This document shows positions 1 to 64,000 of a stretch of 64,000 nt of DNA, piece by piece (position 1 is the stretch's first letter; each line of letters starts with the position of its first letter). The stretch is from assembly GCF_029953265.1 (NCBI RefSeq), contig NZ_JASBAO010000001.1:1626001-1690000 (forward strand), given 5' to 3'. The notes under the pieces were generated by a model that saw nothing but the letters and a program-made list of their open reading frames with translations, ran no database searches and was not told the origin of the DNA. The position numbers were made by a program, and so were the translations under genes. The DNA is from Commensalibacter oyaizuii (GTDB lineage Bacteria > Pseudomonadota > Alphaproteobacteria > Acetobacterales > Acetobacteraceae).

Positions 1-69
1 CACCAAAATTCCAACAAGCTCCTTGTATCATATCGTCAGTGGATATGTACAATTACATCAATCCTTAAC

Positions 70-106
70 TTATCCACGTTATCCACAGATTTCCCCACAA
101 TCCACA
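70..106 (+). promoter_or_regulatory. Tandem DnaA-box-like 9-mers upstream of dnaB
   Basis: Two 9-mers abut head to tail: TTATCCACG at 70-78 and TTATCCACA at 79-87, the second a perfect match to the DnaA consensus TTATNCACA. Two weaker copies follow, TTCCCCACA at 91-99 and CAATCCACA at 98-106 (7 of 9 each). They lie 36-72 bases before the dnaB start. DnaA control of a replication gene is the simple reading; a role in initiation itself cannot be excluded. Confidence 0.55.
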
Positions 107-141
107 CCAGACAATAAACCTGAATAATGGTATTATAAAAC

Positions 142-1644
142 GTGACTATTACAGAATCGAATTCCAATAAATTATCGCTTTTAAACATTTCCCAAAGGTT
201 ACCTCCTGCAAATATTCAAGCAGAACAATCCCTGCTTGGGGCTTTATTGACCAACAATAAGGCCTATGACAAAATTGCGGACTTTTTAATTGGCGAACAT
301 TTCGCAGATCCCATCAATAGAAAAATCTATGAAGCGATTGTTCGACGTATTGAAGCGGGACAAATCGCCGATGCTGTTACCTTAAAGGCAGAATTCGAAC
401 ATTCTGGTATTTTAAATGAAGTTGGAGGAATCGCTTACCTAGGGCAGTTATTACAATCGATGGTTGGTATTATTAACGCCCGAGATTATGGAAAAACCAT
501 TCATGATGCATGGATCCGCAGACAATTAATCGATATTGGCGAGGACATTGTTAATAGCGCGTTTGAATCCAATACCACGATTAATGGCTCTGACCAAATA
601 AGTTTGGGCGAGGAAAGATTATTTCAATTAGCAACCCATAAGGGTCAAGACGGTGGATTTGTTTCTTTTGAAAGTGCATTAACAGATGCCATTGGTATAG
701 CAGAAAAAGCCATTACCAATACCAGTGGTATAGCAGGTCTTTCAACAGGACTAAAAGATCTCGATAAAAGAACTGGGGGATTACATCCTGCCGATCTAAT
801 TATTTTAGCAGGGCGACCTGCTATGGGTAAAACAGCACTGGCAACCAAAATCGCCTTTAATGCTGCCAAAAGTTTACTGCGTAATATGGAAGAGCGACAA
901 TCCCACAACCAGCAAGTTGGTAGTGTTGCGATATTTTCTTTGGAAATGTCATCTGAACAATTAGCCACCCGTATCTTATCCGAGGAATCACGAGTTTCCA
1001 GCGAGCGAATCAGGCGAGGGGAAATTGGACAAAAGGAATTCGATCGCTTTGTTCAGGTCAGCCGCGAACTGTCACAACTTCCATTATATATTGATGATAC
1101 CCCTGCAATCAGTCTGTCTGTTATGCGAACCCGATGTCGCAGACTGGCCAGAACCAAAGGGATTAGTCTGGTTGTCGTCGATTATTTGCAGTTAATGCGC
1201 CCATCTGTGGGTAACAGACCGGAAAGCAGGGTCCTGGAAATATCCCAAATTACCCAAGGGTTAAAAGCCTTGGCCAAAGAATTCGAAATTCCTGTTATTG
1301 CTTTATCTCAGCTATCTCGACAAGTTGAGAACCGCGAAGATAAACGGCCACAACTTTCTGACCTTCGTGAATCTGGATCAATCGAGCAAGATGCCGATGC
1401 GGTTATGTTTGTTTATCGTGATGAATACTACTTGCAACAAAGAATGCCAAAACCCATCACTTTTGAAAGTGAGGACAAATATCAGATTGCTTTAGAAAAA
1501 TGGCAGGCTGATATGAATAAGGTCCATAATAAAGCAGAATTAATTCTTGAAAAGCAACGTCATGGTCCGACAGGTAAAATTGATCTGTTCTTTGAAGGGG
1601 AATTTACACGCTTCAGCGATCTTGATGATATTCACGATTTTTAG
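142..1644 (+). CDS. dnaB: Replicative DNA helicase DnaB
   Basis: Hexameric 5'-3' helicase that unwinds DNA ahead of the replisome in the cytoplasm. The 500 residues match the normal length. The N-terminal DnaB domain covers about residues 20-125 and the RecA-like helicase domain about 195-495, with a Walker A motif GRPAMGKT at 224-231, a Walker B VVVDYLQLM and the downstream ESGSIEQDADAV motif. The start is GTG; the ATG just upstream runs into a stop after three codons, so GTG is the only good choice, although no strong ribosome binding site is visible. No intein or truncation is seen. It stands alone on the plus strand, with DnaA-box-like sites just upstream that may tie its expression to DnaA. 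Confidence 0.97.
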   Translation: MTITESNSNKLSLLNISQRLPPANIQAEQSLLGALLTNNKAYDKIADFLIGEHFADPINRKIYEAIVRRIEAGQIADAVTLKAEFEHSGILNEVGGIAYLGQLLQSMVGIINARDYGKTIHDAWIRRQLIDIGEDIVNSAFESNTTINGSDQISLGEERLFQLATHKGQDGGFVSFESALTDAIGIAEKAITNTSGIAGLSTGLKDLDKRTGGLHPADLIILAGRPAMGKTALATKIAFNAAKSLLRNMEERQSHNQQVGSVAIFSLEMSSEQLATRILSEESRVSSERIRRGEIGQKEFDRFVQVSRELSQLPLYIDDTPAISLSVMRTRCRRLARTKGISLVVVDYLQLMRPSVGNRPESRVLEISQITQGLKALAKEFEIPVIALSQLSRQVENREDKRPQLSDLRESGSIEQDADAVMFVYRDEYYLQQRMPKPITFESEDKYQIALEKWQADMNKVHNKAELILEKQRHGPTGKIDLFFEGEFTRFSDLDDIHDF

Positions 1645-1659
1645 ATATCATGCCCTTAT

Positions 1660-1682
1660 CAACAGAATGAATCGCTCTGTTG
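1660..1682 (+). terminator. Weak hairpin after dnaB
   Basis: CAACAGA (1660-1666) pairs with TCTGTTG (1676-1682) around a 9-base loop, 15 bases after the dnaB stop and just before the end of the convergent gene. There is no U-tract, so termination is only suggested. Confidence 0.3.
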
Positions 1683-1697
1683 GTAAACACAATAGAA

Positions 1698-2759
1698 TTA
1701 TAACGAATTAATTCCCAAAAACTTAAACAATTTGGCAGGTCCAAATGACTTTGTTGCATCTCCGGAAAAAATATTGGTTTGCTCAATCCCCAAATCTAGT
1801 TTTTTAACCTTGCCTGTTTCTTTGGAAAAATCGATATCGTTTAAATTCACCCAAAAAATATTGGGGGTTAATGCTGATTCAAAAAAATAACGTTTATTTT
1901 TCTGATCAATTACAGTGCGCCAACGCGTAGACGAGATATTAGGTTCATTTTCTGTATTTAATCCATAAGGAACAGATACATTTCTAATAACCCCAAAAAC
2001 ACTGGCAATGGTTTTTTTGTTATCCTGATTTTTGGGAATGGCGTTGATATAAAAAGAAGCTCTGGCAAAACGGTCTGCTGCCCGATTGGTTCCTGGCAAC
2101 ATCACAGTTCCCCCAATAGATTTCCAATAGCTATCTAGAGCTAATTGCTGATCAAAAGCAGGGGAATTAGTCATTACCTGATATTGACGACTATGATGAA
2201 CGACCTGTTTACCATTGATATATTCAATAATAGCACTATCGCCAGTTTTATCAGAAATTGCCAAATGCAATGTTGCAGCACGTTGCTCACCAGGCACCTT
2301 ATCTGTTACCACAATAAAGGGCTCTTTTTGCAAGGCAGTAACGGCTTCATCTACCGTTGCAAAATTATCCAATACATATTGTCCCCATGCTGAAATGGAT
2401 AACGTCTTTTTATCCTTGGTTGGGGTTGGATATTGAGATTCGACCAACCATAATAAATTAACAGCCAATCCTTCTTCATTCATCCCATCAACGGTGGCTA
2501 TATCATAAGCAGTGGCAACCACACTGCCATATTTAGAAGTCCAGCGCACAGAATTCGGGCCTGCCGCCCCGTCACGTGTCAACCCTTTGGGTAAGATCCA
2601 CAAATTAGTACCAACGTCTTTTTTCCAATCCATTGATCTTGCTGTAATAACATTATGGTCGTCCCCTAAAAAGACTGCTCTTGTACACGCATTACTACTG
2701 CTTGAAAATAATATTGCCCCTAGGGTTACAAAAGGAACAAAATAACGCATACCTATCAC
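1698..2759 (-). CDS. Exported choloylglycine hydrolase / penicillin V acylase-family Ntn amidohydrolase
   Basis: Linear-amide C-N hydrolase of the choloylglycine hydrolase family, which hydrolyses penicillin V, bile-salt conjugates or acyl-homoserine lactones. The 353 residues begin with a signal peptide ending SSSSNA, immediately followed by Cys25, the N-terminal nucleophile after cleavage. Arg41, Asp44 and Asn198 fall at the spacing expected from bile-salt hydrolase (Cys2, Arg18, Asp21, Asn175), and an Arg near 230 fits the last catalytic position. Start: GTG at 2759 has a GGAGA ribosome site 7 bases upstream; the ATG at 2750 has none at useful spacing. Gram-negative exported members often act on acyl-homoserine lactones or related amides, but the substrate here cannot be told. 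It is divergent from the azoreductase gene. Confidence 0.85.
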   Translation of the reverse strand: MIGMRYFVPFVTLGAILFSSSSNACTRAVFLGDDHNVITARSMDWKKDVGTNLWILPKGLTRDGAAGPNSVRWTSKYGSVVATAYDIATVDGMNEEGLAVNLLWLVESQYPTPTKDKKTLSISAWGQYVLDNFATVDEAVTALQKEPFIVVTDKVPGEQRAATLHLAISDKTGDSAIIEYINGKQVVHHSRQYQVMTNSPAFDQQLALDSYWKSIGGTVMLPGTNRAADRFARASFYINAIPKNQDNKKTIASVFGVIRNVSVPYGLNTENEPNISSTRWRTVIDQKNKRYFFESALTPNIFWVNLNDIDFSKETGKVKKLDLGIEQTNIFSGDATKSFGPAKLFKFLGINSL

Positions 2760-3067
2760 AATATTGTCTCCAAATTTCTACGTGATATACCAAAGATAAT
2801 CGTTTATTATCCTACTTGTGATAAACAATAAATATGTAATTTTGATACCAATTCTTTTGTATTACATAATTTATAAGACAATATTCGTATTTGATTCATA
2901 ATCTTAAAAATAATCTGATGCTTTCTATCCCTCATCCCATAGAAATCACTTATTATTCCTCAAACCAGTAATAATTTTCAAAATATACACGCATATATTT
3001 TCTTTAATTTAAACACAATTAAAGATCATTTATTGATAACTTAAATTCATTTTGAAAGGTTTTTTCA
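2760..3067. other. Divergent intergenic region, no gene seen
   Basis: These 308 AT-rich bases lie between the divergently transcribed amidohydrolase and azoreductase genes. They must hold promoters for both, and GAAAGG just before 3068 is the azoreductase ribosome site. I see no small ORF with a ribosome site and no strong inverted repeat. Confidence 0.5.
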
Positions 3068-3703
3068 ATGAAAATTATGCACATCGACTCTAGTGCAAAA
3101 ATAGCCGAAAAGTCCAGCTCTCGTATGTTAGGGAAATTTTTCTTAGAACAATTAAAAGAGCAAGGCGTTGACATTGAAATAGATTATCTAGATTTAACCA
3201 AAGATATACAGCCGCATTTAACGCCAGAATTTGTTGTTGCTACTTATAAACCAGAAAATGAACGAACACCTGAAATGAAAAAAGCCTTGATGGCTTCTGA
3301 CGCTATGTGTCAGCGTGTTATTCATGCTGATGCCTTGGTCTGTGCTATGCCTATGTATAACTGGACCATTCCTTCCACTTTTAAAACCTTCATTGATACA
3401 ATAATTAGAACGGGTGTCACTTATGATCTTTTTCCCGATGGAACAACCAAGGGAAAATTAACAAACAAAAAAGTTCTATTTATAACGACACGTGGTGCCG
3501 ATCTGCGTTCTGGTGTGTTTGAACATATGGATGCTATGACCCCTGTGCTAAAAGCATCTTTTGGTTTTTTAGGCGTCAACAATCCTGAATTTGTTAACGC
3601 CCAGCCCCTTCAATTTTCTGACCAAGAATCCCGCCAACAAGCTTTAGCAAGAGCCAAAGAGGACTTGACAACCGTTGCTAAACAATGGTCAGAAACAGTA
3701 TAA
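3068..3703 (+). CDS. azoR: FMN-dependent NADH-azoreductase (AzoR family)
   Basis: Flavodoxin-fold quinone/azo reductase that uses NADH and FMN in the cytoplasm, reducing quinones and azo compounds by two electrons. It is 211 residues, the usual family size. The FMN phosphate-binding segment is near the N-terminus (HIDSSAKIAEKSSSR), the family signature PMYNWTIPSTFKTFID is around residues 95-110, and a TTRGAD segment lies near 140. The start follows GAAAGG at good spacing. It stands alone, divergent from the amidohydrolase gene, and converges with an exported orphan. A role in quinone or electrophile defence is the usual view; nothing here shows the inducer. Confidence 0.92.
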   Translation: MKIMHIDSSAKIAEKSSSRMLGKFFLEQLKEQGVDIEIDYLDLTKDIQPHLTPEFVVATYKPENERTPEMKKALMASDAMCQRVIHADALVCAMPMYNWTIPSTFKTFIDTIIRTGVTYDLFPDGTTKGKLTNKKVLFITTRGADLRSGVFEHMDAMTPVLKASFGFLGVNNPEFVNAQPLQFSDQESRQQALARAKEDLTTVAKQWSETV

Positions 3704-3761
3704 ATATGAAAATCAATTTAGTCGTTCGATCGAGTATTAATTTAAAAATTCGATAATAAAA

Positions 3762-3790
3762 AAGGCATGTAATTTAAGAATACATGCCTT
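3762..3790 (-). terminator. Intrinsic terminator of the exported orphan at 3814
   Basis: A perfect 10-bp stem, AAGGCATGTA (3762-3771) with TACATGCCTT (3781-3790), and a 9-base loop. Read on the minus strand it is followed by TTTTTATTAT, so it mainly terminates the minus-strand gene; the plus side is followed by A residues. Confidence 0.75.
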
Positions 3791-3813
3791 AAAAAAGTCT
3801 GTATTTTAGAGAT

Positions 3814-4362
3814 TTATTGATGACTCTCTACATCCCCTTGAACTAGAGGCACGGTATTTACTTTACCTGCGCTCACATCGACAATTCGATACAAAATCCC
3901 ATTTCCTTCACCAGCGACATTGCTAAGGTCAGAGGATCGCGTATAAGAAGAATAACCTTCTTTATTTTGAACAACAGGGATATTCATAACAAAAATCCAT
4001 TTTCCTGTTGGTATTCCTGTCAATTTAAAATCCCCATTTGCATCACAGGAAACTATAAAAGCATATGAATTCATACGTGTGTCGAAATTTTTAACTTTCT
4101 TGACCCCCCTTATCTTGGCCTGTAATGATTCCAAAATATAAGCATCGTAAGGATAATAAGTAATTTGCTGACCCGCACAAGTTTTTAATGTGCCATCTGC
4201 TTGACGATAAATTCCCATACCTGCAACTTTGGCATCCCCGATACTTTTTGACCATTGAACTTGGGACGGATCAAAGCTGCTTTTGAATTTATAATCCTTT
4301 GCTTGCCCTTGATAAACAAAAAAGCAAGAAACAAATACAACTAAAAAAACTGTGCGTTTCAT
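3814..4362 (-). CDS. Exported protein of unknown function
   Basis: I do not recognise this family. Starting at ATG 4362 gives 182 residues with a clear signal peptide (MKRTVFLVVFVSCFFVYQGQA). An in-frame start at 4443 would run through the end of purH and hide the signal, so it is rejected; AAGG about ten bases upstream of 4362 supports the chosen start. The mature part contains two cysteines (CAGQQ, SCDANGDF) and a stretch FKLTGIPTGKWIFVM like a carboxypeptidase-regulatory or transthyretin-like beta fold, as in periplasmic carrier proteins. It begins 16 bases after purH on the same strand and may be co-transcribed, then ends at a strong terminator. Confidence 0.75.
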   Translation of the reverse strand: MKRTVFLVVFVSCFFVYQGQAKDYKFKSSFDPSQVQWSKSIGDAKVAGMGIYRQADGTLKTCAGQQITYYPYDAYILESLQAKIRGVKKVKNFDTRMNSYAFIVSCDANGDFKLTGIPTGKWIFVMNIPVVQNKEGYSSYTRSSDLSNVAGEGNGILYRIVDVSAGKVNTVPLVQGDVESHQ

Positions 4363-4378
4363 CGGGTGATACCTTAAA

Positions 4379-5953
4379 TTAATGGCGGAAATGACGCATA
4401 GACGTAAAGACCATTGCAATGCCTGCCTCGTCTGCTGCGGCAATTACTTCATCATCACGCATAGACCCACCAGGTTGAATTACTGCTGTAGCCCCCGCAG
4501 CAATCGCAGCCTGTAACCCGTCAGCAAATGGGAAAAACGCGTCAGAAGCCACCACACTACCCTTGGTCAAAGGATCTGACAAACCAGCAGCCTGTGCAGC
4601 CTCTGCACTTTTATGTGCAGCAATTCTTGCGGAATCAACACGACTCATTTGGCCTGCGCCAACGCCCACGGTTGCTTTGTCTTTGACATAAACAATTGCA
4701 TTAGACTTCACATGTTTACCTACACGGAACGCAAAAATCATATCTTCCATTTCTTGGGCAGTCGGCTGTCTTTTTGTAACCACTTTAAAATCAGCAGGAC
4801 GTCCATTATCACGATTTTGCACCAAAAACCCACCTGCCAAGGTTTTAATCATTACCCCTTGTGCCAACGGATCTGGCATGCCACCAGTTTCTAATACACG
4901 CACATTTTTCTTTTTAGATAAGATTTCCAAAGCGTCTGCATTTACTTTTGGGGCAATCACTACCTCACTAAAAATATGAACGATCTTACTAGCTAATTCA
5001 GCATCCAAAGGACGATTCATCGCAATAATTCCACCAAAAGCAGAAACTGAATCACATCGTAATGCCAAATCCCAAGCCATAGACAAAGATTGAGCACTGG
5101 CCACCCCACAAGGATTGGCATGTTTTACAATAACAATAGAAGGCTCATCAAATTCTGCAACCGCTTCGAATGCTGCATCAGTATCATTTAAATTATTATA
5201 TGAAAGTTCTTTGCCTTGTAATTGGATGGCTGTTGCTACCCCAGGACGTTTTTCATCATTCGTATAAAAGGCTGCTTGCTGATGAGGGTTTTCACCATAC
5301 CGTAAAACCTGCTTGCGTTCACCACTTATGATAAAACGTTCTGGCAGAAGTTCATCATGCTCTTTGGCAAACCATGCTGCAATCGCTGCATCATAGGCAG
5401 CCGTCCTGGCATAAGCAGCATGTGCCCATTCTTTACGCTGTTTTAACGTTGATCCGCCTTGCGTACGTAATGTTTCTATAAAAGGTTGATATTGTTTTGC
5501 ATTGGTTAAAACCGCAACATGACTATGATTTTTAGAAGCAGCACGGATCAGAGCAGGGCCACCAATATCAATATTTTCAATTACATCTTCCTCACCTGCA
5601 CCTGAGGCAACAGTTGCTTCGAATGGATATAAATTAACGCATAATAAATCAATGGGTAAAATCCCATGAGCTTGCATTTGATCTTGGTGAGATTGTAAAT
5701 CACGACGCCCCAGTAACCCGCCATGAATTTGCGGAACAAGAGTTTTTACACGACCATCTAAAATCTCTGGAAAGCCTGTAAAATCTGAAACTTCGATGAC
5801 TTCAATTCCTGCATCGCGAATTGCTTTGGCTGTGCCCCCAGTAGATAAGATCTCTACTTTTTGTTCAGCCAAAGCTTTAGCTAATTCAATCAATCCTGTT
5901 TTATCTGAAACAGAAATTAAAGCCCGACAAACAGGAATCACCATTTGATTCAT
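4379..5953 (-). CDS. purH: Bifunctional AICAR transformylase / IMP cyclohydrolase
   Basis: Catalyses the last two steps of de novo IMP synthesis: formylation of AICAR by 10-formyl-THF, then ring closure. At 524 residues it is full length. The N-terminal MGS-like cyclohydrolase domain (about 10-150) shows [19 protein letters not shown] and DGRVKTL. The C-terminal transformylase holds the KHANPCGVA catalytic Lys-His motif near 275 and the closing [23 protein letters not shown] at 5953 or a second ATG three codons later are both possible. It follows rapZ on the same strand after a 46-base gap. I see no purine riboswitch or PurR-like operator in that gap. Confidence 0.96.
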
Positions 5954-5999
5954 TCTTATATCCCTAAACTTTTAGTGTAAAATAATTTAAATTGAAGAC

Positions 6000-6944
6000 C
6001 TACGACCCTTGCGGATGTGCAAGCCAGCGCCAAGTTTGAACACCTTGACGAGCCAACTCTCGATGCATAATCAGAACTGGCATACCTTTATGATTATCAG
6101 TAGGCTGTAAAATCCGCTTGGCCAAATCTTCAATAATCGTAACAGAGCGATGTCGTCCCCCAGAACATCCCACCGCAATTGTCGCATATTTTTTTCCCTC
6201 TAATACGAAACGGGGAAAAATTAAATTCAACATTTGTTCGATCTGATCGACATATCTTTTGTAATCAGGATCTTTTTCAACATATTCCTGAACCGCCCGA
6301 TCTAGTCCTGTCAGTTTGGACAACTCGGGGATATAATAAGGATTATGTAAAAACCGTGCGTCAAAAACCATATCTGCCTCGCGCGGAACCCCACTGGGAA
6401 AGGCAAAGGACATTAGGGTTAGGGTAAAATGATTTTTTCCCTGTTGTTGTGTTTGGTTATAGCGGGTTTCAACCAACAATCTTAATTCCAATGGTGGCAA
6501 GTCTGATGTATCTATCACCAAGTCTGCAACTTGGCGCAAGGGTTCCATTAAACTGATTTCTGCCTCAATCCCTTCTTTCACCGTGCCATTGGCTGCCATT
6601 GGGTGCCGTCTGCGAGTTGCTGTATATCGCCGTAACAAAACATCCGTTTCAGCCGTTGCGTAAATCAACTCGATATGTAGGGCAGGGTTTAATCTTAATC
6701 GTGCCAATAGTTCAATAACAGCACCAGCTGCGAACCCATTTGTTCTGGAATCGATTCCAATGACAATCGGACCCTCAACTTTACCAACAATGTCACTGAT
6801 AACCTGCAAAGGCGCATTATCAACCAATTCATAACCAATATCTTCCAAAACACGCAGAATGGTTGATTTTCCAGCCCCAGATAAGCCTGTTACAAAAAGA
6901 ACTTGTTGTTTGGCAATATCACTATCTAATGGAAACGCTTGCAT
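6000..6944 (-). CDS. rapZ: RNase adapter / nucleotide-binding protein RapZ (YvcJ family)
   Basis: P-loop protein of the RapZ/YvcJ family. In E. coli RapZ guides RNase E to the GlmZ small RNA and so tunes GlmS; in other groups the role is less clear. The 314 residues have Walker A GLSGAGKS at 20-27, VDNAPL and GIDSRTNGF segments, and the C-terminal family signature IAVGCSGGRHRSV around 275-287. In many alphaproteobacteria the gene sits with hprK and PTS genes; none is in the window, so its context here is unusual. It lies 46 bases upstream of purH on the same strand. Function by homology only. Confidence 0.9.
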   Translation of the reverse strand: MQAFPLDSDIAKQQVLFVTGLSGAGKSTILRVLEDIGYELVDNAPLQVISDIVGKVEGPIVIGIDSRTNGFAAGAVIELLARLRLNPALHIELIYATAETDVLLRRYTATRRRHPMAANGTVKEGIEAEISLMEPLRQVADLVIDTSDLPPLELRLLVETRYNQTQQQGKNHFTLTLMSFAFPSGVPREADMVFDARFLHNPYYIPELSKLTGLDRAVQEYVEKDPDYKRYVDQIEQMLNLIFPRFVLEGKKYATIAVGCSGGRHRSVTIIEDLAKRILQPTDNHKGMPVLIMHRELARQGVQTWRWLAHPQGS

Positions 6945-7043
6945 TACAAAAGGATCAGTCTTCTTAAAAAATTCTCTGTGACGAGTAAAAATATATATTA
7001 AGCAACATTTGCTTCTTATTCAATATCGTACTTATCCTCATTA

Positions 7044-7850
7044 CTAGAATAATTTATGTATTATTTTATGAAACATAACAAAAAAGAAATAAATTAAAAA
7101 GCTGAGACAACTAATCCAAAATGAGACGGGTAAATCTGTGATCCATGCAATAATGATTCCTCCCCAAGCCTCCATCAGTGCTAAAAAAATAGAAAGCAGA
7201 ATCCCTTTCCAAATTGTGGTCCCATAATATCGTGCAACAGCCGCTGGCCCCACCATTAGGGAAAAGGTAAGTAATATTCCTGTAACCTGCACGCAAGCCG
7301 CCGTTACCCCCCCAATCAAAGCCAAAAACAATATAGAAATCCACCGTAAAGAAATGCCTTTTGCCTCGGCCAAATCAGGTTGCAATGATGCGAAAAGTAA
7401 AGGACGCATAAAAAGAGCCATTGCCAAAAGACAAATCACACTCAAAATAATCAATCCATATAAAGTCTGATTATCAACTGAGAAAATGTTACCAAATAAT
7501 AATCCTGTCACCTGGGATGCGTAGCGCGTATAAAAGTGTAAAAATAATAGCCCCAGTCCCATAGATAACGATAAAACCAAACCAATAGCAATATCACGCT
7601 CTTTTAATTTAGGACCGATGGCCCCAATAATACCACCTGCACATACACTAAAACACAATAATCCCATAAAGGGAGAGATACCAAACAAACTGGCTCCTGT
7701 CGCCCCCGCAAAACCAACATGGGATAAAGCATGCCCTGCAAATGCCTCTTGCCTGATTAATAAAAAATATCCCATTAGCCCGCAAATAATTGCGACTAGA
7801 CCAGAAGCTATAAAAGCTGTGTGCATGAATTCAAGGGTGAACATCGCCAA
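7044..7850 (-). CDS. znuB: Metal (Zn/Mn) ABC transporter permease, ZnuB-like
   Basis: Membrane subunit of a cluster-9 metal importer (ABC-3 permease family). The 268 residues form about eight hydrophobic segments, starting at residues 10-30, and include the conserved GHALSHVGFAGATG loop that contacts the ATPase. It is the last gene of the operon, 23 bases after the ATPase gene. The metal cannot be told from the permease; zinc and manganese systems share this family. The name znuB is used for convenience. Confidence 0.88.
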   Translation of the reverse strand: MAMFTLEFMHTAFIASGLVAIICGLMGYFLLIRQEAFAGHALSHVGFAGATGASLFGISPFMGLLCFSVCAGGIIGAIGPKLKERDIAIGLVLSLSMGLGLLFLHFYTRYASQVTGLLFGNIFSVDNQTLYGLIILSVICLLAMALFMRPLLFASLQPDLAEAKGISLRWISILFLALIGGVTAACVQVTGILLTFSLMVGPAAVARYYGTTIWKGILLSIFLALMEAWGGIIIAWITDLPVSFWISCLSFLIYFFFVMFHKIIHKLF

Positions 7851-7873
7851 AATAACTTTCCATTCAGATATTA

Positions 7874-8626
7874 TTAAGATGATGTTACAAAAATATGTTG
7901 ATCTGCTTTTACAACTTGTAAAGGGAACCCATATAATTTTGTCAATACAGAGGATGTCATAACGTCATCAACACTCCCTAAAACCGCATGTTGATTACCG
8001 ATACACAATACTTGATCCATAACATGTATCAAAGGGTTTAAATCATGTGTTGATAATAATATTGTTAATTGTCGTTGCTCTTGAATTTCTTTAATTAACG
8101 ATAAAATCACTTTAACCCACTTAGGATCTAAATTACTAAAAGGTTCATCCAAAATTAATATTTTTGGATTTCCCAATAATGCCTGCGCCAGTAATAAACG
8201 CTGCCGTTGACCTCCTGACATTTCGTTTAATGGAATATTGGCTAAATCCCTTGCCTGAACCTGAGATAAGGCCTCGTCTACATTTTTAAAGTCGTTTTTT
8301 GTTAAAAAAGATAATCCCCACTGATGACCACGAACACTGCTTGCAACAAAATCACGGCCATTCAGGCGAAAACTTTGAATATCTCGATATTGAGGAATAT
8401 ATCCAATATCTTTTTGCGCGTGTTTTGCAGATTTTCCCAAAATACTTAAATAACCACGATACGTAGGAATGACCCCTAAAACCGCTTTCATAAAAGTGGT
8501 TTTACCAGCCCCATTAGGGCCGAAAATGCCTATAAATTGATTATTTTCAATATCAAGATTTAGATCTGATAAAACCAAACAAGAACCACGCCGAATATCC
8601 AAATTCCGACATTCTATAACCTTCAT
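7874..8626 (-). CDS. znuC: Metal (Zn/Mn) ABC transporter ATP-binding protein, ZnuC-like
   Basis: Cytoplasmic ATPase that powers metal import through the permease encoded just downstream. The 250 residues contain Walker A GPNGAGKTT near 35-43, the ABC signature MSGGQRQRLLLAQALL near 138, Walker B KILILDEPFSNLD and the switch His in LLSTHDLN. Its ATG overlaps the TGA of the binding-protein gene by four bases (ATGA), a sign of translational coupling. The start is fixed by that overlap. Confidence 0.92.
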   Translation of the reverse strand: MKVIECRNLDIRRGSCLVLSDLNLDIENNQFIGIFGPNGAGKTTFMKAVLGVIPTYRGYLSILGKSAKHAQKDIGYIPQYRDIQSFRLNGRDFVASSVRGHQWGLSFLTKNDFKNVDEALSQVQARDLANIPLNEMSGGQRQRLLLAQALLGNPKILILDEPFSNLDPKWVKVILSLIKEIQEQRQLTILLSTHDLNPLIHVMDQVLCIGNQHAVLGSVDDVMTSSVLTKLYGFPLQVVKADQHIFVTSS

Positions 8627-9528
8627 TTAGGCATGCTCTTTAACGCGTTTTCTACTTTATCCAGTGTCTGATTTATCCACTGCTGATAGTTTAAATCCGT
8701 AGGCATGGTTTCAGATATCCCAACAACTGGTACAGATGACTGTTGCGCAATCTTTTTCAACTGTTCTGTTGCTGGTGTAACAACTTGATCATTATAAAAC
8801 AAAACTTGTATTTTATGTGTTTTCAAATCATTTTGAAATTGAGCAACTTGCTTTGGGGTGGGTTCCCCACCATTCATTACTGTCCATTGATATGGTTCTT
8901 CTAAAATTTCAAATCCCAAAGCTTTGGCCATCAACCCAAACACGGGCTCTGTTGCTGCAACCTTTACCTGTGTATAATGATCACGTATTTTTTTGATGCG
9001 TTTATCTATTGATGAAATCTCAGTTTTTAATTGATCCAATTTTTGAGAGAAAAAAGCTTTTTGATCAGGGCGAAGCTGAATATATGCTTGTTCCAAACGT
9101 TTAGACAAAATGTCAATAGCCTGTAGATCATACCACAGATGGGGATTTTCACCATCTTTTTTGGATAATAATGTTTGGATGGATATGATCTGTTCTGATT
9201 TCAATTGGGATTTATTTAATAGTCGACCAAGCCATGCGTCATATCCCAAACCATTCGCAATGACCAAGTCAGCCTGCTTCACCATTTTGCCAATACTGGG
9301 GGTCAGTTCGAATAAATGTGGATCTTGATCAGGATTATTTAAAATAACACGTACTTGAACCCGTTTTCCACCCAACTGAGAGGCAATATCTCCATACATA
9401 TTTTCACCAGCAACTACCTGAATAGGAGGAGAGGCAAAAACAAGGTTAGTCATATAACAATTTGCTAGAAAAATCGTGACGAAAAAAAATAAACAAAAAA
9501 TAGAAAATCTAACTTTTACGTACACCAT
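8623..9528 (-). CDS. znuA: Metal ABC transporter periplasmic binding protein (ZnuA/PsaA-like)
   Basis: Cluster A-I solute-binding protein that captures a divalent metal in the periplasm. The 301 residues have an N-terminal signal/anchor (about 7-32) and metal-binding candidates His71 (DPHLFELTPS), His130 (ENPHLWYDL) and Glu194 (AATEPVFGLM). Classical zinc binders usually have His at the third place, while the manganese binder PsaA has Glu, so metal choice is open. The His-rich loop typical of ZnuA is absent. The start lies 24 bases after a small membrane-protein gene, suggesting a four-gene operon of small ORF, binding protein, ATPase and permease. No clear Zur box was recognised upstream. 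Confidence 0.88.
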   Translation of the reverse strand: MVYVKVRFSIFCLFFFVTIFLANCYMTNLVFASPPIQVVAGENMYGDIASQLGGKRVQVRVILNNPDQDPHLFELTPSIGKMVKQADLVIANGLGYDAWLGRLLNKSQLKSEQIISIQTLLSKKDGENPHLWYDLQAIDILSKRLEQAYIQLRPDQKAFFSQKLDQLKTEISSIDKRIKKIRDHYTQVKVAATEPVFGLMAKALGFEILEEPYQWTVMNGGEPTPKQVAQFQNDLKTHKIQVLFYNDQVVTPATEQLKKIAQQSSVPVVGISETMPTDLNYQQWINQTLDKVENALKSMPK

Positions 9529-9552
9529 ACTTAATCACGCCTGTGCAAACAT

Positions 9553-9687
9553 TTATGTTAAATGCCAAGCACCATATATCATTACACCAATAACAAATAT
9601 TAAACAAATGTGAAGGATAAATAACCATTTCAGTGTTAATACAGGCACATAAAATTTATCTCTGGGTGGTTTCATTTCCAATGGCAT
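9553..9687 (-). CDS. 44-residue single-span membrane protein leading the metal-transporter operon
   Basis: This small gene is easily missed. ATG at 9687 is preceded by GAGGT four bases upstream and opens a 44-codon frame. The protein starts MPLEMKPPRDKFYVPVL, then has one hydrophobic helix (about residues 19-39, WLFILHICLIFVIGVMIYGA) and ends WHLT. The stop lies 24 bases before the metal-binding protein start on the same strand. I do not recognise the family. Possible roles are a small regulator or stabiliser of the transporter, or an unrelated small membrane protein sharing its promoter. Support comes from the ribosome site, the coherent composition and the position; no homology was checked. 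Confidence 0.6.
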   Translation of the reverse strand: MPLEMKPPRDKFYVPVLTLKWLFILHICLIFVIGVMIYGAWHLT

Positions 9688-9747
9688 TGTGACCTCAATT
9701 ACTATAGCTAATATTTTACTTAAATAACAACTTTTTGTTTTTTTAAA

Positions 9748-9787
9748 TGTTCAGATGTTTTTTTATTAAAATAAAAACATCTGAACA
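9748..9787 (-). terminator. Long hairpin after the ETF operon
   Basis: A perfect 15-bp stem, TGTTCAGATGTTTTT (9748-9762) with AAAAACATCTGAACA (9773-9787), with a 10-base AT loop, five bases past the etfA stop. Neither side has a long U-tract outside the stem, but the stem itself ends in U or A runs. It separates the ETF operon from the metal-transporter operon. Confidence 0.6.
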
Positions 9788-9791
9788 ATTC

Positions 9792-10739
9792 TTATCGTGC
9801 TTTTAACGCTGCTTCTAGTTGTGGTAGGATTTCAAATAAATCGCCAACAATCCCATAATCCGATGTTTTAAATATAGGGGCTTCAGGGTCTTTATTAATT
9901 GCCACAACGATTTTACTATCTTTCATCCCTGCCAAATGTTGAATGGCCCCAGAAATTGCAACGGCAATATAAAGCTCTGGCGCAACTATTTTACCTGTTT
10001 GCCCAACTTGATAATCATTACTGACAAAACCAGCATCTACCGCAGCTCTTGACGCACCGATGGCTGCATCCAGTTGGTCTGCAATTTTTTCGAGTAAAAC
10101 AAAATTATCACCACTTTGCATACCACGCCCCCCTGAAACCACAACACGTGCAGATTCCAATTCAGGTCGATCAGACTGAGACAGCTTTAACTCTTTAAAT
10201 ATAGACAAGTTTTGATCAACGCCAGGAAAATGGCTTAGTTTCTCAATTTCAGCACTACCCCCTGTCTGTGCAACAGCTTCAAAAGCAGTTCCACGAACAG
10301 ATAGTAATTTTTTTGTGTCTTTAGAAGATACTGTTGTTAAAAGACTGCCTGCATAAATAGGACGAACAAAAGTTGATCCATCGATAATTTCAACAACATC
10401 AGAAATCGGCTGCACATCCAATAAACCAGCCAAACGGGGCAAAATATCTTTACCTTCAGCATTTGCTGGGGCCACGATGAATTCATACTGATCCGCCAAA
10501 GATGCAATTAATTCAGCGACAGGCTCAGCTTGCATGTGTGCATACCCGTGATGATCTGCAACCAATATTTTGCTGACCCCTGGCAACGCAGCAGCTGTTT
10601 GTGATAATGCTTCTATACCTTCACCAACCAATAAAGCATGAACTTCACCACCAAGTTTGCTGGCTGCTGTAATGGATGACCGACTAACTGGACGGATCTG
10701 ATTACCTTTTTCGTAACTTAATAATACTAGAACGGCCAT
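9792..10739 (-). CDS. etfA: Electron transfer flavoprotein subunit alpha
   Basis: FAD-carrying subunit of the soluble electron transfer flavoprotein, which passes electrons from acyl-CoA and other dehydrogenases to ETF-ubiquinone oxidoreductase. It is 315 residues, full length. The N-terminal alpha/beta domain is followed by the C-terminal FAD-binding domain with [12 protein letters not shown] near 207, a [20 protein letters not shown] segment near 245 and [10 protein letters not shown] near the end. It is the last gene of the etf-QO, etfB, etfA operon, two bases after etfB. Confidence 0.96.
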
Positions 10740-10741
10740 GT

Positions 10742-11491
10742 TTAAATCACCTTTGCTTCGTTTTGAAGCTTGTCCATAAGCTCTTCAACAGAATTCACAA
10801 TTACCCCCGCCCTAACAGAAGAGGACTCTTTAACTGATTTGACTTCTAAGCGGACAGCAGTGTCAATCCCAAGATCAGCCAGTGCAACCGTATCGATTGG
10901 TTTTTTACGAGCCTTCATAATATTGGGTAAAGACGCATAGCGAGGCTCATTTAATCGTAAATCTGTTGTTAGTATGGCTGGTAAAGCAAGCTCTAACACC
11001 TCTTGTCCATCATCGACCTCGCGAACAACCAAGGCTTTATCGCCATTGATGTCCAATTTGCTGATAAATGTTCCTTGTGCCCACCCCAATTTTGCAGCTA
11101 AAATTTGACCCATAGCATTCGTATCATCATCAGAAGCTTGCTTACCCATTAGCACAAAATTGGGCCGCTCTTTTTGTACAAAGTGCTGCACAATTTTAGC
11201 CACACCCAAGGATTCGATGGGTTCATCAGTTGTTACTAAAATAGCTCTATCTGCGCCCATAGCCATTGCAGTACGCAATGTATCTTGACATTTTGCTTCA
11301 CCAATAGAAATCACAACGATTTCTGAGACGATCTTTTGTTCTTTTAACCTTACTGCCTCTTCAACAGCAGTTTCATCAAAAGGGTTCATGGACATTTTTA
11401 CGCCACCGATCTCTACCCCAGAACCATCTGATTTTACCAACGGTTTGATATTGGAATCAACAACCCGTTTTACTGGAACTAATACTTTCAT
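10742..11491 (-). CDS. etfB: Electron transfer flavoprotein subunit beta
   Basis: AMP-binding subunit of electron transfer flavoprotein. The 249 residues match the family. Features seen are the [17 protein letters not shown] start, [17 protein letters not shown], an adenine-nucleotide loop [18 protein letters not shown] near 125 and the recognition loop [29 protein letters not shown] split across about 175-200, through which partner dehydrogenases dock. It sits between etf-QO (34 bases upstream) and etfA (2 bases downstream), so a single transcript is likely. Confidence 0.96.
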
Positions 11492-11525
11492 AACACCCTT
11501 TCGTTACAATCATTAACCTTAAAAA

Positions 11526-13163
11526 TTACATTCCACCAGGATAATTTGGACCACTTGCCCCCTCTGGTGTTTCCCAGTTAATATTTTGAGCAGGGTCCTT
11601 AATATCACAAGTTTTGCAATGAACACAATTTTGGGAATTAATTTGTAGTTTTGGTTCTTTATCTATATCAATTGCTTCGTAGACACCTGCTGGGCAATAT
11701 CTGGACTCTGGTGCTTTAAATACGTCCCAATTTACTGTTTTCCAAATCGCTGGATTGCGAAGCTTTAAATGCACGGGTTGATCATCCCGATGATCCAGAT
11801 TGGCCAAGAAAACGGAAGATTCCCGACTAAACGTCAACTGATCATCAGGCTTTGGATATTCAATTTTTTTACATAAAGCAGCAGCTTTTAATTTATCATT
11901 ATCCGCTAGACGATGGTGAAATGTCCAAGGAACCCGCCCACGCACCATTGAATCAAAACCAACATATAATGTTGCAGCCCTTGCGCCGAATTTCGCAAAT
12001 GCAGGACGCACATTGCGTACCTCATGTAATTCTTTGAAAACCCACGATTTATGCATACGAAATTGGTATGAAATAGGCTCGATTTCCTGCGTATTCATTG
12101 CTTCAGCGATTGCTTCTGCGGCTACCATTCCTGATTTCATGGAGGTATGTGTGCCCTTGATTTTAGGCATATTTAAAAACCCAGCTGCATCCCCAACCAA
12201 TAATCCACCAGGAAATGTTAATTTGGGGACAGATTGCAACCCACCCTCAGATAATGCACGGGCCGAATAACCGATCCGACGCCCACCTTCCAAATGATAT
12301 TTGATCACAGGGTGATTTTTTACCCTTTGTGTTTCCTCGAAGGGGGACAACCACGGATTGCTGTAATCCAAACCAATAACAAACCCAAAAGAAACTAAAT
12401 TATCACCAAAGTGATATAACCATGATCCGCCATAGGTACGATCATCTAATGGCCAGCCAAAACTATGTTGAATATAACCAGGTTTGTGCTTATGAGCGGG
12501 AATTTCCCAAAGCTCTTTAATGCCAAGTCCATAAGTTTGCGGATCAACCCCTTGTCTTAGCTGGAAGTGATCCATTAATTTTTTAGATAAAGATCCACGA
12601 CATCCTTCGGCAAAAATGGTATATTTTGCCCGTAACTCCATTCCTGGGGTATGATTTGGACCTTGACTACCGTCTTTTTCCAAACCCATGTCACCAGTTA
12701 TAACACCGGCGATACGCTCGTTTTCGATAATTAAATCTTGACCAGAAAACCCTGGGAAAATTTCAACTCCTAAAGCTTCGGCCTGGGCAGCCAGCCAGCG
12801 ACAAAAATCACCAAGACTAATAACAAAATTGCCCTCGTTGTTCATCTGAGGCATTAAGGATTTTATAATTGGAATACGTATTTTTTTTTCATCGTTGGGT
12901 AAATAGAACATGCACTCGTGATTGACAGGTGTGTTTAAAGGTGCACCTTTTTGTTTCCAGTCTGGAAACAGCTCATTTAACGCGGTTGGTTCCAATACCG
13001 CACCAGAAACGATATGGGCCCCAATTTCAGAAGCTTTTTCAATTAAACAGATTTCTAAAGAAGGAACCAATTGCTTTAAACGGATCGCTGCTGAAAGACC
13101 AGAAGGGCCACCACCGATAATTAAGACATCAAATTCCATTTGTTCACGTGTAATATCATTCAT
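11526..13163 (-). CDS. Electron transfer flavoprotein-ubiquinone oxidoreductase
   Basis: Membrane-associated iron-sulfur flavoprotein that takes electrons from ETF and reduces ubiquinone. The 545 residues include the N-terminal FAD motif GGGPSGLSAA (about 17-26), a second FAD segment GLLVGDAAGFLN near 315, and a C-terminal 4Fe-4S domain with CVHCKTCDIKDP near 516. It is first in the operon with etfB and etfA, giving a complete ETF electron entry point to the respiratory chain. No acyl-CoA or dimethylglycine dehydrogenase partner is in the window. Confidence 0.96.
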   Translation of the reverse strand: MNDITREQMEFDVLIIGGGPSGLSAAIRLKQLVPSLEICLIEKASEIGAHIVSGAVLEPTALNELFPDWKQKGAPLNTPVNHECMFYLPNDEKKIRIPIIKSLMPQMNNEGNFVISLGDFCRWLAAQAEALGVEIFPGFSGQDLIIENERIAGVITGDMGLEKDGSQGPNHTPGMELRAKYTIFAEGCRGSLSKKLMDHFQLRQGVDPQTYGLGIKELWEIPAHKHKPGYIQHSFGWPLDDRTYGGSWLYHFGDNLVSFGFVIGLDYSNPWLSPFEETQRVKNHPVIKYHLEGGRRIGYSARALSEGGLQSVPKLTFPGGLLVGDAAGFLNMPKIKGTHTSMKSGMVAAEAIAEAMNTQEIEPISYQFRMHKSWVFKELHEVRNVRPAFAKFGARAATLYVGFDSMVRGRVPWTFHHRLADNDKLKAAALCKKIEYPKPDDQLTFSRESSVFLANLDHRDDQPVHLKLRNPAIWKTVNWDVFKAPESRYCPAGVYEAIDIDKEPKLQINSQNCVHCKTCDIKDPAQNINWETPEGASGPNYPGGM

Positions 13164-13266
13164 TTCTTATTTACCCTATTTCCAACCCTGTCTCTAAATT
13201 TTAACTGAAATACTTATCTCATTTACAATAAAATTAAAATTCAAATAAAATATATCTTAATTTTAT

Positions 13267-13944
13267 TTAAGTAGGAAACGCAAGTTCATGTTTTGCATGC
13301 CAACTTGAATCAACGTAATTGATAATTAATGTACGTCTTATTCCATTAATTGGGCGCTTTTTAAACCCGTGCCACGTATCTTTACCTGGAATAAATAAAA
13401 GTGCAGAATTGAATTTACCAGAACTTCTGGCCAAGGAATCCCCTTGTGCATTCATAATATCCGTTCCCCAAGATGTTGCTTCATCACCTACCGACAAAGA
13501 CACTAAAAAAGTCAGTTTTTTGGCGCCGATATCCGTATGAGGCTCTAACCAAAATCCATCTTTGTCAAGACACAACTCTAAACGCAGCCACGTATTGGAT
13601 AAATCCGTCCCCGTCATTTTTGAAAATAAATCTCGAGTTTCCTGAACATTAAAAGCATATGCTAATGCGGCACAACGTTTATCTTGTTCTTGTTTCAGAG
13701 GATTAACAAAAACACGATTTTGATTATTATTTTCTCTGCGCCCTTGAATATCCCCTGAAATCGCTTTCTCATCAGGCATCCATTCCAACAAAGAATCACA
13801 GATATAGGACGGTATAACGTCTTCTAACATCCAATGTGTATAGGGAAAAGAATACTCTTTTGCTTGTTGAATGGACTGTTGCACATGCAAAGCAGAATTT
13901 TGATAAGATTGCTTTTCTATATTCATTTTATGATGACTCACCAT
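13267..13944 (-). CDS. 2-oxoglutarate/Fe(II)-dependent oxygenase-like protein
   Basis: Likely double-stranded beta-helix oxygenase of the prolyl 4-hydroxylase type. The 225 residues contain the iron-binding HxD (EPHTDIGAKKLTF, near residues 137-139), the distal His in DTWHGFKKRP near 190, and an Arg in GIRRTLIINY that would bind 2-oxoglutarate. No signal peptide is seen. Its ATG begins on the base after the hemN stop codon on the same strand, so the two are surely co-transcribed and may be coupled; a second ATG six codons in is possible. Substrate unknown. Members of this fold hydroxylate proteins, sugars or small molecules. Confidence 0.75.
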   Translation of the reverse strand: MVSHHKMNIEKQSYQNSALHVQQSIQQAKEYSFPYTHWMLEDVIPSYICDSLLEWMPDEKAISGDIQGRRENNNQNRVFVNPLKQEQDKRCAALAYAFNVQETRDLFSKMTGTDLSNTWLRLELCLDKDGFWLEPHTDIGAKKLTFLVSLSVGDEATSWGTDIMNAQGDSLARSSGKFNSALLFIPGKDTWHGFKKRPINGIRRTLIINYVDSSWHAKHELAFPT

Positions 13945-15306
13945 TCAAATTGCTTGAGCATGACGTTGCGGGGCTGCACGGTAATAAGTATCAAAAACAA
14001 CAGCAATGTTGCGTAAAAATGGACGACCCGTTTCTGTTACTTTAACCTTATATCCTGATAGTTCAACAAAATCATCCTTTTCAAACTCTTTTAATTTATC
14101 CAAAGCCTCCATAAACAAAGAGAGTGGTTGATGATATTGTGCTGTGATCTTTTCAAGATCAATATATAAATCGCACATTAAACGTTCAATAATCGTCCAT
14201 CGTAACAAATCTTCGGCATTGCGCTTAACCCCTCGAACAACAGGTAATCCGTCTTGCTGCATTGCTTTTTGATACATGGCAACAGAAGGGTGATTTTGAA
14301 CGATCCCCTGCGGAACAATCGAAATTGAGGACGCTCCAACCCCCAACAAAGCTGGGGCATCATCTACTGTATAACCTTGAAAATTACGATGCAACAGGCC
14401 TTGTTGGGCTGCTTTGCTCATCGTATCATGAGGCAAAGCATAATGATCAAATCCAATTACCTGATATCCTGCAGCCCTTAACAATTCATCAATGATCTGT
14501 CGTTGTTGAAATCGCTCTACAGTATCGGGTAAGATATCCCCTTCTAACAAGGTTTGTCGTTTAAACTTCCAAGGCACGTGCGCATATCCAAAAACTGCTA
14601 AACGATCAGGCTGTAATTCAATAACAGATTGTATTGTTTCGCGCACTGTATGCTTTGTTTGATTGGGTAAGCCATAAATCAAATCAATATTCACAGATTG
14701 AATATGCTGATCTCTTACCAAAGCAATACAATGAGCCGTCAATTCTTTGCTTTGGATGCGCCCACATGCTCTTTGTACTTGTGGATCTAAATCTTGTACT
14801 CCAATGCTGACCCGTGTAAATCCCAGCTCGTCTAATAAAGGTGGATATTCTTTGGAAACGTTGCGTGGGTCCAGTTCAATGGAAATATCCGCATCGCTTT
14901 GAACATCAAAAAACTCACGAACCGTATTCATAACCTTTTTCATCGTTTGAACAGGCAGAGTCGTTGGTGTTCCTCCACCGAAATGAATAAAACTAACAGA
15001 ACGACGAGAATCCAGATAAAATGCCAAGCGTTTCAATTCTTGACATAAAATGTCCCCGTAACTTGCCCGCAAGGACTCTTTATGAACGACCTGAGTATTA
15101 CAGGCACAAAAATTACATAATTCGTCACAAAAAGGAACGTGTAAATACAACGAAACAGGCTCTCCCCGAGGAAGAACCTGTAACCATTGTTTATAATCTT
15201 CAAATGTTACTGTATCAGAAAACTGTACAGCTGTTGGATAACTTGTATAACGCGGCACGTTTCCTTCGTACCGCGCAAGACGGTCAAAGGAAACAGCTTG
15301 TTTCAT
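13945..15306 (-). CDS. hemN: Oxygen-independent coproporphyrinogen III oxidase
   Basis: Radical SAM enzyme that decarboxylates coproporphyrinogen III to protoporphyrinogen IX without oxygen. At 453 residues it is the long HemN type. The SAM cluster motif CDELCNFCACNT (around residues 59-70) matches the HemN CxxxCxxC pattern including the following cysteine, and HFGGGTPTTL follows near 108. The HemN C-terminal domain is present. Upstream, 17 bases away, ends an OmpW-like porin gene; downstream the 2OG-oxygenase gene abuts. hemE and hemJ are elsewhere in the window. An FNR-type site was looked for upstream of the run and not found. Confidence 0.93.
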   Translation of the reverse strand: MKQAVSFDRLARYEGNVPRYTSYPTAVQFSDTVTFEDYKQWLQVLPRGEPVSLYLHVPFCDELCNFCACNTQVVHKESLRASYGDILCQELKRLAFYLDSRRSVSFIHFGGGTPTTLPVQTMKKVMNTVREFFDVQSDADISIELDPRNVSKEYPPLLDELGFTRVSIGVQDLDPQVQRACGRIQSKELTAHCIALVRDQHIQSVNIDLIYGLPNQTKHTVRETIQSVIELQPDRLAVFGYAHVPWKFKRQTLLEGDILPDTVERFQQRQIIDELLRAAGYQVIGFDHYALPHDTMSKAAQQGLLHRNFQGYTVDDAPALLGVGASSISIVPQGIVQNHPSVAMYQKAMQQDGLPVVRGVKRNAEDLLRWTIIERLMCDLYIDLEKITAQYHQPLSLFMEALDKLKEFEKDDFVELSGYKVKVTETGRPFLRNIAVVFDTYYRAAPQRHAQAI

Positions 15307-15323
15307 TCCGAACTCCGCAGATA

Positions 15324-16160
15324 TTAGAAGCGATATCCGATACCAGCACTTACCGCAGTTGGGTTTAAAGAGGTGCGAGCATCAATTCTATTAGGACTAT
15401 CATTAATATGAACGCGCTGATTTAACAACATTTGTTTTGCGTCAACGTTAAAGAACCAGTTTCCAACCAATTGATAATCAAAACCAATATTGAAAGAAGG
15501 ACCGACAGTTGTTTCCATACCAACTTTTTGAGCAATACCACCACCGGGCGAAATATTGTGCCAAAAAGCAACCGTTAAACCAACACCAATATAAGGATTG
15601 AATGCTTTATGTGGACGAAAATGCCATTGAGCTGTGAGGGTGGGGGGAAGGACCCAAGCCTTACCAACGTGAACATTTCCTGCTGCTGTATCCTTAGCCC
15701 AAATGCTGTGACGTGTACTGGCTGCGATCAATTCGAATGCCAAATTATCCGTTACGAAATAATTAAAGCTTAATTCGGGCATCACCGCATTAGAGGCAGT
15801 AATGTGACCACCAACAGAGGTACGGCTGCTTGTATTATTAGGAATGACACCCAGTGCACTTAAACGAACGATAAAGTCACCTTTTCCTAGTCCAATTTTT
15901 GTAACCCCTGGGCATGTTTGAAACACGCCACAATGAGGCTTAGGTGCCTTAGGTTGTTTATACATTGGGACGTCCCGATACTGAACTTTCCCACTCCAAC
16001 CAGATGCCCAAATTTCTTCTCTTACCATTGGAACTGATACATTGTTGGAAGCTGGGCTAACAGCTGGACCCAAGTTAGGTGCTGAATAATTTTGAGCATA
16101 ACCTGCAGCTGGAGCAAGTAAAGATGCAGCTACTGCAATACGACTTAATGATTTTTTCAT
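15324..16160 (-). CDS. OmpW-family outer membrane protein
   Basis: Small beta-barrel of the OmpW family, thought to pass hydrophobic or small molecules. The 278 residues begin with a signal peptide (MKKSLSRIAVAASLLAPAAGYAQ), then a roughly 75-residue N-terminal extension rich in Pro, and end in GIGYRF with the C-terminal Phe needed for barrel assembly. OmpW signatures include NLAFELIAASTRH, PTLTAQWHF and NPYIGVGLTVAFW. A ribosome site AAGG precedes the ATG. It leads a same-strand run with hemN and the 2OG oxygenase. The extension is longer than in E. coli OmpW. Confidence 0.88.
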   Translation of the reverse strand: MKKSLSRIAVAASLLAPAAGYAQNYSAPNLGPAVSPASNNVSVPMVREEIWASGWSGKVQYRDVPMYKQPKAPKPHCGVFQTCPGVTKIGLGKGDFIVRLSALGVIPNNTSSRTSVGGHITASNAVMPELSFNYFVTDNLAFELIAASTRHSIWAKDTAAGNVHVGKAWVLPPTLTAQWHFRPHKAFNPYIGVGLTVAFWHNISPGGGIAQKVGMETTVGPSFNIGFDYQLVGNWFFNVDAKQMLLNQRVHINDSPNRIDARTSLNPTAVSAGIGYRF

Positions 16161-16456
16161 AAGAAAACCTTACCGAACTAAGCAAAGGACTATATAAGAT
16201 GTAATAAAATCCAGTTAGGTCACTAAATCAATGAAAAAATCCCCCTTTTAATTTCAACCAACTCTACTGTTACTTTAAAACAACATATTTAATCTGATAC
16301 TAGCAAAGGCAAATGTTAACTTTTTGTTGATAAACTCTTAAATCTTACATAAAAGGTTATTTTTAAAGTATTTTTAATACATGTATTTAAATCTTATATA
16401 ACTTTTGCGAATCGTTAAACATGTATCATTTTTACATCATATATACTGTAACTTTT
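16161..16456. other. Intergenic region upstream of the ompW-like gene
   Basis: These 296 AT-rich bases lie between the chvG stop and the ompW-like start and must carry the ompW promoter. A possible pair on the minus strand is TTGATT (near 16230) with TTTATT 17 bases on, ahead of TATATA. I see no small gene and no strong terminator. Confidence 0.35.
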
Positions 16457-18262
16457 CTACATTACTCGTGGTAAAGTAATCACGAAACGTGCTCCCAAGA
16501 CCTTTCCTTTAGCATCGTGCAAATTATGTGCTGTAATACTACCTTTTAGTGCAACAATAATCTGTCGACAAATTGACAGTCCTAAACCAGAATGTTGTCC
16601 AAAGTTCTCACCTTCAGGTCGTTCAGTATAAAAACGTTCAAAAATTCCATCTAACTTACTTTCAGGAATACCAGGCCCTTGATCGCTTACCATTAGTTCT
16701 ACCTTATCTTTTTTTCCAACCATCGATAAAGTAATTTCCCCATCACAAGGGGAAAAGGAACAGGCATTTCCAATTAAATTTCGTAAAACCTGTACTAAAC
16801 GATCCTCAACAGCCAAAACTTTCAAGTCATTATTTGCATCACCATCATCAGTATTAACAACAATACGAGGATCGCCAGGTTTATAAGTTGCCGCATGCAT
16901 TTCCGCAAGCAAGTTAAATATGGGAAGAACAGCAACAGGTTCTGGAGTTGCACGAGACATCTCAGCTTCAATTCGGCTTGAACTGGCAATATCTGTAATT
17001 AATCGATCCAACCGATGCACGTCATCCTTTACAATGTAATATAGTCGTTTTTGATGCTCTGTATCCTTTACCCTTGGTAATAATTCAATTGCAGAACGAA
17101 TAGAGGATAATGGATTCTTCAACTCATGACTAACATCAGCAGCAAAACGCTCAACCCCATCCATCCGCGCCCATAGGGCTTTGGCACTGTCTTGCAAAGC
17201 CCTTGCCAAATCACCAATTTCGTCATGCCTAGCCAACAAATTTTCAGGAACCATTCCTGTGCGACCAGTCGTATCTTGCATTTTATGAGTGGCAATGGCC
17301 AAACTTAACAAAGGTCTCGCTATTGTTAAGGATAAGTACCAAGATAGAAGCACGGTAATAACCAAAGCCAGCAAAAATAGAATCAAAATCGATGAACGCA
17401 CAGCGAACAGCGATCGATCTATATTTAAGGCTTCACGTGTTATTTGAATGATCCCAACGGTTTGCTCTTGATGAATAATGGGTTCTGAGATTGTAATTAA
17501 TAATCGATGGTCAATCGTTCTACGAATATAAGGCGGCATTTCCTGAGCACTTGGATCATTGAACATCAATGTATGCTGTTTAATACCATTTGGAATGACC
17601 TCTGGATCAACATTTACCGTAAGATTCGTGATCTTACGTTCCCCTGTATAGGGCATCCAGTCTAATAAGTGTGTATAAACTTGTTCTAAAACAGTATCGT
17701 ATCGCGTATTAACCGCATTTTCTTTGTTAGCTTCTGGTATCATAACCCTACCAGATTTTTTATGGTCCTTAACTTGTGTTTTGTTTTTATGATTTTTAAC
17801 TTTTTTTTGGTAGACTTCTTTAGCCTCTATTCGACTATCTACAATTAACTGTCCATCAGGCGCGTATACACGTGCGTGTATGTTAGGGCTGGGTTCAGTT
17901 AAACTTAACAACAAAGGACGCGCTAATTCTATGGAAAGGTAATGCTGATGGGTTGGCCTCTTAACAGTATTTATTTGTAAATCAGCACCAGAAGCGTCAC
18001 TCTGCTTTACAGTTTGAATTGCACTTTGCCCCAGTGCGCCTGCATAAATTTTTGCTTGCTCACGCAAAGCCGTCACTTCTGTTTCAAGAAGGCTATTTTG
18101 AAACTGATTTAAATACAAAAGTGTAGCAACCAACACAACCAAAGGCAAGGCATTCACGAGTAAGATACGTCGCATTAATGGTGATGAAAACCGAGCCTTA
18201 TAATTCAACTTGATATTAGATGAATGATTGTTATGATTAAAACGAGAGAAAAAAACTGGCAT
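16457..18262 (-). CDS. chvG: Sensor histidine kinase, ChvG-like
   Basis: Inner-membrane histidine kinase of the alphaproteobacterial ChvG/ExoS type, sensing envelope or acid stress. The 601 residues have TM1 at about 30-50, a periplasmic sensing domain of about 235 residues, TM2 at about 288-308, a HAMP region, the phospho-acceptor His379 in HELKNPLSS, and a catalytic domain with N, G1 (DQGPGIPESKLDGIFERF) and G2 (GLGLSICRQI) boxes. Odd feature: a Lys-rich insert near residues 150-175 of the periplasmic part. It follows the chvI-like gene by 20 bases in one operon. The usual negative regulator ExoR is not in the window. Confidence 0.88.
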   Translation of the reverse strand: MPVFFSRFNHNNHSSNIKLNYKARFSSPLMRRILLVNALPLVVLVATLLYLNQFQNSLLETEVTALREQAKIYAGALGQSAIQTVKQSDASGADLQINTVKRPTHQHYLSIELARPLLLSLTEPSPNIHARVYAPDGQLIVDSRIEAKEVYQKKVKNHKNKTQVKDHKKSGRVMIPEANKENAVNTRYDTVLEQVYTHLLDWMPYTGERKITNLTVNVDPEVIPNGIKQHTLMFNDPSAQEMPPYIRRTIDHRLLITISEPIIHQEQTVGIIQITREALNIDRSLFAVRSSILILFLLALVITVLLSWYLSLTIARPLLSLAIATHKMQDTTGRTGMVPENLLARHDEIGDLARALQDSAKALWARMDGVERFAADVSHELKNPLSSIRSAIELLPRVKDTEHQKRLYYIVKDDVHRLDRLITDIASSSRIEAEMSRATPEPVAVLPIFNLLAEMHAATYKPGDPRIVVNTDDGDANNDLKVLAVEDRLVQVLRNLIGNACSFSPCDGEITLSMVGKKDKVELMVSDQGPGIPESKLDGIFERFYTERPEGENFGQHSGLGLSICRQIIVALKGSITAHNLHDAKGKVLGARFVITLPRVM

Positions 18263-18282
18263 TATTCAGTAATTACTAACCT

Positions 18283-18996
18283 TTAATCTTCTTTATAACG
18301 ATAACCAATGCCGTATAACGTTTCGATTTTATTGAATTCAGGATCAACCTGACGAAATTTTTTACGAATTCGTTTAATGTGGCTGTCGATCGTACGATCA
18401 TCAACATAAATATTTTCACCATATGCGGCATCAATTAATTGATCACGAGATTTCACCAAACCTGGACGGGTTGCAAGTGCCTTGGTCAGTAGGAATTCAG
18501 TTACGGTTAACTGAATATCTTCGTTATTCCAACGACACTGGTGACGTAAATCATCTAAAGTCAGTGCTCCCCGCACCACTACTCCTGTATTATTCTTAGC
18601 CCCTTCGGCTTCACCTTTATTGACCTCATTACGTCTTAATAAGGCACGAATACGTTCAAGTAATAACCGTTGTGAAAAAGGTTTTGTAATGTAATCGTCT
18701 GCTCCCAAACGTAATCCCATCAACTGGTCAATTTCTTCGTCTTTAGAAGATAAAATAATGACAGGCATCTGGGATCTGTTTCGAATACGCTGTAACAGTT
18801 CAATCCCATCCATACGAGGCATTTTAATATCCAATACAGCCAAATCAACAGGACGCGACAATAACCCCTGTAGAGCACTTTCCCCATCTGTATAGGTTTG
18901 CACAGAAAAACCATCTGCTTCAAGCATCATAAAAACAGAAGTTAAAATGTTGCGATCATCATCAACCAAAGCAATAACGTATTTACCCGCTTCCAT
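18283..18996 (-). CDS. chvI: Response regulator, ChvI-like (OmpR family)
   Basis: DNA-binding response regulator partner of the ChvG-like kinase. The 237 residues have a receiver domain with acidic pocket DDD (12-14), phospho-acceptor Asp56 in [11 protein letters not shown] and Lys in YITKPF, followed by an OmpR-type winged helix from about 140 to 235 ([30 protein letters not shown]). It is first in the operon; its promoter must lie in the region shared with the divergent grpE gene. Targets cannot be inferred from the window. Confidence 0.92.
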
Positions 18997-19276
18997 CCAG
19001 TTACTCCATCAATTTAGCTATAAAATACTTCATTATTCTTTATATAATCTATTCGCTTTTGAAAACATAATAGTAAATACCGACCTGGTTGATTAAAAAA
19101 AGTTTACATATCCAGATGTTTTTTTTATGGCTTTTTTATTTTTGCAAGAGCCTCTATTTAATTCTCGCTTGAATTTCTTGTATCTTTTATAAATTTTATT
19201 AAAATAGATAGGTGAGTAACTTTATAGGCTACCCTTATCACTTTAGTTTTAAACAGTAAAAGCAAACTGAAACAAT

Positions 19277-19891
19277 ATGACAAAAGAAGAAAATATTAAA
19301 CCAGACCCAGAAGTCAATTCATCTTCTGAAGAACAAACGACCCCTGGTCATGACAGCATTTTCAATGATGCCCCTGACAGCAGTGCTCAAAATACTGAAG
19401 AAACTGCGTCAGAGGTGGATTCTGTTGAACATTTAAAAGCAGAATTACAAGCTGCCAAAGATCAATGGCTGCGCTCTGAAGCAGAAAATCAAAATTTACG
19501 CAACCGTCATAAAAAAGAATTAGAAGATACACGCCTTTATGCTGTACAAAAATTTGCACGTGACGTTGTAGAAGCTGCCGAAAATTTACGTCGCGGGATT
19601 GACAGTCTACCAAAACCTTCAGAAAATGAAGATCCTATGCTAACCAAAATGCGTGAGGGATTTGAGAGTACAGAACGTTCTTTCCTTCAAATTCTTGAGA
19701 AAAATGGAATTAAAAGCGAAGATCCAACAGGCGCGCCCTTTGATGCTAATAAACATCAAGCTATGGCAGAACAACCCTCCTCAGAACATCCGCCGGGAAC
19801 AGTTTTACAAAGCTGGACGCCCACATGGACATTAAATAATCGTTTATTAAAACCTGCCATGGTTATTGTCACCAAAACTGAAGAAAAATAA
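19277..19891 (+). CDS. grpE: Nucleotide exchange factor GrpE
   Basis: Co-chaperone that releases ADP from DnaK. The 204 residues have an acidic, disordered N-terminus (about 1-50), a long coiled coil (about 50-105, VEHLKAELQAAKDQWLRSEA) and the C-terminal beta domain with FDANKHQAMAEQPS and PGTVLQSWTPTWTLNNRLLKPAMV. It heads the grpE, dnaK, dnaJ block on the plus strand. No CIRCE repeat was found before it, so HrcA control is not indicated; sigma-32 control is plausible but no convincing promoter was identified. Confidence 0.95.
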   Translation: MTKEENIKPDPEVNSSSEEQTTPGHDSIFNDAPDSSAQNTEETASEVDSVEHLKAELQAAKDQWLRSEAENQNLRNRHKKELEDTRLYAVQKFARDVVEAAENLRRGIDSLPKPSENEDPMLTKMREGFESTERSFLQILEKNGIKSEDPTGAPFDANKHQAMAEQPSSEHPPGTVLQSWTPTWTLNNRLLKPAMVIVTKTEEK

Positions 19892-19923
19892 AGTGTAAAT
19901 AAGTTTCAAAAAATTTGATTAAG

Positions 19924-19954
19924 TTGCTGACTTAATGATTTTTTCGTGTATAAT
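19924..19954 (+). promoter_or_regulatory. Candidate dnaK promoter
   Basis: A perfect TATAAT at 19949-19954 lies about 170 bases before the dnaK start. Upstream is TTGCTG at 19924-19929 (19-base spacer) or the overlapping CTGACT at 19927-19932 (16-base spacer). The long leader that follows contains no ORF. This is a housekeeping-type reading; a heat-shock promoter may exist as well. Confidence 0.35.
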
Positions 19955-20125
19955 ATTTCATGGATAAAAATTCTTGAAACCTAAGTAAAAGATATACATA
20001 TCTAATTTACACCATGACAGTAACCTGGCCAAAATTGGCGGACTACTTTTATGGTTAAAATTTCAAAAGGACTTTTACAAGACGCTTCGGGTCTTTAAAA
20101 AGTTGCTAAAAGGAGATTATAATTT

Positions 20126-22033
20126 ATGAGTAAAGTTATCGGTATTGATCTTGGTACAACCAACTCTTGTATTTCTATCAGAGAAGGCAATGAAACCAAA
20201 GTTATCGAAAATAGCGAAGGCGCACGTACAACCCCATCAATGGTTGCTTTTACCGAAAGTGACGAAATGTTGGTTGGACAATCTGCAAAACGACAAGCAG
20301 TAACGAACCCTTCCAATACCTTATATGCTGTAAAACGTCTTATTGGTCGTCGCTATGACGACAAAATGGTTGCTCGCGATAAAGGCTTGGTCCCTTACGA
20401 AATCGTTAAAGGTGACAATGGCGATGCATGGGTAGAAGCACGTAATAAAAAATATGCACCTTCACAGATTTCTGCATTTATCTTAGGGAAAATGAAAGAA
20501 ACTGCAGAATCATATCTTGGCGAAAAAGTAACTCAAGCTGTTATTACCGTTCCTGCTTACTTTAACGATGCGCAACGTCAAGCAACCAAAGATGCTGGTA
20601 AAATCGCAGGCCTTGAAGTGCTTCGTATCATTAACGAACCTACAGCCGCCGCACTTGCCTATGGATTGGAAAAGAAAAACAGTGGCACCATCGCTGTATA
20701 CGATCTTGGTGGTGGAACTTTCGATATTTCCATTCTTGAAATTTCCGACGGTGTGATTGAGGTTAAATCAACAAACGGGGATACATTCCTTGGTGGGGAA
20801 GATTTTGACTCTCGCATCATCGAATTTTTAGCCGATGAGTTCAAAAAAGAACAAGGTATTGATCTACGGAACGATAAACTTGCCTTACAACGCTTAAAAG
20901 AAGCTGCTGAAAAAGCAAAGATTGAACTTTCATCCTCTAAAGAAACCGAAGTTAACCTACCTTTCATCACGGCTGATGCTTCTGGTCCAAAACATTTGGT
21001 TCTTAAACTAAGCCGCGCCAAGCTTGAAAGTTTGGTTGCTGACTTGATCACAAGAACCCTTGACCCTTGTAAAGCTGCGTTAAAAGACGCGGCACTGTCA
21101 GCAAGCGGTATCGACGAAGTCATCTTGGTAGGCGGTATGACCCGTATGCCAAAAGTTATCGAAACCGTTAAAGAATTCTTTGGTAAAGAACCTGCTCGTA
21201 ACGTAAACCCAGATGAAGTTGTCGCCATTGGTGCAGCTATTCAGGGTGCCGTTCTGAAAGGTGATGTTAAAGACGTTTTATTGCTGGATGTTACCCCACT
21301 ATCTTTGGGTATTGAAACACTGGGTGGCGTATTTACCCGTCTAATTGATAGAAATACGACCATTCCAACCAAAAAAAGCCAAACATTCTCTACTGCAGAA
21401 GATAATCAAAACGCTGTAACCATCAAAGTTTACCAAGGTGAACGTGAAATGGCTGCAGACAATAAATTGCTTGGAAACTTTGATTTGACAGGTATTGCAC
21501 CTGCTCCTCGTGGTGTACCTCAAATTGAAGTAACGTTTGATATTGATGCTAATGGTATTGTTTCTGTATCTGCAAAAGATAAGGCAACAGGGAAAGAACA
21601 ACAAATCAAAATCCAAGCTTCAGGTGGATTATCTGATGCCGATATTGAACAGATGGTAAAAGATGCTGAAGCAAATGCTGATGCAGATAAAGCCAAGAAA
21701 GAAATGGTTGAAACCCGTAATCAAGCTGACATGCTAATTGCTCAGGTTGAAAAAAATCTTCAAGAACATGGTGACAAACTTGATGCAGGCACCAAATCTG
21801 AAATCGAAGCCGCCGTTGAAGATGTAAAATCTAAGAAAGATGGTGGTGATCTAGCCACGCTGAAAGAATCTACAGAAAAACTTTCACAGTTACTAATGAA
21901 AATTGGTGAAACAATTTATAAGGCAACAGGTGGGGATGCCGCAGGCGCACAAGCGGGTTCGGATAAACCAACCGAAGATGTTGTTGATGCTGATTTCGAA
22001 GATGTCAGCAATAATGACAAAAAATCTACCTGA
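20126..22033 (+). CDS. dnaK: Chaperone DnaK (Hsp70)
   Basis: ATP-driven protein-folding chaperone. The 635 residues are full length. The ATPase domain (1-385) shows [10 protein letters not shown] at 5-14, [20 protein letters not shown] near 140 and [10 protein letters not shown]-type motif [10 protein letters not shown] near 190. The linker [15 protein letters not shown] is near 387, followed by the substrate domain and a C-terminal lid ending in an acidic tail ([12 protein letters not shown]). AGGAG lies 12 bases before the ATG (AAAGGAGATTATAATTTATG). It is followed by two hairpins before dnaJ. Confidence 0.98.
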
Positions 22034-22059
22034 TCATTTCGCAGGTATCTAAATCAACC

Positions 22060-22090
22060 AGATATATTCAATCAGTGATTGAATATATCT
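22060..22090 (+). terminator. First hairpin between dnaK and dnaJ
   Basis: A perfect 14-bp stem, AGATATATTCAATC (22060-22073) with GATTGAATATATCT (22077-22090), with only a three-base loop. It sits 27 bases after the dnaK stop. No U-tract follows directly. It could be a processing or stability structure as well as a terminator. Confidence 0.55.
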
Positions 22091-22103
22091 GAGATTCAAT
22101 GAG

Positions 22104-22130
22104 GCCCGCGCTTCTTTATCGAAGGCGGGC
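22104..22130 (+). terminator. Second, GC-rich hairpin between dnaK and dnaJ
   Basis: GCCCGC (22104-22109) pairs with GCGGGC (22125-22130), and inside it CTTC (22111-22114) pairs with GAAG (22121-22124), leaving one bulged G and a six-base loop. The trailing TGATTTATTATTTT is moderately U-rich. In an AT-rich region this is a conspicuous structure, likely a partial terminator that lowers dnaJ relative to dnaK. Confidence 0.6.
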
Positions 22131-22170
22131 TGATTTATTATTTTACCATAGAAACTGTTTGAGAATATTA

Positions 22171-23295
22171 ATGTCTAAGCGTGATTATTACGAAATATTA
22201 GAAGTTAGCCGCAGTGCTACCAGTGTTGAAATAAAAAAGGCTTATCGCCAAAAGGCGATGCAATATCATCCCGATCGTAACCAAGGTAATGACGAAGCAG
22301 AAGCTAAATTTAAAGAAGTTAACGAAGCCTATGACGTTTTAAAAGACGAACAAAAAAGAGCCGCCTATGACCAATATGGTCATGATGCTTTTCAAAATGG
22401 GGGACCTGGTGCCGGCGGATTTGGCGCAGGCGGGTTTGGCGACATATTTGACATGTTTGGTGACATGATGGGTATGCGCAGAGGTGAAGGACGCAGACGC
22501 TCTGGAAATGATATTCAAGTCCAAACTGAAATCCTCTTAACCGAAGCTTTCTCTGGTGTTACAAAAACTGTTAAATTTCAGACTAAAAAAGCATGCACAA
22601 GTTGCAATGGTTCTGGTTCCGCTGACAAGGATCAAGGAAATAAAACTTGCCCTACCTGTCATGGTTCTGGAAAAATTCGATCTCAACAAGGATTCTTCTT
22701 GGTTGAAAGACCTTGTCACACTTGTCATGGCTCTGGGCAAGTTATCAGTAATCCCTGTCAAAAATGTCATGGTAGCGGCTTAGAAAACCAAGAAAAAGAA
22801 TTAGAAGTTCAAATCCCTGCTGGAATTGAAGATGGAACCCGAATCCGCATTTCTGGTGAAGGGGAAGCCGGCAGCAATGGTACTCCTCCTGGTGATTTGT
22901 TTGTACACGTCAGCGTAATCCCCCATGATATATTTCAACGAGATGGGGCAAATATTTTCTGTCGAATCCCTGTCAAAATGACACAAGCTTCCTTGGGCGC
23001 TGAAATTGAAGTGCCTATTATTGATGGTGGACGAACAAAAGTTAAAATTCCTACTGGTACTCAATCTGGAAAACAATTCCGTTTACGTGGCAAAGGATTT
23101 TCTGTTCTTCGCTCTTCCTCTCGTGGGGATATGTATATAGAAGTTAAAGTTGAAACCCCTCAAAACTTGACCAAACGTCAAAAAGAACTTCTTGAAGAAT
23201 TTGCATCGGAGGAACAAGATGTACATGACACAGGAAGTCCAGAAACATCTGGTTTCTTTGCAAAAGTTAAGGATTTTTTCGAAGGAAAATCTTGA
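22171..23295 (+). CDS. dnaJ: Chaperone DnaJ (Hsp40)
   Basis: Co-chaperone that stimulates DnaK ATPase and binds unfolded protein. Starting at ATG 22171 gives 374 residues beginning [12 protein letters not shown], the family norm; the longer frame from 22099 runs through a hairpin and is rejected. The J domain (1-70) carries HPD at 33-35, then a Gly-rich linker ([14 protein letters not shown]), four CxxCxGxG zinc repeats (about 143-210) and the C-terminal substrate domains. It follows dnaK on the same strand. Confidence 0.97.
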
Positions 23296-23325
23296 TCACA
23301 CTCATATTTACGAGAAAGCATAAGA

Positions 23326-24117
23326 ATGACCTCATCTTCTTTACGAATAGGAATTGCTGGTATTACGGGTCGCGTTGGCCGGTTATTGGTTGAAGAAATC
23401 ATTGCCCAGAATTTAAGTTTATCGGGGGGCACATCCCTTTCAAAAGATATTCAGAATTTACCCAATGGCACAATAATTTTTGAAACCATTGATGAATTAG
23501 CCAAAGTTAGCGATGTAATCATTGATTTTACCAACGCATCAACAACCGCAATTCATGCAAGAGCACTTAAAGACAGTAACGTTGCATGGATCATTGGAAC
23601 CACGGGCATTTCAGATATAGATCAAAAATTGGTTCAAGAGACAGCAATGACGATCCCTGTTGTTCAGGCTGCCAATTTTTCCCCTGGTGTCACTTTGATA
23701 ACACGCTTGGCTGGTGAGCTGGCAAAAGCTTTACCCGCCAATCAATATGATGCTGAAATTCTGGAAACCCATCATCGTCAAAAGGTTGATGCTCCTTCTG
23801 GTACTGCAATTGCTATCGGTGAGGCCATTGCCAAAGCACGTCATGTTGATTTAAAATCTGTCAAAGAGGCAGGAAGGGATGGTGTTACTGGGGCTCGTAA
23901 AGAAAATGCCATTGGTTTTGCCTCGTTGCGAGGTGGGCAAATTGTTGGCGAACATAGTGCTATTTTCCTATCCGATGTTGAAGAAATTGTTTTAACACAT
24001 AAAGCCTTTGACCGTCGTATCTTTGCAAAGGGTGCTGTTCGTTCAGCGTTATGGAGTGTAAACAAACCCCCAAAATTATACGGCATGACCCATGTTTTGG
24101 GTCTGGACCCACTATAA
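23326..24117 (+). CDS. dapB: 4-hydroxy-tetrahydrodipicolinate reductase
   Basis: Reduces 4-hydroxy-tetrahydrodipicolinate with NAD(P)H in the lysine/diaminopimelate pathway. The 263 residues contain the nucleotide-binding GIAGITGRVGRL at the N-terminus, the active-site motif ETHHRQKVDAPSGTA near 146-160 with its His-His and Lys, and the GATGARK-like GVTGARKENAIGFASLRGG segment. It starts 30 bases after dnaJ, so it may ride on the same transcript. Full length and ordinary. Confidence 0.96.
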   Translation: MTSSSLRIGIAGITGRVGRLLVEEIIAQNLSLSGGTSLSKDIQNLPNGTIIFETIDELAKVSDVIIDFTNASTTAIHARALKDSNVAWIIGTTGISDIDQKLVQETAMTIPVVQAANFSPGVTLITRLAGELAKALPANQYDAEILETHHRQKVDAPSGTAIAIGEAIAKARHVDLKSVKEAGRDGVTGARKENAIGFASLRGGQIVGEHSAIFLSDVEEIVLTHKAFDRRIFAKGAVRSALWSVNKPPKLYGMTHVLGLDPL

Positions 24118-24219
24118 ATTAAAAATATTTTTTATTTTTACTCTTGACGTGACGGCCTCAAAGGGGTCTGTTTACAAATTCATTTTTACACTTTAACTAG
24201 ATGGGATAGCAGAAAAATT
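24118..24219 (+). promoter_or_regulatory. metK leader with a small hairpin
   Basis: The gap before metK contains GGCCTC (24154-24159) and GGGGTC (24163-24168), a six-bp stem with two G-T pairs around AAA, and a -35-like TTGACG at 24144-24149. I compared it by eye with what I remember of the SAM-II and SAM/SAH consensus and saw no fit. A leader element is possible, unproven. Confidence 0.25.
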
Positions 24220-25407
24220 ATGCGAAACAATAGCGATTTTCTGTTCGCTTCTGAATCAGTATCTGAAGGACATCCAGACAAAGTTGCTGACCGAATCAGT
24301 GATGCCGTTTTGGATACATATCTTGCCGCAGATCCAGAAGCTCGCGTAGCTTGTGAAACTCTTGTCACCACAAACCAAATTATTTTGGCTGGTGAAGTTC
24401 GTGGCCCAGAAAGCATTACCAAAGAATTGCTTATTGAAAAGGCTCGTGAAACCGTTAAAGAAATCGGTTACGATCAAGAGGGCTTTTCATGGAAAAATGC
24501 CAGTGCTTTAAATCTGCTTCATGCTCAGTCTGCCCACATTGCCATGGGCGTTGACAGTGGCGACAATAAAGATGAAGGCGCTGGTGACCAAGGGATCATG
24601 TTTGGATATGCAACAACTGAAACTGACAGTTTGATGCCAGCTCCGATTTACTATGCTCATAAGATTTTGCAAAATTTGAATGATTTACGTAAATCGAACG
24701 ATCCAAAGGGTAAAGGATTTCTTCCTGATGCAAAAAGTCAGGTTACTTTGCAATATGCTAAAGGAAAACCAGTTGGGGCAACATCGATTGTTTTATCCAC
24801 CCAGCATGAAGAAACCATGAAGCAAAGTGATATTCGCGATATTTTACGCGAGCTTATCACTAAAACGCTTCCTGAAGGATGGATGTGTCCTGAAAATGAG
24901 TTTTATGTCAACCCAACAGGCCTGTTTATCATTGGGGGACCTGATGGTGACTGTGGTTTGACAGGACGGAAAATCATTGTTGATACCTATGGAGGGGCTG
25001 CACCACATGGGGGTGGGGCATTCTCTGGTAAAGATCCGACCAAAGTCGATCGTTCAGCAGCTTATGCTTGTCGTTATCTGGCAAAGAATATCGTTGCTGC
25101 AGGCCTTGCTGATCATTGTACATTGCAAATTTCGTATGCTATCGGTATCTCCCATCCGTTGTCTGTTTATGTTGATTTACACAACAGCGGTAAAGATATT
25201 AATGAAGAAAAATTGGAAAGCGTTCTTCGTGAAGTAATGGATTTATCCCCAAGAGGTATCCGTAAACATTTACGTCTAAATCGTCCAATTTACAAAGAAA
25301 CCGCAGCCTATGGTCATTTTGGTCGTACCCCAGACCTGAAAAAAGACAATTTCACCTGGGAACAAACCGACCTAGTTGACACGTTACGTAGTGCGTTTAA
25401 TCGTTAA
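24220..25407 (+). CDS. metK: S-adenosylmethionine synthetase
   Basis: Makes S-adenosylmethionine from methionine and ATP in the cytoplasm. The 395 residues are normal length. Signatures seen: [17 protein letters not shown] near residues 11-27, [12 protein letters not shown] near 121-132, and the phosphate loop [19 protein letters not shown] near 264-282. It is followed after only 15 bases by the trmB reading frame. The supply of SAM would serve TrmB and other methyltransferases, but that link is generic. Confidence 0.97.
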
Positions 25408-25422
25408 TTTGTGAAAACTACT

Positions 25423-26169
25423 ATGAATACATCAAAGAAAAGCTCCTCTGAAAAGGAGCTTCTCTTTTCATTACAAGATGAAAAGCCAGCAACTGAACGT
25501 TTATATGGTCGTCGTCGTGGTCACCCATTACGTGACCGTCAGCAACGTTTATATAATGACTATCTTCCCAAAATTAAATTTTCACAATCCGCTTTTAAAA
25601 ATCCAAGCAGTGCTTTTGATCAAATTCCCAAAGAAATATGGATGGAAATTGGATTTGGCGGTGGGGAACATAGTCTTGCCAGACATCGTGCCAATCCTGA
25701 TATAGGATATATTGCCTGTGAAGTTTTCGAAAATGGGGTTTGTTCCCTATTATCGAATTTGCTTGGGGAAACAGAGCAAGAAAAAACCGCACCGGTCCCA
25801 GCTATGTTAAGATTATGGAATGAAGATGCACGCATCTTAATCCGAGAATTTCCCGATCAAAGTATAGATAAATTATTTTTATTATTTCCAGATCCATGGC
25901 CTAAAGCACGCCATTCCAAACGACGTTTTGTGCATCCTGATCGCATTCCTTTGCTACATCGGATTTTACGTTCTGGTGCGCATTGGCATGTTGCCAGTGA
26001 TGATCCAACCTATCAAGAGTGGGTATTAGAGGTTATGGAAAATCAGTCTTATTTTGAAAAAATCCTTGAAACAACTGAACGTCCTTTGGATTGGCCATCT
26101 ACGCGATATGAACAAAAAGCATATCAAGCAGGCAGGCAGCCCATTTTTTGGATATTTAAAAGAATTTAA
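25423..26169 (+). CDS. trmB: tRNA (guanine-N7-)-methyltransferase
   Basis: SAM-dependent enzyme that makes m7G46 in tRNA. About 248 residues from ATG 25423; GTG 25411 is an alternative and neither has a clear ribosome site. The SAM-binding motif EIGFGGGEHSLARHRANP follows near 75, then EDARILIREFPDQSID and the family signature FLLFPDPWPKARHSKRRFVHP. Odd point: a strong hairpin (25440-25461) lies in the first codons, as if the metK terminator overlapped the trmB start. The N-terminal residues before RLYGRRRG are poorly conserved in the family, so this region can tolerate it. Confidence 0.92.
   Translation: MNTSKKSSSEKELLFSLQDEKPATERLYGRRRGHPLRDRQQRLYNDYLPKIKFSQSAFKNPSSAFDQIPKEIWMEIGFGGGEHSLARHRANPDIGYIACEVFENGVCSLLSNLLGETEQEKTAPVPAMLRLWNEDARILIREFPDQSIDKLFLLFPDPWPKARHSKRRFVHPDRIPLLHRILRSGAHWHVASDDPTYQEWVLEVMENQSYFEKILETTERPLDWPSTRYEQKAYQAGRQPIFWIFKRI
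25440..25461 (+). terminator. Hairpin overlapping the 5' end of trmB
   Basis: A perfect 8-bp stem, AAGCTCCT (25440-25447) with AGGAGCTT (25454-25461), loop CTGAAA, followed by CTCTTTTC. It is 33 bases after the metK stop but inside the first codons of trmB. It may terminate or attenuate metK read-through, or mask trmB initiation; note that AGGAG within it could itself act as a ribosome site. Confidence 0.5.
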
Positions 26170-26526
26170 CTTATTAACGCTCTAATTTCCAAATATATTT
26201 CTACTTTACTGAAGCTAGGGTCAGGATGATGATAATCATTCTCTGACCCAATATCGCATTTGCTTATGATTTGTTTATATTAAGCTATTAATCGTATATA
26301 CAGGACATTGTAACATATATATTCTATTTTGGCTTAGTATTTAGAATTAGCATATATTTTTTTACAACATAGTTAATTCTAAGCGCATTAAGAAGATTTT
26401 TCGTATTATCCTCAAAGATTTTTACCCTTAGAAGAGCTGTTGTACAACTACAATCACCTATTCCACCAGAAGTTGAATATTATATTTGAAAATAAATTGG
26501 TCTTGCAAAGTAGAGAAATAATATAA
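26170..26526. other. Gene-free region after trmB
   Basis: These 357 bases hold a hairpin and Fur-box-like sequence near 26218-26249, then AT-rich DNA with no ORF that has a ribosome site. They must also contain whatever promoter serves the small gene at 26527. Confidence 0.5.
26218..26249 (+). terminator. Hairpin after trmB, containing a Fur-box-like core
   Basis: GGGTCAG (26218-26224) pairs with CTGACCC (26243-26249), and inside, GATGAT pairs with ATCATT (one G-T). The inner 19 bases, 26225-26243, agree at 17 of 19 positions with the E. coli Fur consensus GATAATGATAATCATTATC. No U-tract follows. Either a trmB terminator or an operator; the gene downstream is of unknown function. Confidence 0.45.
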
Positions 26527-26901
26527 ATGTTATTAGCTGATTTTAGATTTAACTCTTTAAATATTTATTTCAATCAAGATGATGCCGAGAAAACAATAAA
26601 ATTACTGCAAAAGATAATTATCAAAGAACAAATTAATATTCCTATTCGCACTAAAACACAAACAGATCATATTCAATATAATGACACAGATTTAAACAAT
26701 GATTATGTTTATCGGAGCCGATCTAAGATCATTCTCTACTTATCTTTAGAAACAATTGGGTATGCAACTTATAAATTAGAGCAATATTTAATCAAAAATA
26801 GTTTCTTCCCCGCAGAGTTGTGTGAATGCAGTCCTGTTAATCAAAACCTTCAAATAAAACACGGACATGCTATTAATATTTATTTGATAGACCGACTTTA
26901 A
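26527..26901 (+). CDS. Hypothetical protein, 124 residues
   Basis: I do not recognise this protein. It has 124 residues, mixed charge, no signal peptide or membrane span, and two close cysteines (ELCECSP). A predicted helix runs about residues 17-35 (DDAEKTIKLLQKIIIKEQ), with beta-like stretches YRSRSKIILYLSLE and AINIYLIDRL, so a small alpha/beta domain is likely. The ribosome site is weak and it is flanked by more than 300 empty bases on each side. It may be a lineage-specific gene; the coding call rests on frame length and plausible composition only. Confidence 0.5.
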   Translation: MLLADFRFNSLNIYFNQDDAEKTIKLLQKIIIKEQINIPIRTKTQTDHIQYNDTDLNNDYVYRSRSKIILYLSLETIGYATYKLEQYLIKNSFFPAELCECSPVNQNLQIKHGHAINIYLIDRL

Positions 26902-27209
26902 TTCATCAATGGTCTGAAATGAATTTATTTACCACTTTTTCTTTTTTTTAAAAATATATTTAATTATCAATAAATTATAATACGTCATACGGTCAAACGT
27001 CACAAATAAAATACAAATCTAGAATAATTCAATATTAAAAAACTACTTAATTATTATGTTAGATCTTGGAACAGATTCAAAGTCAAATAATGCTATTATT
27101 GCACTTTTCCATGATTATTAACTTTGTAATCTTTTATATTCGTTTTTTATTATGTTGTAAGTCATTAAAAAAGCTCGTTATCATTTATATAACAAGCTTA
27201 GAAAATAAA
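26902..27209. other. Gene-free AT-rich region
   Basis: These 308 bases contain no convincing ORF; the only structure noted is the terminator of the dedA-like gene at 27171-27199. Confidence 0.5.
27171..27199 (-). terminator. Intrinsic terminator of the DedA-family gene
   Basis: AAGCT-C-GTTAT (27171-27181) pairs with ATAAC-A-AGCTT (27189-27199) with one mismatch; on the minus strand it is followed by TTTTTTAATG, a good U-tract. It lies 11 bases past the stop of the gene at 27210. Confidence 0.7.
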
Positions 27210-27857
27210 CTAACCCAACTCTTTATCTAATTCAGCAGCTTCTCGCTCGGCTTCTTGTTGAGCATGTTCGATTAATCTTTTTTCATTTTTATGGATGAAC
27301 CACATAAAAGAGAGCAAAATAACACCACCAATAATCCCTAATATGATTCCAATGGTTCCTTCGAGTTGTAAAATTTGCTTGCCTAGGAAATAGGTGACAT
27401 AACTATAGCCCCCAGCCCATGCAATACCGCCCAAAGCATTGTAAAACATAAAGCCTTTCCAAGGCATTTTGTTCGCACCAGCCAATAGAGCAGTAAATAA
27501 GCGCAACAACACAATAAACCGCCCTATAAAAACAACTTTACCGCCGTGATGTTTAAATAAATACTGACCGAGTAACAATCGTTCTGAAGTCAGTTTTATC
27601 TTGGGGCCATATTTTTTAAGGACATGATATCCAATTTTATGCCCTATTAAATATCCAAAATTATCCCCCATAATGGCGCCAATAATTGCAAATAATGCAA
27701 TCAAGTGAATACTCAACCCACTATTAGGCGAGGCAGCATAGATAGAGGCAGCAATCAACATTGTCTCAGCAGGCAGCAACAGCCCCATACTTTCCAACAT
27801 AATTACTAAACCAATAAGTAAATACCCGTAATAACTATAATCACGGATAAAATCCAT
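27210..27857 (-). CDS. DedA-family membrane protein
   Basis: Inner-membrane protein of the DedA/SNARE-associated (VTT) family; relatives act as lipid flippases for undecaprenyl phosphate or phospholipids and affect membrane homeostasis. The 215 residues start with a short N-terminal region and membrane segments, show the DedA signature GAIMGDNFGYLIGHKIG (about 58-75), then FIGRFIVLLRLFTALLAGANKMPW, a proton-linked Arg region, and a final long span before a charged Glu/Lys-rich tail. It is monocistronic. Substrate is unassigned. Confidence 0.87.
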   Translation of the reverse strand: MDFIRDYSYYGYLLIGLVIMLESMGLLLPAETMLIAASIYAASPNSGLSIHLIALFAIIGAIMGDNFGYLIGHKIGYHVLKKYGPKIKLTSERLLLGQYLFKHHGGKVVFIGRFIVLLRLFTALLAGANKMPWKGFMFYNALGGIAWAGGYSYVTYFLGKQILQLEGTIGIILGIIGGVILLSFMWFIHKNEKRLIEHAQQEAEREAAELDKELG

Positions 27858-27982
27858 AAATTGTTCTACCAGTGTTTTATACCCATCAATATATCATAAA
27901 GTCATTTTAAATAATTTTATTTACCTTATTATCGAGCTTTATGAAACCAAAAATTAAAAATACAGAAGTACAAAAGGATGCT

Positions 27983-29089
27983 CTAAAAATCTCTAGCCTC
28001 GTCAAACCATTTCCTAATTTGCTCCTCTGAGATATCAAAAGGACACGCTTTTACTAACTGTTGAATGGCATCCCACACATCTTCTCTTTCTGTTGTTTCA
28101 ATATCTGGTAATATATTAATACTCTTGATGAATTTAAAAACAACATCTTTAACTTCATTCTCTGTTTTAACGCTGGATACTACTTTAACGGCTAATTTAT
28201 ATGCTTTAGATGCTTTTTTTTCACTTTTATCTGACCAACTGGCAAAAAAACTATTTGCTTCTCCCATAAACCATAATTTACTTTTCAATTTACTGACTGA
28301 GAAAAAATTATTCTCTGTTTTCGGTAGTTTGTTTTCTTTAAGAAGTTGCTTCAGCTCAGCTTGAATTAGCTTTCCTTGTTTGTCTTCGACAACATAAGCA
28401 ATAAACCTGCTTAATTTCGGCCAAGAGGTTAAGGACGGCATTCCTGAAAGATCAGGCATATAACGTAATCCAAGGGATTCAATATGCGTCAACTGTTTTA
28501 ACACATGAAGATTACTGACATTTCCATTTAAATTTAAGCATCTTAAATTTTTAAAAGGCAACAAATAGTCACAATTAAAAATAATATTTGCTTCACTACT
28601 TATATCTATCGATCTTATTTTTTCAGGATTTACAATATGAATGGTCTCAATATTGCCAGACAGAGATAAAGAACAAATCTGATCAGCATTATGCAACTCT
28701 ATTTTATTGCCTGCTGAATATATCGATAAATTAGCAATCTGAGCTTTGGCAAAATTGATTGAAACATCATTATATGGGCGCCAATTAAATTCTTCTATCT
28801 TTCTTTTCTTTGACCATTCTATAAAACCAGTGTCATTTCCATTGTAATGAAAAAACCTTGGAAAATTACCATAAGGATATTCTTCAGACTGATCTTCTGC
28901 TGCCGGAGTGAATAAACCATTAAAAGCATCCCAATTTATAGGAGCATCTTCTTTTAATAAAATATCATATTTCCCTTTCGATATGTTTTTATTACCAATA
29001 GAGCAACTTCCTTGACCAGCTTCAGGTTTAAATTGATATATCTGACCTGATGTCAACTCTAAATTATATTCTCTAAAGTCCTCCGGCAT
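27983..29089 (-). CDS. Hypothetical protein with leucine-rich-like repeats
   Basis: Not recognised as a named family. The 368 residues lack a signal peptide and membrane spans. Residues about 115-235 show a repeating pattern of short hydrophobic strands about 20 residues apart (IANLSIYS, ICSLSLSG, IETIHIVN, IRSIDISS, LRCLNLNG, IESLGLRY), as in a leucine-rich-repeat solenoid. The C-terminal quarter is helical and ends FDISEEQIRKWFDEARDF. The N-terminus (YNLELTSGQIYQFKPEAG) looks beta-rich. Such orphans in gut bacteria can be effectors, immunity or surface-interaction proteins, but nothing here decides. Divergent from the S9 peptidase gene. Confidence 0.6.
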   Translation of the reverse strand: MPEDFREYNLELTSGQIYQFKPEAGQGSCSIGNKNISKGKYDILLKEDAPINWDAFNGLFTPAAEDQSEEYPYGNFPRFFHYNGNDTGFIEWSKKRKIEEFNWRPYNDVSINFAKAQIANLSIYSAGNKIELHNADQICSLSLSGNIETIHIVNPEKIRSIDISSEANIIFNCDYLLPFKNLRCLNLNGNVSNLHVLKQLTHIESLGLRYMPDLSGMPSLTSWPKLSRFIAYVVEDKQGKLIQAELKQLLKENKLPKTENNFFSVSKLKSKLWFMGEANSFFASWSDKSEKKASKAYKLAVKVVSSVKTENEVKDVVFKFIKSINILPDIETTEREDVWDAIQQLVKACPFDISEEQIRKWFDEARDF

Positions 29090-29187
29090 TTGCTGATCCT
29101 TTATATAAATCTTAAAATTAGTTTTATGATATAGTATTATTTCAATAGTGGCAGATCGTGAATAAATATTGGTAAAGGATATATTCG

Positions 29188-31110
29188 ATGACTAATGTAA
29201 AATTACCACGACTATGCGGCAGCTGGATATCGCCCTTTACCCCCCAAATCGTCAGTGGAAAAAACACTTTTTTTTCCGAATTACAAACAGATCATGACGA
29301 TATTTATTGGTTAGAACGCCGTCCAGAAGAGCAAGGCAGAACCGTTCTCGTCAAATGGAATTCAACAACCAACATAACAGACATAACCCCACAAACCGTT
29401 TCAGTTGGTACACGTGTCCATGAGTATGGTGGTGGGGCATATCATGTGCATAACCAACAAATTATCTTTAGTGACCAAAAAACAAACGCTGTTTGGTTTA
29501 TAAATAGAGAGCAACAACCACTTTTAATCTTTCAAGACAAAAACTATCGTTTCGCTGATTTTCGTATCATGGATCAATATGTCATCTGTGTAGCTGAACA
29601 TCGTAAACAAGATACTGTTGAAAACTATATTGTTGCCTTGTCTTTATCCAAGCTACAGCGACTCACTATTTTAGCAAAAGGTGCTGATTTTTACAGTTTC
29701 CCACGTTTATCCCCAGACCAACATCATCTTGCTTGGATTGAATGGGATCACCCTAACATGCCTTGGGAAGCAACACGTTTATGTATCGCGGAAATTGATC
29801 AAACGCTCTGCCTACACAATATCAAAATCATTGCAGGAACCAATAATCAAGAATCATTCATCCAACCTGAATGGACATCAAATCATACTTTGATCGTCAG
29901 TAATGATCGTAGTGGTTATTGGAATCTTTATCAGGTCAACATCGATGATCCAAACCTATATGCCATAGCCCCAATAGATGCTGAAATTGGCTTACCAGCA
30001 TGGGTGTTTGGACAACAAAGCTGGTATCCACTTCATCATAATCAATTCATTGCTCAGGCAATCACCAAAGGTAATACCGAAACAATATTTATTCACGATG
30101 GGCAAATATCAAACATTAATCTCGATCATCCAGAATCTTGCCCTGTACCATTGAAAACAAATAATAGTTTTGCATGGATTAATCACTCCCCCTACTGCCC
30201 TGCTCAAATCATGATGCAAGATGCTGATGGGAAACACTATGTTTTACGCTCCTCTAGCACTATTCAACTCAGTCCAAAGGATATTTCCTATGGGCAAGCC
30301 ATAACTTTTCCAACGCAAGATCATCAACAAGCACATGCTTTCTTTTATCCACCAACGAATAAAAACTATTGCCCAACCCAAGGAGAATTGCCTCCCTTAC
30401 TGGTTTTGGCTCATGGTGGACCAACAGGGCAAACAACCAACGGTTTCAGTCTAAAAATTCAATTTTGGACAAACCGAGGATTTGCTGTAGTTGATGTAAA
30501 TTATCGCGGTTCGACGGGATTTGGTAAATATTATCGTAAATTATTACAAAAACAATGGGGAGTTCTGGATGTTCAAGACTGTATTTATGTTTGCAAAGCT
30601 TTGATTGACCAGGGCAAAGTAGATCCAAAACGGATCGTAATACGTGGCAGCAGTGCAGGGGGGTTTACTGTTCTTACGGCTTTAATTCAATCCTCGCTAT
30701 TTGCTGCAGGATCATGTTCGTACGGGGTCGGAGACCTTACAGCCCTAGCCAAAGAAACGCATAAATTTGAATCTCATTATTTAAATGGATTAATTGGTGA
30801 ATATCCAAAAGAACACCAACGATACCATGATTTGTCGCCATTAACTCATATTCACAAAATTCATTCCCCTTTGATTTTATTCCAAGGTTTAAAAGATGAG
30901 GTTGTCCCCCCCTCTCAAGCCGAGGCAATCGTCAATACTTTACAAAAAAACCATATTCCTCATGCTTATTATACGTTTCCAGAAGAAGGACATGGTTTTA
31001 GACAGCCTGAAACCCTAGTCAAAGTTTTAGAACTAGAATTATCTTTTTTTGGTAAAATTTTAGGATTTATTCCCCATGATCTAACAAATAAAGTCGATAT
31101 TCACTGTTAA
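29188..31110 (+). CDS. S9-family serine peptidase (prolyl oligopeptidase-like)
   Basis: Acyl-aminoacyl or dipeptidyl peptidase of family S9, with an N-terminal beta-propeller (about 40-370) and a C-terminal alpha/beta hydrolase domain (about 385-630). The catalytic triad is visible: nucleophile Ser489 in GSSAGGF, Asp570 in LKDEVVPP and His602 in EEGHGFRQ; HGGPTGQ forms the oxyanion loop. There is no signal peptide, so it should act on peptides in the cytoplasm. 640 residues is the normal size. Exact substrate class unknown. Confidence 0.9.
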   Translation: MTNVKLPRLCGSWISPFTPQIVSGKNTFFSELQTDHDDIYWLERRPEEQGRTVLVKWNSTTNITDITPQTVSVGTRVHEYGGGAYHVHNQQIIFSDQKTNAVWFINREQQPLLIFQDKNYRFADFRIMDQYVICVAEHRKQDTVENYIVALSLSKLQRLTILAKGADFYSFPRLSPDQHHLAWIEWDHPNMPWEATRLCIAEIDQTLCLHNIKIIAGTNNQESFIQPEWTSNHTLIVSNDRSGYWNLYQVNIDDPNLYAIAPIDAEIGLPAWVFGQQSWYPLHHNQFIAQAITKGNTETIFIHDGQISNINLDHPESCPVPLKTNNSFAWINHSPYCPAQIMMQDADGKHYVLRSSSTIQLSPKDISYGQAITFPTQDHQQAHAFFYPPTNKNYCPTQGELPPLLVLAHGGPTGQTTNGFSLKIQFWTNRGFAVVDVNYRGSTGFGKYYRKLLQKQWGVLDVQDCIYVCKALIDQGKVDPKRIVIRGSSAGGFTVLTALIQSSLFAAGSCSYGVGDLTALAKETHKFESHYLNGLIGEYPKEHQRYHDLSPLTHIHKIHSPLILFQGLKDEVVPPSQAEAIVNTLQKNHIPHAYYTFPEEGHGFRQPETLVKVLELELSFFGKILGFIPHDLTNKVDIHC

Positions 31111-31161
31111 TATTATCAAACTAATTCATGATAGTTATTGATATTAAAAAAAATAATAATA

Positions 31162-31175
31162 ATTATCATGATAAT
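31162..31175. promoter_or_regulatory. Perfect 14-bp palindrome upstream of an exported orphan
   Basis: ATTATCATGATAAT is a perfect palindrome of the ATTATC/GATAAT type found in Fur operators, in the 274-base gap between the S9 peptidase and the exported protein at 31385. It is 210 bases before that start, far for an operator, and the region is very AT-rich, so chance is a fair alternative. Confidence 0.25.
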
Positions 31176-31384
31176 GAATCATAACGAAATTATATAAATT
31201 ATTTATTATTAAGCATAATGATCATCATACTATATAAAATGACTAATTCTATTTTTAAATAAAACCATCAAGAATACTTATTTCAATGATCAACAATTAA
31301 AAATTAAATTCAATTTCTAAAATTATCTTGGCTTTTTATTTTTTTCCCCTGTAAACATTTAAAATAGAATGTAAGGAGAATGTA

Positions 31385-32173
31385 ATGAAAAAATACTCTA
31401 TATGTTTAGCGACCATCATGGCTATTGCTTATAGTATGACATCTTATGCCTATGCTAAAGATTCATTCTTTATTAAACAAGATAAATATGATTCTTGGGT
31501 TTTATCGGAATTTTATAATAATGTTTCTTTAGCTTCAGTCAAAGGATCCTCTCCTTTAACCATTGAAATAAAACCGTATCAATATAGTTCAACCATTAAT
31601 ATTAGCTATGAAAAGCTTCCCACTAAATTTAATCCGACATTAGAGCTGGATGTTGGGGATTTTAATTGCGAGTTAACAAGGGTCGGTCAGACAAACACGT
31701 ATACGACGACTTTGGAACCTATGGATAGTTTACTCTTTTTCAATGCATTAAAAGATCAAAAAGATCTTATAATTTACGCTGGCGATGATACGACCATCAA
31801 AATATCATTAAATGGCATGGACAAAGCAATAGAGGCTATGGAAGAATTTGCAAAAAATCATTACATTACCTTGCCCCGACCTTTTTCTGCGAAAATAGAT
31901 GTTTATTCTACGATGCAAATCCCAAATATTGTACCTTCTAATATATATCCTATTTTTCGCCAACAAGCTTACTTTAGAGATATATGTGATCAGGAAAAAG
32001 AACCTGCAAAACGAAATCAAGAACAAAAAGATGCTTGTGTAAAAACGCAAACATTAACCGAATTATTAAAGACACAAGGATTGTGTCAAACACGGCAAGT
32101 TATCTTACCCCAAAGCTATTTACAAACAGCCACAGTATCCTATCAATGGAAACAATGCCCATCTGAAAAGTAA
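31385..32173 (+). CDS. Exported protein of unknown function, 262 residues
   Basis: Unrecognised family. It begins with a signal peptide (MKKYSICLATIMAIAYSMTSYAYA), so it is periplasmic or secreted. The mature region is beta-rich with four or more cysteines, two of them near the C-terminus (GLCQTRQ, WKQCPSEK), suggesting disulfides. A helical stretch MDKAIEAMEEFAKNH follows GDDTTIKISLNG, a layout faintly like invasion-associated (IalB-like) proteins, but I would not name it so. AAGGAG seven bases before the ATG supports the start. Monocistronic. Confidence 0.7.
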   Translation: MKKYSICLATIMAIAYSMTSYAYAKDSFFIKQDKYDSWVLSEFYNNVSLASVKGSSPLTIEIKPYQYSSTINISYEKLPTKFNPTLELDVGDFNCELTRVGQTNTYTTTLEPMDSLLFFNALKDQKDLIIYAGDDTTIKISLNGMDKAIEAMEEFAKNHYITLPRPFSAKIDVYSTMQIPNIVPSNIYPIFRQQAYFRDICDQEKEPAKRNQEQKDACVKTQTLTELLKTQGLCQTRQVILPQSYLQTATVSYQWKQCPSEK

Positions 32174-32180
32174 ATAAAAA

Positions 32181-32203
32181 CCCTAGCCCTTCTAACGCTA
32201 GGG
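32181..32203 (-). terminator. Terminator of the dehydratase gene
   Basis: CCCTAGC (32181-32187) pairs with GCTAGGG (32197-32203) around a 9-base loop. On the minus strand the stem is followed by TTTTTATTTAC, fitting termination of the hemE-to-dehydratase run; it can also serve the convergent plus-strand gene. Confidence 0.75.
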
Positions 32204-32217
32204 CTTATACATTTAAA

Positions 32218-33177
32218 TTATCCAACCCAAGAAGCAAATTGCTTTAGATCAATATTGCCACCACTTATAATAATGCCAACCTTTTTATGCTCAACTGAAA
32301 CAACCTTTTTCATTACAGCCGCAGCGGCTAAGCAACCCGTGGGTTCGACAATCATTTTCATACGCTCTGCAAAAAATCGCATCATTAAGACTAGGTCATC
32401 GTCAGATACTGTTACAATATCTTCAACCAAAGACTGAATAATTGGAAAATTATGCATTCCCAAATGCGTTGTCGCGGCACCATCTGCAATTGTTTTGGGA
32501 GCAGAAATAGAAACAACTTCACCTTTGCGCAAGGATTGTTGTCCGTCATTGCCAAGTTGTGGTTCGACCCCTATGACTTTGACAGCCGGTAGCAAAGACT
32601 TGGCAGCAATCAAAGATCCCGCTAATAAACCGCCACCACCTAGAGGCACAATTAAATAATCGACTACTCCGACCTCCTCAATCAGTTCTTTGGCGCACGT
32701 CCCTTGACCTGCAATAACATCTGGATAATCAAAAGGCGGAATAATGGTTAACCCTTGTTCCTTAGCAAGTTGTTGTGCGATAACTTCGCGATCTTGAGAA
32801 TATCGATCATAAAAGTGAATTTCTGCGCCATATCCTTTGGTTGCAGCTATCTTTATTTTTGGTGCATCTTCGGGCATTACAATAAGTGCCCGTATATTAT
32901 GTAATTGACTGGCGTATGCTATTGCTTGGGCGTGATTACCCGATGAATAGGTCAGAACCCCCGCTCTACGTTGGGTTTCGGACAAATTTGCAATTGCATT
33001 ATATGCCCCCCTGAATTTAAATGCCCCAACGTGCTGATAATTTTCACATTTGAAATATAATTGTGCATCGACTAATTTATTCGCAGTTCTAGAGGTAAAT
33101 ACGGGGGTCAATATTGCCTTATTATTTAATCGCTGCGAGGCCAATATGATATCTTGATAGGTAACACAAAAAGACAC
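32218..33177 (-). CDS. Threonine/serine dehydratase-like PLP enzyme
   Basis: Fold-type II PLP enzyme, probably threonine or serine dehydratase (possibly serine racemase-like). From GTG 33177 it has 319 residues. That start has AAGGA seven bases upstream and avoids the 20-base overlap with hemJ that the ATG at 33207 would create. The PLP lysine is Lys54 in GAFKFRGAYN, and the phosphate-binding loop is PLGGGGLLAG near 170-180. No C-terminal ACT regulatory domain is present, so this is the short catabolic type rather than feedback-regulated IlvA. It sits 10 bases after hemJ in a hemE operon-like run; the metabolic link is not obvious. Confidence 0.86.
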   Translation of the reverse strand: MSFCVTYQDIILASQRLNNKAILTPVFTSRTANKLVDAQLYFKCENYQHVGAFKFRGAYNAIANLSETQRRAGVLTYSSGNHAQAIAYASQLHNIRALIVMPEDAPKIKIAATKGYGAEIHFYDRYSQDREVIAQQLAKEQGLTIIPPFDYPDVIAGQGTCAKELIEEVGVVDYLIVPLGGGGLLAGSLIAAKSLLPAVKVIGVEPQLGNDGQQSLRKGEVVSISAPKTIADGAATTHLGMHNFPIIQSLVEDIVTVSDDDLVLMMRFFAERMKMIVEPTGCLAAAAVMKKVVSVEHKKVGIIISGGNIDLKQFASWVG

Positions 33178-33187
33178 AAAATATTCC

Positions 33188-33637
33188 TTAAAATGGCTGC
33201 ACAACAACCATAATTACAATAATAATCATTAAAACAGCAGGTATTTCATTAACATAACGATAAAATTTTTCTGAATGTTTATTTTGATCATTTAAGAACT
33301 GTTTTCGCCACCGCGAACACGCACCATGAAACGCAAATAATAATAATACACTGATAATTTTAATCGCCCACCAGATTGAATGAAAATCTACCATTCCTGG
33401 GGTTAATGTTAGTAAAACACCAAAGATAAACGTAGTAATCATTGCTGGATTAATAATCATTCGAAGCAATTTTTGTTCCATTACCTTAAATCGTTCGCTT
33501 TCTTGTGAACCGACTTGAGTTTGACAATGGTATACAAAAAGTCTGGGCAAATAAAATTGCCCAGCCATCCAGCAAATCACAGCAATAATGTGAAATGCTT
33601 TTAACCATAAAGCATAAGGAACCAATGCTTGTATCAT
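33188..33637 (-). CDS. hemJ: Protoporphyrinogen IX oxidase HemJ
   Basis: Integral membrane heme-biosynthesis enzyme that oxidises protoporphyrinogen IX to protoporphyrin IX. The 149 residues have four membrane spans; the conserved His of LKAFHIIAVICWMAGQFYLPRLF is in the first, and a basic segment (KLLRMIINPAM) follows the second. It lies two bases after the HAD gene and is one step downstream in the heme pathway from hemE and hemN products. hemE and hemJ lie close together near the origin in several alphaproteobacteria as I recall. Confidence 0.88.
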   Translation of the reverse strand: MIQALVPYALWLKAFHIIAVICWMAGQFYLPRLFVYHCQTQVGSQESERFKVMEQKLLRMIINPAMITTFIFGVLLTLTPGMVDFHSIWWAIKIISVLLLFAFHGACSRWRKQFLNDQNKHSEKFYRYVNEIPAVLMIIIVIMVVVQPF

Positions 33638-33639
33638 TT

Positions 33640-34389
33640 TTAGTTTTTTACACCTTTTTGAGTTTGTAAAACATCTTTGATAAAATTGGTTGCTTCATCC
33701 AACGTTTGTACTCGGATTAGCCCTTTATAATTAGGTGCTGGTTTGTCCAAATCCCGTAACAATATGCAAACCATTCCCGCATCATACGCTGCTTTTAATC
33801 CAGTATCAGAATCTTCGATGACGATACAATCTTCTGGATTAACCCCTTCTTGCTCAGCTGCATAAAGATATAAATCTGGAAAAGGTTTTGGACGTTCCAT
33901 ATCACACCCTGAATGAGTACGATCTTTCTCAAACCAATGGGTTAATTTTGCTGTAGCAAATTTAATATCCATTTCTTCTAGTGAAGAATTTGATCCAATA
34001 CGATAAGGAATGCCAAAATCCTTTAATGTTTGTAAAATTGTTTCAACCCCTGCCATTTTATGTATATCGTGATACATGGCTTGAACAATTTTATCATGGG
34101 TATGTTTACGCCAATGCAAAGGCAAAGGCGTGGTCACATGACGTTCAATTTCTTTTTCAATGTCAACAAGTTGAACGCCACTAAACAATTGATGGGCTTC
34201 AGGCCCTGTAATGTTCCAACCATATTTACGGGCTTCTTCTCCTAAAACTTCGCCAACAACATGTTCACTTTCAACCAAAACGCCATCACAATCAAAAATA
34301 ACCAATTTTAGTTGACCTTCTGGATGTACAGCTTTGGGCGCTTGCTGTATTGCTTGAATAAATTCTTTCTTCATAAAGTTAACTTTCAT
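33640..34389 (-). CDS. HAD-superfamily phosphatase (CbbY/Gph-like)
   Basis: Haloacid-dehalogenase fold hydrolase acting on a small phosphorylated metabolite, probably a sugar phosphate. The 249 residues contain motif I FDCDGVLVESE with Asp33 and Asp35, a helical cap (about 45-110), motif II GSNSSLEE, and the motif III/IV region VIEDSDTGLKAAYDAGM. Its ATG overlaps the hemE stop (TAATG), so translation is coupled; an alternative ATG is at 34374. A role in phosphoglycolate or beta-phosphoglucomutase-like chemistry cannot be settled. Confidence 0.85.
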   Translation of the reverse strand: MKVNFMKKEFIQAIQQAPKAVHPEGQLKLVIFDCDGVLVESEHVVGEVLGEEARKYGWNITGPEAHQLFSGVQLVDIEKEIERHVTTPLPLHWRKHTHDKIVQAMYHDIHKMAGVETILQTLKDFGIPYRIGSNSSLEEMDIKFATAKLTHWFEKDRTHSGCDMERPKPFPDLYLYAAEQEGVNPEDCIVIEDSDTGLKAAYDAGMVCILLRDLDKPAPNYKGLIRVQTLDEATNFIKDVLQTQKGVKN

Positions 34390-35453
34390 TATGCTAATGT
34401 TCTTACCGTATTCACTAATTCATAAACGTGTTCAACGGGAGTGGAAGGTAAAACCCCATGCCCTAAATTAAGAATATGGGGTCTATTTTTTAATTCAACA
34501 CATAAATTATAAATCTCCTGTTTCAACATCTTGGAACTATGTAATAAACATAAAGGATCTATATTCCCTTGAAATCCAATTGTTGGATTAATTGTTTTAT
34601 TTAACAACGAAATATCAGCTGTTTGATCAATACCAACTGTTTTAAGCCCTGTTCCATCAATATAAGATTGTAATTTTGTTCCCGCTAAACGAGGAAAACC
34701 AATAATTGGAATATGAGGATATTTTTGTTGTATAATTCGAACAATTCGACAGGTTGGTTGAATAACGTATTCATTGAACAAAGATACAGGTAATAGTCCT
34801 GCCCAACTATCAAATAATTTTACCGCTTCAGCACCAGCTTCAATTTGTCGACATAAATAATCTGCAGTTGTTTTAACTAATAAGTTAATAATTTTTTTAA
34901 AGAGAGATGGATTTTCATACATCATTTTAAAAACAGTTGCGAAATCTTTAGAACTTCCTCCTTCAACCATGTAACAAGCAACCGTAAAAGGAGATCCAGT
35001 AAAGCCAATTAAGGTAACTGTTTTAGCTGCAGCAGTGCCAATGGAGTCAAAACTATTCACAATCTTATTTAATCGTCTTATAGCTTCTAAAACAGGTTCG
35101 GTTTTTTCTTCTGCTTGATATGGATTTAATTTTAATAAATCTTGTTCGGATTGAATAGGTGGAAGTACAGGGCCTCTACCTTCGATAAATTGTAAGTCTT
35201 GTCCCAAAGCCCAAGGAAGAATTAAAATATCTGAAAATAAAATAGCACCATCAAATGCAAAACGTCGTATAGGTTGAAGGGTAATTTCTACTGCTAAATC
35301 AGGGGTCATACATCGAGTTAAAAAGTCAGCTTGCTGTCGTAACAGTCTGAATTCAGGCAGAAATCTTCCTGCTTGTCGCATTAACCACACTGGTGGAGGC
35401 CAAATAGATTGCCCATTTAAAACAGTTAAGAGTTTTTTGTTCGTCGACAGCAT
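34389..35453 (-). CDS. hemE: Uroporphyrinogen decarboxylase
   Basis: Converts uroporphyrinogen III to coproporphyrinogen III in heme synthesis. The 354 residues show the N-terminal signature PPVWLMRQAGRFLPEFR (about 19-35), GFTGSPFTVACYMVEGGSSKDF near 150 and GFQGNIDPLCLL near the C-terminus. It is first in a minus-strand run hemE, HAD, hemJ, dehydratase. In Caulobacter hemE borders the chromosome origin, which makes the empty region just upstream of its start notable. Confidence 0.97.
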   Translation of the reverse strand: MLSTNKKLLTVLNGQSIWPPPVWLMRQAGRFLPEFRLLRQQADFLTRCMTPDLAVEITLQPIRRFAFDGAILFSDILILPWALGQDLQFIEGRGPVLPPIQSEQDLLKLNPYQAEEKTEPVLEAIRRLNKIVNSFDSIGTAAAKTVTLIGFTGSPFTVACYMVEGGSSKDFATVFKMMYENPSLFKKIINLLVKTTADYLCRQIEAGAEAVKLFDSWAGLLPVSLFNEYVIQPTCRIVRIIQQKYPHIPIIGFPRLAGTKLQSYIDGTGLKTVGIDQTADISLLNKTINPTIGFQGNIDPLCLLHSSKMLKQEIYNLCVELKNRPHILNLGHGVLPSTPVEHVYELVNTVRTLA

Positions 35454-35954
35454 AAAAGAAACTTTCTTTTTATTTCCAATTATTCACATAAACAAAGTTT
35501 AACAAAAGTTTTTCTTTTTTTCATGTTCTTTAAAATAAAAAGAAAATTTAAATTTTTGTTGTTATGTTTATGAACCCTGTTAGTACTGTGGTACCCATCT
35601 TTCCAAAAATGTACCCCATTTTTCTCACAGAGTGTACAATTTTTAATAAATTGATTTTATTATCAAAATTTGAGTTATCCAGATATTATCAAACCACCCC
35701 TGTGTACAACTCACTGATTTTTAAAAAGAGAGTACAATCCCCAGTACTCGGTACCCCCTTTGTTTTTCATTCGTACAATCCCCATGTACCACATTGTACC
35801 ACAGGCAAAAATCAAACATATTTTTATCAATTGTTTTTCTAGAATCCGAAAGAATCGATTTTATAATTTGGTAGAAACAAATAGAGAATGATTTAAAATG
35901 AATTAAGATTAAAAATAATTTCAAGTTAAATATTTGATAAACGATAAGAAGACA
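35454..35954. other. Candidate replication origin: DnaA box plus GTAC-repeat array
   Basis: A gene-free 501-base stretch upstream of hemE. Visible are a perfect DnaA box TTATTCACA (35480-35488) and an 8-of-9 box TTATCCAGA (35675-35683). There are also eleven GTAC tetranucleotides between 35583 and 35799, where one or fewer would be expected. Within them GTACAATCCCCA occurs twice (35732-35743, 35773-35784), TGTACCACA twice (35785-35793, 35795-35803) and GTACCC three times. The flanks (35490-35570, 35810-35940) are very AT-rich, suitable for duplex opening. The hemE neighbour is the alphaproteobacterial context for oriC. Inference only; no skew was computed. Confidence 0.5.
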
Positions 35955-36364
35955 ATGATGACAATTAAACGGATTGATTATTATAAAGCCGCTCCAGATA
36001 CGATGAAGGCAATGATGGATCTGGATAAATCAACCAAGACATCTATTCTTTCTGCATCTTTACAAGAGTTGATTAGAATAAGAGCTTCTCAAGTAAGGAT
36101 GCGTTGAAAGCAAGAGAAGAAGTTTTAAGATTAATGGCTGTGAGTGTTTAGAAAGAAAGCCCTTTGTTTGATAAACGAGAGAAAGCAGCTTTGTTATGGA
36201 CTGAAACATTAACGTTATTATCTGAAAAAGAGGCATCTGACACCATTTACCAGCAAGTCTCAGAACAATTTACTGATCAAGAATTGGCAGAACTTACAGT
36301 TATGATTGCTGTTATTAATGCATGGAACCGTTTTGGGGTTGGTTTTGCGGTGCGACCAAAGTAA
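35955..36364 (+). pseudogene. Decayed AhpD-like carboxymuconolactone decarboxylase family gene
   Basis: The first piece (35955-36107) reads MMTIKRIDYYKAAPDTM and continues to IRIRASQ, then a frameshift leads to TGA at 36105. The second piece, in another frame from 36095, reads KDALKAREEVLRLMAVSV, then a TAG at 36149-36151 where the family has Trp, then KESPLFDKREKAALLW and on to FGVGFAVRPK. The two join exactly around the place where the family carries its CxxC redox motif (ING-C-AY-C-IDMHT), which is missing. So a small deletion removed the active site and shifted the frame, and a nonsense mutation followed. Remaining similarity is still high, so the decay is recent. Confidence 0.85.
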
Positions 36365-36454
36365 GAAATATAAAAGCTTTGTTTTTATTCAACGGTAAGA
36401 TTTTTTTAATTATAAGTTGATTTTTTATTTTGTACTGGGTATATGGGTCTTTAA

Positions 36455-36530
<76 letters not shown>

Positions 36531-36736
36531 ATATAAATGTAAGATTATGTAGGCTTAAAGATAGCATTACAAATTCATTTCTTTGTTTTCTTTTTACATG
36601 CAGCCAGATAAATTTAGAAGTTTTGTAAAGACATTTTTAAGCAAAATGTACAATATATTATCCTTAATTTTTTGAATATAAATCATTTTTGGCAATGTGA
36701 CTAAATTTTTATAATTTACATTTCATGCTAAAAAAA

Positions 36737-36755
36737 ACCATCCTAAAAGGATGGT
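36737..36755 (-). terminator. Intrinsic terminator of the exported repeat protein gene
   Basis: ACCATCCT (36737-36744) and AGGATGGT (36748-36755) form a perfect 8-bp stem with an AAA loop; the minus-strand transcript continues TTTTTTT. A clear rho-independent terminator about 30 bases past the stop. Confidence 0.85.
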
Positions 36756-36785
36756 CTTTTATAAAAATTATATTAGAATAAATAG

Positions 36786-39700
36786 TTAAAAATCAGATAA
36801 AGCAACTCGTTTCCATTTATCTTTTGCAACACAAACATAATGATAATTTGTATCGTCTTTAAATTCGCCTGCGATACAAGAGGCTGTTGATGAGGATGGT
36901 GTAGATAAATTGCCAATAATTTTGGGTGCTGAAATGGCTGTCTTTACAGTAATATTATCTGTTACCATACCATCAGCTTTAATAGTTCCATTAAATCTAT
37001 AGTTGTTGCCATACAAATTGTTGGTAAAATAAAATGTATTGGCATCTAATATATTACCTAAACCATCTTTATTACCTGCATCACGATTATAAAACATATC
37101 GATCATATTATTATTTGTATCGGGACTATTGGTGACAAAGCGTAAACGTTTCCCATGTTCATTTAATTGGATAATATTTGCATTTAAACTATTTGCATTT
37201 AAACTATTGGCTTTAACAGTTCCATTAAATCGATAGTTGTTGCCATACATATTATTGGTAAAATAGAATGTATTGGCATCTAATATATTACCTAGACCGT
37301 CTTTACTACCTGCGTCACGATTATAAAACATGTCGATCATATTATTATTTATATCTGGACTATTGGTAATAAAACGCAAGCGATTACCGTTTTTGTCTAA
37401 TTGTAAATCATGTGTTACAACTTTATTATTATTAATATCGGCAGTAACTTGTTTATTTGCATTTAAACCTGCTACTCCATTTGCCGCGTTAATTTGGGAT
37501 CTAGCAAGCGCATTATTAATTACATCATTTACGGATTTTCCATCAACAATCATCTGGTTATTGACTGTAACGTTACCATTTTTATCAACAATTAAACCAA
37601 GCTTTGTATTCTCACCATGGTTTAATCCCAAAGCAATACCACCAGCATAACCAAGTGGGTCAAAAATAACTTGTCCTAATACTGAACATTTACCATCATC
37701 ATTACAAGTTGGAGATTGGTTTCCACCAAGGTTTTGTAGTGGATCTAAAGAATTTTGTTTAGTTAGTCCTAGATGTAAGGAATTGTTTTTTGCATTATTA
37801 ATATTTCCATCATTAGACATATAGGTCATTAATTGATAAGAGCCTTGATTTGTTTTTGCTTGACCCAATCCTGATATACTCATTGTATCATTGGTGTTTC
37901 GTAGATAAGGGGCAGCACCTAAAAAAGCCCATTTGTATAAAAAGAATCCTGCATCTGTTACAATATTTTTTCCACCATATGGCCAAATTCCATCAATTTT
38001 CATTCCTAATGGCATGTGATTAAAACCAGCCATTCGAAGCATATAACTACCAGTTGCTAGAGGATGCCCTCCTCCACTAAAAACCATTGTTAATCCACGT
38101 ACTGATACTTGGCCGTCATGATCTTGATAGATGGGGAAATCCCATTCATTATCAAATTCACGTGTTATTGAGTCTGGTGCTTTATTATAGGATTGTTGTG
38201 TATAAAGATTAAAATTCTTTTGTATCATTCCTAAAAACAATGTTGGTTTTTGGTAATGATGGGTATTCGTATTATAAGTATATCGAATATTGTTCAAAAA
38301 CTCACTTTTAACGACCTGTGGAATATTTTCTTTGTCATAACAGTTGGGGCGGTTTGGTATGTGCAATTTACTTTGTAAATCTATCGCATTGTTCAGCTGA
38401 TTTTTACTTGGACAAGCATAAGCTAATTGGTTATCCAACTGATCATTCATATTTAACCCTGGGGATTTTATGTTTGGATCTTGTTTAAGAGCTGTCCTAA
38501 TAGTTTTCCATTTATACATATCTCCACTAAGACCAGGATAACTGTATGTCCTCATATAAATTTTTGTAAGTTTATTTTGACGAATAGCTAAATTTTTTTC
38601 ATCACTCGTTTTAGTAGTATCTTTGTTTATTGCGTTGATATTTGATTGACTTAGAATTGTATCTATAAATCCATCCGCGTATCCATAATAATAATTAGGC
38701 ACATCGACATTTGAATTATCTTCATTCGTGCCCCCCTCGGCGTTAAGCATGCCATTAGCCATATTACTCCATACTGCCATACGTGCGTGCGTCAAATTTT
38801 TTTCTTTTTCAGATAAAGCTGGATAAATAGCAGCGTATTGCAAACCATTGCTATCTTCTTTATACTCAACAGCATATGCAGTACCATCAGAAGCATAATA
38901 GATAATATTTAATTTACTATTTATGGTCAGTGGATCTTTTGTTTTATAACCAGAAGCAAGATTAACCAATGTTGTGTCTGTTTTTGGATCGTATTTTCCA
39001 GCTGTGATTTTTACAACGTTAACGATTTCACCTGTAGTATTAATAAAACTTGTACCGCTCATTTCACAACGTGACAAAGATCCGCCGTTACCAATACCAC
39101 ACGCAAATGCTCCTTTTACCGAAAAGCTTGTTTCACCCGCAGCAACTGATTTTGTTGGAGTATAATCGTTACCTTTTACTGCATAAGAACCGTCGGAATT
39201 TTGAATAAGCGTATTTCCCCCGATACTATCCATAGGGGAATTATCAGCAGTGCGCATATCCATATTGATACCATCAGTATATCCAGCACCACCACGATGA
39301 AATGATTGTGGGCCAGCCATATCTGTAAATTGATAACAAGATCCTCCCTGATCTCCTTGTCCTGTATTTTGACAAGTGGCTTTAATTCCCACAACGGCAT
39401 TGCGTGTTCTGCCGCCAATCATCAAGGTATTGGGTTTTATGTTTCCCCAATCGTATCCTGAATTACTTAAAAAAATTAAATTCGAATTTTTGTCGTCATT
39501 ATTGTAGGGATCAATGGGCTCATACCCTCCTGGAATTGGACTTGTTATTGTATGGCCAGCAATATTCAGACCATTAGCTTTGACAGTTCCATTAAATCGA
39601 TAGTTGTTGCCATACATATTATTGGTAAAATAGAATGTATTGGCATCTAATATATTACCTAGACCGTCTTTACTACCTGCGTCACGATTATAAAACATGT

Positions 39701-39965
39701 CGATCATATTATTATTTGTATCTGGACTATTGGTAATAAAACGCAAGCGATTGCCGTTTTTGTCTAATTGCAAATCGTGTGTTGTGACTTTATTATTGTT
39801 AATATCGGCAGTAACTTGTTTATTTGCATTTAAACCTGCTACTCCATTTGCCGCGTTAATTTGGGATCTAGGCACATAATCCTGTGCGAATGTAAAATTT
39901 ATAAAAAGTACATTAGAAAGTAACAACGTCGAAGTTGTTGTTTTCAATATTTTTTTTAATTTCAT
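36786..39965 (-). CDS. Large exported repeat protein, tail-fibre/adhesin-like
   Basis: Not a named family to me. From ATG 39965 (GAG seven bases upstream; the TTG at 39977 is less likely) it has 1059 residues with a signal peptide ending NFTFAQ. Three copies of a module appear: RSQINAANGVAGLNANKQVT, then LRFITNSPDTNNNMIDMFYNRDAG, then NTFYFTNNMYGNNYRFNGT. One is at the N-terminus, two are near the C-terminus (about residues 825-985), the last lacking the first part. Between them lies a large Asn/Gly-rich region. The C-terminus (CIAGEFKDDTNYHYVCVAKDKWKRVAL) is typical of tail-fibre or pilus-tip proteins. Probably a surface protein; no secretion partner is adjacent. Confidence 0.8.
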   Translation of the reverse strand: MKLKKILKTTTSTLLLSNVLFINFTFAQDYVPRSQINAANGVAGLNANKQVTADINNNKVTTHDLQLDKNGNRLRFITNSPDTNNNMIDMFYNRDAGSKDGLGNILDANTFYFTNNMYGNNYRFNGTVKANGLNIAGHTITSPIPGGYEPIDPYNNDDKNSNLIFLSNSGYDWGNIKPNTLMIGGRTRNAVVGIKATCQNTGQGDQGGSCYQFTDMAGPQSFHRGGAGYTDGINMDMRTADNSPMDSIGGNTLIQNSDGSYAVKGNDYTPTKSVAAGETSFSVKGAFACGIGNGGSLSRCEMSGTSFINTTGEIVNVVKITAGKYDPKTDTTLVNLASGYKTKDPLTINSKLNIIYYASDGTAYAVEYKEDSNGLQYAAIYPALSEKEKNLTHARMAVWSNMANGMLNAEGGTNEDNSNVDVPNYYYGYADGFIDTILSQSNINAINKDTTKTSDEKNLAIRQNKLTKIYMRTYSYPGLSGDMYKWKTIRTALKQDPNIKSPGLNMNDQLDNQLAYACPSKNQLNNAIDLQSKLHIPNRPNCYDKENIPQVVKSEFLNNIRYTYNTNTHHYQKPTLFLGMIQKNFNLYTQQSYNKAPDSITREFDNEWDFPIYQDHDGQVSVRGLTMVFSGGGHPLATGSYMLRMAGFNHMPLGMKIDGIWPYGGKNIVTDAGFFLYKWAFLGAAPYLRNTNDTMSISGLGQAKTNQGSYQLMTYMSNDGNINNAKNNSLHLGLTKQNSLDPLQNLGGNQSPTCNDDGKCSVLGQVIFDPLGYAGGIALGLNHGENTKLGLIVDKNGNVTVNNQMIVDGKSVNDVINNALARSQINAANGVAGLNANKQVTADINNNKVVTHDLQLDKNGNRLRFITNSPDINNNMIDMFYNRDAGSKDGLGNILDANTFYFTNNMYGNNYRFNGTVKANSLNANSLNANIIQLNEHGKRLRFVTNSPDTNNNMIDMFYNRDAGNKDGLGNILDANTFYFTNNLYGNNYRFNGTIKADGMVTDNITVKTAISAPKIIGNLSTPSSSTASCIAGEFKDDTNYHYVCVAKDKWKRVALSDF
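37211..37504 (-). repeat. 294-bp direct repeat, copy B
   Basis: This copy aligns without gaps to 39578-39871 (constant offset 2367 bases) with about nine substitutions seen by eye, roughly 97% identity. It encodes the C-terminal module of the repeat protein. Confidence 0.9.
39578..39871 (-). repeat. 294-bp direct repeat, copy A
   Basis: Partner of 37211-37504 in the same orientation, encoding the N-terminal module just after the signal peptide. The 2367-base offset is divisible by three, so recombination between the copies would keep the reading frame. Confidence 0.9.
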
Positions 39966-40208
39966 AATAAAACTCAATATTGTATAAATAAATAAAATTA
40001 TAATATTTAAATTATAACATATTTTTGTTTATTAATGGTAATAAAATTATATTTATAGTAATAAATATTTACTTTATTTAAATATACATACACATTCTAT
40101 ATTAAATAAAAAAAGATTAAAATGTACAGATTCGATTGTATCTTTGAAATATAAAACTATATACTATATTAAATTAGAGTGAATAGTGGATATTCAAAAG
40201 GAATTAAA

Positions 40209-40391
40209 ATGAGGTTGTTATTAGCATTACTTTTACCTTTTACTGTCTTTTTTACTATTGGAAAACCTTTCCAAGGGATTTTTTGTTTACTATTACAAAT
40301 TACGCTAATTGGTTGGATACCTGCAGCGATTTGGGCGGTCTATAGTTTAAGTAATTGGAGAACAGATAAAAAGCTAAGAGATCTCCACTGA
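40209..40391 (+). CDS. YqaE/Pmp3-family small membrane protein
   Basis: A 60-residue protein with two hydrophobic spans joined by GKPFQGIFCLLLQ, matching the Pmp3/UPF0057 stress-induced membrane family, whose members affect membrane potential under salt or cold stress. The start at 40209 (MRLLLALLLPF) is preceded by AAAGGA six bases upstream; the longer frame from 40179 lacks a ribosome site. It stands alone ahead of the HdeA-like gene. Function by family only. Confidence 0.82.
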   Translation: MRLLLALLLPFTVFFTIGKPFQGIFCLLLQITLIGWIPAAIWAVYSLSNWRTDKKLRDLH

Positions 40392-40541
40392 ACATTAATA
40401 TATTTGTGTTTCATAAATAAAAATTAACTATTTATTAATATATTTATTATGTTTTTCCAATTTTTTACTAATAAATAGTTTTACGTTATGCATTATTTAT
40501 GTAATATAGTGTTTATATTGTTTGTTAGATGGAAAAGTTTT

Positions 40542-40874
40542 ATGAAAAAAGCAATGTTATTATTGGCCGCATGTGCGATGTCAGTTTCTACTGTTGTTGG
40601 AGCACACGCTGCCGATCAAAAAAATTCTACAAAACCAGTCAATAAATGGGCTTGTAAAGATTTTTTAATGCTGGACAGCAGCTATCGTCCAACAGCTGTT
40701 GCCTTTGCTGAAGGGATTACTAAAAAAGATAAAGTTGTGGATCCCATGTTAGATGTTCAAGGAATCGAGAGAGTCGTGCCTATTATCGTGCAAGAATGTA
40801 CTGATAATAAAAATGATAATTTCGTAGCGAAGGTTAAAGCGCATACTGAAAAATCAACATCAATGACCCATTAG
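40542..40874 (+). CDS. HdeA/HdeB-family periplasmic protein
   Basis: Periplasmic acid-stress chaperone-like protein. From ATG 40542 it has 110 residues: signal peptide MKKAMLLLAACAMSVSTVVGAHA, then WACKDFLMLDSSYRPTAVAFAEG, the HdeA signature, and a second Cys in IIVQECTDN that would form the family disulfide. The longer frame from 40488 would disrupt the signal peptide. Followed by a strong terminator. An acid-resistance role would suit a gut acid-producing bacterium, as inference. Confidence 0.85.
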   Translation: MKKAMLLLAACAMSVSTVVGAHAADQKNSTKPVNKWACKDFLMLDSSYRPTAVAFAEGITKKDKVVDPMLDVQGIERVVPIIVQECTDNKNDNFVAKVKAHTEKSTSMTH

Positions 40875-40944
40875 ACTTTTATCATTCTTTGTATTGATTT
40901 TTCAACGTACAAATAGTGAATCGATAGATAATTAATATTTTCGC

Positions 40945-40970
40945 AGTCTGAAATCGTATGATTTCAGACT
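40945..40970 (+). terminator. Intrinsic terminator after the HdeA-like gene
   Basis: AGTCTGAAATC (40945-40955) pairs perfectly with GATTTCAGACT (40960-40970) around GTAT, followed by TTTTTTG. Strong plus-strand terminator. Confidence 0.9.
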
Positions 40971-41109
40971 TTTTTGTTTTTAATGCTTATTTTTCTAAGT
41001 TATTAAATTATAACTCACAATATTGTGATTTGTAAAAATATTGTTACTTTGCCACTTGATATTACCTTATAATAAAAATTATTTAATAATTAATAAAGAG
41101 TTAAGAATT

Positions 41110-42483
41110 ATGACAAATATATGGATGCATATTGGCGCTGGATCATTTCATCGTGCTCATCAAGCGTGGTATTTACATCGTTTATTAAAAGAGGTCGCTG
41201 CTGAACAATGGAAGATCGCAATTGGTGGTATTCGTAATGATGTTGTACCTCTTCTTACTGCTCTTTCACAACAAAATAATGAATATATTTTAGAAACTGT
41301 CAGTCCACAAGGTGTCCGTGAATACGAAAAAATCACTTCCATAGCAAAAGTTCTGCCATGGGATGAAAAAATGACTGCTCTTATTGAACAAGGTGCAAAG
41401 GAAGAAACCAAAGTCATTGCCTTTACCGTTACTGAGGCTGGTTATTATTTAGATACAAGTCATAATTTAGATCCCAATAGCGCAGATATTCAAACAGAAT
41501 TAAAGGGAACAATTTGCACAATTTATGGTGCAGTCAAGGCGATTTTAAAAGAACGTATTAAACAAAATGGAAAACCTGTTACTCTATTGAGCTGTGATAA
41601 TTTACGTCACAATGGTGATCGTTTCCGCCACGGTTTTCTTCAATTTCTTGAACTTTGCAAAGATCAAGAGTTAATTGAATGGGTCAAGAAAAATACAACA
41701 TCACCTAATGATATGGTGGATCGTATTGTTCCTCGTCCAGCTGCTGATTTGGCACCACGTGTTGCCAAAGAAACAGGATTTAATGATAAAGCCCCTGTTA
41801 TGGGAGAATCATTTATACAATGGGTTGTAGAAGATAACTTTATTAGTGGGCGTCCTGAACTTGAAAAAGTTGGTGTAGAAATGGTGAAGGACGTTCAACC
41901 CTATGAAGAAGCAAAGATACGCATTTTAAATGCAAGTCACAGCTGTATTGCTTGGGCAGGTACATTAATTGGGTTATCTTATATTCACGAAGGCACCCAC
42001 AACCCAGACATTAAAAAGCTAGCTTGGAATTATGTTACTCAGGATGTAATTCCATGTTTAACGCCATGTCCATTAGATCTTGAAGATTACCGAGATGTTG
42101 TTTTAGATCGTTTTGGTAATCCCAATATTCAAGATACTAATCAACGAGTAGCAGCTGACGGGTTATCGAAAATTCCAGGGTTTATCACACCGACATTAAT
42201 TGGATGTTACGATCGTGGTAAAGAGCCGAAAGCAACAGCTGTATTACCAGCTTTGTTCTTTATATTCATGGAAGAGTGGCATCATGGTCGCTTGCCTTAT
42301 GAATATCAAGATGGAATATTGAATGCAGATACAATGCACGCAATGTTTAACAGTGCTGATCCAATTGCAATTTTTGCAGGGGATAAAGCGTTGTTTGGCA
42401 AGATTGCAGGCAAGGCAGAATTTGTCACATTAATTCGTCAAACTGTAAGTGAATTAAAAAACTGGATTAACAGCGCCAAATAA
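41110..42483 (+). CDS. dalD: D-arabinitol 4-dehydrogenase-like polyol dehydrogenase
   Basis: NAD-dependent polyol dehydrogenase of the mannitol dehydrogenase family, most like D-arabinitol 4-dehydrogenase (D-arabinitol to D-xylulose). From ATG 41110 it has 457 residues, starting [20 protein letters not shown] with the GAGSFHRAH nucleotide/substrate motif. The catalytic region [14 protein letters not shown] (Lys, Asn, His) is near 280. The frame from 41041 adds 23 unlikely residues. A DalT/RbtT-like permease gene follows, supporting a pentitol substrate. No xylulokinase is in the window, so the second step must be elsewhere. Mannitol or ribitol remain alternatives. Confidence 0.82.
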
Positions 42484-42631
42484 TAAACTAATAGATTTAT
42501 GAATGCATAAGGGCAGTATCTTAGTCGTGAAATGAGTGCTGCCTTTATTTTTCGATAAATTATACGTTTTAATTTGTTATATTATGAAAACCATATTCTT
42601 TGGTTATATTGGATATTAAAGGGATTTTTTT

Positions 42632-43906
42632 ATGAGTTCAAAAAAACTTTTATTTGGTTTTATGCCCATTTCATTGATTTGGGGATATATTGCCATTGCT
42701 ATTTTTATGGCTGGTGATGGTTTTGAAATTGCTTTTTTATCCAAATATATCACGGATATGCGGTTTTCTCAGGAACAGGCTTCTTTTGTTTTTACAGTAT
42801 ATGCTTTTGCTGCTGCCATTGCTGCATGGAGTTCAGGCGTTATTGCAGAGATTGTTACCCCCCAGCGCGCTATGTTAATGGGTTTTGCCATTTGGGTCGT
42901 TTTTCACGTTCTATTCATGATTTTTGGAATAGGTATGCATAGTTATTGGCTGATGGTATTATTTTATGGCTTGCGTGGATTTGGATATCCTTTATTTATT
43001 TATTCATTTATTATTTTGATTATCCATAATGTTCCAGAGGCAAAAATATCAACAGCAATGGGATGGTTTTGGGCCGCTTATTCGGTGGGATTGGGAACAA
43101 TTGGTGGATTATTACCTGGTTATACAAACCCTGTTATGGGGGAAACAGGAACTTTATGGTTTTCATTGATATGGATTGTTATTGGTGGGCTTCTTGCACT
43201 ATTTGCATTACGTAAAGTTAAAATAGATGAAGAAAAGGCTAATCTGCCTGTGCAAGAAAAGATGCAGGAGTTAACACGCGCAATTACAATTTTATTTACT
43301 AATAAATATATTTTTATGTCCGCCCTAATTCGTATTATTAATACGGTACCTTTATTTGGGGTTGCTGTGATTATGCCTTGGTTTTTGGAAGGCGACCCTC
43401 AACATAATCTTGCTGGTTTGGGTTTTTCAAATACGGAATGGCAGCAAATATGGGCATTGTTTTTAACCATTACTATTTTTACCAATGTGTTGTGGGGAAT
43501 AATGGGTGATCATATTGGCTGGTTAAGACAGGTTCGTTGGGTTGGCTGTATCGGTGGTGTATTTTCTTGTTTAGCGTTCTATTACGTGCCACTTCATTTT
43601 GGTCATAATTATTATGCAGCAATGATTCCTGCTATTATGTTGGGGATTACTGTCGCTGCTTTTGTGCCAATGACCGCTGTATTTACGACCCTTGAACCTC
43701 ATCATCAAGGGGCAGCTGTTTCTATTTACAACCTTTCAGCATCGCTTAGTCAGAGTGTGGCGACAGCAATTGCAGGATTAGCAATCGGTTTTGTTGGTAT
43801 TTCTGGTGTGTTGTGGATTTATGCAGGACTTTACGTATTTGCTGCCATCTTAACTTATTTTATCAAAGTTGATCAGCCAAAACTAGTAAAGACAGCTAAG
43901 ATTTAG
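42632..43906 (+). CDS. MFS pentitol permease (DalT/RbtT-like)
   Basis: Major facilitator of the polyol permease family, predicted to import arabinitol or ribitol with protons. The 424 residues form 12 membrane segments with a central cytoplasmic loop (RKVKIDEEKANLPVQEKMQE). Signature parts recalled from Klebsiella DalT/RbtT include GDGFEIAFLSKYITDM, GLRGFGYPLFIYSFI and GWFWAAYSVGLGTIGG. It lies 148 bases after the polyol dehydrogenase gene with a possible hairpin between. Substrate inferred from the neighbour. Confidence 0.82.
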   Translation: MSSKKLLFGFMPISLIWGYIAIAIFMAGDGFEIAFLSKYITDMRFSQEQASFVFTVYAFAAAIAAWSSGVIAEIVTPQRAMLMGFAIWVVFHVLFMIFGIGMHSYWLMVLFYGLRGFGYPLFIYSFIILIIHNVPEAKISTAMGWFWAAYSVGLGTIGGLLPGYTNPVMGETGTLWFSLIWIVIGGLLALFALRKVKIDEEKANLPVQEKMQELTRAITILFTNKYIFMSALIRIINTVPLFGVAVIMPWFLEGDPQHNLAGLGFSNTEWQQIWALFLTITIFTNVLWGIMGDHIGWLRQVRWVGCIGGVFSCLAFYYVPLHFGHNYYAAMIPAIMLGITVAAFVPMTAVFTTLEPHHQGAAVSIYNLSASLSQSVATAIAGLAIGFVGISGVLWIYAGLYVFAAILTYFIKVDQPKLVKTAKI

Positions 43907-43925
43907 ATTTATAAAACTTAATTTT

Positions 43926-43954
43926 AAGATCTTTATTTATCAAATAAAGATCTT
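43926..43954 (+). terminator. Terminator between the permease and the convergent membrane protein
   Basis: AAGATCTTTATTT (43926-43938) pairs with AAATAAAGATCTT (43942-43954), 13 bp with a three-base loop, followed by ATTTTTTG on the plus strand. Confidence 0.8.
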
Positions 43955-43974
43955 ATTTTTTGTTGTAATTAAAT

Positions 43975-45246
43975 TTATTGTTTTGGAATTGTAAATTTCC
44001 ACACATGATTGCCAGGCCATGCATAGAAAGTATAATTTGGGTCTTGTTTCCAAAGACTTACTTGTGTTTTCCATGTTAATGAAGAGGGGGCAGTTTGTTT
44101 AAGGGCAAAAAAGTTGATAGCTCCAACTATACATAACCATATTCCTAAACCATAACAAAAATATTGACCCTTTTTGGGTAAGGTCGTTGATAAAAATACC
44201 AAGATTAGAACGAATATAGTTTCAGTTAAAAAAACATAACGTTGATTCCATGCTAAATGGTAAAACCAACTGATGGGTCCAATCGAGCCATATATACAAA
44301 TAAATTGTATATTTAAAAGAGAAAGAAATAATATACCAAGCGTCCAACGTGTTTTAGGGTATTGGTATAGACAAAATATAAGAATTGATAAGATAATTAT
44401 CCCACCTATACATGGTAAAATTGGAATAGTATTCGTTTCTCTTAACTGATTAATTGTTTCAAGATATTGAATTGAAAAATCGTGGATACCTATAAAAGGT
44501 GCTATAAAATTACGTGTAAATAAAACAGTTAAAAAATCAACCAGTGAGAAGTGAAAACTACGGGCTTCGTAAGGGCTATAACAGACAAAAAATTGGATAC
44601 AGCATCCAACAGTAAAAAAGAAAAATTGTTCCAGTCGCAAATATTGACGATCTAATAAAAGCTTAATGCCAAGGATCGGAACAAATAAGACCGCTATCAT
44701 ACTGGATAAAGAGGCTAAAACTAGGATAAAAAGTTTGAAATAACGTTGGTGGTACTGTGCTTTTAATAAAATAATAACGACGATAGCGATAATTAACGTA
44801 AATTGAGTATGTAAGCTCTCCATTGAGAGCTCTACGTGTTCTGGAACGAATATTAAAAGTAATGTTAATAATAATCGTGTTTTAAAACAAGACAGCCACT
44901 GATCTGAAGCAGTCAAAAGCAAAAAAAGGGGTATTATTTGAAATATTAGTCCATATATACTGGTAAAAAATGGGGCATATTGCAAAGGGACAAATGTCTT
45001 TGCTATCCAAATTGAAAAATTCGCAGCTAAATTGAGGTAACCGCCATAAACTCGAAAGATTGTATCAATATCAGAATGTGTCCAAGCATCTTGGAAAAGA
45101 ACTGCCTCATCTTCCCAAAACCGTCCATAAATTAAAATATCAGGGGAACGAAGACATTCCATAAATATGAATAATAAAATCAATAGGATTGTTTGTAGAG
45201 ATTTATTTTTAAAAAAAGCAAACATAATGTCCCGAAAACTATTCAT
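43975..45246 (-). CDS. Polytopic membrane protein, possibly glycosyltransferase-like
   Basis: I do not recognise a specific family. From ATG 45246 there are 423 residues with about ten to eleven hydrophobic segments and a short periplasmic-like loop after the first one (RSPDILIYGRFWEDEAVLFQDAW). That acidic loop after TM1 (WEDE) resembles the catalytic loop of GT-C type or GtrII-like glucosyltransferases. It lies divergent from a family 2 glycosyltransferase gene, which fits a surface-glycan role. The overall call is inference; an O-antigen-related or other membrane enzyme is possible. Confidence 0.6.
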   Translation of the reverse strand: MNSFRDIMFAFFKNKSLQTILLILLFIFMECLRSPDILIYGRFWEDEAVLFQDAWTHSDIDTIFRVYGGYLNLAANFSIWIAKTFVPLQYAPFFTSIYGLIFQIIPLFLLLTASDQWLSCFKTRLLLTLLLIFVPEHVELSMESLHTQFTLIIAIVVIILLKAQYHQRYFKLFILVLASLSSMIAVLFVPILGIKLLLDRQYLRLEQFFFFTVGCCIQFFVCYSPYEARSFHFSLVDFLTVLFTRNFIAPFIGIHDFSIQYLETINQLRETNTIPILPCIGGIIILSILIFCLYQYPKTRWTLGILFLSLLNIQFICIYGSIGPISWFYHLAWNQRYVFLTETIFVLILVFLSTTLPKKGQYFCYGLGIWLCIVGAINFFALKQTAPSSLTWKTQVSLWKQDPNYTFYAWPGNHVWKFTIPKQ

Positions 45247-45386
45247 CAATAAATGATATGAATGCTTTACTCATTATCGTTATTCTAAGAAGAGTTCAAC
45301 AACTTAAAAATTAATGGATTATATTGCAAAACCTTTATATGCTGCTTTTATGAAAAATTTAAAACTTATGATAAATTGTTAAGAAT

Positions 45387-46304
45387 ATGAAACTTGGTAT
45401 CGCAATAACAACATTGAATCGTGCTGAGTGTTTACTAGAACAAATTCGAATGATTCAAAAATTCTCTGTATCTGAATACGAACTAATTGTTTGTGATGAT
45501 GGATCATCTGATAATACAATTGACTTATTAGAAAAAGAGAATATTTCTTATATCTCAAGTGAAAATAAGGGCATAGCTTGGAATAAAAATAGAGGTATTT
45601 ATTATCTTACTAATTATACTTCTGTAGATGCATTTATTTTACTAGATGATGATATATATCCAACTATGTACGGCTGGGATATTGAGTGGGGTAAAGCTGC
45701 TCAATTACATGGTAGTGTTACTTTCATTATTCCAGAATGGAAAAAACATTTGGCTTTTGGAAATTGTACAGCGTGTAATCCAGGTTTAACGCCAATAATT
45801 GCAGGTTCTTCTATCGCTTTTAGTCGTGAGGCATTCCCTTTTGTTGGGTATATGGATAATCGATTTGGACGTTATGGTCACGAGCACACAGATTACTCTA
45901 CGCGCTATGTAAAAGCTGGGTTTGGTGGTTTGATAAAAAATGACAAATCTATTTTATATGCTGTTGTTGATAGCGGTTTAGAATTAATCCCAATTGTATC
46001 CAATGGTAGTACAGAAGAGGCTAACAGAAATGAACCTATTTTACATAGGTTAAGTAATGAACCTCTTTTTCGTCAGCCTTGGTTTAATGATCAACAACAG
46101 CAAGCTTTTTTGTCTGAATTTAAAGATATTGGATATAAGATTACTATACCAGAATGGGATATACTGCGTGATTTCGATAGGGAATTTTATTTAGCAACCT
46201 ATCCAGATGTAAGAGCATCAGGTATTGATCCTGTTAAGCATTATTATTTATATGGTCGCCATGAAAATAGAAAAAATAAACCCGATCCAACTGGTGATGA
46301 GTAA
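45387..46304 (+). CDS. Family 2 glycosyltransferase with C-terminal extra domain
   Basis: GT-A fold glycosyltransferase, cytoplasmic. The 305 residues begin MKLGIAITTLNRAECL, with the nucleotide-binding VCDDGSSDNT near 36-45 and the metal-binding DDDI near 93 (FILLDDDIYP). A C-terminal segment of about 45 residues, DREFYLATYPDVRASGIDPVKHYYLYGRHE (split), is a small repeat-like domain often attached to glycosyltransferases in Acetobacteraceae, as I recall. It precedes a lipoprotein gene by 9 bases. Acceptor and donor unknown. Confidence 0.82.
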   Translation: MKLGIAITTLNRAECLLEQIRMIQKFSVSEYELIVCDDGSSDNTIDLLEKENISYISSENKGIAWNKNRGIYYLTNYTSVDAFILLDDDIYPTMYGWDIEWGKAAQLHGSVTFIIPEWKKHLAFGNCTACNPGLTPIIAGSSIAFSREAFPFVGYMDNRFGRYGHEHTDYSTRYVKAGFGGLIKNDKSILYAVVDSGLELIPIVSNGSTEEANRNEPILHRLSNEPLFRQPWFNDQQQQAFLSEFKDIGYKITIPEWDILRDFDREFYLATYPDVRASGIDPVKHYYLYGRHENRKNKPDPTGDE

Positions 46305-46313
46305 ATAAGTTCT

Positions 46314-46574
46314 ATGCAGTGTTCGAAGTTTTTCAATTATGCGATTATGTTAGGATTGTTGGTTTTGACAGGATGTCAAAATCATCAAAAATTTCAAAAA
46401 TCAAAGACATCCGTAGGAAAATTAGGTATGGCTAACCCTGCTTCTGTATATTGCTTACAGAAACGGGGAAAATTGATTATGGTAAATACTAAAGAGGGGC
46501 AATATGGTGATTGTCTTTTACCTAGTGGTGAGCGGATAGAAGAATGGAAATTATACCGTAAAGACCATACTTAA
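46314..46574 (+). CDS. DUF333-family lipoprotein
   Basis: Small putative lipoprotein of 86 residues. The signal has the lipobox LTGC (Cys21) after MLGLLVL. The mature part is the DUF333 domain: ANPASVYCLQKRGKL, then GQYGDCLLPSGERIEEWKLYR, with its two cysteines. An in-frame ATG eleven codons in is an alternative start. It lies 9 bases after the glycosyltransferase gene and converges with the multicopper oxidase gene. Function of DUF333 is unknown; heme or protease-inhibitor-like roles have been proposed for relatives. Confidence 0.82.
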   Translation: MQCSKFFNYAIMLGLLVLTGCQNHQKFQKSKTSVGKLGMANPASVYCLQKRGKLIMVNTKEGQYGDCLLPSGERIEEWKLYRKDHT

Positions 46575-46580
46575 TCAAAG

Positions 46581-48143
46581 TTAAGCGTGAACGGTAAAAC
46601 CACACATCATTCCTGTATCTTCATGTTCTAAAAGATGGCAATGGGCCATATAACTTTTTTCTTTACTGGCTAGGTAATCAAAACGTACTAATACTTCGCT
46701 GCGTTTGCCTTCTACGTGGACAATATCTTTCCACCCTGTACGGTGGTGTGCTGGTTTTTCATTATTTTCAGATAAAATACGAAATTGAGTACCATGAATA
46801 TGAAATGGGTGAATCATCATATCACCTTCTCCTGAGATAATCCATTTTTCATATCGCCCTTGTTTGATATCAAATAAAGGGTGATTAATGTCATATGCTT
46901 GGTTATTGATTTTATTAGCATTGTGAAAATCAAAAGATGCGTTGGACCCATGTTGCTGCATATTGTGATAAGACATTGGCATTTTATGATTCGTATGCAT
47001 ATGAGATGCAGATTGCTCCCCATATTGATCTTGAAAAGCTTGCATACCCATCTGATCTAACTTTGGATCCATAGTAAGATGCAATAAGCGTGTTTTAATG
47101 TTTGAAATGGGGGATATGTCAGGAATATCAACCAAATAATCAGGTAATGTTTGAGTATTTTTTGTAGTTGAAGGTTGAATGGTTAATAAAGGAACAGAGT
47201 GATTAAAGGGTGGTAAGCTCATTCCCATCTGATGAACAGGTTCTGTGATCAAATCAAAAGCTTTCCCGTCCGAGGTATTAATTAGTATTTCGAAACGTTC
47301 ACCCATCCAAATTGGTAAATGCGAACAAGTAACGGGCTCTTTTAAAAAACCACCGTCGCTAGCAATAACATAAAAAGGTCGCCCATCACTGGTCGTTAGA
47401 TTAAGGGTACGGGCATTACATCCATTTAATAATCGTAGACGAACCCATCCTCTGGGGGTAACGTGGCGTGGATGTTCAACACCGTTGGTGAAAATACGAT
47501 TACCAAACCACCCTAAAGCAGCACTCATAATATCTAATTTATAGGTAATTTGTCCTTTTTGATCAAAAGTTTTATCTTGTAAAATAATAGGGATATCATC
47601 CACCCCCCATGTTTTTGGAATTGGCAGCTGTTTTGATTTTTCGTCTTGAATTAAAACGAGCCCAGCCAAACCCATCATGACTTGTTTGCCTGTTTTGCCG
47701 TGGGTGTGCGGATGCACCCAACATGTAGCAGCAGGTTGAGTAACGGTAAATTGCGTTGTTTTTGTTGTTTTTGCAGGGATTAAATCTTGCGGTCCACCGT
47801 CCGCTGCCCCAGGAATAATTAATCCATGCCAGTGCAATGTTGATTCTTCTGGTAATTGATTGTGAATAGCAACCGTGACCTGTTGCCCAGTTTTTAATTG
47901 GATTGCAGGGCCAAGAAAGGATTGATTAATACCCCACGTTTTTGTGTTTATTCCTGGTACCCATTGGGTGAAACCTTCTTGTAAAGTAAGGTTAATTTTT
48001 CCATCAGCGTCAGGCAGTAGAAGGGACGGGATGGGTAGAGGGGTCCTTTCTTTTGCATAAGTAGTTTTAGACCATAATAGGGAAGTCCCAGTTAAAGCGA
48101 AAAGTGAAGAGAGTTTAATAAAATCACGGCGTTGTATTGTCAT
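46581..48143 (-). CDS. Multicopper oxidase (CueO/CopA-like), Tat-exported
   Basis: Laccase-type oxidase acting in the periplasm, probably oxidising Cu(I) or phenolics. The 520 residues begin with a twin-arginine signal (RRDFIKLSSLFALTGTSLLW). All four copper motifs are present: HWHG near 99-102, HPHTHG near 144, HPFHIHG near 457 and HCHLLEHEDTGMM near 503. A Met/His-rich loop (near 365-400, MGMQAF, MHTNHKMPMSYHNMQQHG) resembles the CueO copper-handling loop. No copper sensor or pump is adjacent. Monocistronic, minus strand, divergent from the SemiSWEET gene by 384 bases. Confidence 0.9.
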   Translation of the reverse strand: MTIQRRDFIKLSSLFALTGTSLLWSKTTYAKERTPLPIPSLLLPDADGKINLTLQEGFTQWVPGINTKTWGINQSFLGPAIQLKTGQQVTVAIHNQLPEESTLHWHGLIIPGAADGGPQDLIPAKTTKTTQFTVTQPAATCWVHPHTHGKTGKQVMMGLAGLVLIQDEKSKQLPIPKTWGVDDIPIILQDKTFDQKGQITYKLDIMSAALGWFGNRIFTNGVEHPRHVTPRGWVRLRLLNGCNARTLNLTTSDGRPFYVIASDGGFLKEPVTCSHLPIWMGERFEILINTSDGKAFDLITEPVHQMGMSLPPFNHSVPLLTIQPSTTKNTQTLPDYLVDIPDISPISNIKTRLLHLTMDPKLDQMGMQAFQDQYGEQSASHMHTNHKMPMSYHNMQQHGSNASFDFHNANKINNQAYDINHPLFDIKQGRYEKWIISGEGDMMIHPFHIHGTQFRILSENNEKPAHHRTGWKDIVHVEGKRSEVLVRFDYLASKEKSYMAHCHLLEHEDTGMMCGFTVHA

Positions 48144-48527
48144 CGTATTTTCTTTTGTACGTACTATATTAAAAATTAGATGTTAATATTAAATAAAATA
48201 TCCAATCATATTTTGTCAGAATAAAGGTCTTTTTGAATTAAAAAATGCATTGGAAAGGCAGAATTATTAGACGGTCGAGAAACCAATCAGCGTTGTTAAG
48301 AATTTATCTGGATTAAGTATACTTTTAATGAATTAAATTATATAAGAACATCATTAATTATAACTTTATCTCAGTAGAAATTTGAGTAAATTCCTTTATT
48401 TTGTTATATTTTATCTACCTTATAAAATACAAAATATTTAACTTTTAAAATAGTTATAATTTATATCTAATAATTAAGAATGCCGAATTAATTTAATATT
48501 TTACTATAAATTAAGAGGAGATGAATA
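48144..48527. other. Divergent gene-free region
   Basis: These 384 bases of AT-rich DNA lie between the multicopper oxidase and the SemiSWEET gene. I see only the SemiSWEET ribosome site AGGAG near 48516. No MerR/CueR-type dyad was recognised near the oxidase start. Confidence 0.4.
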
Positions 48528-48794
48528 ATGAGTAATCTAGATGAATTGCCTAAGTATGTTTATGTTATTGGCTGGATTGGAACATTTACAGCATGTTGTA
48601 TGTATATATTTTATATCCCGCAAATTTTAGATAATTTACATGGGCATGTTACTAATCCATTACAACCTGCAGCTGCAACAATAAACTGTTTACTGTGGGT
48701 ATGGTATGGGATAAAAGTCAAAGATTGGCCGGTGGCTGCTGCAAATGCACCCGGTATTTTGTTTGGGGCTATTGCATTTTTTACAGCGTTTTAA
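48528..48794 (+). CDS. SemiSWEET-family sugar transporter
   Basis: Small membrane protein with a three-helix bundle that dimerises to form a sugar facilitator. The 88 residues show IGWIGTFTACCMYIFYIPQI with the conserved Pro in TM1, a Pro in PLQPAAATINCLLWVWYG (TM2, with the Asn), and a third helix WPVAAANAPGILFGAIAFF. AGGAG precedes the ATG at good spacing. It stands alone between the oxidase and araC genes. Sugar specificity is unknown; the nearby arabinose genes have their own transporter. Confidence 0.86.
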   Translation: MSNLDELPKYVYVIGWIGTFTACCMYIFYIPQILDNLHGHVTNPLQPAAATINCLLWVWYGIKVKDWPVAAANAPGILFGAIAFFTAF

Positions 48795-49150
48795 ACGTAG
48801 TTTTCTTACTAAATATTATTTTGATTATCACACCCAATAGACTATTAAGTTACACATTTAAACTTCTTTTATTTAAGTTACTTTCTAGTTAAATGAAGTA
48901 CATTTTAATTTTGATTGGGCTCCGATTCAAAAAATATTACCAAGTTGAGTGTTTTATTTTGTTTTGCTAGTTAATAAATCGATTTATATTTCTTTGAAAT
49001 ATTGAGTATTTTTTTGATAACTCGTGCTAATAACTTGATAATTTTTCTTCTTGGGTACACTGATATTATACATGAATTAATGAAATAATAAAAACTCATT
49101 GAATAGAATAAACATTATTTCATTAATTCAAGCATTTATTTAAAAAACGA
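48795..49150. other. Gene-free region between SemiSWEET and araC
   Basis: These 356 AT-rich bases show no ORF with a ribosome site; imperfect AT-rich repeats (CATTATTTCATTAATTCAAG and similar, near 49105-49130) are too weak to call. Confidence 0.4.
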
Positions 49151-50014
49151 TTAATTATTATAAAATACATAACGAAATTTTTTTGGGCTTAATCCCGTTT
49201 TACTTTTAAAAACTCGAGAAAAATAAAATTGATCCGTATACCCTACATGTTGTGCAATTTGATATATGGATAACGGGGTTGTTTGCAATAAAAATTTAGC
49301 TTTATTTATTCTTTGATCTTCTCTCCATGAAATAATACTGACCCCTGTATATTCTTTGAATAAATGGGAAATACGTGAAGGGGATAAGTGAACATGTTGA
49401 GCAATTTGCTCAATAAATGATTTGTCTTGTGCAAGGGTATTAAGATTTTCAGATATGAAATTACATGCTAGGGTGACACGGTAATCATAGTTTTTTTCAT
49501 TTTCTACAGATATGGTTTGCATTCTTTGTATTAGAAAATTTTCTAATAAATTCATCGCAAGCATTTCAGAATATGTATTTGATGATTGTGCAGTTTTGAC
49601 AATTTTTAAAAATAATGCTTTTAAATCTTCACTTAATTGATGCTCAGGCCGAAAATAACCTATCTGACCAATTTGCAGTGGCCATAATAACCATTTTGTC
49701 CATATAGCTCTGGGTTTAAAATAGACCCAATAATGGTACCATTGTTCTACATTTGCCCTGCGACCATAATAGTGTGGTGTATTTGGAGGGAAAATTAAAA
49801 AATCACCAGGTTTACTAATAAATGACTTATCATCGCAATAAATAGCGCCTTCTCCCAAGATGGTTAAATTAATGATAAATCCTTCCATACCTTTGGGTCG
49901 ATCAACATAAAAATCATAAATGCCTCCCTTATCTATGGGTGTTAATCCTGCAACTAGATAAGCGTTAAAGGAATATCCCGGCAAAAGTGGATCATTGTTT
50001 TGTTCGACAGTCAT
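49151..50014 (-). CDS. araC: Arabinose operon regulator AraC
   Basis: L-arabinose-responsive transcription factor. From ATG 50014 there are 287 residues; a GTG nine bases upstream is possible. The N-terminal cupin domain begins NNDPLLPGYSFNAYLVAGLTP, nearly the E. coli AraC sequence as I remember it, and includes the PPNTPHYYGRR barrel segment. The C-terminal domain has two helix-turn-helix units, LSPSRISHLFKEYTGVSIISWRE and YQIAQHVGYTDQFYFSRVFKSKTG (split). It is divergent from araBAED with a 225-base gap, the enterobacterial layout. Confidence 0.94.
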   Translation of the reverse strand: MTVEQNNDPLLPGYSFNAYLVAGLTPIDKGGIYDFYVDRPKGMEGFIINLTILGEGAIYCDDKSFISKPGDFLIFPPNTPHYYGRRANVEQWYHYWVYFKPRAIWTKWLLWPLQIGQIGYFRPEHQLSEDLKALFLKIVKTAQSSNTYSEMLAMNLLENFLIQRMQTISVENEKNYDYRVTLACNFISENLNTLAQDKSFIEQIAQHVHLSPSRISHLFKEYTGVSIISWREDQRINKAKFLLQTTPLSIYQIAQHVGYTDQFYFSRVFKSKTGLSPKKFRYVFYNN

Positions 50015-50065
50015 GATAATCACGTTTATTTGATAGTATTATTCAATATAATTATACATATTTTT

Positions 50066-50082
50066 TAGCAGAAAAATACATT
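50066..50082 (-). promoter_or_regulatory. Candidate AraC half-site
   Basis: TAGC, seven bases, TACATT fits the AraC half-site pattern TAGC-N7-TCCATA at 8 of 10 positions. It lies in the araC-araB gap nearer araC. No equally good second half-site adjacent to it was found by eye, so looping or induction geometry is undefined. Confidence 0.35.
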
Positions 50083-50113
50083 TTTTATAGAATTATCGTC
50101 TATTTATTATCAC

Positions 50114-50135
50114 TTTTGTCTTACTCCAGACAAAA
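50114..50135. promoter_or_regulatory. Inverted repeat in the araC-araB gap
   Basis: TTTTGTCT (50114-50121) and AGACAAAA (50128-50135) are perfect inverted 8-mers with a six-base spacer. It lies about 105 bases before araB and about 100 from araC. The size fits an operator for a dimeric regulator; it does not match the CRP consensus. Its owner is unknown. Confidence 0.4.
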
Positions 50136-50239
50136 CTGCACAATTCTACATATTTTCAACGATTTAGTGCATATTGTTTTGGGTTGTTAAAGAATAGTCT
50201 TAAGTTACATTTCAGTACGTTGATAAGGTATTCTTTAGT

Positions 50240-51898
50240 ATGAAAGATAATATCTCAATAGGCTTAGATTTTGGCAGTGACTCAGTTCGTGCAATTGCCG
50301 TAAATTGCCAAACAGGACAAGAAATAGCTAACGAAGTTATAGATTATCCAAGATGGAAAAAGAATCTTTATTGCGATTCCGTTAAAAATATATTTCGTCA
50401 TCATCCCCTTGATTATATTGAATCTATGGAGAAAGCTATTTTAGCCGTAGTTCAAAAATTAGGTCAGGATTCACAATATATCGTATCAATTGGGGTTGAT
50501 AGTACCGCATCAACACCAGCCCCTATTGATCAAGATGGAAACGTATTAGCATTAAGACCTGAATTTGCAGATAATCCAAATGCAATGTTTGTCTTATGGA
50601 AAGACCATAGCTCTATTAAGCAAGCAGAAAAAATTAATCAGCATTGTCAGCAAGAAAAATATGCGCGCTATCTAGGCACTTGCGGTGGAATTTATTCTTC
50701 TGAATGGTTCTGGGCAAAGATTATGCATGTTTTTAAAGAGGATGAAAAGGTCAAACGCGCAACGGCCTCTTGGGTTGAATTGTGTGATTGGGTGCCTTCT
50801 TTATTATCTGGAACCAACGCACCGCAAAATATCAAGAGGGGTCGTTGCGCTGCGGGTCATAAAAGCTTGTGGAGTGAAAAATGGGGGGGGCTGCCACCAT
50901 ATGAATTTTTCAAAGATCTAGATTCAAACTTGGTTGAGTATCTTCCATATCCTTTATTTACCGATACATACACAGCGGACATTCCCGTTGGTAAAATAAC
51001 TGCCGAATGGGCATCAAGACTGCATCTTTCTGAAGATGTTGTTATTTCTGGGGGTGCTTTTGATTGTCATATGGGGGCAATTGGTGCTGGCGCAAAACCG
51101 TATTCTCTTGTTGAAGTAATTGGTACTTCAACATGTGTTATTTTGGTTGCAGAAAAGGACTGTATTCAAGAAAATATTGTTCAAGGTATTTGTGGTCAGG
51201 TCGATGGTAGCGTTATTCCAGATTATATCGGGCTGGAAGCGGGTCAATCTGCATTTGGTGATGCCTATGCTTGGTATCAGCGGCTCGTTTCTTGGCCGTT
51301 GGAACAACTAAAAAAAGAATTGCCTGATAATCAAGATGTTATCAAAAAAATAGAAAAAAATTTACTCAATTCTCTTGCTGAGCATTGGGAAAAAAATATG
51401 GATCTGGATCATTTGCCCATTGTTTTGGATTGGTTAAATGGTCGAAGAACCCCAAATGCTAATCAACGATTAAAAGGCACCTTTACTGGAATTACTTTGG
51501 CTACGGATACGGCCACATTATTTGGCAGTTTAATCGTTTCCACCGCGTGTGGGGCTAGAGCTATTATGGAATGTTTTATTGATCAAAATGTTCCAGTTCA
51601 TTCGATCGTGGCGATCGGAGGGATTTCTAAAAAATCGCCAATTATTATGCAAACTTGTGCTGATGTGATGGGGCGTCCCATCGATATTTGCCAGTCAGAT
51701 CAATGTTGTGCCCTGGGTGCTGCGATTGTTTCTGCTGTTGCTGCTGGGATTTATAGCAGTATTTCAGAGGCTCAACAATATATGGCAAGTCCAATTAGCA
51801 CAACATTCACGCCAGATCCTCACAAATCAAAACAGTATCAAGCCATATATGAACAATACATTCAATGGTCTGAAGTTTGTGAGCCTCAATATAGTTAA
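50240..51898 (+). CDS. araB: Ribulokinase
   Basis: Phosphorylates L-ribulose to L-ribulose 5-phosphate with ATP. The 552 residues match AraB length. FGGY-kinase features include the N-terminal phosphate loop [11 protein letters not shown] (about 8-18), [13 protein letters not shown] near 91, the substrate region [16 protein letters not shown] near 273 and the C-terminal [14 protein letters not shown]. It is first in the araB, araA, araE, araD run, 36 bases before araA. Confidence 0.96.
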
Positions 51899-51934
51899 TC
51901 AATAGTATAAATTTTAAAATAAAAGAGAATAAAA

Positions 51935-53437
51935 ATGTCTTATTTCAAGGAATACGAAGTTTGGTTTGTTGCTGGCAGTCAACATTTATACGGCCCAAAA
52001 ACATTACAAGACGTTGAGGCAAACGCCAAGGAAGTTGCAAAATATTTTAACGAGCAAGTTAACTTTCCTGTAAAGATCGTTTACAAACCTATTGTTACAC
52101 GCCCAGAAGAGATTACAGCCTTATGTCGCGAGGCAAATTATAGCCAAAATTGTATCGGCATCATGACCTGGTTACATACATTTTCTCCAACAAAAATGTG
52201 GATCAATGGCTTAAACATTTTAACAAAACCACTCTTTCAATTAGATACTCAATATAATGAAACCGTTCCATGGAGTACAATGGATATGGATTTCATGAAT
52301 TTAAACCAAACTGCACATGGTGGCAGAGAGTTTGGTTTTATGTGTGCACGTATGAAAATACCAACGACAGTTGCAATTGGTTATTGGAAAGATTCAAAAG
52401 TTCATGAAAAAATTACCAGATGGATGCGTGTATCCGCAGCAATTCTAGCAGAGCAATCGTTAAAAGTTGTACGCTTTGGCGATAATATGCGTGAAGTTGG
52501 TGTAACAGAAGGCAACAAAGTTTCTGCACAAATGAAGTTTGGGTATTCTGTAAATACCCATGCTGTTGGTGACTTGGTTCAAGTGATAAATGGTATTTCG
52601 CGAGGTGATATTGATGCCTTGGTAGATGAGTATGAAACCTTATATCGTTTTAGTCCTGTGACACAAAAAAATGGTGAAAAACGTCAAAACGTAATTGATG
52701 CAGCCCAAATTGAATTGGGAATTAAAAAATTCCTAGAACAGGGTGGGTATTCTGCTTATACTAATACATTTGAAGATTTATACGGTATTAAACAGCTTCC
52801 TGGTATTGCTTCACAACGGTTGATGCAACAAGGATATGGATTTAGTGCCGAAGGGGACTGGAAAACATCCGCATTTCTAAGAACAATTAAAGTTATGGCC
52901 AGCGGTATTGATCGTGGAACTTCTTTTATGGAAGATTACACCTATGACTTTACCAAAGGACAAGAGTTGGTCATTGGTTCTCATATGTTGGAAGTCTGTC
53001 CATCTATTGCTGATGAAAAACCCCTAGTAGATGCCCAATATTTAGGGATTGGGGGCAAAGATGATCCGGTTCGTTTGATTTTTAGATCCCGCCCTGGGCC
53101 AGCAATTAATGCCAGTTTAATTGATTTGGGTAATCGCTTTAGATTGGTTACAAACGCTTTAGAAACGATTGAACAGCCTCATCCTCTTCCTAAGCTTCCT
53201 GTTGCTTGTGCAGTGTGGAAACCAAAACCTTCTTTGGATATCTCGACTCAAGCATGGATTGCAACGGGGGCAGCCCACCATTCTGTTTATACACAGGCAT
53301 TGGATATGGAATATTTCCGCCTTTATGCAAAGCTGAAGAATATCGAAATTGCTGTTATCGATGAAGATACAAATATTCATCAGTTCGAAAAAGAGCTTTT
53401 GTGGAACGATATTCTTTATTCCAACAAAGCAAAATAA
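51935..53437 (+). CDS. araA: L-arabinose isomerase
   Basis: Isomerises L-arabinose to L-ribulose using Mn2+. It is 500 residues, the E. coli size. Metal and catalytic candidates are present: Glu in [13 protein letters not shown] near 306, Glu in [10 protein letters not shown] near 333, His in [11 protein letters not shown] near 350, and His in [10 protein letters not shown] near 449-450. The N-terminus [13 protein letters not shown] is typical. AAAGAG precedes the ATG. Second gene of the arabinose operon. Confidence 0.97.
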
Positions 53438-53481
53438 GAGAAGACTATCGATGTAAAACTCTAATAAAGTGAGTAAAGATA

Positions 53482-54900
53482 ATGCAGCAATCCGTATTAT
53501 TAGAAAAATACGATGAAAAAAGAGAAGCTTCTGCAAAAAGGGCAACTTTTCTTATCGGTCTTGCAGCAGCAATGGCAGGATTATTATTTGGTTTGGATAT
53601 TGGCGTTATTTCAGGTGCGCTTCCTTTTATTACTAAAGATTTTCAATTGACCAATCATTTACAAGAATGGGTTGTCAGTTCAATGATGTTGGGTGCTGCA
53701 TTGGGGGCTATTTCTAATGGATGGTTTTCTTTTAAACTGGGTCGGAAATATAGCTTATTGATTGCCTCATGCCTGTTTATAGCAGGCTCAATTGGCTCTG
53801 CTTTGGCTAATAATGTGGAGATCATGATTTTTTGGCGAATTATTCTTGGGTTTGCTGTGGGGGTTGCCTCTTATACTGCTCCATTATATTTGTCTGAGAT
53901 GGCCCCCCCAGAAGTCCGTGGAAAAATGATTTCTGGGTACCAATTGATGGTTACGTTGGGTATTTTGGTTGCTTTTCTTTCTGATACTTATTTTACCTCA
54001 ACAGGAAACTGGCGCATGATGCTTGGGGTATTATGTTTTCCTGCATTTATACTGTTGTTGATGATTTTTTCATTGCCTAATACACCGCGCTGGCTTGCTG
54101 CAAAAGGTCGAGAAGAAGAAGCATTAAAGGTACTTTCTCATATTCGAAATGATGATGAAAAAGTGAAAAAAGAGTTTGATGAAATTAAGGAAAGTCTAAA
54201 AATTAAACAAGAAGGCTGGTCTCTTTTCAAAGCAAATTCTAACGTTCGCCGTGCAGTATATTTGGGAATGGTATTACAAGCCATGCAGCAATTTACCGGC
54301 ATGAATATTATTATGTATTATGCGCCTGAAATCTTTAAACGTGCAGGTTTCCAAACTAATCATCAACAAATGATTGCAACAATCATCGTAGGTTTGACCT
54401 TTGTCTTTGCAACTTTTATCGCAATTTTTACAGTCGATAAGTTGGGACGTAAACCCATTTTGAAAGTGGGATTTGGGGTTATTGCATTTGGCACGTTGGT
54501 TCTTGGATTTTGTTTACACCTTATTGATAATGGCAACACTTCTGCCCTGATTTCATATGCTTCTGTTGGTATGGCAATTATGTGTATTGGTGGCTATGCA
54601 ATGAGTGCAGCCCCTGTTGTCTGGATCCTTTGTTCAGAAATACAACCTTTAAAAAGTCGTGACTTTGGGATTGCCTGTTCAACCACAACCAATTGGGTCA
54701 GCAATATGATTATCGGAGCAACATTCCTGACCTTAATTCAAACATTTGGAATCAGTTGGACATTTTGGATTTATACAACTTTAAATATTGCATTCATTTT
54801 TATTGTAATCTTTTTTATTCCAGAAACCAAAAACGTCACTTTAGAGCACATCGAAAAAAATCTCATGAATAACAGGCCTTTGCGCGAAATCGGAAATTAG
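53482..54900 (+). CDS. araE: Sugar-proton symporter, AraE-like
   Basis: Sugar porter family MFS protein predicted to import L-arabinose with protons. The 472 residues form 12 spans with family marks: [14 protein letters not shown] in TM1, KLGRKYSLL between TM2 and TM3, the TM6-7 loop [29 protein letters not shown] in TM7, DKLGRKPIL and the C-terminal [12 protein letters not shown]. In E. coli araE is a separate unit; here it lies inside the operon, 44 bases after araA and 15 before araD. Galactose/xylose specificity is possible but the context favours arabinose. Confidence 0.9.
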
Positions 54901-54915
54901 TTTAAGGAACAAAAA

Positions 54916-55617
54916 ATGCTTAAAGCATTAAAAGAACAGGTTTTTGAAGCGAATATAGCTTTAACAAAACATCATTTGGTTGTGTTAACTTGGGGAAATG
55001 CCAGTGCTATCAATGATGATCGAGATTTAATGGTTATTAAGCCTTCTGGTGTACAGTATCAAGATATGAAACCCAGTGATATGGTTGTGGTTAACGTTGA
55101 TACAAGCAAAGTTGTTGACGGATATCTAAATCCATCGTCAGATACGGAAACACATCGGATTTTATATCAACAATTCAAAGATGTTGGTGGTATCGTTCAT
55201 ACACATTCTAGACATGCTACGATATGGGCACAAGCTGGAAAATCCATTAATCCCTTAGGAACGACGCATGCTGATTATTTTTATGGGGCTGTTCCTTGCA
55301 CCCGATTAATGACTAGGGAAGAAATAGAAACGAATTATGAATTACAAACAGGTAAAGTTATAATTGAAACTTTTAAAAAACTGAATTTAAATCCTTTGGA
55401 TATGCCAGCAGCTCTAGTACATTCTCATGGTCCATTTACTTGGGGGAAGGACGTAATGCAAGCTGTTGATCATGCTATTATTTTAGAAGAAATTTGTTAT
55501 ATGCAAATGTTTTCCTGTATGCTTGTGTCAAACCTTGGAAATATGCAAAAAGATTTGCTTGATAAACATTATTTACGCAAGCATGGTGTGAATGCTTATT
55601 ACGGTCAAAAAGGTTAA
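54916..55617 (+). CDS. araD: L-ribulose-5-phosphate 4-epimerase
   Basis: Zinc enzyme of the class II aldolase fold that converts L-ribulose 5-phosphate to D-xylulose 5-phosphate. The 233 residues hold WGNASAIND near 30, KPSGVQYQD near 43, [12 protein letters not shown] near 74, the zinc site [14 protein letters not shown] near 93-105, and [11 protein letters not shown] near 168. AAGGA precedes the ATG. It closes the arabinose operon and delivers its product to the pentose phosphate pathway. Confidence 0.96.
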
Positions 55618-56001
55618 GATTAGGCGCATATCAAGAATATTCAGTTTATTTCTTAATGCGTTGTGTATATTTATAAATCGTTGATACAAAAGATTTAAAG
55701 TCTAGTTTAAATTTCGTTAAAATTCAAACTAGACTTTATTAAATTTAGATTCATAAATATAGTTTTCAGATAGAGAAAGCATAATAAAACACGATAGTAG
55801 ACTCGCTCGTCTGGTGAATACTATAGTGATGCTTTGATTTCTTTTATTGTTATTAGAATTGTGGTTGGTGCCGTGTAAGGAAAAAAGAAGAATAATACGA
55901 TTATCAAATAAATGTGTGGATAGAAGCTATATTATTCTTTTTATGTTTCAGATATTTTTGTGGAAATGATGATCTTGAACGATATTTCGTATCGTACAAG
56001 A
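55618..56001. other. Gene-free region between araD and the SIS gene
   Basis: The 384 bases contain the araD terminator (55697-55737), a second structured segment at 55790-55828 with CACGATAGT pairing ACTATAGTG (one mismatch) over an inner AGAC/GTCT stem, and the terminator of the convergent gene. No ORF was seen. Confidence 0.5.
55697..55737 (+). terminator. Terminator of the arabinose operon
   Basis: AAAGTCTAGTTT (55697-55708) pairs with AAACTAGACTTT (55726-55737), a perfect 12-bp outer stem whose loop contains a further AATTT/AAATT pairing. Followed by ATTAAATTTAG, weakly U-rich. Confidence 0.65.
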
Positions 56002-56003
56002 TC
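55971..56003 (-). terminator. Hairpin at the end of the SIS gene
   Basis: GATCTTG-A-ACGATA (55971-55984) pairs with TATCGT-A-CAAGATC (55990-56003) with one A/A mismatch and a five-base loop. It overlaps the stop codon of the minus-strand SIS gene by two bases; no clear U-tract follows. Confidence 0.55.
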
Positions 56004-56574
56004 AAGCAAAGTCACCACATAACCCTTCTAGATTGGTATGTCTGTTTTTCATCTTATCCAAAGCAATGTCGCACTGATCCATAATCATCATGGTAACGAT
56101 ATCTGTAAAAAGAAAGAGTGATTGCTCTAGTAATGTGGACATGGGTTGTATGGAAGGTATTTCATTTTCCGTGCCAAAAATTTGCCCTGGAACTCTAACT
56201 GCTAGGTCTGCATATTGTCCATGTTCGTTTTCGGGGTGGGCAGTTAATAATACAATTCTAGCACCTGCCTCTTTGGCTAGTTTTATAATATTTAACTCTA
56301 CGTTGGTGACAGCACAATGGACAATTAATAAATCCCCCTTACCAATACATGGGGTAGTGGTGTCATATACCACATAACTATCAAATCCCATATGCTTTAA
56401 CCGCATCGCAAATCCACGCACGGATAATTGCATTCTGCCCATAGCATATAATTGAATGGTTTTTGCTTTTCGAATTTCGTCGATAAGACTTTGAATTTGT
56501 TTTTCGTCAATCGCCATTAGTGTTTCACGATTTTCCTGAATAATTTTATTAACAAAATCTTGATAAGTTGACAC
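56002..56574 (-). CDS. SIS-domain sugar-phosphate isomerase (HxlB-like)
   Basis: Sugar isomerase domain protein most like 6-phospho-3-hexuloisomerase. The 190 residues show GRMQLSVRGFAMRLKHMGF near 46-64, CIGKGDLLIVHCAV near 83, and the C-terminal PMSTLLEQSLFLFTDIV and MKNRHTNLEG segments that carry catalytic Glu/His in HxlB. No matching hexulose-6-phosphate synthase (HxlA) is nearby, so the classical formaldehyde-fixation role is doubtful. It follows the ketose epimerase gene by 46 bases in a two-gene minus-strand operon. A role in moving a keto-phosphate between isomers is inferred. Confidence 0.8.
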   Translation of the reverse strand: MSTYQDFVNKIIQENRETLMAIDEKQIQSLIDEIRKAKTIQLYAMGRMQLSVRGFAMRLKHMGFDSYVVYDTTTPCIGKGDLLIVHCAVTNVELNIIKLAKEAGARIVLLTAHPENEHGQYADLAVRVPGQIFGTENEIPSIQPMSTLLEQSLFLFTDIVTMMIMDQCDIALDKMKNRHTNLEGLCGDFA

Positions 56575-56620
56575 GACAAACTCCTTATTAAATATAATAT
56601 TGCTGGGTTATAAAGTTATA

Positions 56621-57445
56621 TCAGCTGCCCAGTGCACGGATAGCCTGTACTGATTTTACCAGTTGTTTTTGTAAGACCTCTTTGAAACCTTCACCTTTGT
56701 TGGTGTTAAATGGATCGGGTCCAGGTGCTGCAACTTCTAAAATAATAGGGCCACTATATTGAATATCATTTAACGCACCGAATTGGGCAGCAAAATCTGT
56801 ATGACCTTCACCAATGGCACCCCTGTTTGAGTCAGCGGCATGGTATAAACCAATATGATGATGTCCCAAGCGTAAAGCCTCTGCTGGATTAGCCTCTTCA
56901 ATATTCATGTGATAAGCATCAGGTAATAATTTAAGATTAGGAGCGTTGACTCGTTTTAAAAAGTCCAAACCTTCTGTAACCGTACGGATTTGATGACTTT
57001 CATAGCGGTTAAGAATTTCAAACACAATATTTAAACTGGCACTTTTGGCCATTTCGCATATTTTTTGAGTACTATCTACTAATAAATCGTTTTCTTCCTC
57101 TTGTGTGGAAATGGGACGAATGCGTTGTACTAAACCATGACAAGAGATAATTGGTGCTGTTAATTTTTGATCTAGTTTCAAAACCCATTCGATTAATTTT
57201 TCATAATAGGTTAAGCCTTCTTGCCTGATTTTACGGTCAGGATGTGCAATATCTGCATCCCCAGGGGTAATAGAAAATATTTCTAATCCTTTGTCACTAA
57301 ATAATTGCCCTGCCTGAACTGGATTAATACGATTAATATCGCCGTGCAGTTCCGCCCCATGTAATCCACATTGATGCAGACGTTGAGTGGTTACTTCCAA
57401 TGGTTCGTTATTAAAAATCCATGTACAACATCCAATTTTACGCAT
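56621..57445 (-). CDS. Ketose 3-epimerase-like TIM-barrel enzyme
   Basis: Sugar isomerase/epimerase of the AP-endonuclease 2 fold, resembling D-tagatose/D-psicose 3-epimerases. In the 274 residues the metal ligands are in place: Glu143 (VFEILNRYE), Asp176 (LLPDAYHMNIEE), His202 (LYHAADSNR) and Glu237 (ILEVAAP), with Arg208 as the substrate-binding residue. Hydroxypyruvate isomerase-like function is an alternative. It is first in the minus-strand operon with the SIS gene, divergent from the aldolase and kinase genes by about 400 bases. Substrate unknown; a free rare ketose or pentulose is likely. Confidence 0.8.
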   Translation of the reverse strand: MRKIGCCTWIFNNEPLEVTTQRLHQCGLHGAELHGDINRINPVQAGQLFSDKGLEIFSITPGDADIAHPDRKIRQEGLTYYEKLIEWVLKLDQKLTAPIISCHGLVQRIRPISTQEEENDLLVDSTQKICEMAKSASLNIVFEILNRYESHQIRTVTEGLDFLKRVNAPNLKLLPDAYHMNIEEANPAEALRLGHHHIGLYHAADSNRGAIGEGHTDFAAQFGALNDIQYSGPIILEVAAPGPDPFNTNKGEGFKEVLQKQLVKSVQAIRALGS

Positions 57446-57843
57446 GATGATTTCCTTATTTAAAGATGTTGATGTATGTTCTTTTGTCTTTGCAGATCAA
57501 AGACTAAATTTCATGGGATATAACGATAACAGTCCTTTGTATTTTTCTTGAAAACACATTTTTGTGTTCGTGATAGATTAAAAGATTTATTTTTATAATA
57601 AACAATCTATCTCGTTGATTCTCAAATATAATTATCAAGCCTTATGTATATTTTAAGTAAAGAATGATAGGGTAAATTAATTGTCATTTTAATTATAAGT
57701 AAAGAAAAACTATATTAGAAAAGAAAAATATATCTTGTCTGTAGTTTATATTTTTATATTGATGTTAATGAATATAATAAACGAATTGGGATAAGTTATA
57801 TCTGGCTTTTTAAATATACAAGATAACGGTGCGAGTTGCTTTT
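57446..57843. other. Divergent regulatory region of the ketose cluster
   Basis: These 398 AT-rich bases separate the epimerase/SIS operon from the aldolase/kinase operon. Promoters for both must lie here. I see no ORF and no strong inverted repeat, and no regulator gene is encoded within the cluster. Confidence 0.5.
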
Positions 57844-58500
57844 ATGAATTATAACTTTTCCCCTGTTGAATTAGAAAAACGCTTTGCCATTATAGAGGCA
57901 TGCCTTGAAATGAATCGACTGGGTATTAATCAGGGAACATCGGGAAATATCAGTATTCGGCATGAAAATTATTTGTTAATTACGCCAACTAGTATTCCCT
58001 ATAATCAATTAAAACCAGAGTCTATCGTACGTCTTGAAATGGATGGTACATCCAAAGGATTGTTTAAACCCTCCAGCGAATGGCGTTTTCACTTGGATAT
58101 TATGAAATCCAGACCCGAGGTAAATGCAGTGGTGCACACGCATGCAATATATTCAACGATTATATCTATCTTGGGAATGGAAATTCCAGCTATTCATTAT
58201 ATGGTTGGGGTTGCAGGTGGGGATAATATCCGTTGTGCTCCTTATGCAACTTTTGGCAGTGAGGCATTATCTAAAAATGCGGTTGAGGCATTAAAAGGGC
58301 GTAAAGCCTGCCTATTGGAACATCATGGGATGATTGCAGTAGGTGCAAACCTATCCAAAGCATTGTGGTTGGCTGTCGAGGTAGAAACGCTGGCAAGACA
58401 ATATCATGGTATTTTGCAGTTGGGAAAAGTTAGAACGTTGCCCAAAGAAGAAATGGCAAAAATTAGCGATCAGATCAGTAATTATGGTCATGCAGATTAG
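57844..58500 (+). CDS. Class II aldolase (fuculose-phosphate aldolase-like)
   Basis: Zinc-dependent aldolase/epimerase fold protein likely to split a phosphorylated ketose into dihydroxyacetone phosphate and an aldehyde. From ATG 57844 there are 218 residues; GTG 57829 is possible. Visible are QGTSGNISIR near 30, TPTSIPYNQL near 49, the catalytic Glu in SSEWRFHL near 77, zinc ligands in VVHTHAIYST near 96-98 and His in LEHHGMIAVG near 160. Decarboxylases of the OtnC type share the fold. It is co-transcribed with the PfkB gene 41 bases on. Confidence 0.85.
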   Translation: MNYNFSPVELEKRFAIIEACLEMNRLGINQGTSGNISIRHENYLLITPTSIPYNQLKPESIVRLEMDGTSKGLFKPSSEWRFHLDIMKSRPEVNAVVHTHAIYSTIISILGMEIPAIHYMVGVAGGDNIRCAPYATFGSEALSKNAVEALKGRKACLLEHHGMIAVGANLSKALWLAVEVETLARQYHGILQLGKVRTLPKEEMAKISDQISNYGHAD

Positions 58501-58541
58501 ATAGTATTTAAGCAGTGTAATATTAACTAGGGAAAAAAGTA

Positions 58542-59489
58542 ATGGCACGTTTTGATGTAACTTCGATTGGATTATGTGTTGTAGATTTATTGGGCAGGGT
58601 TGTTCATCGTATTCCAGAAGGGGGAAAGTTGGAACTGATTGACGAAATTCGTATGACCGTTGCGGGTACTGCGGGGGCAACGGCGATGGATTGTGGTATT
58701 TTAGGCCTTTCTGCGCAAGCTGTTATTACCGTTGGGCAAGATGACATGGGGGATTATATTTGTTCGAAACTATCTAGTTTTGGTGTAGATTGCTCTTTGG
58801 TCAAACGTACCGATAAAACACAGACAGCTTCAACGATTTTACCCATTAATGCCAAAGGCGAACGGCCAGCTTTGCATGTTTTGGGGGCCTCTGCCGTATT
58901 TACAATTGATGATAAAGATATGGATGCGGTTTTGGATGCCAATATTATTCATGTTGGTGGTACAGGATTGTTAAAAGCATTTGATGGGGAACCCACAGTT
59001 CAATTATTGAAAAAAGCCAAAGCTTTGGGTCGCACTACAACTTTTGATTTGATTGGTGCCAGCGCTCAAACCTTTACTGTGGTTGAACCTTGCTTGCCTT
59101 ATATTGACTATTTTATTCCTAGTATTGAAGAGGCCAGTGAAATGTCAGGCCTGACCGATCCTAAACAGGTTGCTCAATTTTATAAAGAGCGAGGGGTTAA
59201 AAATGCGGTATTAACAATGGGTGGGGATGGTGTGTATGTTTCCCCACAAATGGGCGATGATTTTACATTGCCTGCATTTGATATCTCTGTGGTTGATACA
59301 ACAGGGTGTGGGGACAGTTTTAGTGCTGGTATTATTGTCGGTTTAACCAAAGGATGGGATTTGAAAAAATCTGCCTTGTTTGCGTCTGCGGTGGCAGCAA
59401 AAGTTGCCATGGGCTTGGGTTCAGATGGAAAACTGGTTTCGTTTGAAGACACAATAGAGGCTATGAATACATTGAACTTTAAAAAATAA
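58542..59489 (+). CDS. PfkB-family sugar kinase
   Basis: Ribokinase-fold ATP-dependent kinase for a sugar or sugar phosphate. The 315 residues include the N-terminal Gly-rich loop VAGTAGATAMDCGILGL near 40-56 and the PfkB signature DTTGCGDSFSAG with catalytic Asp258 (GCGD in place of the more common GAGD). ATG is preceded by AGGGAAAAAA. Together with the aldolase upstream and the epimerase/SIS operon it suggests a ketose kinase, 1- or 4-phosphorylating, feeding the aldolase. Specificity cannot be told. Confidence 0.87.
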   Translation: MARFDVTSIGLCVVDLLGRVVHRIPEGGKLELIDEIRMTVAGTAGATAMDCGILGLSAQAVITVGQDDMGDYICSKLSSFGVDCSLVKRTDKTQTASTILPINAKGERPALHVLGASAVFTIDDKDMDAVLDANIIHVGGTGLLKAFDGEPTVQLLKKAKALGRTTTFDLIGASAQTFTVVEPCLPYIDYFIPSIEEASEMSGLTDPKQVAQFYKERGVKNAVLTMGGDGVYVSPQMGDDFTLPAFDISVVDTTGCGDSFSAGIIVGLTKGWDLKKSALFASAVAAKVAMGLGSDGKLVSFEDTIEAMNTLNFKK

Positions 59490-59581
59490 TTTACAAATTA
59501 TTGATTGTATTACCTATTATAATCCTTATTAAATAAAAATTATATATTAATTTCTTATTCAATAAAATAGTAAGGATTATA

Positions 59582-60172
59582 ATGGTAAAAATACTCACCT
59601 TCTTATGTGCCACAGTTAACCGTTACTATTGCTTGTGTATTTTAAGCAGTTTATTTTTTCTTTATGCTGGTGAAGCTTATGCTCAGGATACGCCTGTTTC
59701 TTTGATACAAAAAGTATATTCCTTTTATACGCCTAAACCCGATGGTAATAACGACGAATTGGGATTTGATCGTAATGGAAAAGAAGAAAAATTATTATTT
59801 TCCCCTGATTTCTTAAAAATTATAGAAGCTGATGAAAAAATTACTTCAGCGCATCAAGATGGTAGCTTGATAGATTATGATTTTATTTGTAATTGTCAGG
59901 ATTTTTTCGATGGTATCGTTGTTACAAATATTGATGTGCTTAGTCAAAGTAATAATAAGGCCGTAGTTAAAGTTTATTATAATTTTATTATCGATAATAA
60001 CCAAAGCAGTCCATTTGCTGATAATTCTATGCCAGAGCAGACCAATTCCTTCAATCTGATTCGAATAAATCATCGTTGGTACATTGATGATGTTCTAGGC
60101 GATAAAAATGAAGGGTTAAAAAAACAATGGCAACAAGAACTTCGACAATATTATCCTAACTCTATTCAATAA
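59582..60172 (+). CDS. Exported protein, DUF3828-like
   Basis: A 196-residue protein with an N-terminal signal or anchor (CLCILSSLFFLYAGEAYAQ ends near residue 35). The mature part, VSLIQKVYSFYTPK, then FLKIIEADEKI, DYDFICNCQDF and a closing NLIRINHRWYIDDVLG, resembles the DUF3828 / NTF2-like cone fold in which a hydrophobic pocket is built on a curved sheet. Two cysteines lie in CNCQ. It is separated from the kinase gene by 92 bases, so membership of the ketose cluster is not implied. Function unknown. Confidence 0.65.
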   Translation: MVKILTFLCATVNRYYCLCILSSLFFLYAGEAYAQDTPVSLIQKVYSFYTPKPDGNNDELGFDRNGKEEKLLFSPDFLKIIEADEKITSAHQDGSLIDYDFICNCQDFFDGIVVTNIDVLSQSNNKAVVKVYYNFIIDNNQSSPFADNSMPEQTNSFNLIRINHRWYIDDVLGDKNEGLKKQWQQELRQYYPNSIQ

Positions 60173-60241
60173 CATGCGTTTTTATAAGATAAAGGTTTGT
60201 GTTAAGGATAATTGTTTAATATGTAATTGTAGTTTACCAGA

Positions 60242-60276
60242 AAAACTCTATTTATTAAGTATTTATAAATAGAGTT
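60242..60276 (+). terminator. Bidirectional-type hairpin between convergent genes
   Basis: AAACTCTATTTAT (60242-60254) pairs perfectly with ATAAATAGAGTTT (60264-60276) around a 9-base loop, between the DUF3828-like gene and the convergent acyltransferase gene. Confidence 0.65.
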
Positions 60277-60296
60277 TAGAATAGATTTAAATAATA

Positions 60297-63200
60297 TTAT
60301 AAATTTTGTATGTATTTTTGTAATTCTGGATAATTTACTTTTCCTGTTGCAAATAACGGAATATCTTGAACGATTTTGATACTTCTGGGAATCATGATCT
60401 CAGCAATATTACGTTCCTTAGCGTAGGTTAATAATTGACTGACACTAGCATTTTGTTGCGTGGTAATCAGCGACAACCTTTCCCCTTTTTTAGGGTCTGG
60501 CAAACTGACCACTGCATGCAGGGCTGTTGGCCATAATGTGGTGGCTAAGGTTTCCGCAGCTGTCATAGAAATCATTTCCCCAGCAATTTTAGCAAAACGT
60601 TTTATACGCCCACAAATGATGACAAATCCATCTTGATCAATTTCAACAATATCCCCCGTATCATACCATCCATCTTGGGGCGGTTGAATCTTGCCAGGAT
60701 TGGTATGCAGCATATATCCAATCATAATATTATCACCTTTAACAATCAGTTTACCGCCTTTATCGATGCCAGGAACGGGTTCCAGTTTATAATCAATACC
60801 TGGTAAAAATTTTCCCACTGTCCCACCACGTGAATTCATTGGAGTGTTAATTGCCATAACGGGTGCGGTTTCGGTGGCACCATAACCTTCGAAAACGCGT
60901 ACCCCAAAGGTATCTGCATATAAGCGGCGGGTTTCTTCTTTAACTTTTTCTCCGCCTGCAAAAATATAGCGCATGGCATAAAAATCATAAGGGTGGGCAT
61001 ATTTCGCCCAGCCATTTAAAAAAGTATCTGTGCCAAAGCAAATAGTTGCATCAGTATCGTAAATCAGGGATGAAATATTTTTATAGTGTAAAGGATTGGG
61101 ATAATGAAAGGTGCGCACCCCATAGAGCAGAGGCAGCAAAATAGCCCCGGTTAATCCAAACGAGTGAAAGATTGGCATTGCATTAAAAACACGATCCGCG
61201 CTGCTGAAATCAACGCTACAAGCCAGCTGGTTACAATTGGTCAGAATATTTTTGTGGCTTAAGACAACAGCTTTGGGTTGACCTTCTGATCCAGAAGTGG
61301 CCAAAATAATAGCAGGGTCATTAGCATTAGCTTTAACACCAGGCAAAGATTTTGGATATAAAATATCCAATTTGGCTCTAATTTTCTCTGATAAACCAAT
61401 AGCGTTCTTAATATCTTCTAAATAGACAAACTGTACAAAGGGTTTTAGATAGTCAATCGTATCGTGTAATTTGGCTTTTTCGATAAAGAGACGGCTGGTA
61501 ATGATGGTTTTAATGGCGGCTGTAGAGCTAATATTTTTAATATTTTCAGCCCCAGTTGATACATTCACTGGATGGAGAACCCGACCAAAAGCCGATAATC
61601 CCATTAAGGCAACCAGCCCCCCACAAGATGTTGGTAACATTAATCCAACACATTCCCCAATGTCAGTATAATTGGTAAATTGTCGACCCAATAAAACAGC
61701 CCCCAATGTTAATCTGTCATAGGTTAAGGGATCACGACGTATATCTTCGATAATTTCTGTTTTTTTTCCATATATATCTTTGGCATCTAACAGGGTTTGA
61801 AAGAGAGTTTTATCGGTGTTTTTAGCTTTGAAAGCACTGTCGATCAAAGTACGTTGTAGAATTTTGCCGATATTGGCCCGATTTTGCCGAGGCGTTGCAT
61901 TATGATCGGTATAATCTTGAATATTAAAAGAAGGCAGGATGGTAATGGACAGACGTGGAAACCATCGCATCCGTAATTTACCTCTCATTCTGCCCCACGG
62001 GGTAAATTGCAATCCATCGATATGCACAGGTAAAATACGTGCACCAGAACTACTGGCAACAATGCCCGCACCTTCATAGATTTTCATTAAATTACCTGTT
62101 TTGGTTAATCGACCTTCGGGAAAAATGACCAATTTTTCTTTGTTATTACGTACCGCATATATCATATCTTTGATGGCATAAGGGGATTGGATATCTACTT
62201 TGAAAATATTAACCGTGGCCAAAAATGGACGAGCCCACCATTTTTCTGCTGTTTTCGTATAAATTGCAAAAGCAGGTTTTTGGGGTAAATAACAGGAAAG
62301 CAATGTTGCATCCATAAAAGAGGTATGGTTGGAAATGATGACAACCTTTTCACCTGCTTGATGAAAATTTTCCATGCCAGTGATTTTTACACCATGAAAG
62401 AGATTGAAATACGCTTTGAAGAATGTTTTTAAAATTTCAGCAGGAAGTAAACGCATAATATAAATCGCAATACCAAAGTTAATGACAGAAAGACCGATGA
62501 ATAAATAAGCAATGTTAGATGTATAAGCCGTTGCTTTTGCCCAGATGAAAGACCCAATAACCATCATGATGGCATTAATGATATTGTTTCCAGCAACAAT
62601 TCTGGCCTTGCTGCTTTTTGGAGATTGATCCTGAATCATGGCATAAAGAGGAACCGAAAAAATACCACTACAGATCGACAGGAAAATCAAGTCTGCAAAG
62701 ATCCGAATGCCTGTAAACGAGGTCAAAAAAACGTGTAAAGAGGTAAATGTACGGATGGAAAGACTGGCCAAGCCAAAATCAAGGCAAAAAATAGAAATTC
62801 CAATAGCAGCAAATGGAACATATTGTCCAGAAATACGCCCTTTTAATAAACGTGCACAAATAATGGACCCAATTGCAATGCCAATTGAAAAACAAGACAG
62901 GAAAATTGTTGTTAAAAATTGGCCGTTATGATGAATAATGGCTGATGATAAATCAAAAATGCCAGCACTAATAACAGCCCCGACAGTCCAAAACCAAGAG
63001 ATACCCAAAACGCATAGCCAAATCTTACGGTTTTTGCGGGTCATTGCAATCGTGTTTAAAGTTTCTTTGGCAATATTCCAGTTAATTTTCAAAGAAGGAT
63101 CTGCAGGAGCAACATGCATAATTTTGAAAATTGATCCCAATCCCAGTAATGAAAGAATAAATGCTGATCCGCAAACCCAATAAATGCCGTGTGAAAATAA

Positions 63201-63689
63201 TATTACTGACCCTCCAGCAATCATACCGATAAGGATAGCGATAAAAGTAGAGGTTTCGATAACACTGTTTCCAAATAGGATTCGTTTTTGGTCTACGATT
63301 TCTGGAATAATACTATATTTTAATGGACAATAAAAAGCTTCGGCAGTGCCCAGAAAAAATAAACAAATCAGTAGTAAAGTGATATTTTGATATACAAACC
63401 CGACAGTAACAACTGGGATAAACAAAAGCTGAATAGTTTTTACAGCAATCATTACACGATGCTTGGAAAATTTATCAGCTAATTGTCCTGCGGTGGCAGA
63501 AAAACAGGCATAAGGCAGGATAAATAATCCCCCAGCAATTGCGGTTAATCCAGTGTTTTGATATCCCATGACAAATAATGCCATAACCAACATTGCATTC
63601 TTAATCATATTTTCGCTAAGAACACCGCAAGATTGTGCAAAACATAAAAACCACAGTGATTTAAGGGATAGAGCGGATGATTTTTGCAT
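60297..63689 (-). CDS. Fused LplT-like transporter / acyltransferase / acyl-ACP synthetase
   Basis: One 1130-residue chain combines three activities of lysophospholipid recycling. Residues about 1-415 form a 12-span MFS domain like LplT, the lysophospholipid flippase. Residues about 430-630 form a PlsC acyltransferase with the HTSFMD motif starting at His455 and FPEGRLTKTG. Residues about 650-1130 are an AMP-forming acyl-ligase with ATSGSEGQPKAVV near 797, EGYGATETAPV and YDTGD. E. coli keeps LplT and Aas separate. Predicted role: import lysophospholipid and re-acylate it at the inner membrane. The start is a single ATG at 63689; a small membrane protein gene lies 33 bases upstream. Confidence 0.9.
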   Translation of the reverse strand: MQKSSALSLKSLWFLCFAQSCGVLSENMIKNAMLVMALFVMGYQNTGLTAIAGGLFILPYACFSATAGQLADKFSKHRVMIAVKTIQLLFIPVVTVGFVYQNITLLLICLFFLGTAEAFYCPLKYSIIPEIVDQKRILFGNSVIETSTFIAILIGMIAGGSVILFSHGIYWVCGSAFILSLLGLGSIFKIMHVAPADPSLKINWNIAKETLNTIAMTRKNRKIWLCVLGISWFWTVGAVISAGIFDLSSAIIHHNGQFLTTIFLSCFSIGIAIGSIICARLLKGRISGQYVPFAAIGISIFCLDFGLASLSIRTFTSLHVFLTSFTGIRIFADLIFLSICSGIFSVPLYAMIQDQSPKSSKARIVAGNNIINAIMMVIGSFIWAKATAYTSNIAYLFIGLSVINFGIAIYIMRLLPAEILKTFFKAYFNLFHGVKITGMENFHQAGEKVVIISNHTSFMDATLLSCYLPQKPAFAIYTKTAEKWWARPFLATVNIFKVDIQSPYAIKDMIYAVRNNKEKLVIFPEGRLTKTGNLMKIYEGAGIVASSSGARILPVHIDGLQFTPWGRMRGKLRMRWFPRLSITILPSFNIQDYTDHNATPRQNRANIGKILQRTLIDSAFKAKNTDKTLFQTLLDAKDIYGKKTEIIEDIRRDPLTYDRLTLGAVLLGRQFTNYTDIGECVGLMLPTSCGGLVALMGLSAFGRVLHPVNVSTGAENIKNISSTAAIKTIITSRLFIEKAKLHDTIDYLKPFVQFVYLEDIKNAIGLSEKIRAKLDILYPKSLPGVKANANDPAIILATSGSEGQPKAVVLSHKNILTNCNQLACSVDFSSADRVFNAMPIFHSFGLTGAILLPLLYGVRTFHYPNPLHYKNISSLIYDTDATICFGTDTFLNGWAKYAHPYDFYAMRYIFAGGEKVKEETRRLYADTFGVRVFEGYGATETAPVMAINTPMNSRGGTVGKFLPGIDYKLEPVPGIDKGGKLIVKGDNIMIGYMLHTNPGKIQPPQDGWYDTGDIVEIDQDGFVIICGRIKRFAKIAGEMISMTAAETLATTLWPTALHAVVSLPDPKKGERLSLITTQQNASVSQLLTYAKERNIAEIMIPRSIKIVQDIPLFATGKVNYPELQKYIQNL

Positions 63690-63722
63690 TTATTATACTC
63701 TGTTCAGTATAGGGATAAATTA

Positions 63723-63944
63723 TTATTCGTTTGGTTCTTGATGTTCTGCTTGATCACGCAGGGTTTTTGATAAGGAAATTGATGATTGAATTAGGAATAA
63801 CCCTGATAATCCTAAATAAGCACGTAACCAATTATCCATAGGCATATAGATGACTGCAAAAGCCATAGACAAGATGGCAACGATAAAACAAACCCAAGTA
63901 AAAAGAACCCAGCTGCTGGTTGTTGTATTAGATGAATTAGCCAT
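63723..63944 (-). CDS. YiaA/YiaB-family small membrane protein
   Basis: A 73-residue protein with two membrane helices: SWVLFTWVCFIVAILSMAFAVI and WLRAYLGLSGLFLIQSSISLSKTLRD (split), the YiaA/B two-helix domain. The ATG at 63944 (MANSSNTT) has AAGGA seven bases upstream; the ATG ten codons earlier does not and is rejected. It precedes the acyltransferase gene by 33 bases on the same strand, so they may be co-transcribed. Function unknown. Confidence 0.82.
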   Translation of the reverse strand: MANSSNTTTSSWVLFTWVCFIVAILSMAFAVIYMPMDNWLRAYLGLSGLFLIQSSISLSKTLRDQAEHQEPNE

Positions 63945-64000
63945 TTTAATATCCTTTTCATATTTATTGAACAATGTTCATTAAATACAATTTAAAATTA

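Follow-up and report, generated by a model that had tools for sequence, protein, structure and literature searches.

A conserved GTAC array at the probable chromosome origin of acetic acid bacteria and its candidate orphan methyltransferase

The window analysed here, a stretch of 64,000 nucleotides of the Commensalibacter oyaizuii genome (G000, C1:1626001-1690000), carries hemE next to a short region rich in the palindrome GTAC (Table 1). A word count over the window gave 107 GTAC in total, 11 of them within the 217 bp beside hemE (35583-35799), and any other 217-bp stretch held three at most. At the window's own rate 0.36 GTAC are expected per 217 bp (Poisson P(≥11) about 2.6e-13), and on these figures a chance cluster was rejected; eleven GTAC far above expectation were what the first-pass annotation of this DNA had noticed, and their exact positions were confirmed. 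The direct repeats that it had listed, GTACAATCCCCA at 35732 and 35773 (41 apart), TGTACCACA at 35785 and 35795 (10 apart) and GTACCC at 35591, 35611 and 35751, were found exactly as described, and so were the AT-rich flanks, the right one (35800-35954) being 78% AT. The stretch between hemE and the array may act as an unwinding element.

Genome-wide, GTACAATCCCCA has a single extra copy (C1:632302), which lies in DNA with at most three GTAC per 250 bp. Forward-strand matches to the triplet GTAC-N0..28-GTAC-N0..28-GTAC numbered 18 in the whole genome, seven of them overlapping in the array and never more than two overlapping elsewhere; the same pattern built on the reversed word CATG gave 88 matches, which indicates that GTAC is otherwise scarce in this genome. 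An Rfam search of the window returned a tRNA as the sole match, and a 29-aa structure query returned no match. To the right of the array lies an open reading frame (about 35955-36365) which we take to be of the carboxymuconolactone decarboxylase type; it is split into two frames here and has a similar start in three congeners. The right-hand neighbour in other acetic acid genera is presumably maf-like, and sequence comparison showed that the array is also kept where this neighbouring gene changes.

Table 1. Features of the hemE-side region (positions in the window).
Feature	Position	Strand	Basis or remark
hemE (uroporphyrinogen decarboxylase), borders origin	34389..35453	-	ORF; TIGR01464 equivalog, 367 bits against a cut-off of 303
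AT-rich stretch (81% AT) from hemE to array, candidate unwinding element	35454..35583	.	composition; A-rich tract at the same place in the array consensus
TTATTCACA, DnaA-box match	35480..35488	+	absent from the 8 congeners
GTAC array, 11 palindromes	35583..35799	.	35583, 35591, 35611, 35634, 35704, 35732, 35744, 35751, 35773, 35786, 35796
Fixed-spacing core GTAC-N16-GTAC-N19-GTAC	35591..35637	+	typical of acetic acid bacteria; 106 of 397 family genomes
TTATCCAGA, DnaA-like box	35675..35683	+	9 of 9 genus genomes; TTATCC in 69 of 84 arrays
TTGTACACA (TGTGTACAA on the + strand), DnaA-like box with GTAC inside	35701..35709	-	TGTGTACAA in 84 of 84 distinct arrays
TCCCCA (Caulobacter W-box sequence), within repeat GTACAATCCCCA	35738..35743	+	W-box as defined in the available part of PMC4285127
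TCCCCA (W-box sequence), second GTACAATCCCCA copy	35779..35784	+	sequence match

A pattern search on spacing only (GTAC-N16-GTAC-N19-GTAC) matched 106 of 397 Acetobacteraceae genomes, belonging to 24 of 102 genera, and inspection by eye revealed a recognisable array sequence in all 106, G376 and G390 having a second, unrelated match. The reversed-pattern control also gave scattered matches, at most five per genome, and what counts is therefore which sequence is matched and where, not the bare match. Named genera with the array are Acetobacter, Gluconobacter, Komagataeibacter, Gluconacetobacter, Asaia, Bombella, Saccharibacter, Neokomagataea, Novacetimonas, Acidomonas, Brytella and Commensalibacter. 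A longer pattern found at least 120 stretches in named genomes, and among the 80 matches listed there were only Acetobacteraceae, either acetic-acid genera or other family members. Eight of 385 genomes of the class matched the core pattern, four with the same array, in Acetobacteraceae, and four (G429, G436, G451 and G646) with unrelated sequence. The match of G436 (C1:1419505-1419551) is a GTAC-rich GTACCCCAAGTACCAA-type repeat, and G451 has a four-copy GTAC-rich repeat family at four places.

Upstream of hemE all eight other genomes of the genus carried 10-11 GTAC per 250 bp, with number and spacing kept, so that the lack of repeats in close relatives which would have refuted the first-pass annotation was not observed. 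Seven genomes of other genera had 5-12 GTAC per 250 bp, six of these at 58-67% GC, and the remaining 14 family loci compared had 0-3; the GC content of the 900 bp upstream of hemE ranged from 29% to 68% among the loci listed. The arrays of 85 of the 106 genomes were taken for alignment, and removal of one duplicated genome left 84 distinct arrays. The start of hemE was found 86-211 bp from the core, pointing away from it, in 74 of the 85 arrays, while in the other 11 no hemE was present within 0.4-1.5 kb on either side. Since the array is kept in these 11, hemE is the usual neighbour of the array but not a necessary one. All 11 belong to genera g57 and g125, which are Bombella- and Saccharibacter-like. 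We consider the GTAC array to be almost certainly a functional, lineage-specific part of the origin. A description of it was not found in the open-access literature searched, which leaves the absence of one unproven.

Analysis of the 84 distinct arrays indicated that GTAC is the enriched unit, with 10.65 copies per array against 1.89 in dinucleotide shuffles (5.6-fold), while the next palindromic tetramer, CATG, reached 1.90 against 0.93 (2-fold) and TGCA 0.74 against 0.56. The count per array ranged from 6 to 15 (median 12), and the excess ran past the array (0.75, 0.64 and 0.31 per bin against 0.14, 0.19 and 0.07). The CcrM-type word GANTC averaged 1.9 per array against the 10.65 of GTAC and is therefore not the main word of the array. 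The left part of the consensus reads cTGTGgat..cGgGGTACCC..ctTTC..AAAAtGTACCCC...TT.cccACA.tGTGTACA and continues ... gtTATCC.ga ... CTGTGTACAAc.CaC ... TcC.CgGTACTCgGTAC ... GTAC.aTCCcCATGTACCcCagtactc. Six sites outside the selection pattern were GTAC in 100%, 92%, 93%, 85%, 99% and 76% of rows, and an extra site between the first two of them in 42%. All sites have only the bare GTAC palindrome in common. The first-pass annotation had called the array iteron-like, a loose fit in that the repeating unit is GTAC and its surroundings vary between sites; plasmid-like iterons were not supported. The flanks of individual sites are also conserved across arrays, for instance AAAAtGTACCCC and CCCCATGTACC, and additional GTAC occur at lineage-specific places.

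The origin DnaA boxes within the arrays are weak or variant (TTATCCAGA, TTGTACACA and TCCCCA), and an AT-rich element is present. TCCCCA was found in 75 of 84 arrays, while full TTATCCACA or its complement was absent from 83 of 84; TGTGGATNA, one step off the consensus box, occurred in 32 of 84, so classical DnaA boxes are not wholly gone. Of the two boxes pointed out earlier in the window, both lie where they had been placed, but the supposedly perfect TTATTCACA is unique to this genome within the genus while TTATCCAGA is general there. The statement that the repeats are neither DnaA nor CtrA motifs was partly right: it agrees with the result for CtrA, but two repeat types overlap DnaA-like sequence (TGTGTACAA and TCCCCA). 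The CtrA site TTAA-N7-TTAA was found in none of the 85 arrays and nowhere in window positions 35454-35954, and a CtrA-site origin was not supported. Array-less relatives show at the same place sequences such as TGTGGATAACGGGGTACC, in which one GTAC follows a DnaA box and TTGTCCACA- or TTATCC-type boxes come next; the array may have grown from that single GTAC site.

GC skew was sampled along the 2.34-Mb contig of G000 in twenty 12-kb samples and two window pieces. Negative values prevailed between about 0.6 and 1.66 Mb, and from there round to about 0.5 Mb the skew was positive; the sign changed between the samples at 1,626-1,658 kb and those at 1,664-1,690 kb, with the array at 1,661.6 kb, and the cumulative skew within the window reached its minimum at about 36-40 kb. 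In G008 skew passed from minus to plus between 12 and 98 kb, with hemE at 24 kb, and in G033 it flipped between 1.71 and 1.87 Mb, with hemE at 1.875 Mb and a later sample at 2.04 Mb slightly negative. The sign change at the locus in these three sampled genomes upheld the candidate origin put forward from the window, and the locus beside hemE is very likely the chromosome replication origin (oriC) of this Commensalibacter-type acetic acid bacterium. In G097, an acetic-acid-clade genome without the array that has hemE at 949 kb, ten samples put the skew change in the interval 920-1000 kb.

The position of dnaA in G000 is C1:618249. Its distance from the array or hemE, in half-contigs, was 0.89 in G000, 0.99 in G008, 1.00 in G021, 0.92 in G077, 0.98 in G097, 0.93 in G061, 0.75 in G033 and 0.69 in G091, which together make eight acetic-acid-clade contigs; for G021, G077 and G091 the array position alone stood in for the origin. 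The corresponding distance is 0.14 in G131, which stands outside the acetic acid clade. With dnaA at such distances, methods that use this gene as their anchor probably place oriC wrongly in acetic acid bacteria, and a search with the 47-bp core alone could find the probable true origin in this group. The available text of PMC3751514 and PMC13209655 places the oriC of two Acetobacter genomes at dnaA. In the latter oriC stands at the skew maximum, about 51 kb from dif, which would fit a dnaA at the terminus, while the former has dif opposite the dnaA-anchored oriC, which does not fit.

The DnaA recognition segment RDHTTV[ML]HA did not differ among the 27 genomes (of 30) in which it was read, whether or not they have the array, so a changed DnaA specificity was rejected; the reading left out G091, G061 and G147 and thus covers one (G097) of the three genomes that lack the methyltransferase described below. 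In G097 the residues just before the conserved motif differ.

A candidate writer is encoded at G000:C1:298075-298941, next to mltA. It is a 289-aa DNA methyltransferase (PF01555) which, since TSPPYN comes first and DPFxGxGT last, belongs to the beta class. An orthologue was present in every array genome searched (106 of 106, E ≤ 1.7e-83) and in 64 of the 291 family genomes without the array (E ≤ 1e-60); presence and absence were scored by eye, and the Fisher p for enzyme against array ignores kinship. The gene adjoins mltA in all seven loci examined and has a MauG-like peroxidase on its other side in four of four, and no nuclease was found among the neighbouring ORFs scanned, which makes the methyltransferase an orphan. 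Among solved structures it is closest to N4-cytosine and N6-adenine methyltransferases, including PvuII, CcrM and the 'Methyltransferase' entry 8urk/9c3s, which we take to be the GTWWAC enzyme and which is a distant likeness (8urk, E 7.8e-16). Judged by co-occurrence with the array, the prospect that this mltA-linked enzyme methylates GTAC is evenly balanced. CcrM-like matches above 200 bits were found in 55 of 57 genomes searched (not in G010 and G065), and the 289-aa methyltransferase was also present in all 26 array genomes of that search. To a clade-wide, very probably functional array the analysis adds this orphan enzyme as a candidate writer.

Three small enzyme-less genomes also lack the array. 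In the 500 bp at hemE, G097 has no GTAC and 14 consensus DnaA boxes, G061 one GTAC and two boxes, and G147 no GTAC and one box; no dense GTAC cluster was found elsewhere in these genomes except a GTACT microsatellite (G147:C1:536876-536914). The HemE tree joined the three to the acetic acid clade (100/100), nested in the array clade. Their placement outside the array clade was not rejected by the AU test (p 0.29; p 0.44 with DnaA added), so the claim is a joint absence of enzyme and array and not a joint loss; co-loss on the tree was set aside because a sister position is left unrejected. Independent enzyme/array pairs on supported branches number just three, with no significance, and the phylogenetic link of array to enzyme is suggestive only. 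All 64 non-array genomes with the enzyme lack the fixed-spacing core, G210, G239 and G247 among them having 6-8 GTAC otherwise spaced. The methyltransferase is older and wider-spread than the array.

Outside the array clade 99 genomes were prepared for comparison, one of which (G297, 5 bases) was dropped; G136 and G071, with partial matches, were left out, and hemE was not found in G063, G072, G201, G212, G081 and G255. GTAC at hemE averaged 1.88 with the enzyme (n=43) and 0.76 without it (n=55; p 1.4e-6), the overlapping GGTA ranking above GTAC, the second tetramer class. Within genera the difference was mostly gone or reversed: counts with against without the enzyme were 1, 1, 1 against 3, 2, 3 in g100, 3, 3, 2, 3 against 3 in g58 and 5 against 3 in g18, and were equal in g73, g5 and g104. 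The link of enzyme to GTAC outside the array clade is confounded. The genome-wide ratio of observed to expected GTAC was 0.75 (G000), 0.79 (G008), 0.53 (G033) and 0.95 (G064) with the enzyme and 0.79 (G097) and 0.75 (G061) without it; having no relation to the enzyme, GTAC depletion was rejected as a footprint of methylation.

We propose that the orphan beta-class methyltransferase beside mltA would target GTAC. Because GTAC is palindromic and overlaps or abuts weak DnaA sites (TTGTACACA, GTAC-xxTCCCCA and GTACCCCA), replication of the origin would leave about a dozen sites hemimethylated at the same time. Hemimethylated GTAC might alter DnaA assembly, directly or via a hemimethyl-GTAC-binding protein, and the altered assembly would then block immediate re-initiation, as Dam and SeqA do on GATC in E. 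coli (the SeqA/GATC role is set out in the available parts of PMC4285127 and PMC7364216). The whole chain, from origin and functional array to control of initiation through GTAC methylation by the orphan enzyme, we put at a little short of even. More broadly, and with greater reserve, acetic acid bacteria may have evolved an independent epigenetic replication clock, convergent with Dam/SeqA, in which about a dozen GTAC have largely replaced consensus DnaA boxes, the mltA-linked N4-cytosine/N6-adenine methyltransferase writes and a hemimethyl-GTAC factor or DnaA reads, the enzyme-less lineages using canonical boxes.

The array may instead consist of sites for a dedicated GTAC-centred DNA-binding protein, an accessory initiator factor or a repressor, acting with no DNA modification as CtrA does at the Caulobacter origin, a reading that we find credible but rather doubtful. 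Spacings of exactly 16 and 19 nt in 106 genomes would suit a fixed nucleoprotein complex, conserved flanks like AAAAtGTACCCC and CCCCATGTACC are expected of a sequence-specific binding protein, and the methyltransferase is linked to the array by co-occurrence only; however, nothing except the bare palindrome is common to the sites, with flanks varying from one to the next, and extra GTAC stand at lineage-specific places. It is unlikely that the GTACs merely come with weak DnaA boxes peculiar to this lineage (TTGTACACA, TGTACCACA, GTACCCCA and TCCCCA-type) and have no other reader or writer, since many sites (GTACTCGGTAC and GTACTGACGGTACTC) resemble no DnaA box and the DnaA segment is the same with and without the array where read, yet non-array genomes use TTATCC- or TTGTCCACA-type boxes without GTAC. 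This explanation would account for the contrast of TGTGTACAA in all 84 arrays with TTATCCACA in one; TTGTCCACA boxes are present in some non-array relatives, and the available text of PMC4285127 describes TCCCCA as a weak Caulobacter DnaA box. A chance or low-complexity cluster, or a hemE/maf regulatory element unrelated to replication, is highly improbable even though the array stands upstream of hemE here, as do 74 of the 85 compared, a position that would by itself allow control of hemE, given its fixed spacing in 106 genomes, the local P of about 1e-13, its place at the skew switch in three genomes and its retention in the 11 arrays without nearby hemE and where the right-hand neighbour differs.

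Under the proposed control of initiation by GTAC methylation, the array may, by analogy, work like E. coli oriC with Dam and SeqA, and membership of that family is not claimed. The best-known case in which methylation controls origin firing is Dam/SeqA, and at E. coli oriC GATC occurs about 11-fold in 200-250 bp; both origins have a palindromic tetranucleotide packed over weak DnaA sites and an orphan methyltransferase in the genome. In contrast, the word here is GTAC and not GATC, the candidate enzyme is of the beta class (CcrM/PvuII-like) whereas Dam belongs to another methyltransferase class, and the word is not clustered upstream of dnaA (2 GTAC in 279 bp, in G000, the one genome considered). 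If the proposal is true, it would be a second, independently built code of similar density, in industrially used bacteria (vinegar, cellulose and bee-gut symbionts), and the question of why a palindromic word is used at about a dozen copies would become testable by comparison.

Cori of Caulobacter crescentus is similar in its few consensus DnaA boxes, the TCCCCA W-box sequence, a CcrM-like enzyme and the linkage to hemE, which adjoins the origin there, but the arrays lack its CtrA sites. The account of Cori in the available part of PMC4285127 mentions no GTAC array. In Burkholderia cenocepacia, methylated CACAG and GTWWAC occur in the origins, with BCAL3494 and BCAM0992 as methyltransferases; CACAG lies at almost every DnaA box, and a pair of DnaA boxes encloses two or more GTWWAC (PMC7364216, available text). 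GTWWAC methylation is also discussed in PMC5390034, whose accessible part draws no origin link of its own. The B. cenocepacia origins, as far as the accessible text describes them, are the nearest published parallel found: methyltransferase words stand in the origins and 8urk/9c3s is among the nearest solved relatives of the candidate enzyme, but the words are others, the arrays here hold a dozen GTAC at the median, and 8urk is distant. Iteron origins of plasmids and of Vibrio chromosome 2 (RctB) share repeated short sites with the array, and on Vibrio chromosome 2 methylated GATC lie within the iterons, but here a 4-bp core alone repeats and not repeats of about 11-22 bp with one consensus; inspection by eye of the ORFs listed around the array showed no recognisable Rep or RctB gene.

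Two further observations concern the methyltransferase gene. About 35 bp before the start of this gene, within the 3' end of mltA, there is a GTAC triplet (L202:1209-1241; G000:C1:298006-298038), which may serve autoregulation. In six non-array genomes (G098, G140, G173, G236, G311 and G018) the gene shares a contig with hemE and lies 3-9 kb away from it, which suggests that the methyltransferase gene may have begun origin-proximal.
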